64,000 nucleotides of DNA, from the NCBI GenBank assembly GCA_011037195.1, contig JAAEAF010002754.1, forward strand, positions 62,001 through 126,000. The letters run 5' to 3'. Position numbers and translations under genes: made by a program. Origin of the DNA: Triatoma infestans. Lineage: Eukaryota; Arthropoda; Insecta; Hemiptera; Reduviidae. Positions 1 to 64,000 of this stretch are shown in pieces; position 1 is the first letter of the stretch; each line of letters begins with the position of its first letter. The notes under the pieces are model-generated. The model saw only the letters and a program-made list of their open reading frames with translations, did not search any database and had not been told where the DNA came from.

Positions 1-86
1 CAAAACCTATCAAACTTGAAAACTTATGTATAATCAACTTTTTATTTCCAAAATTATACATAAGTTTTCAAGTTTGATATGTTTTG
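1..86. repeat. Near-perfect 34-bp inverted repeat (hairpin)
   Basis: Bases 1-34 are the reverse complement of bases 53-86 with one mismatch, around an 18-base loop. The window edge cuts the context, so it could be an end of a foldback element or a hairpin RNA precursor. No function is assigned. Confidence 0.85.
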
Positions 87-227
87 AAGATTATTTAATA
101 GTTTTTTTTATTATTTATGTAAGTAAACCAAAAAAAATTTTTATAAATTAATCCATAATTTTATCATTTTTATTACATTCTGATTTTGTTTTTTGATTTT
201 GACTTTCAAAAAAGAACCTATTGTATT

Positions 228-335
228 TATATGTTTTAGGCCTTGAAAAAGACAATATATTTGTCGAAACGTTGGCAAGAATTTAAGTTTTTTATTTTTT
301 TAAAAAGACCGAAACTCACAATCCTTTTCCTTCAT
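228..335 (+). repeat. Retroelement-like tail with hammerhead-like motif
   Basis: Bases 241-275 read TTGAAAAAGAC, an AT-rich loop, GTC, then GAAACGTTGG. This is a shortened and diverged form of the motif seen at 32751 and 43092. The following block (GACCGAAACTCACAATCC) also matches the block after the 43 kb motif (GACCGAACCTCAAAATCC), so the two are copies of one repeat tail. The parent element is not identified. Confidence 0.5.
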
Positions 336-339
336 AGTG

Positions 340-800
340 TAAAATGTTCGAAGTTGTGTTAAGAAATACATGTTTTGAGGTCCTCTTAGTACCGTGGGCA
401 TTTTTAGCGGTAAAACTGATAGTTGCTCTCCCCAGAATCCTTAAAAAATGATTTTTCCTAGAAAAATCCACTTTTCAGAGAATCGTGTAAAACTAAAACA
501 CCATAGTCATATTTAAAATTAATGAATTTAGAACGAAACGTTCGTATGAGGTGCGATAGTGGTATCTAATAGAATATTAAGTTTGAGATTCCTGCGACTT
601 TTCGTTTTTCGAGGTATTTTGTTCTGTTTCTCTGTGGCAACAAATCATTTGCTAAAAAGGTAATTCTGAGTAAGACGACCCCAACATGGCCGACTACCTA
701 CGGTAATCTGCTCAATCCCGCTCTTCCATCTCAGTCACAATGAAATCCGTGACATCGAGAGTATCGATTTTATATTCAATCTTCTTCTTACACCTACTAG
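340..800. repeat. Degenerate pieces of dispersed repeat family A
   Basis: Phrases typical of the 3' block of family A occur here in disturbed order: a TTTTGAGGTCCTC phrase, a run ending GAATATTAAGTTTGAG, a CGACTTTTCGTTTTTCGAG phrase and CATTTGCTAAAAA. The copy is too decayed to give ends or orientation. Confidence 0.4.
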
Positions 801-839
801 AACTAGTCAAGTAATTAATTCAGTTTTTCTTTAACAGTT

Positions 840-1776
840 TCCACACTACCTTGCGGTATGCCCACTAATGGTCCACACAAGCACCACTAATGGTCTATTG
901 TTTCTGGAAAAGTGGTTAACACAAAATAAATTATCTTTAAATAAAGAAAAAATAGTAACGAAAGTTTTTCACTTAAGTCAAAAACAAAACAACTCAACTG
1001 TGAAATTTTTAGGCTTATTAATTAATTCTAATCTCTCCTGGAAGGGACATGTACAGGTGTTGAGTGGTAAGCTGGCAAAAATGATCTACTTGTTCAAAAA
1101 GCTGAGGGATTTAGTATCTCTGGAGGTACTTAAAACAGAGTATTTCGGAATTTTCCAGTCAAAGCTGAGCTATGGTTTACTATTATGGCGAACAGCCACA
1201 AATGCAAAAACTGTTTTTAAAATGCAAAAAAAGGCCTTGAGCATCATATTTAATAAGAAAAAAATCAGACAGCTGTAAACCATTATTTTTAAAGAGCATG
1301 GCATACTTACGTTGCCGTCTTTATTCATTTAGTGAACATAATGGATATTAAAGATATTGAGAATAAAGATTTAAGGAGTAATAAACATTCCTACAATGTA
1401 AGGACTAAAAATAACTTACATATTGCTAAAAACAGACTGTTTAAATCTGATAAACCTCCCAGCTCAATGCCCACTAAAATGTTTAATTTAATTCCAGAAT
1501 CAGTAAGAAATTTAAAAAAGAAAAAATTTCAAAAAATTATTAAAACTTTTTTATTAAAAAACACTTTTTACAAACTAGAAGAGTATCTAACTAACAAATG
1601 GAATGTAGCCCAGTTCAACGCTGACTGATCTGACACTGTTTATTTTGCAAGTAATGTGTTAATAATATTTGCTGAAGGCGAAAGTATATTTGTTTGTATA
1701 TATTGCAGCCACATATTGACGAGCCTATTGTATGTAAAAACATGAGTCCAGGCAAATAAATATATTCTATTCTATG
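840..1776 (+). pseudogene. LINE 3' end, Jockey/CR1-like reverse transcriptase tail
   Basis: Two overlapping open stretches (868-1278 and 1332-1628) encode the end of a non-LTR retrotransposon polyprotein. The first carries the post-catalytic RT segment, with a VKFLGLLIN motif followed by LSYGLLLW. The second carries the basic C-terminal tail (SYNVRTKNNLHIA, then MFNLIPESVR). A frame change and stop near 1278 separate them. The catalytic YADD region is absent, so this is a 5'-truncated dead copy. It ends in a short TATTCTATTCTATG tail near 1776, a usual LINE terminus. Assignment to the Jockey/CR1 side of the LINE tree is from motif memory only. Confidence 0.8.
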
Positions 1777-2382
1777 TTGCTTGGAGCGTGTCGCTTTTTT
1801 CTTAGGTGTAATTGTTCAATAATTACAGTTACAATTAATCTGAAAAATGCACATAGGATGTGAGTGTAGGAAGAGTCGGGAGTATACAGCTGAGACTGGT
1901 TTTGGCATCGGCCTTTTTTTTTTTAAGTACAACTTCAGTTTTAAGTATAATTCCACCACTTATTGTTTAATCATAAGAACTACTTTACAGAATATAAGTT
2001 TCGAGTTTTTGGAGAATTCTCGAAAACTGCTATCACGATTTTCTTTAAACATGGGAATGCTCACTGCATAGTATAAAATTATCACTTTATTGAAACATTT
2101 TAACGGAAAAATTGGTTTCAGCGATGTTCTGGGGACGGGTTTGGCTTAAATTTAAACTGCCATTAAAAACCCCCTTTGCTAAGGAGTTAAAATAGAGGGC
2201 GCGGTCATGTGAAGTATAATCCACATCTTGCAACATAATCGAAGCTCTAAACTTTAGTTACATGTTTTCTAGAAAATTTGACTATTAGTATTGCAATAAT
2301 AATAGTTAGAGAAGTAACAATAGTTAGAGAATAAAGTGCTTTAGGCAGTATTGTAATGGGAAATTAGTATTGTTTTTTCAGG
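1777..2382. other. No recognisable feature
   Basis: AT-rich DNA. A 74-codon open stretch at 1847-2071 is low in complexity and has no recognisable domain. I see nothing else here. Confidence 0.5.
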
Positions 2383-3262
2383 AAGTATTGTAATGGTATC
2401 AAATTTTCGATATCGAGTTTTCACCTGAAATACATGTATTGAAGTCCCTGAGTTCAAAAAAACTTGTTTTTAGAAAATGGTCTGACTGTAATTGAACAGC
2501 AAAGCTCAAAAACGAAAAATCTTTAAAAGTTCAAACTTAATATTTTGTTTAAGCATCACCATGGGGTTCGACATTAAGATCTGGAAGTACCATCTTATTG
2601 AATTTTTTTTTTTCCACTTTTTTACGATTTTCTCAAAAGTGGCTTCAATGATTTTTTTTTTTAACATGGTATATTAGCTACGCATTCAAAGAGCTACAAC
2701 TTTTATTTGAAACATTTCTCCGGGAAAATTCATTTAATGGCCTTAAGTTTCCTCTAAAGGCTATTTCAGTTTATTATACAATTCTGTCATCAAAAAAATA
2801 TTAATTGAATTAAATATGTTGATGAAATTCCGAAGTTGGAAGAAATTGCATTTTTAATGAAAATTATTTTTCGGTTTTGTGCTCTTTTCTTTAAAAAGGC
2901 TTCCGAATTTATTTAACTATTAATATGATAACACATATACAGAGCTACAACCTTTATTTGAAACTTTCTCCGAGTAAACTCATTTGAGAGGGTTTTTCTC
3001 AGTTGATTATACAATTATTCTACCCCCGGTACAAAATTAATTAAAAATAAGTAGATCGCTTAAATTCAGAGTTTCAAGAAAATTAGTAAACCGGAAGTGC
3101 GTTTTTACTGCACAGTTTTTTTCGGTTTTCGCGATTTTCTCCATAAAAAACCTCCAATGAATTTCATTAAATTTTTCATTAATACTGACTATAAAATTTG
3201 TCAATTAAAATTTCGTATTTGCAATAAGAGAAAGTTGTGAGTGCGCTTTAAAAGCCATATTT
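2383..3262 (-). repeat. Dispersed repeat family A, reversed copy
   Basis: Read on the minus strand this follows the family A order: a start near 3240 with ACAACTTTCTCTTATTGC, sub-repeats containing TTTCAAATAAAGGTTGTAGCTC, and an end at about 2383 with the CGATATCGAAAATTTGA phrase. The terminal AACTTTCTCTTA motif is kept at the right end (about 3224-3236) but is decayed at the left. Confidence 0.7.
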
Positions 3263-3489
3263 CTTTATTTTACTTCAACCAATTAAAACCTTTGGTAAAG
3301 GATTTGTTGAAAAGCAATGTTAGAGGCTATCTTATTTAGTGGATCTTATTTGCTGGTGATAAACTCCACCCTATTTTAGTTATGACACTCGCTAAAACAA
3401 AAGTGGGTTTCGACTAAAATATATAACATTTTTTACAATCTGCTAAATGCAAATAGATGAAAAGAAAATAATGAGATAAAATAAAAATA

Positions 3490-3672
3490 TCAGAGACATT
3501 TTCCGTGGTAGCCTGAATTTGCTCTCTGCAAGTCTGTGTTATCAAACTGACTGGTAAACGCATCCTGAAGATGGGCGAACGCCCAAAGCCGGTCGATGAC
3601 CACAAAATGAAGCAGGCTGCCACGGAAAATGTCTCTGATGCTTTCCAGCTCTGCGGAACCAACCACCACAAC
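3490..3672 (+). mobile_element. Palindromic short retroposon, deleted copy with 12-bp TSD
   Basis: The insertion runs from TCAGAGACATTTTCC to CCAACCACCACAAC and is flanked by the direct repeat AAAATAAAAATA at 3478-3489 and 3673-3684. It is the short form of the 33031 element. The left arm is cut to 26 bases, which still pair with the mirror sequence at the end of the right arm. The right arm keeps the motif CATCCTGAAGATGGGCG followed by AACGCCC, but the GAAA box is mutated to CAAA. There is no coding capacity. I infer a non-autonomous element copied by another retroelement. Confidence 0.8.
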
Positions 3673-3714
3673 AAAATAAAAATACTTGCCTTTCTTACCC
3701 TATATTTTTTATAG

Positions 3715-3862
3715 GAATTATCAAAAATGTTATTTCACATTTCTCCTCGAGAAGATCATGCCTCTTATAACTGTGACCTTTTCAAAACTCTCGGATTTGA
3801 CGTAATATTATGTAAACCGGAAGTTAAATATTGCTCATTGCCTACAATAAATGATTTTGTTG
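3715..3862 (+). CDS. Penultimate exon of a partial upstream gene (possible RCBTB-like relative)
   Basis: An open stretch follows the acceptor TTTTTTATAG and ends at the donor G|GTAAGT. It reads in phase 0 from 3715 and encodes about 49 residues, ending KYCSLPTINDFV, with the first base of a Glu codon left at the splice. With the next exon it reads NDFV-ELYGLAS, which resembles in position and phase the exon 9/10 junction of the RCBTB-like gene at 42-61 kb (FDHLL-ELYDMT). The N-terminal half of the exon does not obviously match that gene. The upstream exons were not found and may lie outside the window, beyond the repeats. Confidence 0.55.
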
Positions 3863-3958
3863 GTAAGTTTTTTTTAATAAACAACAGCTGTGTTAACAAA
3901 TAACTTATTCTATTACATTACATTTTGGAAGACTTTACTTAACGATTTTTTTTTATAG

Positions 3959-4131
3959 AGCTGTATGGATTGGCTTCACGTTTATCACAAATTTTGCCCC
4001 ACGACCTATTTCAAGAAGCGTTGGAAGATTCGAAAAGAATTGTTGAAGATAATAAAATCTTGAAGCAAACTGAAGATGGTTTGCTGTATAAATACACAAT
4101 AATATTTATTGTAGCAAAGAAACCTTGTTGA
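3959..4131 (+). CDS. Last exon of the partial upstream gene
   Basis: The acceptor TTTTATAG at 3951-3958 is followed by AG, which completes a Glu codon, then LYGLASRLSQILPHD and an acidic helical stretch ending at TGA (4129-4131). An AATAAA signal lies 25 bases downstream. The ELY start and phase-1 intron equal those of exon 10 of the downstream RCBTB-like gene, which suggests a tandem paralogue whose C-terminus is short. The alternative is an unrelated gene or a decaying pseudogene; the last dozen residues are low in complexity. Confidence 0.55.
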
Positions 4132-4155
4132 AGTACTTGAATATAATCGAAAATT

Positions 4156-4161
4156 AATAAA
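4156..4161 (+). promoter_or_regulatory. PolyA signal AATAAA
   Basis: A canonical AATAAA 25 bases after the stop codon of the upstream two-exon gene. It fits 3'-end formation of that transcript. Confidence 0.5.
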
Positions 4162-4242
4162 TGAACTTTTACTTCTAAAATCAAGTATAATTGAAATATG
4201 TTTCCAAAATTTAGCAAAAATATTCTGATCCTCTCCCCTTCC

Positions 4243-4265
4243 CACACACACACACACACCACACA

Positions 4266-4343
<78 letters not shown>

Positions 4344-4345
4344 AC
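4243..4345. repeat. (CA)n microsatellite
   Basis: About 100 bases of CA repeats with two CC interruptions near 4259 and 4273. The open frames through it encode only Val-Cys or His-Thr runs and are not genes. Confidence 0.97.
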
Positions 4346-4654
4346 ACTCAGCCAAGATTTATGCAATGGACCACACTATATACAGCAGTCAGACAAGTCA
4401 AGGATAAAAAGAGCCTACCTTTTCCAAAACCAATTCCAAACTAAATTCATCAAAATCGAAGTTTTAGTGTCTTTGCGGAATCCTGATATAATTAGATCAT
4501 TAATACTAGTATTTAGTGTGAAATGTATATGCCAACTCTATAGAGACATGAAGTCAGATTTAACTTCGAGTTGCTCTGCGATAACCTAGCAAGGATGAAA
4601 ATTTCTTGCAATGTACAAGCACTGCTAGCCTGATCACGCTAGATAAAAAAAATT

Positions 4655-4862
4655 CTAGTTTTTTTTTTTAATAATTTAAGGTGCGTCAACCTCTATGGTC
4701 ATTAGCACCCTGAGCCTTCAGTGCACTGCCGCCCTCCGCACAGTGTTCTGTCCATCACCGGGCAGTGAGTTGTAGAGGCCCCTAGCAAGAAAAATCTAAG
4801 GGCAGCTCAGCTGGATGCGAATCCGGGTCCTCTGCACAGGAGTCTAGTACGCTAACCGATAA
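4655..4862 (-). mobile_element. tRNA-derived SINE, family 2, minus strand
   Basis: On the minus strand the right end gives an A-box-like GGTTAGCGTACTAG and a B-box-like GGATTCGCATCC, followed by a body holding AAATTTTTC-rich and CCTAGG-type segments. The body (AAATCTAAGGGCAGC, CAGTGTTCT, GTAGAGGC) is shared with the SINE at 55505-55712, so both belong to one family. A T-run at the left end would be its A-rich tail. Confidence 0.65.
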
Positions 4863-5455
4863 CAATTAAGCTAGATGGTTTGATTTTTAAGTTGTGAGAT
4901 TGTTAGATAAGGAGATAGTTAGTGTGAGTTTTACAGAATATACACCAGTACACTGCTTGATAAAAACTATATTTTAAAGTAATACCTACTGCTTATACTA
5001 TCGAGTGGATAACCATTGCAGCTAGATTGTTAGATAGGTAGATAGTTAGTGTGATGTGTTACAGGATATGCACCAGTACAGTAATTAGTAAAACCTGTAT
5101 TTTAAAGTAATACCTACAGGTTACACTATCGCGTGGATAACCTTAGCAGCTAGGTTGTTTGATTGTTAGATAGGTAGATAATTAGTGTGATGTGTTGCAC
5201 GATATACACCAGTACACTGCTTGATGAAAACTGTATTTTAAAATAATACCTACTGGTAACACTACCGACAGGATAAGCATTACCGCTAGGTTATTAGATT
5301 GTAAGATAGGTAGATAGTATGATGTGATACAGAATATGTACTAGTACATTGCTTGATAGAAATTGTATTTAAAGTAACACCTACTGGTTCCACTATCGTT
5401 TGGATAACCATTACGGCTAGGTTGCTTGATTTTTAGATAATTAGTGGGATGTAAT
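4862..5455. repeat. Satellite-like tandem array, ~123-136 bp period
   Basis: The phrase GATAGTTAGTGTGATGTG (with variants) starts at about 4914, 5041, 5177, 5313 and 5436, giving spacings of 127, 136, 136 and 123. Each unit also repeats CACCAGTACACTGCTTGAT, AAAGTAATACCTAC and GGATAACCATT. There are about four diverged units and no coding capacity. Confidence 0.88.
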
Positions 5456-5973
5456 AATAATAGTACTTTTATTCTCAAAATATTTACAAAGTAAACAAGC
5501 ACTGAACAGCATGGAAAAATCAGTCTGCTGGAGTTTGATGTAAAAACAAAAAGTGTTAATTGTACAGAAGAGTAACATAGAAAAATTAATAATGAGTGGT
5601 GTAATGAAATCGGTGAATATATGATAATAGATAATAATATCCACTGCTATAAGATTCCTCTGTCTATATTCCACATGTCTATATATATATAATTATTTAT
5701 TTATAAAATTAAAGCAAATATTTTCAAATAACGCTAAAAATTAAATTGCTCAATTAGATATTGATCATACTTTCACGAAGTGCGAGCATATTCAATAACT
5801 CTGCGGATAGTCAATCAATTTGGCTGTTGTCAAAACAGGTCTACCGAGATACAAAACTCTAAACCGAGAGACAAAACAGTGCACCCCGCCATGAAATGAA
5901 CAGTATCTTCTTTAACCCGAGCATTACGCCATTGAACAAAGCACATTTTCCTTCTCCATGAAAGGAATAAAAT
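5456..5973. other. No recognisable feature
   Basis: AT-rich sequence. I see no gene, no terminal repeats and no recognisable repeat family here. Confidence 0.4.
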
Positions 5974-6850
5974 TCAAATACTCACCTCTAATTGTAAACA
6001 GCCATCGTAATTCTCGCAGAGAAAAAATCTTACACCAACTAAAGCTGATACAGAGTCCTCGTAAATTCTTTTTAAAACAATAATAAATTTGGTTGAAACA
6101 CCCAGATTATATAATTTAATCATTAGCGCACCACGGTCTGCACAATCGAAGGCAGATTTCATTCAAATCAGTGAAAAAGCAAAATACTTTCTGCTTCCTT
6201 CTGAGGAATCTCAATTTAATCAAATTAACCAAAACAAACAGATTATCGACTGTGGAATATACACGGCGAAACCAGTCTGAGATTCACAGAGATGGTCATT
6301 AGCAGTAACAAAATTATCCAGACGTTGAAGGAGAAGATCAGAGAAAATTTTGGCGATAGAATCTATGCCAGAGATACCTCTATAATTAGAGGGATCATTG
6401 ATATTTCCGTACTTGAAGAGTGGAAAAATTATTGATTTACTAAATGAAGAAGGAATTATGCCAGTATCATAAATGTAGGTAAAAAGCGATAACAATTTAT
6501 CTTGAAATATGCCTGGAGCAAATTTAAAAAACTCGTAACTTATGCGGTCCTGACTTACGGCTCTATTATTTTCAATTTATTGATAACCGACGCTAATTCT
6601 ACAGACGTAAATGAATCATCCAATAAAGCGCAATAAATGGAAGGTTCTACAAATAAGATAGAGCCAGGATTTACTTGAGAGTTTAATAAATTATTAAATT
6701 GAGATACCCAAGTGGTGATTGGAATTCCGCTACCGCACACAAAACACTTTTTTCTGAAATGATTTACTAATTGCCAAAATGACTTTGCATCCTTAGTCAT
6801 ATTAAGTGCTTTGCGGGCGAATCAAAAAACTCTTTCTTCCTATTTACGCG
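5974..6850 (-). pseudogene. LINE reverse transcriptase fragment (inverted half)
   Basis: On the minus strand three open pieces follow one another in the order of a LINE RT: KSFWQLVNHF upstream (6800-6555), then NYRGISGIDSIAKIF and SQTGF (6495-6245), then KSAFDCADRGALMIKL (6162-5974), which matches the Asp-containing RT motif A region. Frameshifts and stops separate them. The YxDD box is not present. The RT tail lies next to it in the opposite orientation (6850-7195), as expected from twin priming during insertion. Confidence 0.78.
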
Positions 6851-7195
6851 CGTCACCCCAGGATTTTTTAAGATATAATAACCCATTTATTTGATCCTAA
6901 AAGAGTTGTTTTACTTGTGCGGTGGGCAAAAATGATAATATTATGCACTTTATTTTGGAATGCCCTTATTATAAATGTCTAAGTAAGAAGGAGGTTGTTA
7001 AATAGCTATTTACCTTCAAACAGTTCTTATGTTTTGCTAACTTACTAGATATAGAAAATAAAGAAAAGTTAAAGCACTATTATTTAACTCTGAGGCTTTG
7101 GAGGAAAGATATAATAGGCTTGTAAAGGTATTATTTAATACCTACGAGGAGATCCCTCAAACTCCTTCCCTGAAATAATTTGTATAAATGAATAA
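6851..7195 (+). pseudogene. LINE 3' tail with Cys-His motif (sense half)
   Basis: The plus strand encodes C-x-VGKNDNIMHFILECPYY, the C-terminal zinc-knuckle-like motif typical of LINE polyproteins. A few more broken codons follow, then a 3' end with AATAAAG near 7190. It abuts the minus-strand RT fragment head to head, so both halves may come from one insertion. Confidence 0.65.
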
Positions 7196-7199
7196 AGTC

Positions 7200-7940
7200 T
7201 ATTTAAATCATGGCTTAATCAAGTATTTAATATTATTTTATTACTTTGAAGATTAAGCTGTAATATTTGTAATGTTTCTTCTTGTAACGTTTGTATTTTT
7301 TGTTCAGCTTTCAGCAGAGGACAATCTCTTGCTATAGAAATGTATAGTTTCTTTAGGCAATAAATAAATAAGTATTGACTGAAATTTCTCAAGAAATGTT
7401 TCAAGCAATTGGACCAGCCATTTCAAGAGATTTTGAAGCTGCTTTCAAAAATATATCAAATACAATATTCAATCAAATACCAACAAATGAAATTAGCTCG
7501 TAAATTTTATTGACAAGATTTAGATAAAAGTTCTTGAACTGTATGTTGGTATTACATATAAAATGCTTATAAAAATAATGATTATATAGGATGGATTGCT
7601 ATTTGAATCTATCCTTCAATAGTCTTAAAATTCTCATTTTAACATTGTATCTAAGTTATTACATACGATAATATTAAGAATCCCAGCCCTCTATAGCTTC
7701 TAGCTGAAAAACAAATGTAAAAAATCTGAACCCTCTCATGAAAAAGAAAGGAGGGAAAAATATCATATCAAGCATTATTCCAAAAAAATATCTTGGCAAA
7801 TAATAAGCCAAGAATTATCTTAATAGCTTGCGAAAGAAATATAATGTAGAAAAAAGATAAATAAATATTTGAATTTTATTAATATAATTATATATTCATT
7901 TATTTCTAGTTTAAAAAATGAAGTGTACGCTTTTTTTTTT
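7200..7940. other. No recognisable feature
   Basis: AT-rich, with no convincing coding stretch or repeat boundary. Confidence 0.4.
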
Positions 7941-7944
7941 TTAA

Positions 7945-8110
7945 TTATAATGTATGTCTGAGTAATTTTTTTTCAGTTTTTGTGATTTTCTCCATAAAAA
8001 CACCGACGAATTTTAATAAATTTGGTATTCTAACTAATAAAGTTTGTCGATTACAATTTTGAAAACTTGAGTGAGTGTTCCACACCAGATTTTTTTTTCT
8101 AATTAGTAAA
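7945..8110 (-). repeat. Family A fragment (5' end), reversed
   Basis: Read on the minus strand it begins AAATCTGGTGTGGAACACTC and continues with the ATTGTAATCGACAAACTTTAT and GAATTCGTCGGTG-like phrases of family A. Only about 165 bases remain. Confidence 0.65.
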
Positions 8111-9585
8111 GTAATTAAAATTGTATATTTGTAGTTATAAAAATGGCCACCAGATAGCAACACCTACTGAGAAATCAATTTTCTTTATGGTTATATAGTT
8201 CGTCACTAGGTATCGCTACTTCCAAAGATTTTTTTTGGCAGTCCATTACGCTAACCACTTCCTGTCCTTTCACAAAGAAGTATTTCTAAAGTTTTTACAA
8301 CACAGGATGGCGCTGTGATCGGGTGGCAAATTTTGGAACTACAATTCTATATATCTAGAAGCTTATGCTTTCTAGCGGCAATTATTTGAACTACTACAAA
8401 TCCTAGATTAAGTAAGTGCTGTTACCTAGCGGTGAATTCAGAAACGTTAATTTTATTCCTTTTTAACAATTTTTTTTTTTATTTCAACTAAAATATAAAA
8501 TTTGATTTTTATTTGTTTGTTTTATAAGAATACAGTACTAATTTTTAGTATAAACTTCATCTACAACAATTACATTCTTAAAGCAGTTAGAAAAAAGAAA
8601 AATTTTACATTTGTTCCTCATCTGTATCTTTTTTTGTCTTTAATTAATTATTCAATTATTTGTTAAAGGGGGCTAATTGTGACAGTAAAATTAATTGTTA
8701 TTTTCTCTCTTATTAAGTTATATGTATTCATTATATTTAATACCGATTTAAAATATTCTTCCAAATAATTGTGAAGGGTGTTCTATCCCGAGACTTAAAT
8801 TGTCCTGCAAATTGCCGTCACAAGCATTGCTGCTGCATTGATAGAGAGCTTGGTATCACACAATGCAATCTTATTTAGGTAAATAGTATAATCCTCACCT
8901 CCTTTATTTATCTAACCGCTTATTTGCAAATGAATTATACGATAAAGGAATGAAGGGTGATTGTTTTATACCAGATTTCTTTTTCCTAAATCGCGACAGT
9001 AGACTAAATAAATTTAGGGATGTCAAATCTAGACTATGAGGGAAAATGCAGACTTTGTCAAAGAGCATCATTTTGATTAGGAACATAATTTTTTTCTTGT
9101 ACAACTTTTATTTGAATGTTGTTTTTCGCATTATTTGTTTGTCTCTTAAGTTTTATTTTCGAGACTTCATCTGTCATCAGTTATTTTAGTGGTACTTTAG
9201 AGAAAAGCATATTGCTAATCAGTTATTTTAGTGATACTTTAGAGAAAAGCATATTGCTATTGTTCCTTCAGAAAAATGTGGCAAATAAAAGTGTTAAGAA
9301 TTTATATGTATAGATAGTATTCAACGTTTAAAGAAAATAGTTTCAGCCAATTTCGAGAACACGAAAATGTGAAGAAAAAAAACATTCAGTAAATTCGCAC
9401 TGTCGGATGGATTTTGCCGTCTATGCAATCCAAAAGTAAATTCGGGCAAATTGAATTAATTAACTGGTTTTGTTCTTAATTTATTTGCAAAGTTAAGCCT
9501 TTGCACTTCTATGGCTTGTTGCAGCGCTCGCTCTAGCGGTTACGTCGCCCCAGACAAAAAGACAAATCGCCGCCCCTTCATATAT
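8111..9585. other. Mostly featureless; 42-bp tandem duplication at 9181-9262
   Basis: No gene is recognised. At 9181 a 42-base unit (TTATTTTAGTGGTACTTTAG and following) is present twice in tandem with one main difference. A 65-codon open frame that spans it is judged fortuitous. Confidence 0.5.
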
Positions 9586-9620
9586 ATACACTACCGATCA
9601 GAAGTTTGGGATCAGTAAAA
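9586..9620. repeat. Tc1-like terminal repeat remnant
   Basis: CACTACCGATCAGAAGTTTG followed by GGATCA resembles the common Tc1-like terminus (CACTACCGGTCAAAAGTTT). No partner terminus or transposase was found nearby, so this is at most a relic. Confidence 0.4.
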
Positions 9621-9779
9621 AAATTTAGTTATTTACTAAAATTCTTTAAAGAAAAATATAGTTACATTGTAAAAAGAATTTTCCAGTAACGTGATTTATG
9701 CATAATACCTCCCCCATTTAAATGGCACCTTTTAAAATAAATATTTTATTAACATTATATACCTCGAAGGATACCTTTA

Positions 9780-10275
9780 TAGGCCCGGAGCCCTTCTGCG
9801 GTTGCCCAGGAGCCTCAATCACGCTTCTATCAAGGAATGGATAGAAGACCAGCATCTGCGATGGTGGGAAAGAACCCCAGGGCAGAGGCAGGCTAAATTC
9901 TTTGTTAAGACATTTACCTACATTCACCAGGGATCTACTGAGCCATAGCCGAAGAGATATAAGGATAATAGTGGGTCTGCTATTGTCGCATTGCAGGCGG
10001 CTATATAGGCACATACACCATTTACTACTAGCAGACAATGCGTTATGCCGTTTCTGCAAGGCCGAGGAGGAAACCCCGGCACACGTCCTTTGTGTGTGTG
10101 CCGGCCTGGCGAGGACAAGGTTTCTTCAACTGGGGACTAGCAATCCCAAAGCCACGAGCTTCATGACGGAGCCACTTTCAGCTTTGCTAGGCCTGTTTAG
10201 GAGGGCGAAGCTGAGGGATGTCATACCCAGGGGATACACGATCGACCTCTCAGTGAAGGTCGCAGTGGAATGAGG
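9780..10275 (+). pseudogene. LINE C-terminus (post-RNase H, LOA/R1/I type)
   Basis: A frame-broken segment encodes EWIEDQHLRWW, then a C-terminal domain with the Cys-x2-Cys...His...Cys knuckle CRFCKAEEETPAHVLCVC. The continuous part is 9902-10273. The same motif closes the LOA/R1-like LINE at 24 kb (CRLCQEEEKTASHLLFDC) and the fragment at 49 kb. It is 5'-truncated and has at least one stop before 9902. Confidence 0.78.
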
Positions 10276-11235
10276 CGTGGCCCTTCCCCATCCAATCTAA
10301 CATAATTTGTCACTTTGCCCTTTGAGAAACAATCTAATTCACTGAGATTTGTTAGTAATTCACAGAGAATAATTTCTTTCAAGTTATTGATTCTGTTTAT
10401 AGATTAGGACTTTGTATTGTTTGTCAACAAATCGTTATTTACTTACTTTTTATTCTATTTTATTTAATTGGGATAGTTGATGTATCAGTTTGAACTGTCT
10501 AAAAGTTTATCTCTAGTACTAAATGCATTTTTACCATTATTTGCAATAAAATTAAGCCTAAATTTAAATAGAATATTTGCCCACAAAATAACTTAATTGA
10601 TATCTAATAATTTTTAAGTTTTTATATAAAATCAGCAAGTAAAAATAAAGCATTTCACTGAAGGTTAGTGTTGCAAGTCCTCTTTTTTCTGAATACTGTC
10701 AAATCATTTGTGTGTTTCACCTCATGAGATACAAAAAACTTCGAAATTGGGCCACTAGGGCATGACTACATAGCCAACGCTTTAAATCTATTCTTAAAAC
10801 ATTGCACCAAATGTTTGTTCCTTTGTTTATGTACGTTTATGTTTTAATCGTTATCGTTTGTGCCGTTCTCACTTGCTGCAATAAAATAAAAACTTGGTTT
10901 AAAAAAAAAAACTTACAGGACTCTTATTGCAAATGTTACAGGACTAACTCATAGATTTCCTACAAGCTTGAAATTATAATTGTTTTGTAACATTTAATAT
11001 TAAATAGGCCTACAATATAAACAATGTCGATTAGACTAAAGTATGTAAAGTAAAACATGTAATAAATTACCCTTATTATATTTTTTAGATATATAGAAGG
11101 AGTGCCTATTAAGTTAATCAATTACTACGTGAAAGAACATTTGTGGCTACCGTGCTTGTTTATACTTAGGTTATAGGTATCTTAGATAAAGTGCATAGTG
11201 TACAGTTAATAGTGATGAACGAGACTAGACTTTGG
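10276..11235. other. No recognisable feature
   Basis: AT-rich. Nothing supportable seen. Confidence 0.4.
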
Positions 11236-11239
11236 TAAA

Positions 11240-11700
11240 CCAACGTATGAGGCATGTCCAGAACGGTGAATTATCTAGAAGTAATGTTGGAGTGGAATTA
11301 AAACAAGAAGTTGCAATGGAGATCTCATGCCGAGTCCTTAGCACGTACAGGCGAACGACTATTTCAAATGATGAAACCCCTAGCAGGAGTGAAGTGGGGC
11401 TCTACCCAAAATGTTCTTACCACGACTTACAAATCTTCATTAGACCAGCATTAGAGTATAGTAGCGAACTCCTAACAACTTCCTCTGGAGCAACAAAGAA
11501 CAATTCGATTTTGTTCAAAACCAAGCCCTGCGCATAATTACCGAAGGAGCCAAATCAACCCCCATCGCAGCAATGGAGTTCCAAACAAGGATTGAATGAA
11601 GTGTAAGGCCGTAGTGAAAAAATGCCTTAATTCGTGTGGAGAAATTACGAGGTTACACAGCAACCATTAGCGAGAATATATCGCTGCTTCGACCCACCTA
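11240..11700 (+). pseudogene. LINE relic, post-RT region
   Basis: Scattered frames encode pieces such as IRPALEYSSELL and the start of QALRIITEGAKS-like sequence, typical of the region after the RT catalytic core in Jockey/I-type LINEs. Frameshifts occur every 30-60 codons. GAGGCATGTCCAG at 11251 equals part of the mariner terminus at 11787, which may be chance or a lone terminus. Confidence 0.55.
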
Positions 11701-11786
11701 CAAACCCAAAAGACACTATTCCACTTCCTCTGAATACCATCACTGTGAGGTTCCAGTGCTCACAATAAGCCTGTAAAACGTTAATA

Positions 11787-12518
11787 CGAGGCATGTCCAG
11801 TAAGTAAGTGTACTGAATTTTTGTAGGTTACAAAAATTTTTATTTGAACAAAAAAATTACCTGGTTACATTAGTACATATATAAGCTATTTTTCGACATA
11901 GTCACCATTCCTCTCAATGCAGGTGGTGAACCGGGGTATTAATTTTTTGATGCCTTCCTCGAAGTAGTTTCCCGCCAACCCCTTCGTCCACTTCTCCACC
12001 TCCCCTTCACCTCCTCGTCGGTTGAAAACCTTTTTCCACCCATGTGCAGCTTCAGGGAGGTAAAGAGATAGTAATCTGAAGGTGCTAGGTCAGGGGAATG
12101 CGCGGGATGGTTCAGGACATCCCATTTAAACGAGGCAAGCAGTTCCTTCGTGGCGTTGGCCGTGTCTTTGTCGTGCAGCAGGCAGACTCCCTTTGTCAGC
12201 ATGCCTGTCCTTTTGTTCTGAATCGCCCTCCGCAATTTTTGTAAGGGTCTCACAGTATCTCTTTGTAAGGGGTCCCCTTGAGGCATATATTCAATTAAAA
12301 TTATGCTTATATACTTAAATGCATATATACTGAAAATTATGATTGACATTTTTCACGAAACATATTGTCGCGTCGACAGTTCTCAATGTACTGACCTCGA
12401 ACCGGTCTCGTTGCGGAGAGGAGGAATCAGGCTACACGACAGTGTAGCCAACATGTCGAAAACAAAATCCCCCCCAGCCGTGAGAGCCTCAGTACACTTA
12501 ATTACTGGACATGCCTCG
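11787..12518 (-). mobile_element. Mariner element, internally deleted
   Basis: The element is bounded by inverted termini CGAGGCATGTCCAGTAA at 11787 and TTACTGGACATGCCTCG ending at 12518, each next to the dinucleotide TA, the mariner target duplication. At 732 bp it is far shorter than the usual 1.3 kb. On the minus strand 11939-12349 encodes the C-terminal half of a mariner transposase: a degraded HDNA box (HDKDTAN), then SPDLAPSDYYLF with the last catalytic Asp, then GGKRFSTDEEV. The first catalytic Asp region is missing, so it cannot be active by itself. Confidence 0.9.
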
Positions 12519-12519
12519 T

Positions 12520-13027
12520 ACTTGCATACATCAACTACTTCTGCAAGGCATTGTAGTTGTTGTTTGCTAATTTACCCGCAGGGATGCCAACATCTCTGAA
12601 GATCTTCTACCTGCAGTGTTAAGGGAGCCCAGGGTTTCCTCCAAAGCATAACGCTAAAACAATTATGTTATTTTATTAAAAGGTAGTAGAATTAATCTAT
12701 AAAAATATTCTAAGACATTAACTTTTATTTGTTACTAAATAAATTAACAGACAAAACAACAGAATCAGTTCAGGAGCAAAATTTTAGTAAATAGAGTGAA
12801 CTTGATTTTTTTTTTAAATCTCACTATTTATTCTAAAAAAAAAAAGTAAATATTATTTTTTTATAACAATATGATAGTTCTAAAGAGTTTTGTAAAGAGA
12901 AATAAAATGTTGATTCAGTTGTATAAACTAAAAAATATCCTTGGGAATTAAACTATTTACAGCTAAAATGAAATGTTAAAAACAATACTCAAATACATAA
13001 TATTCTGACGTTTCTAATATTTCTATC
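12520..13027. other. No recognisable feature
   Basis: AT-rich. No copy of the gypsy LTR that starts at 18427 was found here by eye, although the gypsy 3' end should lie in this direction. Confidence 0.35.
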
Positions 13028-13338
13028 TTAATGTAGAGACAGTACTACACTCCAAATATTTAACCCTCTTATCTCAAATATATGTAAAATTAAATCTGGG
13101 AGGACATTAGCAGATATTCCATCCCAGTAAGTGGAAACAAGTTCTTTTTTATAGAATAGCGAGATATGGTTTTTATTTGTGGGTTTTGTAACGGCAGCGC
13201 GGAAGCTGCAGTTGAGTATGCTAGCCGTTGGCCTAACAGGAAACCATATAAACAGGGATCCGGGGTAAGAAGGAATGGAAGAATTATGGATCGGGAGGAG
13301 AAGTCTCGCCGTAGTTTCCCATCTTTTCCGAGTGCACA
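13028..13338 (-). other. Sequence downstream of gypsy integrase
   Basis: This stretch follows the integrase stop. It contains an open frame of about 103 codons starting inside the integrase end, without membrane segment, signal peptide or recognisable domain. I see no envelope gene. It may be the gypsy 3' untranslated region or genomic flank. Confidence 0.35.
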
Positions 13339-14418
13339 CTATGCTGGGTAAGGTTTTAAATCTTTGACATGCCAGATACCTAAATTCCTACCTTCCAAGT
13401 CCTCTACCTCAGCTATGATATCGGAGAGCATTCGAGTGATCCTAGCTTGCGTGTACTTGGGAGCGAGCTTGGCACTAAAATGGTGGCTCGCATCCGATAG
13501 GACCATATTTTGTTTCCAAACGATATCTCCAGCTTTATACTCCATGGATCTTCTTCTCAGATCGTAGTTCCTTCGACCCTTTTCATAGGCTCGGCCGAGT
13601 CTATCCTGGATCTCTTGGTATAGCAGTGGAAGCCTAGATATCTTCTCCAGATGGGCTTGCCTATCGACCTCAGGGACGCATAAGTGGTTAGGCATAGGAT
13701 CATAATCCTTTCCTGATCTTTTCAGTTCTCTTCCAAAATTGATGAACGCTGGGGTCATCCCGGTCGCTTCATGAACTGCGGTCTGGAGCGCGATCGACAA
13801 TTTCGCCAGATTTTTATCCCAATGCCTATGATTTCCCTTCACGTAGGAAGCCATCATGGTTTTTAGGACTCTATTTACCCGCTCCGTCGGGTTGGCTTGG
13901 GGATGGTACACAGCCATATACCAAGCAGTACACCCACATTCTTCCAACATGTGCTTGAATTCCCGGCTTTGAAATTGACTCCCATTGTCACAGATGATCC
14001 TCTGTGGAGCTCCGAACTTCAAGATTACCTGATCCTCTATAATAGCCGTTACCTTCTTCGCCGTAGCTTTTCGCATCGGTACCATAATGCTATATTTCGA
14101 GAAATAGTCCACCGCCACTAGAAATCGGTTTTGCTGAGAAAAGACGGGTAGTGGACCCATGATGTCCACGGAGACTATTTGCCAAGGCTGTGACACAAGC
14201 TTCTGTTCTCCCATCAGACCAGCGGGAGGGCGCTGAGTCGGCTTACACTCCTGGCAGATAGTACATCTGGCAACATAACGGGCCACATCCGCAGCCATAG
14301 CTGGCCAGTAATATTTTTCTTTCACCCTCTGCAGGGTTTTAAAACTCCCCAAGTGTCCAGAAAGGAGGCTGTCATGCATCTCTGATAGGATATCCATTCT
14401 TTGATCTTTGGGTACCAC
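13339..14418 (-). CDS. Ty3/gypsy integrase
   Basis: 359 continuous codons encode the integrase part of a Ty3/gypsy polyprotein, which joins element cDNA to host DNA. The zinc finger is complete (H15, H22, C52, C55). The DDE catalytic core is complete, with D85 in VDIMGPLP, D144 in ICDNGSQF and E179 in NPTERVNR, giving the expected D-35-E spacing. A C-terminal domain with a DIVWKQN segment follows. The frame opens at an internal Met because pol is broken just upstream at about 14420. The upstream neighbours are RNase H and RT in order. The integrity of this part suggests fairly recent insertion, though the full pol is not open. Confidence 0.93.
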   Translation of the reverse strand: MVPKDQRMDILSEMHDSLLSGHLGSFKTLQRVKEKYYWPAMAADVARYVARCTICQECKPTQRPPAGLMGEQKLVSQPWQIVSVDIMGPLPVFSQQNRFLVAVDYFSKYSIMVPMRKATAKKVTAIIEDQVILKFGAPQRIICDNGSQFQSREFKHMLEECGCTAWYMAVYHPQANPTERVNRVLKTMMASYVKGNHRHWDKNLAKLSIALQTAVHEATGMTPAFINFGRELKRSGKDYDPMPNHLCVPEVDRQAHLEKISRLPLLYQEIQDRLGRAYEKGRRNYDLRRRSMEYKAGDIVWKQNMVLSDASHHFSAKLAPKYTQARITRMLSDIIAEVEDLEGRNLGIWHVKDLKPYPA

Positions 14419-14445
14419 CAGCTTCCATTCCGATGGATCTCCAAG

Positions 14446-15209
14446 TTACTCAAGTGGGCCGTCCTTTACCCTGTTGAAGAGTTTCTTATTTTCCACAACT
14501 CTCCAGCTCGGATATCTTCCAGGTTTCCCCTTCACTTCTCGTAACATCTTCGAGTACCAAGAATCCACATCTTCAAATGAAAGATTTATGGCTTCAACGC
14601 ATTCTTCTGCTGCTCTGGATAATGCGTCGGCCGCTGTATTTTGTTTCCCCGGACGATGTTCCATGGTGAACTGGTATTGCTGTAATTTGATCGCCCACCT
14701 GGCCAATCTTCCCTGCGGGTCATTGAGATTCTTCAACCACAGGAGAGAATGATGGTCTGTGATTATGGTGAAGTGGTGAAGTTTACACCTTCCAGGTAAG
14801 GTCGAAATTTATTCACTGCCCATAGTACTGCCAAGCACTCCAACTCGGTTGCTGAAAAATTCTTTTCATTGCGAGTTAGCCCTCTGCTCGCAAAAGCTAT
14901 TGGTTTTTCTCCCTCTTCAAACTTTTGCGACAGAATAGCACCAAGCCCTGAAGTAGATGCGTCTGTCTGTAGAATGAAAGGACGACAGAAGACTGGGCAA
15001 GTCAGTATTGGTGCGGAGACCAAGACTTCCTTCAATTCCTTAACGGCCTGATCCTGTCTTTCTCCCCAACTCCATTTCTTGTTTTTCTTAAGCAGTTCTG
15101 TCAGCGGGGCACTAATCGTTGAGAAATGGGGCACAAATCTCCTATACCATGATGCGAGGCCTAAAAAGCGTCGCACTTGCTTGACCTTTTGTGGTTGAGG
15201 AAAATCCAA
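14446..15209 (-). pseudogene. Gypsy RNase H and connection region, frame-broken
   Basis: Two adjacent pieces. 15209-14763 carries the end of RT (RRFLGLASWYRRFV) and the RNase H start with TDASTSGLGAILSQ and an ATELECLAVLWA motif. 14736-14446 carries the RNase H end and tether, with EHRPGKQNTAADALSR. A frame shift near 14760 separates them, and a stop at 14446 cuts the link to integrase. Confidence 0.9.
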
Positions 15210-15217
15210 AATCGCTG

Positions 15218-16200
15218 CTACTTTTCTCGATCCACATGCAGTCCTTCCTTATCTACTACATATCCTGGGTACTTTAGCTCAGGCCTGCATACTTGTGCCT
15301 TATCCCAATTAACAGAGAGTCCTGCTCGTTGTAATCTTTGCAAAACCTGTTGTAGGGTTGCCAGATGTTCTTCAAAGGTCCTAGTTACCACCACTATGTC
15401 ATCAAGATAGACAAAAACTTTTGGCTCTAAGTCAGGTCCTAAAACTTGATCGATAAGACGCTGCCATGTCATCGGACTGTTATGTAGACCGAACGGCATC
15501 CTTACAAACTGAAAGAGTCGGCGTCCAGGTATCGTGAATGCTGTCTTCTCTCGATCTTTTGCAGCAACCTTTACTTGCCGATAGGCCGATTTTAGGTCCA
15601 GTGATGAAAGGTACTGAGCATCACGTAACCTGTCTAATATCTAGCTGATATAAGGTAGCAGATATGCATCACGCTTTGTGACCGCGTTCACCTTCCGGTA
15701 ATCTACACAGAAGGATACTTCCCATCTGGCTTCTTGACCACGACCACCGGTGAGGACCATGGGCTTTGGGAAGTCTCTACGATTCCTTCTTCCAACATCC
15801 TGTCCAGTTCTTCATTCATTGCTGCCTGGATGACCGGTGAGATGGGGTAGTATCTTTGCTTGATCGGGAGGCTGTCCCCAGTATTAATGGTATGCTCGAT
15901 CAAGTTGGTACCCTGTAATGAGGATGGAGTCGCTGCCTTCCACTTCTTTAGAAATCGAAGTACCTCCTCTTTCTGCTCATATGAAAGATGTGGGCGTCCA
16001 ATCAACGCTGCTGACACTTGATTAGTAGCTACTACTTTAACGTTGGACTGAAAAGACCAAGTCTGATTCTTAATATCAGGGATCAAACTCATCGCCGACC
16101 AAAAGTCTATCCCCAGGATGATGTCATGAACTATGGATGGCACCACCAGAAAGTCTATCAACTTGACCTTCCCTGCCAAGTTAACTGGCAACTCTATCAA
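15218..16200 (-). pseudogene. Gypsy reverse transcriptase, frame-broken
   Basis: 16200-15703 holds the protease C-terminal linker and RT N-terminus (EGIVETSQSPWSSPVVVVKK). The segment 15702-15500 changes frame and includes a stop near 15642. 15499-15218 holds the catalytic core with MPFGLHNSPMTWQ and YLDDIVVV. At least two frame changes interrupt it, so no continuous polymerase can be read. Confidence 0.9.
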
Positions 16201-16289
16201 GCCTAAAACTTTAAAGAAGACCCGTCGGCCACTCTTACCTTCGGTAGGTCTCCCTTCCTTAACTTAGAGCCTAAACTTTGGAGTTTCTC

Positions 16290-16556
16290 CTATCCTGGAC
16301 CACCTATTAAGGAGTGGCTGGCTCCGGAATCTAATAGTCCGAGGAACGATATTCCCAAGATAGAAACCTGGACATGTGGTCTATCATCCTTTGGCTTTGT
16401 TGCATGTAGTAATGGCCGGCTAACCTGCTTCCCACTCAAAAAGTTTGCAACAACAGCTAGCCACTCTCTCCACTCCTGATCAGATGTGGACGTAGTTGGG
16501 CGAATCGAATTCTGTCCACTCATACTCGACCGCCTTCCTCGTTTCCCGATTGACAT
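16290..16556 (-). pseudogene. Gypsy protease region
   Basis: The frame overlaps the end of gag by 37 bases, consistent with a frame change between gag and pol. It encodes an aspartic protease start with the catalytic LLDSGASHSLIG. It stops at 16290, before the flap region, and the pol frame resumes by 16200. Confidence 0.85.
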
Positions 16557-17833
16557 ACACAGTCTTGTCTTGGCTTCTTACATTTCCCGCACTTTTCCTT
16601 CTTGGGATTGGTAGGGCATACTCTAGAAACATGGCCAAACTGTTGGCAGCTCCAACACCTAATTGTATCTCTTGAATTGATTCTCGGATTTGCCCCTTTG
16701 GTTGGTACTGAGATATTCATGACTGTGCTAGCTTTATATGATCTTGACGGTCTTGATCTCCTATATGCAAGGTCAGGCTCCATCATTCCCTGTGTCGGGG
16801 GCTCTTCATATCGAGACGCCATAGTTGATCCGATTTCGAGTTTCCTCAAAACTTTCTCAAGTTCTTCAATTGTGTTGAAGGTGGTAAGTGGAATCAAAGC
16901 TTGATATTCTTTCTTTACGTTCCGCTGAATAATGGCTAACTTTTCTTCTTCCGAAGGAGGTCTCGCAAGACGGGAAAACAACCCTTCCATCCTGGCAATA
17001 TATACCGTTGAAGTCTCTTCCGATCCTTGAGTGCGCTTCCTAATTTCCTCCATTAGCCGATATTCATAATCTAAATCCAAAAATGCGTAGCGTAATTGCT
17101 GGATTAAATCATCCCAGGATCTCATTTTATTCCGTTTCGCGCGGTACCATATTGAAGCAGTTCCTTTGAACAGGTCGCTGGCTGATCTAAACTTCTCTTC
17201 TTTGGAAATTCCTCGTGATAGTCTACAGTCCTCAACTTCCGCCAAGAAAGCACATAGGGTTTGTTCTGGGTTATCACCTGAATAAGATAATCCCCACTTG
17301 TATAATCTAAGGTCCCGCGAAGGTCTCGGTTCATTAAGGTTCGATCCGGATTCCTCAGAAGCACGGTTGACTGTCTCAACATCTGCTGGCAATTCAAAGT
17401 CCACCGATTGAACTGGTTGGTTAGGACGTGCCGAAGGCCTCTCCAACTGGGAGTGCTGTGGTCTCTCTAAGCCTTTCCCCAATTCTCCCAGCAGTGCTGA
17501 CTGACATTGAGCTTCTTCAATGGCAAGGTCCCAATCCTTTTTCAATTCCCCAGTGGTCACTATCCGGCCTAATCTGTCTTTCACATGTTGAAGACGAGTG
17601 CCAATGTCATCGATCACTTCCAAATTGCTCTTAATAATCAATAACTTCTTCTGGCAAAGACTCAACTCATCGTCCGCAGATAATTTGCTATTAATATCAT
17701 AACTGGGCAGAGTCTTGGAATTTAAAGCCTTACTTAATCTTTTCCGCAATTCAGGAACAGAACCCTCACCTGGCATGCCCCTAATAAATAGTTCATAAGA
17801 CAATTCGTCTTTGAGAAGTCGAAAAACATCCAT
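16520..17833 (-). CDS. Ty3/gypsy Gag polyprotein
   Basis: 437 continuous codons from an ATG that opens MDVFRLLKDELSYE. It contains a central retrotransposon Gag domain (about residues 190-330) and, near the C-terminus, a CCHC zinc knuckle CWSCQQFGHVSRVC with C-x2-C-x4-H-x4-C spacing. A second Cys cluster, CGKCKKPRQDCVC, follows. The product packages element RNA. The same start (MDVYRLLKDE) occurs in the relic at 52-53.5 kb, so at least two copies of this family lie in the window. The start is supported by that conservation. Confidence 0.92.
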   Translation of the reverse strand: MDVFRLLKDELSYELFIRGMPGEGSVPELRKRLSKALNSKTLPSYDINSKLSADDELSLCQKKLLIIKSNLEVIDDIGTRLQHVKDRLGRIVTTGELKKDWDLAIEEAQCQSALLGELGKGLERPQHSQLERPSARPNQPVQSVDFELPADVETVNRASEESGSNLNEPRPSRDLRLYKWGLSYSGDNPEQTLCAFLAEVEDCRLSRGISKEEKFRSASDLFKGTASIWYRAKRNKMRSWDDLIQQLRYAFLDLDYEYRLMEEIRKRTQGSEETSTVYIARMEGLFSRLARPPSEEEKLAIIQRNVKKEYQALIPLTTFNTIEELEKVLRKLEIGSTMASRYEEPPTQGMMEPDLAYRRSRPSRSYKASTVMNISVPTKGANPRINSRDTIRCWSCQQFGHVSRVCPTNPKKEKCGKCKKPRQDCVCQSGNEEGGRV

Positions 17834-18426
17834 TTTTATTTAATTTCTATTTTCTATATTTTCATACAAAAAAAAATTATTACCAAATAAATAAAAATTC
17901 TCCAGAAATTAGAATCGATGTAACTCCCAAAAAAAATGTAGTTAGGGGAAAAATTTACTTTTAGGACAACAAAAAAACAAAAAAAATTACTTAAAAATAA
18001 TGATGTCTACCTTAAATTAAATTGATTAAATATATACAAATATACAAAATATTCAGAAGTAAAAAATTGTGAAAAATAAATAACATATATAGCAATTACT
18101 TTCCCCGTAAAGTCAAAACAACAATAAGTATTTGATTCTGTCAAAAATAATCTTCTTTTTTTATCCAATCAAATTTACTTTCATTTACTATTTACTATTT
18201 TAACCCTGTACTTAAATTATATTAATCCCAACAGTAATAAATACCAACTAATATTACTAGGACTGACCCAAGTACGTTCATAAAATATTCAAAAAGTAAT
18301 AAATAATCTATTTTAGAAAAACGTACAAAACAAATAATTTAATCACTTAATGCCCAGAAATTATTCCTCTTATAAAAATTTGCCACTTACCCTTATAATC
18401 GAGCCCCACGTTGGTTGGGCCAATTT
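17834..18426 (-). other. Gypsy 5' leader with putative primer binding site
   Basis: AT-rich untranslated leader on the minus strand. Just inside the LTR edge it reads, on the minus strand, TTGGCCCAACCAACGTGGGG, resembling the TGGCGCCCAACGTGGGG type of primer binding site with a small insertion. The tRNA is not assigned. Confidence 0.6.
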
Positions 18427-18800
18427 TGTTACACTAAATTTTCTCCCTTAGTGTATACATACTCAAGTGCCCCGGCTAGACTACCGTGGAGACGGGCTGG
18501 GTTCATAGGGTTTCCCAAATGAATAAATAAAACTGTGCTGGAAAGGAATAATAGGACAAAAATACCTGTATATATATATAAAAAAAGAAAAAGAGAACCA
18601 AATAAATATAGGTAAAGAGAAAAGGAAAATTGGGCGCCACGCTGTTTAAAAGTCAATTATGCATAAATTAAAATTGGGAAAGGAAAAAACAAGAAAAGAA
18701 ATCAGAAAATTACTCACGGTAACAGCGAACCGTAGAGCTGAATAGGTAATCAGTACACCGCTGTGCTGCTATCTCTGGTCAGAAATAAACATATCAGGGT
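18427..18800 (-). repeat. Putative gypsy 5' LTR, inner part
   Basis: On the plus strand the LTR edge reads TGTTACAC at 18427, directly next to the leader. The outer boundary was not fixed. No second copy was found left of the integrase, so the element may lack its 3' LTR or the two have diverged. Confidence 0.45.
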
Positions 18801-19800
18801 AAAATGTAGCTACATACATATACGCATTTATTTCAAAGAACACTTTGTATATTCATGAAACTCCAGTCTACAATTTATAACAAAAAAAAAAAAATTAACG
18901 TATATGCTATTCCGGGCCCTGGAAATAGATAGAAATTAAAACAAAATACCTCCACTTTTAAACTAGAAGAACTAATTACACAAAAAAATATATGAATTAA
19001 ACTAAAAAAAAACAAACACTTTAGCTATCATATTTTTCGATTGCTCATTCTATATTTTTTTGCTGGTATTACATTGTATAGACCAAGTTTTTTTTGTTTT
19101 GTTTTTTTGCATTAGCTGTTAGGCCACTCACTAGTCACTATATTATTCTATAAATGAAAAAACTTCATCGTCAAATATCCAACATACCCACCTCCAAACA
19201 TCCAGCTACAGCACCTTTATTTCTATTCCATAATTTATACCTTGTTTATAAGGATACTCATTAATAAACATCCAATCAGTCATATTACATTCATACATTC
19301 ACACGCTTAGTTGCATTCATATCATCTTCAAATCTCATACCATTAAATACTCACATCCCAATAAATACATTCATTCTAATAATTTCACACAACTAAAATA
19401 ACAAGTACCCATGGTGGAGTTCTCGATATTCCTCACACCTCTAATTCCTAACCTAAATTAAATTTGTACACTATTTTTACATAAGATTCACTCTCACATT
19501 CACACTATGCCGGATTAGCGTATCCCTGTTTTATTTATTTTGAATTCTGAACAACGTTCAATCTATATAATATTTTATTTAATTTTTTTTTACTTCCTAA
19601 ATTTAAGGTGTTTTTGTACCAATAATTTATCAATTCTCCTTATTGCCGAATATCTTATTCCCAGATTTTCACAAAGGCTTTATTAACTTTTTATTCTTGC
19701 TATGTTTTTCAATAGTTCCTTTATTATAATACATAATACAGTCTTGTGTAGCCATCCTTCATCTGTTATGTGTATGACAACTGATGTAAAACAGTAATAA
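18801..19800. other. AT-rich stretch, outer LTR or flank
   Basis: Low-complexity AT-rich DNA with A and T homopolymers. It may contain the remaining outer part of the gypsy LTR. No gene is seen. Confidence 0.35.
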
Positions 19801-19810
19801 ATAAAATTTA

Positions 19811-20799
19811 AAAAAATCTGGTGTGAAACACTCACACAACTTTCTCTTACTTCAGTTTTAAAAATTGTAATTGACAAATTGTATAGTTTGTTTACCAAAT
19901 TTGATGAAATTCGTTGGAGTTCCGGTTTACTTATTTTCTTGAACTCGGAATATTGGACATCTATTTATTTATAATTGATTTTGTTTGGATGGTAGGATTG
20001 TATAATCAACTATGATAGCACTTTAGAGGAAATCTAACTCCACCTCTCCCCCAAAAAGGGCCCTTAAATGAATTTTTCCAGAGATGTTCCAGAGATGTTT
20101 TAAATAAAAGTTGTAGATCTTTGCATGAGTAGTTGATATTCAAAGTTTAAAGGAAATCGTCCGAGCTATTTTTGAGAAACTTGCAAGAAAGTAAAAAAAT
20201 ATACCAGAAAACTGAAAAATACATTTTAGTAAAAATCGCACTTCCGGTCATCTGATTTTTTTTCAAACTCGGAATTTCAACAACACATTTAATTCTAATT
20301 AATATTGTTTAGATGATAGAATTGTACAGTAAACTGAAATAGGACTTTAGAGGCCAACCCACCACCCCGCTCCCCTAAAAGTGCCCTTGAATGCATTTTA
20401 CCGGAGAAATATTTCAAATAAAAATTGTAGATCTTTGTAAGGTAGTTGATATAACAAGTTTAAAGAAAATCGTTAGAGCCATTTTTGAGAAAACTGCAAA
20501 AAAGGGAAAAAAACATTTAGTAAAGCGGTACTTCCGATCGAAGAATTTCGATCGCTGGCCTACTGTCGGATCCCATAGAGATACCAAAACGGAATATTAA
20601 GTTTAAACTTTCTACGATTTTTCGTTTTTGAGCTGTGCCGTTCACATACATACATACATACATAGACCATTTGCTAAAAACCACTTTTTTGGACTCAGGG
20701 GACTTCAAAACGGATATTTCCGGTGAAAACTCGTTATCGATAATTTGACACGAATACAATACTTCCTCTTACTAGAGGAGTAAGAGAAAGTTAAAAAAA
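19811..20799 (+). repeat. Dispersed repeat family A, full-length copy
   Basis: This is the clearest copy. AACTTTCTCTTACT at 19838-19851 and its exact reverse complement at 20779-20792 form 14-bp terminal inverted repeats, preceded by AAAAAATCTGGTGTGAAAC. Two internal sub-repeats of roughly 290 bases each contain AATTTTTCCAGAGATG-like, AAATAAAAGTTGTAGATC and AAATCGT(C/T)(C/A)GAGC phrases. A unique 3' block has TTTTTCGTTTTTGAGCTG, GACTCAGGGGAC and TTTCCGGTGAAAACTCG. It has no coding capacity. Confidence 0.8.
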
Positions 20800-20929
20800 A
20801 AACTTGTATAGCTCGGCAACTTAGTTCTAGCACACAATGTGCTGTTAAGCTCCGCCCATTACCAAAGCTTTCCAATAGCTGTGACGTCATTTGACTCCGC
20901 CTACAGGTTCCACAACTAAGTTGACACAG

Positions 20930-21556
20930 GTGACGCTAGCGAGAAGGGCAGATGAGGACTTGGGGGATCTGGGCCTTCGGCGGGGGTCCAGGGAGGACTA
21001 GTCTGTAGCCAAAAGCTGCGTCACGTATAGTAAGGTAAAGTGGGCAATTAACCACTTTAAACCATTTAAGTCACCAGGACCTGACGGAATCTTCCCTGCC
21101 TTGTTACAGAAGGGCGGGGAAACCCTTACTCCTATACTATGCAGGCTGATGAGAGCATGTCTGGCTCTCAACCATGTTCCTAGAACATGGAGGTCTGTAA
21201 GAGTGCTATTTATACCGAAGCCTGGGCAGAGAACGCATTCCCAGGCTAAGGCATATAGACCGATCAGTCTTTCCTCATTTATGTTGAAAGTTCTGGAAAA
21301 ACTGGTGGACCTGCAAATTAGAGAGGTGGTGCTGGGGCGATATCCTCTGCACCCCGCACAGCATGCCTACCAGTCGGGGAAATCCTGTGAGTCGGCTCTC
21401 CACTCTCTTGTTGGAGAGCTGGAGGTGTCGGTACATGGCAGGGAAACAGCGGCGGGTGTGTTCTTGGACATTGAGGGAGCGTTCAGCAACACGACCTTCT
21501 GCCTTATTACTCAGGCGTTAGAAAGGCGCGGTGTCAGTAGACCCATTGTTAGATGG
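20930..21556 (+). pseudogene. LOA/R1-type LINE reverse transcriptase, N-terminal part
   Basis: From about 21008 the frame encodes KPFKSPGPDGIFPALL, AYRPISLSSFMLKVLEKL and the RT motif A region FLDIEGAFSNT. It is interrupted at 21556 by an 808-bp insertion after RPIVRW and resumes at 22383. The endonuclease and any first open frame are absent, so the LINE is 5'-truncated. RT would copy LINE RNA at a nicked target. Confidence 0.9.
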
Positions 21557-22364
21557 CGTAGGTACGTGGCGTTACCATCGCCCATCTATCAGATGCAATC
21601 AGCCACTGGCTCTCCAGGTTGGGGAAAATTTGGCGTAGGTATGTGGCGACACCATCGCCAACCCTCCAGGGTGCAATCAGCCTCTGGCTCTCTAGGTCGG
21701 GAGCCAGTCTTCCCCTCCCCTCCCTCGACTATCCTTCTTCCTTCCCCCCTTGCTGGGTTACCAGCAAGGATTCCTAGGTTACTGCACCTCTGTCCTTGAG
21801 GCACTGGACAGAAATCAGTAGATGGAAGGTAACCATCGGGTGTGCGATCAGTCACACTATACTCGGCATCGAGTATGAAATACTGAACTACGGGCGCAAG
21901 CAGCGTCGATTTCCAAGCCCAATTGCTTGCAATTGAGGTCGGATTCGTAGTGGTCGTGGTTTAAACACTAATTCCAATGACTTCGGTTATGAGTTGAGCG
22001 GGAAGAGACCCGCAATATAAAATAAACCCCGGTGCCAGCCCGTAGCTGGAAGTGCACTTGCTAGATGTGCGCGGTCCACCAGAGCTTGCTAGAGTGCCTT
22101 CTCCAGCTTCTGGTAGTGGAGTGTCACCACTCTGCGCGCTGGTTGAGCGTATCTCAACCTGCCCTTAAATGGCTCAAGCGGGGGAGTGCCCGGGGAGGCA
22201 CTTCTACCACGGCGAGGCGCACTCCAGCCTCTCGTGGTAGTGACACCACTCTCTTATAAAACGACCTCGTGCTTGCACGGGGGGACCGGTATACCCCACG
22301 AGGGTAGGAACGGTCCTTAAAAATCCCTTAGTACCAAAATGGGAACAGGATAAACAGGGAAAAC
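21557..22364 (+). mobile_element. 808-bp non-autonomous retroposon with 18-bp TSD
   Basis: The host LINE sequence AGACCCATTGTTAGATGG occurs at 21539-21556 and again at 22365-22382, exactly flanking this segment and interrupting the RT gene between adjacent codons. The first 150 bases hold two copies of a ~77-bp unit beginning CGTAGGTACGTGGCG and CGTAGGTATGTGGCG. The 3' end is purine-rich (GGGAACAGGATAAACAGGG). No long frame or RT motif is present. I infer a short internally deleted LINE derivative or SINE-like element with 5' tandem repeats. Confidence 0.88.
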
Positions 22365-22830
22365 AGACCCATTGTTAGATGGATCGACAGCGTGCTTAAA
22401 ACTCGGAGGATTATAGCAAGCCTATGTGAAGCTTCGCTAGAGATTACGCCCACAAGGGGCTGCCCGCAGGGTGGGGTTCTATCCCCGCTTCTGTGGTGCA
22501 TGGTTGTGGATGAACTGTTGGAGGAGCTTAGTGGTACTGGATGTTCCGTGCTGGGCTACGCTGATGATATAGTGGTGGTAGCCAGAGGCAGGCACGAATC
22601 TACAGTCGGGGAGCTCCTACAAGAGGCGCTTAGGCGCATAGAACAATGGTGCAGTAGGGTGGACCTTGGGGTAAATCCACAGAAAACCACTCTTGTACCG
22701 TTTACCAGGAGGAGGGACATTGAGGTATATAAGGCATTGTCCTTCTTCGGGAGATACTGGATGTGTCAGATAGAGTCAAGTATCTGGGAGTCATCCTGGA
22801 TACCAGGCTCACATGGAACGTACATCTAGA
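22365..22830 (+). pseudogene. LOA/R1-type LINE reverse transcriptase, catalytic core
   Basis: Continues the RT after the insertion. It carries TPTRGCPQGGVLSPLL and the catalytic GYADDIVVVARG, then the WCSRVDLGVNPQKT thumb segment. A frame change near 22740 moves the reading to the next frame (22763-23866). The catalytic aspartates are present, but the interrupted gene cannot be expressed as one protein. Confidence 0.92.
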
Positions 22831-23866
22831 ATATATAGTGCAGAAAGCTAAAAAGTCGCTATGCTGTGCTACAAGGGCCTGTGGGAAGTCATGGGGGTTA
22901 ACTCCAAGGATGACCCACTGGATATACACTCGGACCATTATACCGGTCATAACTTATGGCGCAGTGGTATGGTGGCCTAAGACGGAACAGGAGACAGCCA
23001 AGAGATGCCTTAGTGGAGTACAGAGGCTGGCGTGCCTCCTCATTACGGGCGCTTTTAAAAGTGCTCCGACATCTGCGCTGGAGGTGCTGCTGGGCTTGGC
23101 ACCGCTGCACTTGTTAGTGCAAGCGGAGGCGAGGGCCAGTGCACATAGATTGCGCAAAAATGGTCTTTGGAGGCAGTGCGGCTCCTTAGCCAAACATTTG
23201 GACATATTGCTAAAGGTCAACCCAGGCCCTGTGACAGACATGGCCCAGGATAGCATTTGTCCAACATACAACTTCGAGGCTCCATTTCGGGTGTTCCTAG
23301 GTTCTAGGGCGGAATGGTCCAAGGGGTGGGAAAAACGCTACCGGACAGGGCCTCTGTGGTTTACAGATGGCTCTAGGACAGAGTGCAGGACTGGAGCGGG
23401 AGTATACGGAATGAGCCCAGAGGTACTCATTGAGAGGCCGTTGGGCAGGTATTCCACTATATTCCAGGCTGAAGTGTTTGCTATTAAGGTCTGTGCCGAG
23501 GAGAATCTGCGTAGAGCCCCAAGGGGCAAGGTCATACGCATTTGCTCGGACAGTCAGGCTGCACTGAAAGCCTTAGAAGCTCACAGAACTACCTCATCCC
23601 TGGTGAAGGAATGTCGAGAGGCATTGTTGAGACTCTCCAGGCACAATAAGGTACAGCTGTTGTGGGTGCCTGGACATGTAGGGGTCGAGGGTAATGAGAC
23701 AGCTGATCAACTGGCCAGGAATGGGGCTAACACTCCGTTCATTGGTCCAGACCCGGTCCTGGGAATAACTGGCGGAGCAATTCGTGCAGCGATTAGAGAG
23801 TGGGTCGCAGTCAGCATGAAGAGCTCTGGAGGAGAAGCCCGGGTGCTATACACAGTAAAAGGATGA
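22763..23866 (+). pseudogene. LOA/R1-type LINE post-RT and RNase H region
   Basis: 367 codons. The start encodes VKYLGVILDTRLTWN and ITYGAVVWWPK, the usual post-core RT region. Residues ~190-325 form an RNase H domain with WFTDGSRTECRTGAGVYG (first Asp), an AEVFAIKVCAEE segment (Glu), ICSDSQAALKAL (Asp) and LLWVPGHVGVEGNETAD (His and Asp). RNase H plus the final knuckle place it in the LOA/R1/I group. The frame ends at 23866 and the C-terminal domain continues in another frame. Confidence 0.92.
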
Positions 23867-24277
23867 TGCCAGGACTGTGTAAACGAAGAACCCGAATGAC
23901 CCTTGCTCTGAGTAGGAGCCAGATTTCTCTGGTGACGGGACTGTTTACGGGTCATGGTAGGTAGGTTCAGGAAACATCTGTACAAGGTAGGACTCATTCG
24001 AGCGGAACCCTTGTGCAGACTATGTCAGGAAGAGGAGAAAACGGCCTCCCACCTGTTGTTCGATTGCGTAGCAATAATCAGATTGAGGTATGAAACCTTT
24101 GGTACTTTGCGACCTGAGGAGATAGTAGCTCAAAATGACCTGGTGGTGAAGGCCCTTAAACTCCTTAAGGAGGGAGGGTTTGTCTACTAGGAACTATCGG
24201 GGGTGGCACAATAAGCCTCTGTTGGCTGCGGTGCCGGGATATGGCCCACCCGAGGTTGGATAATAATAATAATAATA
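23867..24277 (+). pseudogene. LINE C-terminal knuckle domain and (TAA)n tail
   Basis: After a frame change the LINE continues with a GRFRKHLYKVGLIRAEPLCR segment and the CRLCQEEEKTASHLLFDC knuckle, ending at the stop at 24190. A GC-rich 3' UTR is followed by a (TAA)n tail at about 24262-24277, the end of the insertion. Confidence 0.88.
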
Positions 24278-24539
24278 AGTTGACGAGCTATTATACAATG
24301 ACTAATTACAAGGATGTCTTAAGAGAAGCAATAGAAAATTGTTTAAGAAGTAAATTACAAAACGAAATAACACTCCGTCTGAGCAGAATATGGCTGCTTG
24401 CCTCAAGGAAGTAAATAGCATATTACAAAGAAATGAAAAAGAAAGTAACGGGTTTCCTGAAAAAAAAAAAAATAATAATAAGTCTGTACTATGAGCGAAA
24501 AGACTTAATCATCAGCCAAACTCTCAAGATGTATACTTT

Positions 24540-24742
24540 ACAAAAATCTGGTGTCCGAAACCTTGGCCTGATGCGGTGGTAGTATCTAAACGGGAAATAT
24601 TGCGATTTTTCGTTTTTGTGATATTCTGCTAAAACACACGCACACACATACAGACCATTCGCAAAAAAAAAAAAAAAATTTTTTTCGTACTTACGGAATC
24701 ACAGAACATTTTCTTAACATTAATAGGAGTAAAAGAAAGTAA
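24540..24742 (+). repeat. Family A fragment, 3' block
   Basis: Begins AAAAATCTGGTGTCCGAAAC and continues with GATGCGGTGGTAGTATCTAAAC, a TTTTCGTTTTTGTGA phrase, and ends GAGTAAAAGAAAGTAAA. It lacks both sub-repeats. Confidence 0.65.
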
Positions 24743-27109
24743 ATTGTATAATGTATTCTAACAAATGCAACCGTTTTGATAGAAACTTTCTAGGAAGTGG
24801 CCACGAAAAATGGACACAGAATTAATTAAATAATGTTGATAATGGAAAAAATACTGACATGCTTATTTCTTGGGTTTTTAATGAAATTCTCTGGAAGCGA
24901 TGTTGCACCGTGGGACATTACAGCTTTCATCAGCAAGAGAGAGAGAGAGAGAGATAAAGAACCTGTGTTTTATCTTAGATCTGGGGTTTGAGCTGTTAAA
25001 CATAATTACTTACCATCTTCTTTTACTCTTTTCAATTATATTACATTGATAGGCAAGACGGCGTAGAGGGCTCTGGAATCAGGCAGGTTAATGGCAAGGA
25101 CCACTAAACTGAATTATTTGTGAAGCTATTGAAAAATGGGTTATAAGATAACGTATCTTCTTCTTGCTATGGAGGCGGTGTGCATTCCAGATTACCCTTG
25201 GTAGGCTCATTATATTCATGCATATTGAACCTTTTATTCGGGGAGTGGGAAGACTAAGCTAAGGAGGACAATATTTTCCAATGTAACAGCTCTGCCTAAT
25301 TATGAAATATTTCCACAATCTGATTTAATTGCAATTCCATTTTTTTTTTATGATGTTTCAAGTTTAGGACAAAATTGCTCGTAAAACTTGAATCGAAGAT
25401 ATTTCTCGTTAACAGCCTACTCAATCTCAAACCTAGTGTAACCGACCGAACATATCGTTTCTTTCTTTTGTAAAGGCAAGCTAGTTTCCTCAAATAAAAC
25501 TCTTCTTCTTATGCATTGCTATCCCATCTGTGGGCGAGATGGCAGAAACGGCTTTAAACTTGATTTATCTTGAGATTGTGCTAATGTAAGTGTTACGTAT
25601 TTGCAAGCCCAGTAAAGTAAATCATCCGGTACCATAAGGAAGCTGGTTTCCGGGAATGTAGAACTCTGCTGGAACTCCGAAAGGAGACCATAGGCAGGTC
25701 TTGCTGAAATAAATAGGAAATGGGGTAGTGTAGCAACAAAAGACAGAAAAACAACCAATCCTGGTACCACAACAATTTTATTATTTATTGAAGAATTAAT
25801 TGCTTCTCCAGTCCATTTGCCTCACAACTAGGCTTAAAAACGTACATTGATTAGTGATTAAGCCCTGGGAATTACACCGATTATCTGAATGCAAACAATC
25901 CCTTCCAGAGCTGTCCATGAGGTTGCTGGTTGGAAGATGCTTTCACATCACTCGGAGGACCACTACAATTAGACAGATTGTAGAACCTGAGAATCTGTTA
26001 GCAAACGAATAAATATGTAGTATAATACTGCTAGAGGAAGAACTGAACACCTCTCAAATTGAGCTTGAGAAGATATATAATCAAACAAAATACAGAAGTA
26101 CTTGAAGTATTGGTTACTGAGGCCGAATAAGAAAAGTTGAAGAGAATTTACTTGCCTACAAATGTTAAGCCTCTCACACTTCCGGAAATCAGAACTTGTT
26201 CACTTTGGTGCAGAGATTACGTCCAACCGGAACGTATGATTTAAGCAGGCTGTCAAGCGACACCTATCTTGAAACACAGTTAAACAGTTAATAGTACATA
26301 TGAACATTAAACTGATGCTGAAGGCACTAATAGAAAAACGATAGATTTCCTTTCAGGGCGATTTCCAATATCGCACAAATGGCATCTGCCAGCTTACAAT
26401 AACTAAAAGGTAAATAGCGAGTAACAGATATAAGGATGGGAAAAACAGGAGAATTATCTGTAATCACATATGGTTTGTATGAAGTTAGTATAAGCTACTT
26501 GCATCTGCTAAGGTTGATCTGCCTGAATTCGATTAAAGTTGAGATCACCACAGCATTAATGACCCTTTATGGGCTTTAAATCATGAATTAAATGATCAAC
26601 AAAATGATTGAAGTATCACGAACATGAGGCTGTAAGTATATGCAGCACAAGAAATAATCACGATTCTGCGAGTAGAAACTATGACACTTGAATGTGAAGT
26701 AAGCAAAACACTTAAATAATCTTGTTACACAGCTTCAAAATTAACATGAAAAAATGAATTTCAAGATAAGAAACTCATCATAAAGGAGTAATTATAGAAA
26801 AGATGGTGTCTCAGGTTAGTGTCGGTCTCCCTCTCTCGTGAATCTCGGTATTATGGATGAGAGCGCTCTAAGAGGCGAGATCTATAAGTAATCGTTATTC
26901 CCCTGCCTGTATGTGAGGACATCTGTTGATTAAACTATCGAAACAAAAGTTATGTATTTCGTTGCATTAAATCAAAAACAACCTTAAATTGCAGAAACAC
27001 CCTTGAAACCCAGAAATACATAACAGCAGAATGAATTTCGGAGACCACAGTGAGCCTTGAGACCTAAAGTGCGAACTACTTCACATGTGAGACCCTGATT
27101 TCTAGAACA
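24743..27109. other. Long stretch without recognisable features
   Basis: About 2.4 kb. There is a short (GA)n at about 24940-24955. Open frames near 25519-25775 have no recognisable motif. No repeat boundaries or exons were convincingly seen. It may be old host intergenic sequence. Confidence 0.4.
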
Positions 27110-27119
27110 GTAATATACT

Positions 27120-27374
27120 TTAAAAAAACCCTATGGCGCCCATGAAGGCCAAGGCTTGCCAGACGGCGATTTGAAATTTGAATAGGGAGGCGTCTGGTAA
27201 GCACGCCGTTTAGTTCCGGCCTTCGCTATTTAGGGCGCTACTAACTGTAGCTTCCCACTCTTTATCACGATGCTAGGTCAATACCGACTTTGCCCTAGCG
27301 GGAATCGAACCCTGAATTTTCGCATGAAAGGACCCTAGGCGGCTGCGCTAGCCATTAGATCAACGCGTGAGGAC
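27120..27374 (-). mobile_element. tRNA-derived SINE, family 1, with 10-bp TSD
   Basis: GTAATATACT occurs at 27110-27119 and 27375-27384, flanking the element. On the minus strand it starts with an A-box-like GATCTAATGGCTAGCGC, followed by a B-box-like GGGTTCGATTCCC. A body follows with an internal hairpin (CGTCTGG and CCAGACG), then a T/A-rich end. Length is 255 bp. A second copy, split by a hAT element, lies at 32412-33645. Confidence 0.85.
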
Positions 27375-27384
27375 GTAATATACT

Positions 27385-28017
27385 AAGTTTAAGGAAAATT
27401 AAAGTTATTTTCTTGAAAATTGGGATTAACAGAAAAAAGAAAATTATTCAGTAAAATCGCATTTTGATGGAATCTAAACATATTATATGCCTAGTAAATA
27501 CTCAGTTTGAAAATTTTTCAAGCTTGTATTCCTTCCTACAGAGAAAGTAAATATCTAGAATACTAACAAATTGAATACTAATAAATATCTAGAATTACTA
27601 ACAAATTGTTGGGAATATTTACTTTTTAATCATATTAAATCTGCATGCAATTCAGGTTTGTTTTCTAAATAATTTAGAAGTATGCTTGTAAAAGTTAATA
27701 GTTTATTGTCTACATGCCTACAAGTTGCAGCAAAGCTTATATCCAGGTGAAAACTTTGGTAAACCTACACTCTCTGAGAATTAAATAAAGTCGTGGGGAT
27801 TGTGGGAGGGCAAACAATATCCCAAAACTTCTTCACCTGAGTTAACTCCTAAACATATTGTTATGTCATAATTCCAGTAAAGTATTGCTCCCTCGGATGA
27901 TGTTTATTCTTTATATTATGTTAAAACTATCCTCATATAGCTTTATATTCCGGTAAACTGAAGTTTTATTAAATTAATTTGTACCAACCACATTATAACT
28001 CAATTTTATTTTATAGA
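27385..28017. other. No recognisable feature
   Basis: AT-rich. A short local duplication of ATATCTAGAATTACTAACAA occurs near 27550-27605. Nothing else seen. Confidence 0.4.
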
Positions 28018-28121
28018 GCAGGAAAAATTACTTGCTGAACTCTTCAGCAAGTTTTGTGAAAATTATTGGAGGTGGAGTGGCAATATTAACCTCAGCAAGA
28101 TCGGTTGCGAAATCCAAAGGT
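28018..28121 (+). CDS. Orphan exon candidate
   Basis: The acceptor ATTTTATAG precedes an open stretch that would end at AAAG|GTATCC. In one frame it reads SRKNYLLNSSASFVKIIGG and AILTSARSVAKSK, a non-repetitive sequence unlike the surrounding AT-rich noise. No domain was recognised and no neighbouring exon was found, so it could be chance. Confidence 0.25.
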
Positions 28122-28423
28122 ATCCCATATTTTTATGGTTGTCCTTGCCTAGCTATCCAAAACTTCTATCAATGAGACCTGGATCCACTGCAGCCTATCT
28201 CAAGTTCTGCACAACAAATACAAGGATCCTCAGACATTTTTTGAGATCTGAGAAAGTGGTTATTTATTTCGGGAAAAACTTTATCATTGATGCTCAAAGT
28301 ACACTCCTCCCGCTTCAGTGCACTTCCTTAAGTCTTATTTCCACAACTTGAAGGCTTCTAGTGCAAGTGTGGTGTCCAAAATAGAAGGTGATGTAAATAA
28401 AGAAACAAAACACAACTTATGCA

Positions 28424-28781
28424 TAATTGTTGTAGTATTGATTCCGCAGAACTGGAAAGCATCAGAGATATATTCCGTGATTTTTTGTGGTCATCGACTC
28501 GTTTCGGGCGTTCGCCCATCATCAGGATGCGTTTGTCAAACACTGTGATAACACAGACTTGCATAGAGCAAATTCAGGTTTTTACACTCGTGTATAAACT
28601 AGTTTATGTATAAATCGTGTATAAATTAAATTCAGTTTATACAGAGTGAATAAACTGAATTTACTCTGTGGAAGTCTGTGTTATCACACTGTTTGACCAA
28701 CGCATCCTGATGATGGGTGAACGCCCGAAACTGGTCGATGACCACAAAAAAGAAGCAGGCTATCACGGAAAATATCTCTGA
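28424..28781 (-). mobile_element. Palindromic short retroposon, long copy
   Basis: Orientation is opposite to the 33031 copy. The extension (GATTCCGCAGAACTGGAAAG) lies at the left and the TCTCTGA end at the right. Left and right arms (about 28455-28545 and 28680-28781) are inverted copies containing CATCCTGATGATGGG(C/T)GAACGCCCGAAAC. The spacer itself folds (AAATTCAGTTTATAC and mirror). The flanks CAACTTATGCA (28413) and CAACTTTATATGCA (28782) are a plausible diverged target duplication. Confidence 0.75.
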
Positions 28782-29520
28782 CAACTTTATATGCACTTTA
28801 CACAAATTATATTTACGAATGTTATGAACAATAAATAGAGGATATAGTGATGATGTTGGTAGCGTGATGTAAAATGTTAGCGTTGGCTTATGTAAGTCGG
28901 TTGATGAGCCTTATTGCTAGTTAGAACTCTTTCTTTTTCCAATAGGCGGTTGCTAGTTGGTGAAGGTTCTCTGGATTGTAACATGCTTTTGGCAGGGATG
29001 CATAGAGACAGTAAGCTCTTGAATGCGTGACTGACTGTTACTTCTTTAGCTTGTTTAGGCATCTTCACTTGTAGATTTGAACAGCCATAACGCATGTCTA
29101 GCGACTTGCATCAGCCAATGCTACCATTTTATCTCACTCCTACTGACATCATCACTCTCTCCTCTATTTATTACTCAAAAGGATGTAAAACTTGTTAAAA
29201 TCTTCCGGCTTTTTATCCCATTTCTCCTACTCTTGATGGAGAGCTAGAAAGTGCTTCTAAGAGAAACTTGGTTCATTCTTCCAACGGATGCGATAGAGCT
29301 AATGCGTAGTTGAAGTGCGCCTGTAGGCAAGTTGCTAGCGCTTGATGCGGCTGGTTTTCAAATCTGCAGTCCATGACATGTTTGAACATTGTTTATTGCT
29401 CTTTCAATTGCATGATTTATTAGCATATTCTACTTTTTTCCTGCTTTCGAGGCAAAATTAATAATTAATTTTATAAGAAAAATTGAATTCGATTTGTAAT
29501 ATGAGATTCATTTATATAAA
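28782..29520. other. No recognisable feature
   Basis: No gene, repeat boundary or domain seen. Confidence 0.4.
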
Positions 29521-29523
29521 TTA

Positions 29524-30412
29524 CAAAAAAATCTGATGTGAAACACTCACACAACTTTCTCTTACTCCAGTTCTTAAAATTATAATTGACAAATTTTATA
29601 GTATGTGTACCAAATTTAATGGAATTCGTCGAAAACTGAAAAAAAAAAGTCAATAAAGGCGCCGGTTTACTAATTTCTTTGAAACTCAGAATTTTGGCAA
29701 TCTATTTATTTCTAATTAATTTTCTTTGGATGATAGAATTGTATAATTATGTCTAGTGTATAAAGTGCTACTATAAAGAATTAATTAATTATTAATTATG
29801 TCTAGTGTATAAAGTGCACTTTAAAGAAAAATATAAACCCACCCTTCTCCTAAAAGTGCCCTTAAATGTATTTTACCAGAGAAATATTTTAAATAAAAGT
29901 TGTAGATCTTTGTATGTTTAGTTTATTTAGGATGTTTCAAGAAAATCTCGGAGCTATTTTTGAGAAAATTGTGAAAAAGTGAAAAAATAATTTAGTAAAG
30001 TAGTAAAGTAAACGTTAAATTTTCCCAAAGAAATATTTAAAATAAATGTTGTAGCTCTTTGTATGTGTAGTTGATATACCAAGTTAGAAGAAAATCGTCG
30101 GAGCCATTTTTGAGAAAAACGCAAAGCGTAAAAAAATACAAAAAAAAAACTAGTAAAGTAGTACTTCCGGTTGAAGAATTTCAACAGATAACGTACTGTC
30201 AGATTCCATGGTGATACCTAAACGGAATATCAAGTTTCAACTTTCTCCGGTTTCTCGTTTTTGAGCTATAATGTTCACATACACACACCATTGCTAAACA
30301 CCACTTTTTTAGACTCAGGGGACCTCAAAATGGCTATTTCCGGTGAAAACTCGATATCGAAAATTTGACACGATTACAATACTTCCTCTTACTAGGTAGG
30401 ACTAAGAGAAAT
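29524..30412 (+). repeat. Dispersed repeat family A, near full-length copy
   Basis: It starts AAAAAAATCTGATGTGAAAC with AACTTTCTCTTACT at 29553-29566 and ends with CTAAGAGAAA at about 30411. The internal order is the same as in the 19.8 kb copy: AAATAAAAGTTGTAGATC sub-repeats, then the GACTCAGGGGACC and TTTCCGGTGAAAACTCG block. Confidence 0.78.
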
Positions 30413-31165
30413 AAAAAAAAAAACAAAATAACAAATTCTACTTCTTCTACTTCTTGTATCGCGCTATAGCTCATTAAGAATTCTGATCTCCCAATGCCCT
30501 TTTAAAAAAATTTTAGAAACCCCTTTCATACTTTGTTGAGCCATGTCACTCGTTTCTAAGTTTTGCCTGTACAGTTTAGGATCTTTTGATGATTCTCTCG
30601 CTTTCTATGCGTTCTAAATAGCTTAAGCTTCTTATTTTATCAAGGCCAAATCTAGATGTTATCGTAAAGGGGGTGTACCAATGAAAAACTGAGCAAATCT
30701 GAAATTAATTTTACCAAAGAATAATAAATCTACGTAGCAAAAAATAATATCATAATTTTTCAATATTTCCTAGAATTTCTGGTTTTTAACAATTTATTTA
30801 AATTAATAGCCTTTTAGTTTTTTTTCTTCATTTATTTTAGATTAGGTTAAAAAAAAAAAAAAATCCTTATCAAAGTCTAGATAATTATAAACAGAAACTT
30901 TAAAGTTCAATGATTATAAATAATCATTTTGCATTTTCAATAAAACAAGATATACATTTATCTATCTATAGAAACATAGAATGAGCAATGTTTGTTGCAG
31001 GAAATAGATAGTGTGTTAGGGTTTAATGACAGCATATTGTAACACCCGTAATAACTGAGTATCCAGTTTATGGCATAGTATATACTTCATGCTAATATCT
31101 AATTATCTAAATATTAAAAACTTATTAAGTCTACATTATATGTCTAAAAAGATTTTAACATTTAT
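30413..31165. other. No recognisable feature
   Basis: AT-rich, with A-runs near 30850. Nothing supportable. Confidence 0.4.
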
Positions 31166-31480
31166 TACTTCCTCTTATCCCATAGTAAGAGGAAGTATTA
31201 CGATCGTATCAGATTTTTGAAATTGACTTTTCACCGGAAATATTCGTTTTAAAGTCCCCTGAATTCCCCCCCAAAAATGGTTTTAGCGAATGGTTTGTTT
31301 GTTTAAGTGTGTGTGTGTGTGTGTGTGTGTTAACAGCAAATCTCAAAAAACGAAAATTGCAGGAAACTCAAAACTTGGTAGCCTGTTTAGATACTATCAC
31401 CGCATCTAAACTTTTTTCTTCATTCTCTTTCTTGTGATTTTCTCGAATAGCTAAACAATTTTCTTTAAACTTGATCATCA
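31166..31480 (-). repeat. Family A fragment, 3' block reversed; (GT)n inside
   Basis: Reads on the plus strand as CTTCCTCTTATCCCATAGTAAGAGGAAGTATTACGATCG in two parts, then TTTTCACCGGAAATATTCG, the reverse of the family A end block. It carries a (GT)n run at about 31308-31331. Confidence 0.65.
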
Positions 31481-31689
31481 TTTATATTTGTAAAATTTTT
31501 CCAGAAAATCAGTGATTGTTCCGGATTTCCGGCGGAACAGTATCGTTAAATTTACCTCTAAGGTACCACTTTACAGTATAATATTAATTACTTTACTATA
31601 CATTAGAATTCAAAATTAGGATAGAAGTTCTTCCTTATCCAATCAAACTCTTTAACCCCACATCTATTGTTTAAAATAAAATTACAAAA

Positions 31690-32411
31690 AAAAAAAATTC
31701 TGTGTGTGAAACATTCGCACAACTTTCTCTTACTCCAGTTCTCAAAAATTATAATTTGTCAAACTTTATAATTTGTGTAACAAATTTAATAAAATTCTTC
31801 GAAAACTGAAAAAAAAATTTCAGTAAAAGCGCACTTCTGGTTTTTTACTTATCTCCTTGAAACTCAGGAATTTTGGCCATCTATTAATTTCTAATTAATT
31901 TTGTTTGGATGATAGAATTGTATAATCAACTATGATAGCACTTTAGAAAAAAAAACATAACTCCACTCCACCCATAAAGGTGCCTTTTAAATGAATTTTC
32001 CCAGAGAAATGTTTTAAATATATATTGTACATCTTTTATGTGTAGTTTATATGAGGTGTTTCAAGAAAATCGTTGGAGCCTTTTTTTTTTTTTTGAGTGA
32101 AAAAAATTAGTAAAAGTGGTAAAGTAAACCACTTCCAATGATCTGATTTTTTTTTAAACTCGAAATGTCAACAACATATTGAATTCTAATTAATATTATT
32201 TAGATGATAAAATTGTCTAATAAACTGAATAGCAGTTTAGATAAAAAAAAAACCTAACCCCATCCCTCCACCAAAAGTGCCCTTAATTGAATTTTCCCAG
32301 AGAAATGTTTTAAATAAATGTTGTAGCTCTTTGTATGTGTAGTTGATATAACAAGTTGGAAGAAAATCGACGGAGCCATTTTTAAGAAATTTGCAAAAAC
32401 GTTAAAAAAAA
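31690..32411 (+). repeat. Dispersed repeat family A, 3'-truncated copy
   Basis: It starts with AACTTTCTCTTACT at 31722-31735 and has two sub-repeats (AAATATATATTGTACATC, then AAATAAATGTTGTAGCTC). It stops at 32411 where a SINE begins, so the 3' block is missing. Confidence 0.72.
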
Positions 32412-32531
32412 TAACTGTAGCTTCCCACTTTTTATCACGATGCTGGGTCAACACCGTGAGGACTGACTTTGCCCTCACGGGAATCGAATCCTGAATTCTC
32501 TCACGAAAGGCGAGTGCGCTAGCTACTAGAC
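32412..32531 (-). mobile_element. SINE family 1, left half (split by hAT)
   Basis: Shares AACTGTAGCTTCCCAC, ATCACGATGCT and GGGAATCGAA(A/T)CCTGAATT with the SINE at 27120-27374. It is interrupted by the hAT insertion at 32532; the A-box end continues at 33628. Confidence 0.82.
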
Positions 32532-32857
32532 CAGTGATGGCGAACCTATGACACGCGTGTCAGTGCTGACACGCGAGCTCATTTTTGGTGACACGCATCT
32601 TCAAAGATAAAAAATTTCATAATTCAAAAAAATCTTTTTTTTCTGATAATGTAGCTCATATAGTTAGCAACTCTCTCTGTTTACTCATATTTTGTGTTTA
32701 GTATGTTTCATGGAAATTGTAAATACCGATTAACTTTTTTTTAAATTTTATCCCTGAAAAAGACAATAAATTTGTCGAAACGTTGGAAAAGATTAAAAAA
32801 AAGTGTACATTTTATTGACCGCTCCTCGAGATCTCCTTTAGTTGTTTTGCTAACAAT

Positions 32858-33030
32858 TTTGTCAACCACATATTTTTGTGAGACATTGTTCTCAGCATTA
32901 AATAATATTAAGATAACAAACGGAATCGGTTAACAGATGAAGTCAGTGACGCTTGCTTGGCCTTGAAATGTACCAAGTATAAACCCGAAATAGAAGATTT
33001 AGCAGACAAACTTCAGCACCAAAAAAGTCA
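32858..33030 (+). pseudogene. hAT transposase C-terminal fragment
   Basis: About 55 codons in two frames, with the hAT signatures CETLFSALNNIK and RNRLTDE. The reading is cut at 33030 by insertion of the palindromic element, just where the hAT protein would end. Confidence 0.82.
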
Positions 33031-33320
33031 TCAGAGACATTTTCCGCGGTAGCCTGCTTCACTTTGTAGTCATCGACCGGTTTCGGGCGTTCGCCCATCT
33101 TCAGGATGCGTTTTCAGACAGTGTGACAACACCGACATGCACAGAGCAAACTTAGTTTTCACACTCAAGTTTGCTCTGTACAAGTCTGTGTTGTCGCACT
33201 GTCAGAAAAACGCATCCTGAAGATGGGCGAACGCCCGAAACCGGTCGATGACCACAAAATGAAGCAGGCTACCACGGAAAATGTCTCTGATGCTTTCCAG
33301 CTCTGCGGAACCAACCACCA
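33031..33320 (+). mobile_element. Palindromic short retroposon with 14-bp TSD
   Basis: CACCAAAAAAGTCA occurs at 33017-33030 and 33321-33334. The element starts TCAGAGACATTTTCC and ends CGGAACCAACCACCA. Bases 33031 to ~33158 are largely the reverse complement of ~33162-33290; a 30-base extension follows. Each arm holds CATCCTGAAGATGGGCGAAC, then GCCCGAAACCGGTCGATG, which resembles a hammerhead ribozyme core with a CATC/GATG stem. It has no coding capacity, so it needs enzymes from elsewhere. Confidence 0.88.
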
Positions 33321-33627
33321 CACCAAAAAAGTCACTAATTTTTCATATATATTTATTTTCTAATTGTATAAATTTATATTGTTTTTCTGTTTTTGTTCAA
33401 TTATATTTTATATATATATTACTTGATTTTGTATGTTAAGTGTCAATGAAATATGTAAGACAAGTCTCTAAATGTAAACTAAATGGTTTCATAATTTTGG
33501 CTTCTGTATTTTAAATGGCATTAAACAAATAATTAACTTGATGAGTGACATGCCACGAGAATTATGTTTCTATTTTTCAAAATTTTGACACACTGAGCTC
33601 AAAAGGTTCGCCATCACTGTACTAGAC

Positions 33628-33645
33628 TAACGCGTGAGGACCCGA
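33628..33645 (-). mobile_element. SINE family 1, right end
   Basis: TAACGCGTGAGGAC continues the SINE sequence interrupted at 32531, matching the A-box end of the 27 kb copy (CAACGCGTGAGGAC). Confidence 0.75.
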
Positions 33646-33664
33646 ATTTGAAGAAAATTACTCA

Positions 33665-33727
33665 ATTTTATAATAATAATAACAGTAAGAGAACTTGTGT
33701 GAATATTTCACACCAGATTTTTCTGTT
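33665..33727 (-). repeat. Family A terminal fragment
   Basis: On the minus strand it reads AAAATCTGGTGTGAAATATTC, then ACACAAGTTCTCTTACTG, the family A 5' end, reversed. Confidence 0.6.
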
Positions 33728-35173
33728 TTTCATATCATGTGCTCTGATCATAAGTAATTATTTCTTATAAATTTATGAAATTCTTCCGTGAAAGCAAACC
33801 AAATATGTAATAGTTATTTTTATAAATTATATCTATCATTTGATTTCATATTTATCTTTGATATAATTTCATATTATCAAGTTAACAAAAAAAATTATTA
33901 TGACATCATTCTATTATTATTTAAATTAATCATAGAATAGTTGGTCATTTGTGTGAAATTATCTGCTTTCACAAAACTCTCTGCTTAACGTATAACTTAT
34001 GCTAAAAATTTTTAGCATTTTTGCCATTTCTTCTTTCTTGTAGCTATTTCTTAATTTTTTTTTTTGTGATCTTATTAAAAAAAGATAATATCTGGTTGAA
34101 GAAACACAATTTTTACGTTCGTTAAGAACTACTAATAATACAAGATATGATTTAGATATGTGGTTGAATCAACATTTTCATGACTAGCTTGCCAACAGTC
34201 ATTTGGTGGTGTAGTGTAAGTTTTTGAGAATTGGACAGAGGAGAAAATACTTGTGTTGAATGAAATTAGACATACTGATCACTATTATATATTAACTGCG
34301 AATAATTAACTTTACGCTGCAATATGTTAGAGCGAGAGAAGGGTAGCGGGAGAAAAGACTGACAGATTGGCTGGCAAAGAGACGATGAGAGAATGAAGTT
34401 AACGTTGATTCAAATTGATCCTTGAGTTAGACTCTCTTTTCATAATAGACAAGCCGCTACTCTCTTTAACATCTCCTTCCAGTACCTCCTTAGTTTGCCC
34501 AAGCTTAAAGGAAGAAAACTCAGTAAACTTGAAGTGGAGGGTAATTAGTTCACTGATTCGATCCATTACAGTGGAATCTTTATAAATTAAACCGTGAATT
34601 TGACTGTCACATTGTTCAGGTTCGGCCGGAGATTTAGCCGGAGCTTCTGGACAAAGTTATTTGTGGAGCTCCAAAATATTTGCTAAATAGAATTTTTTTT
34701 AACGGAAAAATAGTGCATCTTTATTAATTATAATTTCCAAACATTAAATACATTAATCAGTTTTCTTGGAAAGATACGCATGTATTTGGGTAAACAAAAG
34801 GAACCCACGCCATCTTTTTTCCAGTACTTCATATTCCTGGAGATGTAAAGCTACTAAAAACTACACTGAAAGCAAAAGCTATGCACAGAACTGTAAAACC
34901 TATCAAATGCACTCAATAAATCGCATCTCTGTCAAACATACCCATACACCTAACCATACTCATGCAATACTACCATGAAAGCAACCTAGAAATTGTACCT
35001 ACAAAAGCCTCATTCATACTATAAGCTTTTAAGTTACAATCAGACCAACATTCACTCCGCCCACCCAACGAGCACAACAGACCCAACCTTGCATCGCACG
35101 CCCTACCGAACTTACTCCCATCACTACGACATACGGTGCCTTAGAGCCCGCTTCCGCAAACTCCTTGAAGCAC
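33728..35173. other. No recognisable feature
   Basis: AT-rich. Open frames at 34766-35178 have no recognisable domain. Confidence 0.4.
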
Positions 35174-35243
35174 CATAGGCTGCACCATTCTCCTTCCGCA
35201 TAGGCTGCACCATTCTCCTTCCGCATAGGCTGCACCATTCTCC
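35174..35243. repeat. 25-bp tandem repeat, about 2.8 copies
   Basis: CATAGGCTGCACCATTCTCC followed by TTCCG starts at 35174, 35199 and 35224, identical in the three units until the third diverges. Confidence 0.9.
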
Positions 35244-35394
35244 AGTAGCAGCGGGAGGACTGCATTCCCGAGGTCAATGTGAAAGCCCAATCCTTCGCCA
35301 CAGGTGTTGTCTTAGGTCCTCATACAAATCGCATACCTGGAGAATATGCTCCGCCCTAAAGAAACAAACTTTTCCATTAATAAAATAGCTTTTC

Positions 35395-35655
35395 GATTAA
35401 TGGATTTTGTCAAAAATCTTAGTCAGATGCGGTAATGATACCTGAGCGATAGAAGATCTGAAAGAGACCTGAACGTTCGCCTTAACATTTTTTTTTTCAT
35501 TTTTTCAAAACCACACATATACCGACTATTCGCTAAGAACATTTTTTTCCGGACTTAGGGGACCTAAAAATAAGAATTTCCGGTGAAAACTCATTTTCTA
35601 AAATTTGACTTGATTGCAATAGTTCCTCTTACAACAATAAGAGAAAGAAAAAATG
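35395..35655 (+). repeat. Family A fragment, 3' block
   Basis: Contains CAGATGCGGTAATGATACC, GGACTTAGGGGACC, TTTCCGGTGAAAACTCA and the end ACAATAAGAGAAAG, the family A 3' block in forward orientation. Confidence 0.65.
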
Positions 35656-35659
35656 AAGT

Positions 35660-36875
35660 AGCTCGAAAATTTAAATGAATGTTTGGAACTTTAATATTTT
35701 AGACCTCTACAACTGTTCAAAAAATACTTATAAGAAGTTTGGATTTCGGAGTGGTCACTCTACTATCCAGCAGGCGCATCGCGATGTAGATACCATCGCT
35801 ACCTCCCTTGAGCTGAAACAATACTGTGCTGGCTCTTTTTTGACATTTCTAAAGCCTGTGACTGCGTGTGGCACGAAGGTTTAGTGTGGAAGCTCAAGGG
35901 TCTCCTACCCTATACCTCCTACCTTGTCCTGAAATCCTTTCTAAGTGATCGATAATTCCAACTCATCCAGGGCTCATCTACCTCCTCCATCTATCCCATC
36001 CTAGCTGGAATGCCACAGGGCAGCATCCTGGCATCCATCTTATACATAATTTATATATTGCTGACATCCCCATACACTCCAACACTAGCCTATTCCCCTA
36101 TGCTGATGATACAGCAATCCTATCACCTCAACCGATCCCGTTGTTTCCAGGCGCTCCTTGCAAATCCATCTTCACTCACTGAATCCTGGTTAACGAAACG
36201 GAGAATAAAAATTAATCTTAATAAATCCCAACACATAGTTTTCACATTAAACAAAAAAGTACTCCCTCCCGTCTACTAGTTCAATATTCCTATTTCTCCT
36301 GCAGACCACGTTTGTTTTTCTTGAACTATACTTAGACAAGCGACTCACCTGGAATCCCCACACGATACTTAAACGAATCATCCTCAACCAACGCTTCAGA
36401 CTTATGGCTAAACTTCTTGATAAACGCTCTAAACTAACACTTCTGAACATAAGACAGCTTTACATCTCACTGCAGCTGCTCCAATTTGGACATACGGGCT
36501 AGAACTATACGGCACTGCTAAGCGTTCCAACCTCAATAGAGTTCAAACCCTTCAGTCAAAACTCCTCCGTCGCATTGTCGACTCCCCTTTTTACGTCACC
36601 AACCGCATCATCCACAACGACCTCGCAAAATCCCGATACAACAAATTCCACAGTCACCTAGTCCTCCATCCAAATCCCCTCTCCAAGCCCTCTCCCAGGT
36701 AATCGCCAAAGGCGGCTGAAGCGCCGTTGGCCCCAAGACCTCCTGGATAAGTAATGTCAGTTATCACTGGATTATAACTGACATTGCATGATACAGTATT
36801 TCTTATATCATATTTACTCGATGCATTTACATATACCATGCAGTTGTAAATATTCAATAAATAAATAGAAAAAAA
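35660..36875 (+). pseudogene. Jockey-like LINE, heavily mutated
   Basis: Frames encode KKFGFRSGHSTIQQAH (RT start), PQGSILASILYIIYI (RT motif B) at 36010, a degraded YADD region, then LYLDKRLTWNPHT and LLDKRSKLTLLNIRQLY. Stops and frame changes occur throughout. The 3' end has an AATAAATAAA tail near 36860. A second relic of similar type lies at 56580. Confidence 0.8.
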
Positions 36876-36879
36876 AAGT

Positions 36880-37890
36880 ACTTATAAGAATGTGAACTAG
36901 GCATCTAACCCGTTTCTTTCTGCTGTTTAGATAAGTGTTTATTGTACAAGGAAAACTAATATGTATAATTTGCTTGTATAATTGATGAACAAATGTAAGC
37001 TAAAATAAATTTAAATTATATATGTATATATATATATATATCTATAAAATATATTAAATACAATATTATAACTGCAAGTATTTAATAACTGTAGACAATA
37101 TTTTGATAACAAAATTGTATTAAATGATTTTAATCACTGATTTTACTTTTTAGATTGCTGTTATTTATAGGTGTTATATCAAAGTTGTGCAGAATTCATC
37201 CTAAGTTATTATTGTATGTAAAGAAAATATTGTTAATATTTGTACATGTAAATCAATATAAATTAATTATTAATCTTCTTCTTTTTTTTCCCCCCCTTGC
37301 CAGAAAAAAAATCTGTCATTAAATCTGCATCACATTCTGTTACGGCATTTGTCAAATTTTAATTGGCATATTTTGTCCAGTTTGAAGCTTGTGCAACGCA
37401 TTATTTTGAGGAATCTTCTATTAGATTAGATCCAATGAAAAAGGTTCTAATTTCTAGGGAAGAAGCAAAATTAGTAAACATAGTTTTTTGGAGGCGAAAC
37501 TCTAAATCGATACCCCATAGTTTTGGAGGCTGAACCGATAGAACATAGTCGGGGAAGAGGTTAATCTAATATTTCATTTTGATTGTAATCAAGAGCGCCA
37601 ATTTCAGGGATCCAAGAACTCAAAAGATTGCCAAAAGTATATTTTGTGAGACCTGAAAACAAAAATAAAAAAGTACCTAAAGAGGAAGGGAGCCTTTAGA
37701 TAAAGGTCGTAGAACTTTAACCAAAATGGCAAATAAACAAAATTACCGTAGAAGCTAAGAGCGATGGATTGTTTCACAGAGGTCTGCGGGTAGAAGAATT
37801 CTGAACTATGCTAATATTACTAAATCCTGAGATCAATTGTGAATGTCACATAGAAGAATATCTGGAGAAGATACTTACTCTTACTCTCTG
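36880..37890. other. No recognisable feature; (TA)n at 37021
   Basis: A (TA)n run at about 37018-37042 and pyrimidine runs near 37285. No gene recognised. Confidence 0.4.
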
Positions 37891-37891
37891 G

Positions 37892-39175
37892 CCATCACAG
37901 CCCGCGAAGGGCCTGAGCCTCAGCCACTATATCTTTCCATCTTTCACGATCCCTCGCCGCCGTTCTCCAACTACGCAGGCCGACCGCCTCCAAGTCGTCC
38001 TTTACATCCCTCAGCCATCTCAGCCTTGGTCTGCCTCGGGGCCTTCTCCCGCCAGGATGCCCATATAATGCTATCTTTGGAACCCTTATATCCTCCATCC
38101 GGTGTATGTGTCCCAACCATCGCAGTCTACCAGCTTTTATGCAAGAAATATCAGACTCCCCAAACAGTTCAGCCACTTCTTGGTTCGTCCTGATCCTGAA
38201 GCCTTCCTCTGTCCACACAGGTCCAAATATTCTCCTTAATATCTTCCTCTCCCACCTATGTAACCTTTGCTCATCTGCACTTGTCAAAACCCACGTTTCT
38301 GAGCCATAGGTGACAACCGGCCTCAGCACTGTCTTATAAAGTCTTTTTTCGCTGCTCTTGACACATTTTTATTTCTAAACACCGCTTGAAGAGCCCACAG
38401 GCATCTATTTCCAGCAGCCATACGACCAGAAATATCTTCTATTACCTCGTTTTTTGAGGTTAACACTGCGCCCAAATATTTAAAATCTTTGACTCTTTCA
38501 AAGGTATATTCCCCCACCCTTAGGTTCCGCAATATCCTTCTCTTCTTGGTCTCAACCATATATTTGGTTTTCTGGCAGTTAACCTCCAGACCAAACTCTT
38601 TGGCCGCTTCCTCCATTTCCAAGAATGTCGCCTTTAGCTCTGCCTGTGATCTCGCCAATATAGCCACGTCATCAGCATAGGCTACTAACACTTGTACCAT
38701 TCTAGTGTACAAATTCCCGTCCCGACTGATGGATAAACTTCTCATAATCGCCTCTAAAACAATATTAAATAACGTTGGGGACATCGGGTCCCCTTGCCTG
38801 AGGCCCGAGTTGATCTCAAATTCCCTAGATGTTTTGCCTTGGACCATGGCTTTTCCACCACTTCCCCTCGAGCACATAGCTACCAGTCTGATTAGTTTCT
38901 CCGGAAAGCCAAGTTCTCTCATACACTTAAATAGACTTTCTCGATTCACTCGGTCATATGCCATTTTAAAATCAATGAAGAGATTATGCACCTCCACATA
39001 CTGCTCATAACATTTCTCAAAAATTGACCTAATAGTGAAAATATGGTCTATCGTAGACCTGGTCGGTCTAAAACCACATTGGTATTCTCCGGTAACTACT
39101 TCCGATTTCTCCATTAGTCATTTATTTAATTTAAGTATTGTGGTCAAAACTTTGTACGGGACACTTAAGAGAAGA
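37892..39175 (-). pseudogene. RTE-like LINE reverse transcriptase, nearly open
   Basis: Two long pieces on the minus strand: 39114-38323 (263 codons) and 38329-37895 (144 codons), in different frames that overlap by 7 bases. The first holds the RT with QCGFRPTRSTIDHIF, LFIDFKMAYDRVNR (motif A), SGLRQGDPMSPTLFN (motif B) and VLVAYADDVAILARS (catalytic). The second holds YGSETWVLT, WERKILRRIFGP, LRWLGHIHRM and the basic GRRPRGRPRLRW tail. A single frameshift near 38325 is the only lesion seen. The endonuclease is missing, so it is 5'-truncated. Clade is inferred from the tail motifs. Confidence 0.92.
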
Positions 39176-39199
39176 TCTGGAGAAGATAAAGAACATCTG

Positions 39200-39620
39200 G
39201 AGGAGATGCTTGCGGTAAAATAGTGTAGTGAACCACAGAAATGAAATGAAATAAAAGAACGAGTGAAACGTTCTGTGAACGATCGAATTGTGTTTGTAAC
39301 AAGTTAAAGTAATATGGGCACCTTGAGAGGATTGACAACATTGATGGCCCCAAGGGGTTTGAGTAATATACAGTTGGTGGAAGAAGCAGAAATGGTAACC
39401 TCCCGTAGGCAGTGGTGCTAAGTATAATTGAGGGAATGAAAGGTATAGGCTTGAAGGGAGGAATTAGGGACCCCAGCATGGAGGTAACCCCTAAAGAAGG
39501 GATTAAGCCTGTCAAAGGAAAAAGAATATTAAACCTTTCGCTGACTGGGGATAGAATAGTCCTGCTTCAAATACGTCGTAAGAGGCGCCGAAGAGGCGTC
39601 TTGTAAATCTCAAGATCTGG
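39200..39620. other. Retroelement-like 3' sequence with GTCGTAAGAGGCG
   Basis: CGTCGTAAGAGGCGCC at 39572 resembles a phrase seen near retroelement 3' ends; a variant (TGTCAAAAGAGGCGACT) occurs at 45797. The parent element is not identified. Confidence 0.35.
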
Positions 39621-39624
39621 ACAA

Positions 39625-39805
39625 TTCTTAGCGGTTAAACGCATCAAAACGCGTTCGTTGCAAAGATTCGGAAGATTACAAGCTAAAAGCTTCTTGTTTT
39701 CTTACTTTGAGGCCCTCAAATTGTATATTTCATTTGAAAACTCATTTTAGAAAATTGAACACGATCGCAATACTTTACCAGGAATGAGTGAAAGTAGAAA
39801 ATGGT
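39625..39805 (+). repeat. Family A fragment, 3' block
   Basis: Contains GAGGCCCTCAAA, GAAAACTCATTTTAGAAAAT and ACACGATCGCAATACTT, ending GAGTGAAAGTAG. Confidence 0.55.
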
Positions 39806-40305
39806 AAGACATGCATGGCAATCTTGAAGAGAATGTTGTAAGTTGTTAAGGTAAGATAGTAGAACATTAGATTAAGTTAAGCAAAATGATATTTCATTAA
39901 ATAGCAAATATTTTAATTAATAACTTCTAGTTTGCTCTAATGTAATTAATAAATTATAACAATTTTATCCAAACATTAAAATTTGTTTAATTGATAGGTG
40001 GCAACACTGTATTTGTAAATACCAGTCAGCTCAGAATTTCGGTTGACGGATTTTGATAGAGAACTGTGTGTTTGGAGAATGGTGGTGCATATTAGCTTGA
40101 TTAGATTAGATTAGCAAAGAGGTGGCATGAGCCTTATTCCACCGCGACCTACACTAGAAGGTCCATTGTGGATCCCTTAGTGGTTATACCTCTTTCAGCT
40201 TCGTCATTTTAAGCAACCTAGCAATGATGAAAGCCGCTGTGTCCATGAAGCTCATGACTTCGGGATTACTTACTCCCAACTGAAGAAACCTTATCCTCTT
40301 GAGGA
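39806..40305. other. No recognisable feature
   Basis: Nothing supportable seen. Confidence 0.35.
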
Positions 40306-40309
40306 TGGT

Positions 40310-40460
40310 GCATTTACACAGTTCATTTTCTGAAAACCACTTTTTTTGGACTCAGGGGACCTGAAAACGTTTATTTTTCGATGAAAACTCGATATAAAAA
40401 ATTTGACGAGATTACAATTGTTATACATCACACGAGGATTAAGACAAAGTAAAAAGCTAC
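40310..40460 (+). repeat. Family A fragment, 3' block
   Basis: Contains GAAAACCACTTTTTTTGGAC, CTCAGGGGACC and AACTCGATATAAAAAATTTG. It directly precedes a full copy. Confidence 0.65.
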
Positions 40461-40488
40461 TTTAAGAATTCGTTAAAAAAAACAAAAA

Positions 40489-41645
40489 AATCTGGTGTGA
40501 AACACTCAGACGACTTTCTCTTACTGTGAAATAGCAAATTTTCTTCACACTTACAATTCTTATTAGTGTTTAACACCGTCGGCAATTTTTAATGGAGAAA
40601 AATCATAAAAAACTTAAATATCTATTCAATTAAGTTGCACTTCCGGTCAATCGATTTTCTTCAAACTAGGAATTTTGGCAACTTATATAATGCTAACATA
40701 ACATTATTTAGTTGAGAGAGATGTATGTTACTTTGTTGAACTGAAATAGCACTTTAGAGGAAAACATAACTCTCCCCACTCTACACCAAAAATGCTTTTA
40801 AATGAATTTTCCCAGAGAAATGTTTCAAATAAAAGTTGTAGCTCTTTGTAAGTTAGTTAATATTTAAAGTTGGGGCGGGTGTTGGTGTAGTGGTTATAAG
40901 CATGGACTTATAAGTGGGAGGACCCCAGTTCGAGTCCAGCGTATAGCTGCTAAATTTTATATTTGTTTAAAAAATGTTAATAGTAAAGTAGGTGCTTCCG
41001 CCCCCGTCCACGACACAGTTGGACCTTAAGCCCGCCTGAAAAATAGGCATTACTTTAATATTTAAAGTTCAATGAAAATGCGTAACCCCTACCCTCAGCG
41101 AAAAATGCCCTCTCAAATGAATTTTCCCGGAGAAATGTTTCAAATAAAAGTTGTAGCTCTTTGTAAGCTAGTTAATATTTAAAGTTCAATGAAAATGCGT
41201 AACCCCTCCCCTCAGCGAAAAATGCCCTCTCAAATGAATTTTCCCGGAGAAATGTTTCAAATAAAAGTTGTAGTTCTTTGTATGGTATAATTGATATATT
41301 AAGTTCAAAGAAAATTGTTAGAGTGATTTTCGAGCAAATCACATAAAAACTCAAAAAAAAAAAAACTATTCAGTAAAGTGGCACTTCCGATTGATATATT
41401 TTGCCCAAAATCTTCGTATCTGATGCGGTGGTAGTACCTAAACGGGAACTTCCTGTTACTTTTGGTTTTTGAAATATTTTTTTTCACACACAGACACCAC
41501 ATACTTAAATAATAAATCCTTTTCTAAAAATCACTTTTTTTTTGGTCTCAGTGGACCTCAAAATATGTATTTCGATGTAAACTCAATTTCGAAAATCTGG
41601 CACGATCGCAATACTTCCTGTAACAGCAGTTAGAGAAAGTAATAT
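40489..41645 (+). repeat. Dispersed repeat family A, copy holding a SINE and extra sub-repeats
   Basis: Termini are ACTTTCTCTTACT at 40513-40525 and AGTTAGAGAAAGT at 41628-41640. The AAATAAAAGTTGTAG(C/T)TC phrase occurs three times. The last two units (from 41070 and 41187) are a 117-bp tandem duplication. A SINE is inserted at 40872-41054. The 3' block ends in the usual way. Confidence 0.8.
40872..41054 (+). mobile_element. tRNA-derived SINE, family 3, with 15-bp TSD
   Basis: TTAATATTTAAAGTT flanks it at 40857-40871 and 41055-41069. The head has an A box TGGTGTAGTGGTTA and a B box GTTCGAGTCC at normal tRNA spacing. The acceptor ends do not pair and there is no functional tRNA 3' end, so it is a SINE, not a tRNA gene. 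Length 183 bp, with a GC-rich 3' part. Confidence 0.9.
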
Positions 41646-42256
41646 GTGGTCTAATTTAAAATAGGAAAGATGGTTTCAAAATCTCTATTTCTGCAAATTA
41701 AAAAAAAAAAAAACATTATTATATATTTAGAATCCTCGAAAAAATTAAGCAAGGTTCTTGCGTATTTTTCAGGGGACAAGCATGTTAAAATTTTCATCCA
41801 TGATTATGAAGCTCATGATAACACAATTACAAAAATTTGGAACCAATTTATTAAATGAATTGTAGTTATAAGCGCATGCAATCACAAATTCTCTCAGAGA
41901 GAGAGAGAGAGAATGAAAGGGATTGAGTAAGATAATGAGACAGATGCAATGAGTGGGAGGTCCTAATTAATATATTTTTCGATCTCAGGGAATTGGGTTT
42001 TCAAAAATGAAAACTTAATAGAAAAAAATTTGTTATGAGATAAAAATATTCTCTTAAACAGCAGAAAGGGAAAATATAATGCTTACTTGAGAAATGTTCA
42101 TAAAAAGTGCTACAGATAGCACTACATTCGACCATCCCCGTTCTGTACTTCCCAGATAAGTTATCTTTCGACGTTAGCTATATAGTTCAACAACAGCCTC
42201 TGTTCAAGCATTATTATATTTGTATTTGAATATTTTACATATTTTGAATTCAAGAA
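41646..42256. other. Upstream region of the RCBTB-like gene
   Basis: A (GA)n run lies at about 41896-41912. No clear TATA box or start site was identified. The promoter of the gene starting at 42257 would be expected here, unless an untranslated exon lies further upstream. Confidence 0.35.
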
Positions 42257-42359
42257 ATGTGTGTACCCTATACTAGAGTTAAATTCGATAAGTGGAGGAT
42301 CTTATCACTTGTAGACAAAAATAATTGGCCAGATTTTGAATTGATACATACTATTTCAG
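42257..42359 (+). CDS. RCBTB-like exon 1
   Basis: Starts at ATG (MCVPYTRVKFDKW) and ends TCAG|GTAAGT in phase 1. The start is the only Met before the conserved KW motif, but an upstream untranslated exon is possible. Confidence 0.75.
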
Positions 42360-45300
42360 GTAAGTGTTATTTTTATTAAAATCACTGGTAAAGTATAGTA
42401 TTAAATTAATGCTGACAAGATAGATACGAAGATTACAGGGGATCATGATAACTTGATGGGCATCCTAGGCATACTTATGGTATTATCACATAACCGTACG
42501 ACTTAATTTGAATTGACTTGTTTATTCAGATATTTGCGATGCATCTATTAAGATCAACTCCCTTAAAATCTGTTCTAAAATTAATAGATAATGTATCTTT
42601 TTAGAACAGACACCAAAAACCTATCCCTCAGTCACAATCTCCTGGAATTTCCAAAACAACATACAGACTAAGACATGGTTTTCCCATCCGCTGTCCTAGC
42701 CCTTTATAAACCTTGACCCATTCAATGACCGTAAATCTTGGTGATGATATGTCATAGGTTATACTAGATTAATTACTACTAGAATTCTAACTAAAAAATT
42801 TTTGTAAGTACATTTCCTAAGTTATTTTCATACTGTACTCATATATGTCACACATATATTTTTTTATTAGTTGTGATTTATATTATTTAATAGTTGTGAT
42901 TTAGTTTAATATTGATCTGGCCTACGACAATAATTTAAAATAAATTTAATTGTACTCTATATATATCATACTCTGTACTTAGTTTATTTATATAGTTTAG
43001 TTTAAAAAAATTTGTATTCTGAAATTTAGTTTAAGTTCATATTTTCTGTTGGTTCTATTTTTTATTGATTTGTATTTCAACCTTTGTACAGACCCTGAAG
43101 AAGGCAATAAATTTACCGAAACGTCGGTAGAAATTTAAAAAAAGAGTTCTTTTGTATGACCGAACCTCAAAATCCATTTTCAACATTGATACAGCGGTTG
43201 TAACGAACACCAGAAACATATATATCCAATGTTCAGCAGCGGATAATCTGCCTCCTTTTCTAAATATTAATATCTTCGACTTCAGGAGATTGACTGTCAA
43301 ATTCCACTGTTCACAATAAGAGTTCAGAATATTGAAATTTCTCTGAAGATTTTAAAGGGCTATCGGCTAACAAAACCACATCATCAGTGTACATAAGTAT
43401 TTTTACCTTGGTACTTTCTACTAGGATTCAAACTAACATTGATGGAACATCATCCAAAAACAGGGAAAATAAGACTGGGCTCAGGATACACCCCTGCACC
43501 ACGGCCACCCCTGGACATATCTAAATATTTTGAAACATAATCCATATTTTATATTTATCAAAAAGTGCTTTTGTTGGGTTTTAATTTCATAAATTTATGT
43601 GCTATGTATAATTTTAACGTTAAATGCAAAAAGTTAATTGAAGCAAATATATTTTAGGTATTTTTAGTAATAATTTTAGCAATTATTCTCCAAGTTTCCA
43701 CTTTATTTCATTACAACGTTTCGGCCTTCTTCAGGCTGCAAATTTTCATAATTTTTTACTGTTATATTCAAACATGTATTAAATCAGTCATTTACATTTT
43801 ATAGTAGTTACCTCGTGGTGATGTCTTTCCTCAGAGACAAGTAAATGCTCGTGGTTTTTATGTTATCTTTGTGTATTTTGGTGGGGTAGCCACTATGTCA
43901 ATTCGAAGACACCCTTCGCCAGGAACAATTTTTTTATGCTATGAATTTTTTTTATATATTATTCTACTTTTACAATTTTGCTACTAAGTACATACTTATT
44001 GTTTGAATAAAAAATCGGTAATATTTAAGAATCCGTAGCATAAGAAAATTGCTCCTTGTGAAGGGTGTCTTCGAATTGACATGTGGCTATGCCAACACAT
44101 AAGTAATACATAATTATAAAATACAAAACAATGAGCACTTAGCTCTGAGAAAAGACACCATCCTAAGGTAACTACTATAAAATATGTAGGATTAATTTAA
44201 TACATGTTTAAATGTAAAAGTAAAAATTTACAGCCTGAAGGAGGCTGAAACGTTGTAATGAAATACTTGAAACGTGTTAATGAAGGCCGAAACGTTGTGG
44301 AAACTTGGAGAATAATGGCTAAAATTATTATTAAAAATACCTTATGAAATCAAATCTGTAAAATAGCAATGTATAATGTAAATATTTCTTCGAGTCTTGA
44401 AATATACAGTATAATTAACATCAATCGCTTAATGGGTGGTATTTAATGGTAGTTTGTGGACATTTTATAATCAAATTTTTATGGTTTTTAATAAATAAAT
44501 TATAGTATTATATAATCCTTATAATACAGTTACAGTAATATCTGTATACTTGAAATGAATTTACTTTAAAATATAAATCATTAAAATCCAAATTGTCTTA
44601 ATTAGTAACCATTTTACTTACCTAATAAAATTTTTGTTCAGATAATAAAATTTGATTACTGTTAATTTTATTTAACAGTTTCTGAAAATGACTAAGTAAT
44701 TAAGGTCAAAACATCAATTATGTAAAAAATTTGGAGGTTATAAATGAAATAGTCATCACTATTTAAAAGCCAAGTACAAAATAGAAGAGAAGTAGTAATA
44801 GTCTATAAATTTAAAAATTAATAATATTTCCTTTCTCTAGGGGACGCTGCTCTGTTGGTGAGACGTGGGAATCTATATTTCGTAGGAAAATGGGGAAAAT
44901 CCAAAACCAGAACACCACAAATAATAGAGAAATTGAATTTCGAACAAGTTCGCTGTAAGTATCACAAATAATTTTATCTTTGTTAAACACTTCTTTATCA
45001 TATTTTAATGAATGCACAAAGAAATTTTATTATTCAGGTATTGCATCGGGTATTGGACATGCAGTTATTGTAAGCAATAAAGGATTTGTAAGCACAATTG
45101 GGATAAATAATATTTCCGGACAATTAGGTGTAGAAAAAGATCGATATTCAAGCAGAGATATATTATGTGTGCATTTTCCAGTTGTTTCTGCAATAATTGT
45201 GGACGTTTGTTGTGGAGACGATTTTACATTAGCATTAGACAATGCTGGTTTGGTAAGTGTAAAACTGTATCTCTAATTCTTAATACTTGTTTTGTTAAAA

Positions 45301-48300
45301 ATATATAATATTATTTTCAAAATTAATTTAGGTTTGGTATTGGGGATTTCTTTTCAATACTGACAACACAACGCCACGTCGCCTCAGTAATACAAATATT
45401 ATTAAAATAGCAGCTGATTCAGATCAATTTGCGGCTCTTGATCAATCAGGAAAGGTAAAGTTGTAGCACTTATATTTACAAGCTTTAGAGTAACTTTGAC
45501 AGAATAACTTACAATTCAATTTGGCGGTAAAAATGTCCCTATAGTCAAGTCCATTATGAAATTAGGAGATCCATTTCTTATTTTGAGATTTGGATAAATT
45601 GTAAATTTTGTATTTAATCTTTATTCAGAGTTATTATGTCTTATATGTATTGTTTTAATTAATTTATACTAAGTAAATTGTTATAAAACATTTATAAGAT
45701 TTCAAAATAATTAAATTAATATTAACATTGTATTTGAATTTAGATTTTATGCATCTGTTGAACCGGAGTGTAGAGTAAGCCAGCTCCTAACCAGGATGTC
45801 AAAAGAGGCGACTTAAATACCAATCGTGGCATCTCCCCTATTTTCTTACTCCAATGCTTTTTCCCTTAGATGGACCCACAAATTGTACTAGGGGAAATCT
45901 GTTAGACTGCCTGGAATGCATCATACCTTCTTCCAATCAGAAAATCATAATTCTACCCCAAGAACTAACCTTCTTAAAAAATCCAAAATATCTTTTGATT
46001 TTCGACCGTGTTTGGAGGTGTTTAACAATTTTTTTTAGCATGTTTTCTTCCCTATCCCACTTTGTTCATCCATAGGCGAGAAGGTGAAGATGGTTCTGGA
46101 ATTAACAACTCAGTGGTTATATTTCCGGCCTGAAAGTGCTTTTGAGACCATTGCAAAGGGCTCATAAGATAAAGCACCTGTCACACCAGCTTCTCTCCTA
46201 GTCCCAGGCTATTTCCTCTGATAGCCCAAACTACTCACAGGGGTTCTTTACTAGAATTTATTGGGAGACATTACATTGCAACTTCGGGACATCACAACCA
46301 TTTCCCAAGAGAAAGTGAAAACCCATCAGTTTTCCTCCCTACCTCCTTTCCTGCCGATAGGCTCTGACACTTTACTCATTAATGAGACAGGGCTGATGTA
46401 GCTGTGTATTCGGGGAGCATGATGGGCCCTGGGGCCTAAGTGCATCAATAGATGCATTTAGGACGAAAGGAATTCTTTCGTTGATCCCGAGATCTAGAAT
46501 AGAATCTATTTGATTCACATTGGAAGAAACAAGCAAGAGTAGGTGCTTTAGGTGAACATTAGTTATTCTTAGCAGTAGTTAGTGTTCAATATGTTCTGCA
46601 AAATTGATCTTTATTCATACAAAAATTTTGGTGTCGCAATTTGGGAAATGAACGGAAGTTGCTGCTTAAACTGGTTATATATCAAACGCTGGCGGCGCAT
46701 AAGATTTGAAATGCGCATTAAGTAATTAACTGGGCATATACATAGTAGTAGCAGAAGCATGATATCAGTATCGCAGTCATAGCTTGATATTCAAGCTATT
46801 TGTTATATATATATATATATTGAAAATTATAGGTATATATATGTATGTTTCGTGTGTGTGTGTGTGTGTGTTCTACTCTAGTTGCTATGTTTGTAAATTA
46901 GTTAGGTATGGGGAATGAAATTAAAGAGAGTCTCTGTATTATAGTTTATTTGGGTCATACATTGGTTTTTGTGAATAGTTTTTTGTTTATATATTTCTAT
47001 TTATTCTAGTATGTCCATCCGTCTTTTTTTTGTGCCATGGTTAAAGGGACCATTGTTTTTTCGATACTTTGTGGTTTGTGGGTTATTCTTTATAAGGTGG
47101 TTAGCATAACTGGAGTCTGTTTTTTTGTATTAATATGAGCGCATGTGTTCTTTAAACCTATCTTTGAGGCGTCTTCCGGTCTGTCCTACATACGAACAAT
47201 GTTACATTCTGGATAAGAGAGTGTTATATACCACTTCTGTCACTGATATTGGTCTCCCCCTTCAAATGATATCGATTATTTCAGAGTACTGGCTGGCCAG
47301 GATTTTCTGCTAGAAACTGCATCGCATTAGACTTACGAAAATAAGAGACTATATGTGAGAAATTGCCTGACTCCATACCCCAGGTACGTTGTAAAACAAA
47401 CGAACACACATATATATATAATCGGACTTCCCCTCTTTTGGAGAGAACTTTTTGGAGACAATTGAGGAGGCCAAATCTGGAATATAATCAACTTCGAAAC
47501 CGTCTATGCATCAATAATTGAAGCTAAATTTTATGCATGCTTTTGTGTCATTGGATACAAAATTTATTTATTTGCAATCTTATTTAAGTCCTTTTTCTGA
47601 AAATGTTGCCTAGGTGTAAATCAGCCAAAAAGATTTATTTTTCTGACAATTATTTATTGCAAAATATCCTGAGTATACTTCATTTACACATTTTGACATT
47701 TAACATTCATATTCCTTTACATATTAGGTTTGTTTAACTTTTCATTGAACAGCAATAGCCTACAATTTACTCTTGCATCTTTTATTTGCTGCTGCATTTA
47801 TTTCTTATAAATAGTATAAACACTTATTTATATAAACAGGTTTATTGTTCGAGTTCAGAATCAACCAATCTAAGGCAAGTAACATCACATTTGGCTCAGC
47901 AGATAGTTTGTTGCTTTGGAGATTTGTACATTTTAACTAAAGAATACACCCTGTACAAAAGCCCAGGAAAAATTGACTTGAAGTAAGTAACTAAATTAGA
48001 ATGTATTTATTAGAATATTTCATTTAAACACTGAAATTACAGTTTTTGTTTTATTTTCCAAATCATTCGTACAACTTTTTCTCGTAGCTCTAATTCATAA
48101 CTTTTCTTTAAAGTAGCAATTTTTAACATCTAGTAGTAGGAGATGTTTAGAATATAATTTAGTTATTTATTTGCTTGATCATTATATAAGTGAAAGCGCC
48201 CAATTGGTGAAACCAATGTCCCCAGTAAAAGGAAACTGGTTTATCTAAAACATAAAATGGCGATCACGCCACTGAGGTAATTAGCCCCACCAAACCCACC

Positions 48301-51300
48301 TCTCTTTCATTCCTACCATAACTGGGTCAACCAACCAATCAGAAAGCACCATTTCCTCACCACCGCCACCACCAGTCATAGCTAACAGTTTGCTACGACA
48401 ACCGAGCCAACCATCCAATCAGAACACACGATTTTGCCACTACTTCCTAGCAAAATCACTATATACCACTGATCTCCAATTTCCACTGATCACAATTTAT
48501 CACTAATGATTATCATTAAGCCCCGCTTACAATATGCCAAATACCGATTAGCTGAAATCTAGCCTATCCCTCAAAGCGCGGAATCGTCCCCTTCTAAGTA
48601 ATTTAACTGGATCCAGCTAGTTTTCAATTCACCTTTAAAATGGCGGATATTATTGCGACTCCACTCCCCTGACTTTATTATTGGGCGAGAGAAGAATTTT
48701 TATTTTAAAATGAAAAAACTTTTAAATGCTTACCCGAAGTTTCGATTCTACAATCTCCATAATGGTGGTCCGTATTGATAACTAGTCGGCCACAGTAGTT
48801 CATTCGCTAATATAGTTTTCGATTTTCACTACTATCCTTAAATGGTAAATTAATTTTTTTTTTTTATAATGAGATGTTTATACCGCAATGGCTGGAGGAG
48901 TTTTTAAAGAAAAAAGATTTGCGGTCCTGAACCAGCCTTGGCTGTCACAAAGACGTTTCGTGACAAACAGATTAGACTTTGGGAGACGAAAGTTTTGGAG
49001 AAACGCTGGGGGGGGCACGCAGGGGTGCCTCCAAGCCAAAAGATTTATAAAGACAAGAAGGCAGGGAACTTCGGAGTACCTCCTATCCCTTAGTAGGACG
49101 GGTCTGAAAACCCTGATAGGGGTTGGGTGTCCAGTCACTTGTTTAATATAGGGAGGACGTCTAGTCCCATTTGTCAGAACTGTGACGACGGAGTCGGGGA
49201 AACGGTGTACCACTACCTTTGTCAGTGTGCCCGTTTCGCTGGAACTAGGTTTCGTGTTTTTGGGAGGGCATCACTCTCGCAGGATTGTCTGCGCGAGCTG
49301 GAGTTTCGGGATATCTTGGGATATTGTAGATTAACCGGTAGCTTACCGGGGGAGATTTATTAAGGGAATAGGGGGGTATCGGGGGGATAAAGGCCACATA
49401 GGCTTAGGTCCCGCGCCATTAGGCACCCGAACTACAATAATAATAATAATAATAATAATAATAAAGAAAAAAGAATTCTTTTTTGTTCTACGTTTCGGGT
49501 ATCGTTGGTGCCCTTTTTCAGGAGCTCTTTAGGGTAAGAGAGGAGTGTACGTTAAGAACGTTGGGATTAAAAAAAAAATTTTTTTTTTTTACATTCATGT
49601 TTTTCCTGTCTTATTTCCAAAACAAAGTTATTTTTTAAAAATAATTTTTAAAAATCCACCACCCCCACTCCAGCAACGTCGATCACAATAGCATAAAATA
49701 TCGACAACAAATAATATTCCAATTAAAAACTGGCGGTGTCACATCATAACTTTCAAACCAAACAAAGTAAAAATAATACTTACTTGACTTCACCAGATCT
49801 GCTGCTGCTGCCGCATTGTTTCACACGGCAGCAGAGTACTTAACCCCTCCAGATCTGCTGCTGCTGCCGCATTGTTTCACACGGCCGCATTCTCTTACAA
49901 GAAGCCGAGAACTGAACTTCAAACAAGTCATACTGACCTGGTAACAAACACTATGTCGTCACCATCTAGCCATGCGATAGAATTGCTTTATTCTGTCTTC
50001 AAAATCAGCGTCCCTTGCTCTCTAAACTTTATAACAACTAATCGAATTTGCCGCCAATCACCACGCATCCAATACACTCTTATTAACCAATGGAATTTTA
50101 GTCTTGTGCGCAGTTACTTTATCTCTTACACCGATTAATGAAAATACACTACTCTTGCTCTATACATCGATTATACCTGTTGATTGTTATAGTTTTTTTG
50201 AGAATAATTTTTAGTCACCCTATGTTATATACCAAAACTGCTGTCTTCTATCCTACTCAACTTGCCCGAACATGTTATACAGGTATCTTATGCAAACAAA
50301 ATGTTTTAGGTAAATTTTGCCCTCATTAGCAAAATTATTGGAAAGCTAAATCTCTTTAATATTTGTGCCGCATTATAAATTAGAACTTGTGATGATAACT
50401 CACGTCCCCGCCATCCTAAAATGCTCGCTAATATTGATGCTCTATTATTTTGGATAATAAATTTGACACGATGATGACTCACCATTATTCTAAATTGCCC
50501 TCAAGCCGACTCCACATGCGACAGCCTACTGTAACATGTTCTATCTGTCTAGTCTTCATGAAATAGTCACTGACATTACCTACAAAATGGCGAAATTCCA
50601 AAGGAAAATCACGGAAAATATGGATGCTGGATCCTTTCCAGCACTAGGAACCGACCACAATAATCTCCAATTGATTTTGCTAATAGAAATCAGGAAATGC
50701 TTAATTTTACATTAGGCTCAACATTAGACAGACAGGCTGATACGCTGAAATACATAATGACATGTGAAAATAAAGAAATTATTTTTCATATTTATAAATG
50801 TTTTCCATCCATCAGAAGCAACCATACAACTATTTCAGAACTTTAAACGGAGTAAGAAGCACCATTAATAACAAATGTTCTTTTATAACTAATAAGCATT
50901 CAACAAAACTACATCAGTCGAATCAACCTTTAAAAAAATTCCCCCTGTCAAGTTTCGAGAAAACAAATCTATCATAACAGTTCCACTGATTCCCAACTCT
51001 ATGCACCAATCCAAGAAAAACTCCAGTATCAATTTAATAATTACATTACATTACCTCAGTTACCATGAAAGAAATTTTGAAGAAACCTCGAATTCCTTAC
51101 GAAAAATAGACAAAACTCTAACGACCCCAACCATTTTTTTGATAAACCTAAAAATAACCCTCAGCTATTGTCCCAAAACACTATGCCCATTTTTTCTTGG
51201 TATAAACTTGGAGAGCGTAGCTCTAATTATACTCTGTATCAGGTCCATTTTAATTCAGTTCAGGCCCATTTTACAATTCCAAAACAGTAGGACAGCAGTA

Positions 51301-54300
51301 GGACACAGTACGCATTTATTGCACGCTTTAGGTTCCCACTATCTAGTGCAGTGCGCGCAACCGCTGTATGCGAGTCGGATTCTTTTAGCGTTCATTTCAT
51401 TTGGATGTGTTGAACACCCTTGGCTTGTGCGACTCCTAAGTACGTGTAAGTATCTGAGATCGCTTCTAATTGTCTGCTGTCTGCTAGTTGAACCGGCGTT
51501 GGCGAGACTTTCCCACGAATGATGGTTTGCTTGCGGCATTTATCTAGCCCAAACGTCATTGCTGTGTCTTCTGGGAATATATGGACGATATCTACTAACG
51601 CTTCACTTCGACCTCTGCGATTGGTCTATAACTTTAAGTCGTCCATGTAAAGAAGAATTCTGCCTCACGGGTCATTTGTATCTTCTATCGGATGTCCTAA
51701 ACAGGAGCGGTTTAGGAGTTGGGATAATGGGTTGATTGCCAATTTGTTGAAGGCACTCTTCTTCTCCATCTCTTAACGTGAATTCTCTTTATTCGTAATC
51801 TTTTCCAATTTTCCTGTAAACTCACCCGCGTCCGCCATCTCTGATTGTCTTTAGAAAACTGTCAAATTTGGGTGAGACCCTCTAGTCACTATATGTCCAG
51901 CAGCCATGCATGCGGTAGAAAGTCCGATATATGCCATATATAAATTACGTTTTAATTTTTTTGCTTGATTTTTGTGACTACTGCGTCGATTATTAGCTTC
52001 TTATAACCGTAGGATCCGTAAGAGCAGCCTTTCGTTACCTCTGAAATTATGCCATTATCAACTGTATGCACATTATTTCTGGATGCTATACGGTTGGTAA
52101 GCAGCTTATGGACTGTACAGGGCATATTATGGCCTGGATTCGTCCCCGCCTTGACTCTTAGGTAAGTAAGTGGTGCCGAGCATAAACATGGGTGGCAATT
52201 CTTCCAGGCAGTTAGCAGTTGCTGAGAGGGTCTCAGCCAGGTGTTGGTGTACGGATGTGAAGTTCTTCCATCAGAAATGGTGTACTCCGTCGGGCCCGAG
52301 TGCCTTTCGGTTCGGGGTTTTCTCCAGCTCACAACGTTTTTCAACCCTCTATCCTTCAAATTGCATTTGTAACCCGCGTGAGTTCAGTGGAAATCAGTGG
52401 TAGCCATACAGCATTATGGTTGCACTCTAAAGATTCGAACCATAGCTCTGCCCAATATTTTTGCAAAGCTTCGGCACTTGGAACTCCTGGTGTTGCCTTT
52501 TTGTTCACCAGTTAACTTTCTAAAGAACTATTGCCCTGTTTCCCTGGAGGTAATAAGTGTGCAGGTACGTAATAGCTACAGTAACTTTAAGACAATCATT
52601 TTTCTCTATGGGAAGTCCTAAACCCTCTTTTTCTTTCCATCTCTTCCTATTAAGGATCTACTTGCCCCCGAGTCCAGCAAACCTAGACCGAGAGGAATGC
52701 CTAAAAGAGAAACTCTAATGTGGGGTCTCCCATCTTTATTTTTGGCCATCTGTAGCGGTGGTTTTGCCTCTCTGCCACATATGAAGTTGGAGACCTCGGA
52801 CAGCCATTCTCTCCATTCTAGCGTAGATGTGGACCTGTGCATGTGGACCGAATCCCGCCCACTAAGACTCGGCCACGTCGGCGTTTCCCGAATTTTGGTC
52901 ATTAGCTGTTCCCGATATTTTGTCTCTTTCGCTGCCTTTCTTTTTGCCTTGGAAGAGAATGTTATTCATTTCAACACGGCAAGTTCGCTGGATGTGTCCC
53001 AAACGATTGCAGTTCCAACACCTTACTAGAAAACTCCCCGAGCCGCCTTCTTTCGCAGAAGCAGAAGAAGCTTCGGTAGCCCTGATCGGATTGGCCAATT
53101 GGAATGGACTCGTCCTCTGCCTGATCTGCAAAGATTTCCATGGCTCTAATTGCCTTTAAAAGATCGCCTACCGCCTTTTTAAGGAAATTATCTCTTCCGA
53201 AAACTCATCAGAGATGCGATCCAAGCGCCCTTGTATGTGTAAGAGACGAGTATTAATTCTCTTAATTTCGTTTGAATCACTCCTATCCATTAGTTTCTTA
53301 ATAGTATTAATTCCTTTAAGAGCTCTATTTTACCTTGGCAAATTTTTATTTCCCCTTCTATAGGCAATCTAGAAAAGACGTGGATCTAGCCATCTAGAGC
53401 ATCTAGACTTACTAGGTGCTTTTTCAATTCTGCCACTGTACCCTCCATGGATAAACTCGTACTCACGCTCGTCTTTGAGTAACCTGTATACATCCATTTT
53501 ATGACAAGAAAGTAAAAAGATACACTGATTGGGAAGGACAGTAAAAATATAACAGTTGATTTAGGTAAAATAAACTTAATAAAAAAAAATTAATAAATTT
53601 AGTCAAAATAGCCGTACTAACCTCACTTTAAATAAATTAACCTTAACAATTAAAATTAAAAAAATAATTCGTAATGAAAAATAGACGCACTAGATTTAAT
53701 TTACATAAAATGAACTTGATAGATTAAAATAAAATAATTCAATAAATTTAAGTTTTATAACGTCATTCAGACAAAAAATGAACACGTCCGGTTTAGAATG
53801 AACTTATTAGATTCAGAACAAAACGAAGTCCAAAACAAAGAAAACTGAAACAATTAATTAAAAAAATAACGTATTGGATTCCTTTTAAATTTATTCAAAT
53901 CCGTGGAAGGAGTTTGCAGATAATGTGCGAAAATAAATGATTTTTAAATGAAAATATTTTCTTTTCACTTTTTTTGTCTTTAACAAGAAAATAATTCACT
54001 ACCCATACGTAACGATGGTTATGTAGAAATATTATTCGAATTTACTTTATGGTTATTAATTATACAAGTGGTCCATTAGTATTAAATACGAACATTTAAA
54101 ATTGCCGCGTACTTGCTATAGGCCTCAAATAAATAAGCCGTATATGAGTAGGTCGCGAACCTAGCAACAAGTATTACGCTAACTGTTCAAGGTCACCTCA
54201 ATGAATACAGCTGCCACTTCACAATTTGATTAGTTACTTTTTTTCCCCCCCTACAAAAAGAAACAAAGTCTTAGACTTTGTATTATTTCTATTTTAGCCA

Positions 54301-57300
54301 CAAATTTAACATATTTCTTTCTTTTCAATTACTACTAACTATCCCACAAACATCGGTTTTTTTTTTTATAAAGTTCCCCGATGCAAAAACATTTGGTAAC
54401 AGAACGCTGCCTCATTTCGTTTAAAACCAAAATTATCGGTCTTTCTCTTCCCTGATTTAGCGGCGTAATTTATGCGCAGCAACTGCGTTTTTGTTTGATC
54501 TTATGAATAAATTCGGCTAGCCTTCAGTTGCGTGACGTCGATGGGACTGCAGTATATTAAAAGTCAAAGCATGACGGACATCATTGACCAAAATTGAATC
54601 GATATCACTTTAAAACTAGTGAGAAATAAAAAAATGTTATAATTATTATGTTTCAGTTGCCAAATTAATTACATTGCCTCGAACTCAGATAAGGTTGTAG
54701 CTAGGTCAACTAATGGAGTGTTCTTTACTTTGAACGGTAAGTAAACATACATAAATAGATAGTTATATTTTTTACAGTTTTTAATTATGACTTATAATAA
54801 CTACTTTAATTTAGATGCCAACGGCACCTTTCAGCAAATGAAATCAGCGAATATATTAGAATGTTTTGCCAATGCAAAAATGCCCGGAGTTCATTCGCCA
54901 GGAGTATTAGAATCTGCATCTGTTTATGAAGAAAACATGGAGCAGCTTTATAACTCAGAGGTAAAAATTCAATTAATTATATAGAGATTAGTGAATTAAG
55001 AAAATGGCTTATCTCAGAGCTTTGTGTTTAGAGTTATTACTGTAATACAAGGCAGGACACTTCGAAGAGTTAGACGTTTTTATGTCTCAAAAGATCTCAT
55101 TGGGATCCCCGATTTCTTCCCATATTGTCAACCCTCATTAACAACGCAACTCTTGAAGCAAGTGACGAATTCTTCGTTCTGTCGGAATTCCCAATCCAAA
55201 CCTGAGCATTCGTTCGCATTTCCGAAGATGACATTTGTCATTCTTCTTGTTGCGGTTTTCAATAAACTGAAACTCAATAAAATTCTTAACCACCACCACC
55301 TGTAAGGCTACCCTCTCTGCACAATCAGATTCAAAATTAACCTCACCGACTCTTCTAGATCACATCCATGGACCAATCAGATCGCTTCAATAGCCAATCG
55401 GCCAATAAATATGCATTGTTTTCCACCTCTCTTATCCAGGAGACTTTAATTCTCTCCTGCTATACTAGATTATTATCTTTTAAAGGGGATATAAACTGCG
55501 ACTTGAAAGATCTATTGTGACCCCCGGAGCCTTCTCAGGGCAGTGCCGGCCTCCGAGCAGTGTTCTCCAGCTACAGACAACACTGCCCATCATCGACTGT
55601 CAGCTGTAGAGGCTCCTAGGGAAAGAAAATCTAAGGGTAGCACGCTAGATCCGAACGCGGGACATCCGGTCGCTAGTCCAGCGCGCTACCACTGAGCTTA
55701 TCCCTTTCTTCTCCTTTAGCTTAAGCCAATTAACTAGTGATGGAGACAGACCCTAGTACACTGTGTTTGTCCTGGGCTGTAAAGGGTAGAGTATCTGTAG
55801 TTTAAGTGTATTGCGTACTGTTCTGACGAATTGCATGAAGTATGAGCTGTGATAACCGGTGGGATGCTACTCTCCAAGTAACTGCATGCATTAGATGCTG
55901 TGATGTGATAGCAAGAAAAACAAAAGAAGAGATAATTTTTAAATAAATCTAAAAATTAACAACTAGTGGTTGGAAATTGGAAAAGGGTCCAGCCAGCCGC
56001 TACCTGCAGGTCATGAACCGCGGCAAACCCTTTTTGTATTTCTTTCAAAAGGGGTCAATATACAGTCAAGAGATAATACCTTACTGGCCTACCTGGCCCA
56101 CCATCTGTTAACAAAGCGTCGCCACCCCGGCCAAACCAGCCCTTGTTAACTACTGACCTCCCCTTGGGTCAATATACTACAAGAGATGTCTTAGTGTTAC
56201 ACGTACTTATACATCAGCGTCGATGTGTGAGTGATGCAAATATAAGCCGTCTCCCACTGGAGGAGGGATTCAGTTTGACTCAGGCATCCAACGTCTACAT
56301 CAGTTTTCAGATCAGAAGCACCGTCTCATATCGCGAGCGCGCCCCTATTTAAGGTTTTAATAATAGGTACACTTTACTAATTTCTTTAATATTTTATATT
56401 CATTTTATAATTCTTATAGTTATTTACAATTGTGCATCTTAGTTTTTCTATTTTATATCTCTTTAAACTATTTGTTAAAATATAGTATATTTTTATAAAT
56501 CAGCAGTACGCATTTCGAATAGCAACTCTCTAATCTCTTACCCTCTAATTAACAATCTCTTACTCTTACTCATCACTTCAACTTCCGGTATCAATAAAAC
56601 GATACCAATACAATGCCCTTGCAGGCTTTCCTACTACACTAGCTGACGAACAATTTGGCTTCAGATCCGGACTTCCCCCAAAATTTCAACTGACTAGAAT
56701 TATTGACGACATTACACGCAACTTTCACCTCAGGAAACACACGGGCATGGTACTTTTTGATATTGGACTAACAGAATACAACTTTCCTCTATACTTTATC
56801 AAATTATACGTTCTTACCTTACTAAGAGACAAACCTACGTGCATTTTAATACTGCCTCCTCTGATCTCTATTCTAAATTCCCACTCTTTAAATCAACCTA
56901 TTTTACGTTTTATAATTTCTTTCGCGACATGGGTATATCTATTGCTCGGGTAATCTAAAACTTTAAATATATAATTTGCATGTAATGTGAATGTCTGTGA
57001 AAATAATAGTTTATTTCTGTTTCCAAATAAATCTTGTAATTTGATGTTTTTTGTGGTAAGTAGTAGAGGTTTTTTAAATACAGCCACTGCACTTTCTCAA
57101 AATCTTCATAGCATCTATACCGCATTGAAAATTAACAACACCAAAACCAACGCCATACTTTTTACTAAACGCAGACGCATAATCAACAAACTCACTAAAT
57201 ATAACAATGCTATTATATCAATTAACTCTAGATAGCAGAGTCAACGTTACCAATGACGTACAGAACAAAGTCAATTCAGGTTATATGGCCATCAGACTAC

Positions 57301-60300
57301 TCTTTCCGCTACTCTTCCGAACTTTAAAACGACTTTATATAACTTTTACTCTACAAAACTGTAATCAGGCCGATGATGCTATACGCTTCCTCTGCCTGAA
57401 GCCTAACCTGTGCTAGTAACATTAAAAATTTACAGACTGACTATACAGAACTAATTCCTCAAACTAGCGGCTGACTCACCACTCTACAGTGGTTACCCAC
57501 TGTGGTACCCACTTGCACAAGGCAACTTCAACAGAAACTGTACACAACTATATCAAAAATGACAGAACTTGGTAACTACTACATTTAAACTTCAGTTTCA
57601 ATCTGTAAATATGTTTCTTAAATTGTAAATAAATAAATAAATAAAAACCTAAATAAAATAAACCCCTCCTACTATGGTAACGCTATCAATAATGATTATT
57701 GTAAGTACGCGGAAGCGTTCCGGGAAGTTAAGCGGATGGAATGGATGTAACAGAAGCAACACTAAATTTGGGCGATTAGTTTGAATAAAATCTGTTGACC
57801 AAAAGTGCGATTTTCCTTAAACGAAGTGCGACGGCCGAGAGAGTTACATTTGGGAGAACCCAAATAATATATATTATAATACTGTACTCTATTGAGACCA
57901 AAGATTACAGTGGTACGGGCATGTATGGAGAACGAAAGGGGACAGATGACCTAAAAAGATGATGATCTACATCCCAGAAGAACGGAGTAAGAAAGAACGT
58001 CCAAGAAAAGGATGGATGGAGGAAGATTGGGAGGAAACAGATTTTTGGCGGACAAATTTGTTGGGTGCCGGCATATGACTTCTGGTTGTTTAAAGACGAG
58101 GAAAAAAAGGGAAAAATTATTATTCCCCCATTATGTCGAAGATGTGGAGTTTGGTAAGATCTGCAGCATGTAGTTATATCTGACTTCTATATGAGATACA
58201 TAGAGAACGGTTGTTTAATGGCTTGATAAGCTGCAAACTAAAGCAAAAGAAAAAAATGAAGTAGATTAGAAATTCCTATGTTAAATAATTGCTTTAATAA
58301 TTTAAAATGAATTTAACCATAAACTAAATATCAGAAAACATATTGTATTTTTTTTCCCTTTAACTCAATGTTCTACAATCTTTCTGAAGATAACCTTCCT
58401 CTTTTCAATGGATAGCATTCTCTCAGAGGTGACATCATTCTTACGTTATAATATCCTTTTTTTTAAATAGGTTTAACGTTTTAGAAACAATCCTGCCTCT
58501 CACCAGGAGTAAGAGAAAGAAAAAATATATTTAACACGAATGTAACGTCCTAATGTCACGTATTAAAACTATTGAAATAAATGAGTAAATGAGCAGTTTC
58601 TTGTGCAATTATTTACAGTTCTTATTCATATTCCTTTTCGCAACTGCTTCTCGAGTCCTACGAAATGTACCTCCTTGAAGGCACTAGTTAAAAATAGACA
58701 TTTGCGCAACTCCTATCTTTAATGGCATTTGTTTGACATTTAGAAATTCAGCGATGTTGACATTGTACTGTCAGATGATACTATTCATGCTCATAAGTGC
58801 ATACTGGCTGCCAGATCACAATTATTCAATAGATTACTAACTCTACTCGAAAGGTATTATTTATTTATTATTATTTCTTTTATTAAAATCAAATATATAT
58901 GTTTGCAACAAAAAATAATAGTTATGTAATTTTTTGATTTCTTAGCAATGAACTCAATTTTAGCAATGCCAATTCAAATGTAATGAAAAGTTATGTCAAT
59001 TATATTTATACCGGAAGGTTACCTGAAATTGATAATTTTGACCATTTATTAGGTTAGTCTTGTAATTTAATATTTATGTAATAAATAAAATATTCCAAAT
59101 ATTTACTTATTGTAAATAATAAATTATTTCAATTATAGAGTTATATGATATGACTAAGGATGATTCCAACAAGCTGTCAGGCTATTGTATTAAACAAGGT
59201 AAAAGTTTAGTAAATGAAGAGAATGCTCTTGCTTACTATCAGGCTTCTGCAAGTGCCAATAATACTGTGAGTATCTTCATAGTGAATAAAGTTTTTACAT
59301 ACTCTTACTGTAAAATGAGCTTTAATCGGAAAGAGATAAAAACTGCTGAGAACGAAAAAATAATAATGTATCAAACAGCAGAGTAATGCTTTTTTAAACT
59401 CCAGTTCAGCTATTGACCACAGAGAGCAGGGAGTGTGGCAACCGAACGAGAGTATAAAAATACTTTACTCACATGTTGAATATTAATGGTTTTCTGCATC
59501 CGATCAAATTGGTATTTAACTAATATGAATATAACAAAATATGAAAAGTTTCGAATACTTGGAATTTTCTTTCATTCAAGCCAAATATTCTGTCTCTCTC
59601 TCTCTCTCTGTAACTTGTTCTGTTTATTACCTCAAATCTGCTGCTATTTGAGATTTGTTTTAAATACATAATTGTTTTAATGGTTGCCACTAGATGTCGG
59701 ACAAATTAGGGTTTAATATTACTCAGAGTATAATATTAGTCAGTGAGTAAAAGACAGCGGAGAAAACTGTGTGTTTATGTAGCACATGAAATCATTATTT
59801 GTCTTATCAAATTAGTTATCATTTTCAATAAAAAACTCAACATATTATCAACTCAATATAAATAATAAGGACTCAAAATACTAATGCAATCAACTTTAAA
59901 TACAAATGAACTCCTTTATACTTTTTCTGAATTTCCGAAAGAAAAAGTAGGAATTGTAATCATCTTAAATTTTCGAATTGAGTTTTCATACGTTTTGCGG
60001 TCCTCCAAAATAAACGAAATGTTTCTGGATGGGATAACACAATAATAAAAATTAGTACGAAGCTCAAACCAGATCTACTTTTTCGGAACCACAGGGAATT
60101 CGATGGAAGGTTTCGTTTAAAAAATCCATCAACTGCGTCAACTGAATGCAACTTTAACAATTTATTATTGTCCGTTTTCGCAACATTTTTTCTGCCCCTA
60201 TTTTTTATTTCATCTTATTGTTGTGACAAAAAATATTGCAATCGTGTCAAATTTTGGAATACATGTTTTAACGTGTCCTAAGTCAAACAAAAAAAAAAAA

Positions 60301-61447
60301 ACCTGTATTTAGCGAATGGAAGTGGCCAAATGTCCATGCTACTTTTTACTTTCTCTAAAAGAAAGTATTGCGATCGAGTCAAATTTTCGAAATTGAGTTA
60401 TCCTCGAGAAATATATGTTTTGAGCTCACGGATAGTGAAAAAAATTTTTTTTTTGGAGGTGGTCTATGTGTGTATTTTTTTTTTTAACAAAATATCTCAA
60501 AGAAGAGTAATTGCTTCACCGATTTTCATTAAATCTTGTATATACAAGATTTAATAGTATATACTCTACTTAATATCAAAGTGTGAGACTTTTACTAGAA
60601 ACAGTTTTCTGGGGAAATTCATTTAACTGGCGCTTTTGGCCAGAAATATGCTTACCTCTAGTGCTATTTTAATTTATTTTACGATTCTATCATTTATATA
60701 ATATCAATTAAAATGGAATGCGCTGCCAAATTTCCGATTTTAAAGAAAACTCGGTTGCCCGGAAGTAAGATTTTATTGACCTTTTTTTTTAATTTTTTGC
60801 GACTGTCTCCATATATAGACACCATCTGGTTTTATTAGAATTATTATACTAATTATACATACAGAGATTTATGAATTTTGTTTGGTATTTTTTATTTTCG
60901 CAAAAAGCGTTTATAAAGATTAGATTCTCCTATTGATATAAATTGAAGCAAATAATATTATTAACAGTATTTCTTATTCTTTTAAAGGTATTTATGAGAG
61001 TGTGTGCTGAAGTTGTTGTTCAAAATATTGAAGAAAATGTGGCCACAGAGCTGTTTAAATCATTAAGTGCTGAAGAAATTCACAAATTGTTCGAATATGG
61101 CACTAAAGGTATGTATGCACAAACATTCCAAGTATTATTATATTAGTAATTTGAAATATAACATACACCACAATCTTCATAATATATTAATTATCAATTA
61201 AATATTCATACTATTAATATTTACAATATAATAATAATTAATTCATAATTCAAATCTTTAGTAACTTACTGTCCGTTGAGGTCAGTTGTCTGTAACTAGA
61301 GATATTGTCTGGTCGGAGGCCAGCACTCCATTAAGTAGGCTCCGGGCTTCTTAAGTAGGCGTCTTAAATTTAAAAAAAAAAAAAATCACCTATAAGTGTC
61401 TTCTTTGAGATCAGTAATTTGTCTTCTCCTGTTTAGGCGGCCAGTGA
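42257..61447 (+). CDS. RCC1-BTB domain protein (RCBTB-like), 12 exons
   Basis: Twelve exons join into 466 codons and a stop; all eleven intron phases agree and all introns are GT-AG. The N-terminus (KWRILSLVDKNNWPDF) resembles the start of RCBTB1/2 proteins. Residues ~35-290 form diverged RCC1-type repeats (GHAVIVSNKGFVSTIG; CCGDDFTLALDNAGLVWYWG). Residues ~308-385 form a BTB/POZ domain (FSDVDIVLSDDTIHAHKC, then YVNYIYTGRLPEI). Residues ~385-466 are BACK-like (CIKQGKSLVNEENALAYY). Known RCBTB proteins are about 530 residues and link to cullin-3 ubiquitin ligases or chromatin; the function here is inferred. It is strongly diverged, with few canonical RCC1 glycines. Introns total about 18 kb, mostly transposon debris. 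Confidence 0.85.
43040..43180 (+). repeat. Retroelement-like tail with hammerhead-like motif
   Basis: CCCTGAAGAAGGC, an AT-rich loop, then ACCGAAACGTCGG at 43092-43128. The following GACCGAACCTCAAAATCC matches the tail at 228-335. Confidence 0.55.
43255..43520 (-). pseudogene. LINE RT core fragment in intron 1
   Basis: On the minus strand it encodes a broken QGCILSPVLFSLFLDDV (motif B) and KILMYTDDVVLLADSP (catalytic YxDD as YTDD). It is only about 90 codons and frame-broken. Confidence 0.8.
43655..44344. repeat. Long inverted repeat, ~300-bp arms
   Basis: 43655-43958 and 44020-44344 are diverged inverted copies around a spacer of about 60 bases. Matching landmarks include TTTTAGC(A/C)ATTATTCTCC, ACAACGTTTCGGCC, TTTTATAGTAGTTACC, and TGTCAATTCGAAGACACCC. 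The right arm has an extra ~35-base duplication around GAAACGTGTTAATGAAGGCC. Each arm holds a CTGAAG..GG..C(C/T)GAAACGTT motif. It may be a foldback element or a pair of inverted terminal repeats of a Penelope-like element. Confidence 0.85.
44841..44954 (+). CDS. RCBTB-like exon 2
   Basis: Acceptor CTTTCTCTAG; encodes GDAALLVRRGNLYFVGKWG and ends CGCT|GTAAGT, phase 1. First RCC1-like strand pair. Confidence 0.85.
45038..45252 (+). CDS. RCBTB-like exon 3
   Basis: Acceptor TTATTCAG; encodes IASGIGHAVIVSNKGF through LALDNAGL, ending GTTTG|GTAAGT in phase 0. Contains the GQLGV element of an RCC1 repeat. Confidence 0.88.
45332..45454 (+). CDS. RCBTB-like exon 4
   Basis: Acceptor ATTTAG; encodes VWYWGFLFN through ALDQSGK, ending AAAG|GTAAAG, phase 0. 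WYWG is the typical RCC1 tryptophan-glycine strand. Confidence 0.88.
45760..46520. repeat. Retroelement-like non-coding sequence in intron 4
   Basis: It starts near a TGTCAAAAGAGGCGACT phrase, has moderate GC, and ends near GATCCCGAGATCTAGAATAG. No RT motif was recognised. The composition contrasts with the surrounding AT-rich intron, so a LINE 3' region or SINE is likely. Confidence 0.4.
46808..46872. repeat. (TA)n and (GT)n microsatellites
   Basis: TATATATATATATAT at about 46806-46820 and GTGTGTGTGTGTGTGTG at about 46854-46872. Confidence 0.95.
47040..47242 (-). pseudogene. Penelope-like GIY-YIG endonuclease fragment
   Basis: On the minus strand it encodes GVYNTLL, a stop, then YVGQTGRRLKDRFKEHMRSY and YANHLIKNN. 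This is the GIY-YIG core (G-V-Y ... Y-V-G, then the conserved Arg and Glu). The domain sits at the C-terminus of Penelope-like retroelements. The RT part was not recognised upstream. Confidence 0.78.
47840..47982 (+). CDS. RCBTB-like exon 5
   Basis: Acceptor AAACAG; encodes VYCSSSESTNLRQVTSH through YKSPGKIDL, ending TTGAA|GTAAGT, phase 2. Confidence 0.83.
48160..48640. other. Intron segment with paired CCAAT boxes
   Basis: CCAACCAATCAGAAAGCACC (48333) and CCATCCAATCAGAACACACG (48411) form a spaced repeat 78 bases apart in a locally GC-richer segment. It may be a retroelement promoter or LTR relic. Confidence 0.3.
48895..49470 (+). pseudogene. LOA/R1-type LINE C-terminus and (TAA)n tail
   Basis: Frame-broken codons up to 49120, then 49127-49363 encodes CQNCDDGVGETVYHYLCQC, the terminal knuckle, and ends at TAA. 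A GC-rich 3' UTR and (TAA)n tail at 49435-49463 follow, as in the 24 kb LINE. 5'-truncated. Confidence 0.82.
49793..49885. repeat. 37-bp direct repeat with hairpin potential
   Basis: CCAGATCTGCTGCTGCTGCC and the next 17 bases (to CACACGGC) occur at 49793 and 49849, 56 bases apart. The first copy can fold: CTGCTGCCG pairs with CGGCAGCAG across a 12-base loop. Confidence 0.85.
50605..50662 (+). repeat. Relic end of palindromic retroposon
   Basis: CACGGAAAATATGGATGCTG, TCCTTTCCAGCAC, GGAACCGACCACAA follow the order of the 33 kb element's 3' end (CACGGAAAATGTC, GCTTTCCAGCTC, GGAACCAACCACCA) with differences. Confidence 0.5.
50663..51335. other. No recognisable feature
   Basis: An open frame at 51001-51522 is judged fortuitous: its second half is antisense to the R4-like LINE relic. 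Confidence 0.4.
51340..52540 (-). pseudogene. R4/Dong-like LINE reverse transcriptase relic
   Basis: On the minus strand: TYLRVKAGTNPGHN, VHKLLTNRIASRN, then ITKGCSYGSYG-like and LIIDAVVTK; after a gap, NPLSQLLNRS, LLYMDDLKL (catalytic YMDD), FGLDKCRKQTIIRGKV and SDTYTYLGVAQ. This order and the MDDLKL and FGLDKC motifs are typical of the R4/Dong/R2 side of LINEs. Stops and frame changes are many. It is joined to a gypsy gag relic on its 5' side. Confidence 0.82.
52600..53500 (-). pseudogene. Gypsy gag-protease relic, same family as 13-18 kb
   Basis: The start MDVYRLLKDE at 53498 and the protease LLDSGASRSLIG near 52650 match the intact gypsy element in this window. The CCHC knuckle CWNCNRLGHIQRTC (C-x2-C-x4-H-x4-C) is kept. 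Most of the central Gag domain is deleted or scrambled. Confidence 0.85.
53501..54650. other. AT-rich stretch, possible gypsy leader and flank
   Basis: Follows the start of the gag relic in the leader direction. A GC-richer part at about 54400-54600 could be LTR remains, but no match to the 18.4 kb LTR was seen. Confidence 0.3.
54657..54736 (+). CDS. RCBTB-like exon 6
   Basis: Acceptor GTTTCAG; encodes CQINYIASNSDKVVARST, ending AACG|GTAAGT, phase 1. It lies 6.7 kb after exon 5, across LINE and gypsy debris. Confidence 0.82.
54815..54960 (+). CDS. RCBTB-like exon 7
   Basis: Acceptor AATTTAG; encodes ANGTFQQMKSANI through EENMEQLYNSE, ending CAGAG|GTAAAA, phase 0. This is the linker before the BTB domain. 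Confidence 0.83.
55505..55712 (-). mobile_element. tRNA-derived SINE, family 2, minus strand
   Basis: On the minus strand the head reads AAGCTCAGTGGTAGCGCGC (A box) and CGCGTTCGGATCTAGC (B box). The body shares AAAATCTAAGGG, CAGTGTTCT and GTAGAGGCTCCTAGG with the SINE at 4655-4862. Confidence 0.82.
56580..57655 (+). pseudogene. Jockey-like LINE relic
   Basis: Frames encode EQFGFRSGLPPKFQLTR (RT start), then later NTATALSQNLHSIY and LKINNTKTNAILFTKRRR (post-catalytic). The RT core between them is missing or scrambled. The 3' end is AAATAAATAAATAAATAAAA at about 57625. Confidence 0.72.
57880..58100 (+). pseudogene. RTE-like LINE C-terminal fragment
   Basis: Encodes LQWYGHVWRTKGDR, then EERSKKERPRKGWMEEDW, matching in kind the LRWLGHIHRM and GRPRLRW tail of the RTE-like LINE at 38 kb. 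Only about 70 codons remain. Confidence 0.75.
58478..58530 (+). repeat. Family A terminal fragment
   Basis: CCTCTCACCAGGAGTAAGAG followed by AAAGAAAAAA is the 3' end of family A. Confidence 0.5.
58744..58853 (+). CDS. RCBTB-like exon 8, BTB N-terminal half
   Basis: Acceptor GACATTTAG; encodes KFSDVDIVLSDDTIHAHK and CILAARSQLF, the core BTB signature, ending GAAAG|GTATTA, phase 2. Confidence 0.9.
58946..59052 (+). CDS. RCBTB-like exon 9, BTB C-terminal half
   Basis: Acceptor TTTCTTAG; encodes NELNFSNANSNVMKSY and VNYIYTGRLPEIDNFDHLL, ending TTAG|GTTAGT, phase 1. Confidence 0.9.
59139..59266 (+). CDS. RCBTB-like exon 10, BACK-like
   Basis: Acceptor CAATTATAG; starts with AG completing Glu, then LYDMTKDDSNKLSG, CIKQGKSLVNEENALAYY, ending ATACT|GTGAGT, phase 0. 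It corresponds to the segment after the BTB domain in RCBTB proteins. Confidence 0.88.
59586..59612. repeat. (TC)n microsatellite
   Basis: TGTCTCTCTCTCTCTCTCTG in intron 10. Confidence 0.9.
59925..60345 (-). repeat. Family A fragments, 3' block, two decayed copies
   Basis: Two successive reversed 3' blocks: TTTTCGAATTGAGTTTTCAT at 59970 and TGCAATCGTGTCAAATTTTG at 60236. Confidence 0.5.
60345..60870 (-). repeat. Dispersed repeat family A, reversed partial copy
   Basis: Starts ACTTTCTCTAAAAGAAAGTA, a short palindrome of the terminus, then CGATCGAGTCAAATTTTCG. It continues with CTGGGGAAATTCATTTAA and GGAAGTAAGATTTTATTGA of the sub-repeats. Confidence 0.65.
60988..61108 (+). CDS. RCBTB-like exon 11
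   Basis: Acceptor TTTTAAAG; encodes VFMRVCAEVVVQNIEEN through FEYGTK, ending AAAG|GTATGT, phase 1. Without splicing the frame would run on to a TAG at 61144-61146, an alternative end. Confidence 0.85.
61437..61447 (+). CDS. RCBTB-like exon 12, terminal
   Basis: Acceptor TTCTCCTGTTTAG with a good pyrimidine tract. It completes a Gly codon, then GGC CAG TGA. The model ends Gly-Gly-Gln. An AATAAA lies at 61633. Short and therefore less certain. Confidence 0.5.
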
Positions 61448-61632
61448 AAAAAAGAATGCTTTCTTTAATAAGGATTTTAAGAGGGAAGAAATTGCTAAAC
61501 GAATTTAAAAGAAAATTTAATGGAACTTTATGTTTCCACATTTTATGTAATTTTATTTTATGCCATAATTGTATCTTTTCTATATTCTTATCGTTTGTAA
61601 TTGAATTATAATTATGTAAAATATTTTGTCAT

Positions 61633-61638
61633 AATAAA
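61633..61638 (+). promoter_or_regulatory. PolyA signal AATAAA
   Basis: Canonical hexamer 186 bases after the terminal-exon stop of the RCBTB-like gene. Confidence 0.4.
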
Positions 61639-61906
61639 TCGATTAGTTAGTTGTTTATATTTATTTATTAGTGATTATTTATTTATTTATTAAGAAATGA
61701 GTGACTGTGGATAGTATTTTAATAGATTTAATTCTTAAAAAAATGAATGTAAATAACAATTTTTAAAACTAATTATCTCACCCTGTAATAGGGCAATTCC
61801 AAATAATAGATCTACTAGAAATAGAAAGACAGTAAAGACTAATTTGCTGGTGTATATACATTATAGCTGAATCAGCCAATTAAAAATGCTGTAGAGGGGG
61901 GAGACA

Positions 61907-62823
61907 ATCTGATGAAAACACTCACTCGAATTTCTCATTCTCTCATTAATATAATTTAATCAAGAAATTTTATAATTGCTACGTCACAAGGTTAAGTAGG
62001 GCTGGCAATGGAAGCAGTGTTGGGGGATTTCACTTGTACACCTGAGCAGCCTTATGTGGAGCACTCGTGTCAAAATCAATATAGCTTGTGCAAATTTAAA
62101 TTGAAACTAACTTACAGCCCCCCCCCCCCCTACAAATACCACCCTAAAATCAATCTTTTCAGAAAAATGTTTCGAATAAAAGTGATACATTTCTATCTAA
62201 CATCATGGATTCTAGGTATAAAGAAAATCGTTGTAACCATTTTCCAGAAAATTCCGAAAAACTCAAAAAAATTATTCTGTAAAATCGCATTTCCGCTTAA
62301 CTGATTTTCTTTAAATTTAGTATTCTATCAATACTTCTAATTATATATTAATATTATATCGATGGTAAAACCATATACTATATTGAAGCAGTACTTACGA
62401 GGAAACATAATGCTAACAGTTTTCCCAGAAACTGCAAAAATTCAATTTTTCCGGGAAAACGTTTCAAGTAAAAGTGATAGGTATTTATGTGTGCAGTTAG
62501 TATATGAAATTTAAAGGAAATTGTTGCCGTCGTTTTAAAGAAAATGACGAAAAACAAACAAAAAACTCATTCCTGCTGTATATTGCACTTCCTGGATGGA
62601 TTATGAGTACATAATTAAATCATTTTCTTCATACTTTGTCTTTAATGTTATCTTAATAGGAGAATCCAAATTTAATATATAACATTTTTTTTTTAGTGAA
62701 GCGTAACATCCATACTCTCCCAAAATCCCTCCAAAATGTGAACCTCAAAACGTGAATTCCCCGTGAAAACTCGAAAATGTGACATAATAGCAATACGTGC
62801 TCTTACAGCAGTAAGAGGAAGTA
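61907..62823 (+). repeat. Dispersed repeat family A, diverged near full copy
   Basis: Starts CTGATGAAAACACTCACTCG with a decayed terminus (ATTTCTCATTCTCTC). It has two sub-repeats (AAATGTTTCGAATAAAAGTG, then AACGTTTCAAGTAAAAGTG) and ends CAGCAGTAAGAGGAAGTAAA. A (C)10 run lies at 62119. Confidence 0.72.
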
Positions 62824-62849
62824 AAAAATTTACACACATGTGCAGTTGA

Positions 62850-63124
62850 GGTTCACTGGCGCTCCTAGCGTCTTAATTTGAAATTAAGAGGGAAAAAGTA
62901 ACTTGTAAAGAGTCAGTCTCTGTCTGGTCTGTCTGTCCAAGCTGGTTCAGACAGACTATGCATCAATATATACAATGCACTCCACTTAATGAAAGTTCAG
63001 AAATAGTATTCATTATACCAGTTTTTTTTTTCATCTCAAACAGACCTTCAATAGAAGCTAGTGTCAAAAGATGACCCTAGAACTGGTGTCAAAGGGTAAG
63101 CTCCTCAAAAAAGGAAAAGGCGCC
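62850..63124 (+). other. Possible BEL/Pao LTR end and primer binding region
   Basis: GC-moderate DNA before the minisatellite. TGGTGTCAAAGGG at 63080 could be a primer binding site, but the LTR ends were not fixed. Confidence 0.3.
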
Positions 63125-63139
63125 TGATGACACAACATT

Positions 63140-63570
63140 TTGGCCCTCGGGGCCGAATAACGAGGCACAGTCACCTCCACACCATTTGGGTGAAGTTATA
63201 GCGAATAAACCAGGCATAGTCACCTCCACAACATTAGGCCAGAGAAGGTACACAACATTTGATCAGGTCAAGAGGCACAGTCTCCTTTGTAACAACTCTT
63301 TTCCTCAGACCAAGAGGTGAACGTGCCACCTCTACAGACCAGTTCATATTCAAAGTAGATTAAGAGGCTCAGTCACCTCTACAAACCATTTTAATTCAAA
63401 ACAGATCAACAGGCGTAGTCACCTCAACAGACCATTTTAATTCAAAGCAGTTCAAGAGGCTCAGTCACTTCTACAAACCAGTTTAATTCAAAGCAGATCA
63501 AAAGGCACAATCACCTCTACAGGCCATTTCATATTCAAACCAGATCAAGTGGCGCAGTCACCACAAAATA
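63140..63570 (+). repeat. 46-bp minisatellite in the BEL/Pao leader
   Basis: The phrase AGGC(A/T)CAGTCACCTC(T/C)AC recurs with starts at 63163, 63212, 63273, 63315, 63365, 63411, 63457, 63503 and 63550. The last five are spaced 46, 46, 46 and 47; earlier units vary from 42 to 61. Between them lies CATTTTAATTCAAA(G/A)CAGATCA. Confidence 0.9.
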
Positions 63571-63727
63571 TCAACTTCACCAGGTATCACTTTCATGTAG
63601 GTGCTCTTATCCTACCCTTTTCACAATCCTCTTCAGTTCTCATTCTTTCATAAACGAATTATCCTTAAATTTCAAACAAAGATATTTTTATTATTTAGTA
63701 TAGTCGATTGTGAAATAATAGTTAATA

Positions 63728-64000
63728 ATGAGTGAAGAAAATATTAAAAAAGCTGGTTTGACATTAGGGGGCGCAATCAAAGCATCTCTTACTCGAATGA
63801 AAATTTGTTGTGATAGGTTGGAATTAGGTAGTTTCAAGTTCATGAGATTAACTCTTGGAAAATAAAATTAGAAGAACTGTGGTATAGGTCAATGGAAGTA
63901 CAAACAAAATTACAGGAATGGGGACACTTCCATTCTGGGGAACTAGAAAACGAAGTAGAGCTATTTGAAAACAAGTATTACGCGGTTATGGGTAATTTCG
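63728..64000 (+). pseudogene. BEL/Pao-like Gag N-terminus, frameshifted, cut by window end
   Basis: An ATG at 63728 opens MSEENIKKAGLTLGGAIK and a CCDRLE segment. After about 40 codons the frame shifts (near 63840) into one that reads KLEELWYRSMEVQTKLQEW and ELENEVELFENKYYAVM. The helical RxxLEELW...Q and E-E-FE-x-Y pattern is characteristic of the BEL/Pao Gag N-terminal region. The rest lies beyond 64000. The upstream leader holds a 46-bp minisatellite. Confidence 0.7.

Follow-up and report, generated by a model that had tools for sequence, protein, structure and literature searches.

Head-to-head terminal fragments of an abundant Penelope-like element in the Triatoma infestans genome

Palindromic insertions in the window and the carrier of one of them

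We analyzed a 64,000-nucleotide stretch of Triatoma infestans DNA (the window; GCA_011037195.1, contig JAAEAF010002754.1, positions 62,001 to 126,000). Three related insertions lie within it, at about 3, 28 and 33 kb, and the last of these sits inside a DNA transposon. Coordinates below are those of the window.

33031..33320 (+): two-armed Penelope-like element (PLE) insert, short (S) end on the left, tailed (T) end on the right, arms head-to-head; tail of ~30 nt on the right only
33017..33030 (no strand): left copy of the 14-bp target duplication CACCAAAAAAGTCA, exact
33321..33334 (no strand): right copy of the 14-bp target duplication CACCAAAAAAGTCA, exact
33071..33108 (-): hammerhead-like motif as read from the sequence, left arm of the 33 kb insert
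33213..33250 (+): hammerhead-like motif, right arm of the 33 kb insert, CATC-CTGAAGA-T-GGGC-GAAC-GCCC-GAAA-CCGGTC-GATG
33223..33320 (+): first 98 nt of the PLE ORF, with the ATG inside the motif; the frame reads MGERPKPVDDHKMKQATTENVSDAFQLCGTNHH and starts as in the full element (L075)
28424..28781 (-): second two-armed PLE insert, T end on the left, S end on the right; imprecise duplication
3490..3672 (+): third PLE insert, S arm of 26 nt, T arm with tail
3478..3489 and 3673..3684 (no strand): 12-bp duplication AAAATAAAAATA of the third insert, exact
32532..33619 (no strand): non-autonomous hAT-like DNA transposon carrying the 33031-33320 insert, TIRs CAGTGATGGCGAACC / GGTTCGCCATCACTG
32524..32531 (no strand): left 8-bp duplication TACTAGAC of the hAT-like element
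33620..33627 (no strand): right 8-bp duplication TACTAGAC of the hAT-like element

An earlier note on this DNA had described the three insertions as a short palindromic retroposon family with hammerhead-like motifs. The exact target duplications that it reported, 14 bp at 33031-33320 and 12 bp at 3490-3672, are both present; at 28424-28781 the best ungapped score was 7. Common ends do characterize the set, but 28424-28781 has them only on the minus strand, and the two outer ends within one insert are unequal, one being ...TCTCTGA and the other ~30 nt longer. The description of the copies as mostly inverted repeat fits the 33 kb insert (arms 97% complementary over 86 nt) and the 28 kb insert (90% over 103 nt) but not 3490-3672, with its one arm of 26 nt. 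Likewise, the type-I-hammerhead-like motif is found in the arms of the 28 and 33 kb copies, but in the 3490 copy the core is damaged, reading GCCC-AAAG-CC instead of GCCC-GAAA-CC. The pattern CTGANGA-N(1-12)-CGAAAC occurs five times in the window against 0.08 expected, and four of the five lie in the arms of the 28 and 33 kb copies. Judged by sequence, the window palindromes are 5′-truncated, head-to-head inverted pLTR ends of a very abundant PLE.

In the 941-Mb assembly (13,959 contigs), the hammerhead-like core was found at 23,237 + 23,041 places with up to three mismatches, compared with 3 + 3 for a reversed control. The loci that we studied were mostly drawn from the first 100 of these 46,278 core places and match the core exactly. 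Two motif copies were present in 10 of the first 28 loci, always antisense then sense (L006 repeats L005). Collections of viral contigs, genome contigs and phages contained no relative; the four phage matches were 23 nt long at E = 3.

The junction of the 33 kb insert recurs at 113 + 127 places genome-wide (control 0). Both this recurrence and the ~46,000 core copies favor a self-spreading, non-autonomous, retrozyme-like family in which the palindrome is transcribed, cleaved by its hammerhead and reinserted as a unit, and the ~240 junction copies at first looked like strong support for it. We compared 13 junction loci, 12 fetched for this comparison plus L094. All 13 carry the surrounding ~1.09 kb element, nearly whole in 12 and with an internal gap in L097, and the junction recurs because the DNA transposon carries the insert in every one of them. 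The inner 14-bp duplication is present as two exact copies in 12 of the 13 loci and as one copy in L108, whereas the outer 8-bp duplications differ between loci: five are exact, one has one mismatch, two are unmatched, and five were not assessable as the TIR was not found exactly. From the TIRs and the 8-bp duplication we take the carrier to be hAT-like. At L094:735-1830 (contig C23), the same hAT-like element with its PLE insertion is 98% identical over 1,097 bp; its outer duplication is different (GTTTAGAG), which makes it a transposed copy and not an allele. The empty site of the PLE insertion gave three matches (1, 2 and 3 mismatches), each with a single copy of the 14 bp.

The 33 kb insertion thus most likely happened once: it would have landed in a hAT-like element that then multiplied with it. 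As it lies inside this transposon, its many genomic copies are not separate retropositions. The self-spreading family, which we rejected and regard as extremely improbable, is contradicted by other observations too. We found no shared junction when the central 60 nt of 38 independent two-armed inserts were compared, which suggests that each insertion builds its own palindrome. For the transcript of the 33 kb copy, a hairpin of -220 kcal/mol that takes in the motif is predicted. The studied PLE of Anolis carolinensis, PAc, requires the first 172 nt of the ORF in its template (PMC11167929), and the copies stop before this part; since they are without the ORF sequence that the enzyme of that element needs, the short palindromes are probably dead ends. 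The hAT passenger shows how one integration footprint can resemble a self-spreading family.

The window also holds other repeats. A palindromic element at 43656-44342 has CTGAAGAAGGCCGAAACGTTG-like motifs in its arms (three inverted pairs), in which stem II would have almost no loop; it is possibly an old PLE-like element or an unrelated foldback. A 46-nt repeat with hammerhead-like order, CC(C/T)TGAA(A/G)AAG(A/G)CAATAAATTT..CGAAACGT(T/C)GG, occurs at 241-286, 32752-32797 and 43093-43138, the copy at 32752 lying inside the hAT-like element. Frames of a gypsy-like LTR retrotransposon (gag, protease, RT and integrase by eye), broken into several, span 13028-17839 (-). A diverged interspersed repeat with GGACTCAGGGGACCTCAAAA and GGTGTGAAACACTCACAC segments is found at 19777-20764, 29492-30395, 31660-32413 and 40315-41626, and a similar piece occurs in the center of the insert at locus L004. 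Rfam microRNA matches in the window fall below gathering scores and reflect long hairpins; we discarded them.

The full element and its hammerhead-like motif

The sense arm has an open frame from the ATG inside the motif, and the tail is in frame with this ORF. One 5′-truncated copy (L031) consists of a GIY-YIG-like frame (the nuclease end), then the 3′ UTR, then an arm. A search with the L031 frame returned 3,671 first-look candidates, 150 of which were scored (E from 6.7e-82 to 3.3e-63). Open frames of up to 841 codons were seen among these 150, as were two matches less than 4.1 kb apart on four contigs (C13470, C8630, C3126 and C1051), all head-to-head. Locus L075 contains a full element, made up of an inverted pLTR, a pLTR, an ORF whose start lies in the motif and, on the 3′ side, a further pLTR that has both the motif and the tail, so that pLTRs in both direct and inverted orientation surround the ORF.

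L075, 643 (-), 1157 (+) and 4362 (+): motif copies
L075, 1167-3638: ORF of 823 codons

An old degenerate relative of the PLE end (70% identity) adjoins the full element at L075:131-233.

At E ≤ 0.001 we found 127 homologs of the L075 protein, the top one sharing 51% identity with it, and the organisms named among the matches listed are insects. RVT_1 was found in all five homologs scanned and GIY-YIG in three of them; in the alignment of homologs with the L075 protein, the RT (R-x-V-D-D) and nuclease (Y...Y-x-G-x-T-x-R) columns line up. In the L075 protein itself (P0002), Pfam detected neither RT nor GIY-YIG at E ≤ 1, and NCBIfam reported a Drt3a RT at 5.9e-13, below the family cut-off. Pfam and NCBIfam named no PLE domain in P0001 or P0002, and a PDB sequence search with P0001 returned nothing. 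The L075 layout and the homologs with RVT_1 and GIY-YIG identify the insertion family as a PLE, whose ORF would, by homology, encode the RT and GIY-YIG nuclease typical of such elements. It is a known kind of element at large copy number, and the palindrome is an integration footprint, not a new class of retroposon. What survives of the proposed retroposon family is that the insertions are retroposed and have target duplications; a separate short palindromic, retrozyme-like family does not, the arms being pLTR ends that belong to a full PLE of this genome.

The core CUGANGA ... GAAA ... UH is present in order in the 28 and 33 kb arms and in 60 unselected arms. Stems I and II have 4 bp each, stem III is without room for a loop in the monomer, and one extra T precedes stem II. 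That base had been read as a misfit to the hammerhead core; it is there because it is the T of the ORF's ATG (CTGANG-ATG), and an extra base after A9 is also known from natural hammerheads. In the published PAc element, the ORF likewise begins at stem II (PMC11167929).

It is unlikely, though by no means negligible, that the resemblance is non-functional and reflects only a conserved sequence at the ORF start. A search with the Rfam hammerhead models, which the earlier note had suggested, gave no match at gathering scores or E ≤ 10, and the PLE ORF overlaps the motif from A9 on. The missing loop room in stem III of the monomer points the same way, as does ViennaRNA, which prefers another fold for the monomer (-11.9 vs -8.5 kcal/mol for stems I and II). 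Against this, the core bases are all present, and their variation is of a particular kind. Because most loci are exact core matches, conservation within the pattern is biased, and we therefore dropped one matching arm per locus. In the 60 remaining arms, which were not used for selection, N7 is the only position of the 38-nt motif that is polymorphic at the subfamily level (A in 40, T in 19, C in 1), and it is the free position of the hammerhead core, whereas 14 of 80 sites outside the motif are polymorphic at this level; coding constraint may contribute to the low variation as well. ACCGGU is self-complementary, as a dimeric form would need, and stem III could form between two molecules only; PLE hammerheads are thought to act as dimers. 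PAc, which has the same layout, cleaves once protein is added (PMC11167929). As a ribozyme finding the motif is mostly explained, PLEs with hammerheads being already known, and the ribozyme would serve the RNA of the full element and not the palindromes.

Outer ends of the inserts and formation of arm pairs

Besides pLTR sequence, the arms extend into the start of the ORF and end either at its nucleotide +68 (S; ...TCTCTGA) or at about +98 to +110 (T), the T ends lying 30–40 nt past the S end and being AC-rich (...CCAACCACCACAAC). Searching with the pLTR of L075 plus the beginning of its ORF, and typing the ends, we obtained 43 head-to-head pairs, 43 single matches and one neighbor pair in the other order (L041). 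Among the head-to-head pairs, 35 were S+T, one S+S, one tail plus ORF-continuing, five tail plus other and one other plus other; the singles comprised 19 S, 19 T, four other and one ORF-continuing. For 36 typed pairs, the median duplication score was 10.5 as opposed to 5.0 for re-paired flanks, and scores of at least 9 were reached in 27 of the 36 versus 0.9% of 644. By matched length the duplications are mostly 11–15 bp. The 5.6 kb head-to-head copy L076, taken whole, is also S+T.

An independent end caller was applied to 90 sources; L006, L007, L012, L022, L024, L027 and L034 were left out because they are covered by other loci. It called 101 outward-facing end pairs (75 S+T, 20 S+S and 6 T+T), which sort by duplication score as follows.

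Score at least 8: 44 pairs, 42 S+T, 1 S+S, 1 T+T
Score at least 9: 41 pairs, 40 S+T, 1 T+T
Score at least 10: 33 pairs, all S+T

Random left and right ends reached a score of 9 in 29 of 1905 draws for S+T, 17 of 1378 for S+S and 15 of 667 for T+T (1.2–2.2% per pair), so that about one case other than S+T is expected by chance at 9 or above. The sole T+T pair at this threshold combines the old degenerate end at L075:132 with the 3′ end of the element. Since L094 repeats the window insertion on a second contig, the independent S+T inserts at 9 or above number 39, one of which (L065) is doubtful because its duplication lies within PLE-like sequence. Some S+T pairs are without a duplication (scores under 9), and L009, S+S according to the caller, has by eye an internal deletion in the tail. 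Duplications also flank single-armed copies with an S end (L007, L013, L026, L039, L046 and L052) or a T end (L017, L037 and L066), in a check that took in 31 of the 43 single matches; each start site thus appears usable alone. We did not find the short-plus-tail rule in the main text of PMC11167929, in the Discussion and further passages of PMC3846280, in section 13 and further passages of PMC7229834, or in the passages of PMC8969392 that concern us here.

We consider it highly likely that the arms are truncated copies of the abundant PLE made when both target strands prime reverse transcription, the palindromes being the integration products. It is also probable, with less confidence, that both strands prime in one event and that the two RT starts fall at two different sites on the element RNA, one each, to give the S+T product. 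The GIY-YIG-type nuclease of the element would make a staggered cut in the target, and each target strand would act as a primer on the element RNA, reverse transcription beginning at the tail site from one strand and at the short site from the other. Both cDNAs would then run toward the RNA 5′ end, halt at varied points and be joined with or without filler; single-armed copies would result where one cDNA alone was made or kept.

The inverted pairs might instead come from self-priming, in which a strand of the PLE folds back at its end and is copied. Self-priming has been suggested for rotifer Penelope elements, with an antisense template, in the Discussion of PMC3846280, and many of the inserts here have near-equal arms and a short center. 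We examined junctions, centers and diagnostic sites in typed lists of 39, 38 (37 scored) and 34 S+T inserts, respectively. The unpaired center has a median of 37 nt; eight of the 37 inserts have centers of 15 nt or less, but 23 have centers longer than 30 nt, which does not suit a folded-back strand. Centers of L004, L044 and L081 contain some sequence that is not obviously PLE. A strand copied from itself should end where the original ends, yet in 40 of the 41 duplicated pairs one end has the tail and the other does not. In L070 and L087, both with perfect 12-bp duplications, the tailed arm is tail sequence only (about 27 and 17 nt) and absent from the other arm, so the two arms share no sequence, and the arms of L003 come from two subfamilies.

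Arm distances in 42 pairs did not separate the models: in 29 the arms were farther apart than either arm from some other copy, and in five they were closer. The diagnostic-site test was used instead. Of 360 diagnostic comparisons made in 34 inserts, 331 were concordant between the two arms, whereas re-paired arms gave a mean agreement of 0.613 and a maximum of 0.733; this indicates that the two templates usually come from one source; arms mostly from one source are also what self-priming would give. On balance we regard self-priming as quite improbable.

Two-sided target priming with one start site per strand, which we infer from these footprints, has evidence against it as well. L075 is an exception: its outer ends (about 551 and 4466) are both tailed and have no duplication, no score of 7 being reached. 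L070 and L087 could be later deletions. For PAc, no start-site difference between the strands was seen in vitro (PMC11167929), which by itself does not predict one of each. If two-sided priming is right, head-to-head inverted pLTRs would be the normal footprint of a two-fold enzyme acting on an asymmetric pair of start sites and not an accident of copying. The later steps of PLE integration have been left for experimental validation (PMC11167929). The value of the finding lies in this integration footprint, the ~46,000 motif copies providing an extensive natural collection of integration products, and the part worth following is the short-plus-tail rule, which makes a sharp and testable prediction.

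Comparison with known systems

The element resembles Penelope/Poseidon-type PLEs such as PAc and, as described in PMC3846280, the Pen elements of Adineta vaga: it has one ORF with RT and GIY-YIG-type nuclease, pLTRs that may also be inverted, an optional tail of 30–40 bp with an AC-rich end, target duplications and an ORF start at hammerhead stem II. The PAc cut site lies 26 bp downstream of its ORF start at stem II (PMC11167929), compared with 24 bp in the window PLE. Two reverse-transcription start sites bound the PAc tail, the commonest in an AC-rich stem-loop at 111–118 (PMC11167929), whereas the tail end here falls at about +98 to +110. Both strands were cut and extended by PAc with no start-site difference between them, and its hammerhead cleavage is protein-dependent and dispensable for insertion in vitro (PMC11167929).

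In the part of PMC3846280 considered here, the A. vaga Pen elements have inverted pLTRs, one of which may carry a 31-bp tail, and their duplications measure 8–10 bp, unlike those of mostly 11–15 bp by matched length in T. infestans. In the passages of PMC8969392 used here, pLTRs in inverted orientation and short extensions at the 3′ end are mentioned as features peculiar to individual copies. Compared with PAc and, to the extent that the cited parts describe them, the A. vaga elements, the PLE of T. infestans differs in its ~46,000 core copies and in the almost invariable pairing of a short end with a tailed end in each two-armed insert.

Animal retrozymes, according to PMC7229834, are comparable in being small repeats that contain type I hammerhead motifs and have target duplications of more than 4 bp, but they are direct tandem repeats, whereas the copies here are inverted, arranged head-to-head and derived from an autonomous PLE. 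The two-core loci were head-to-head in 10 of 10 cases, in addition to the 43 head-to-head pairs, direct repeats not being counted separately from these; L075 does have pLTRs in direct orientation, but around an ORF. Finally, the element at 32532-33619 is like hAT-like non-autonomous DNA transposons in its terminal inverted repeats and 8-bp duplication, and unlike others of that kind it carries a PLE insert and has spread it.
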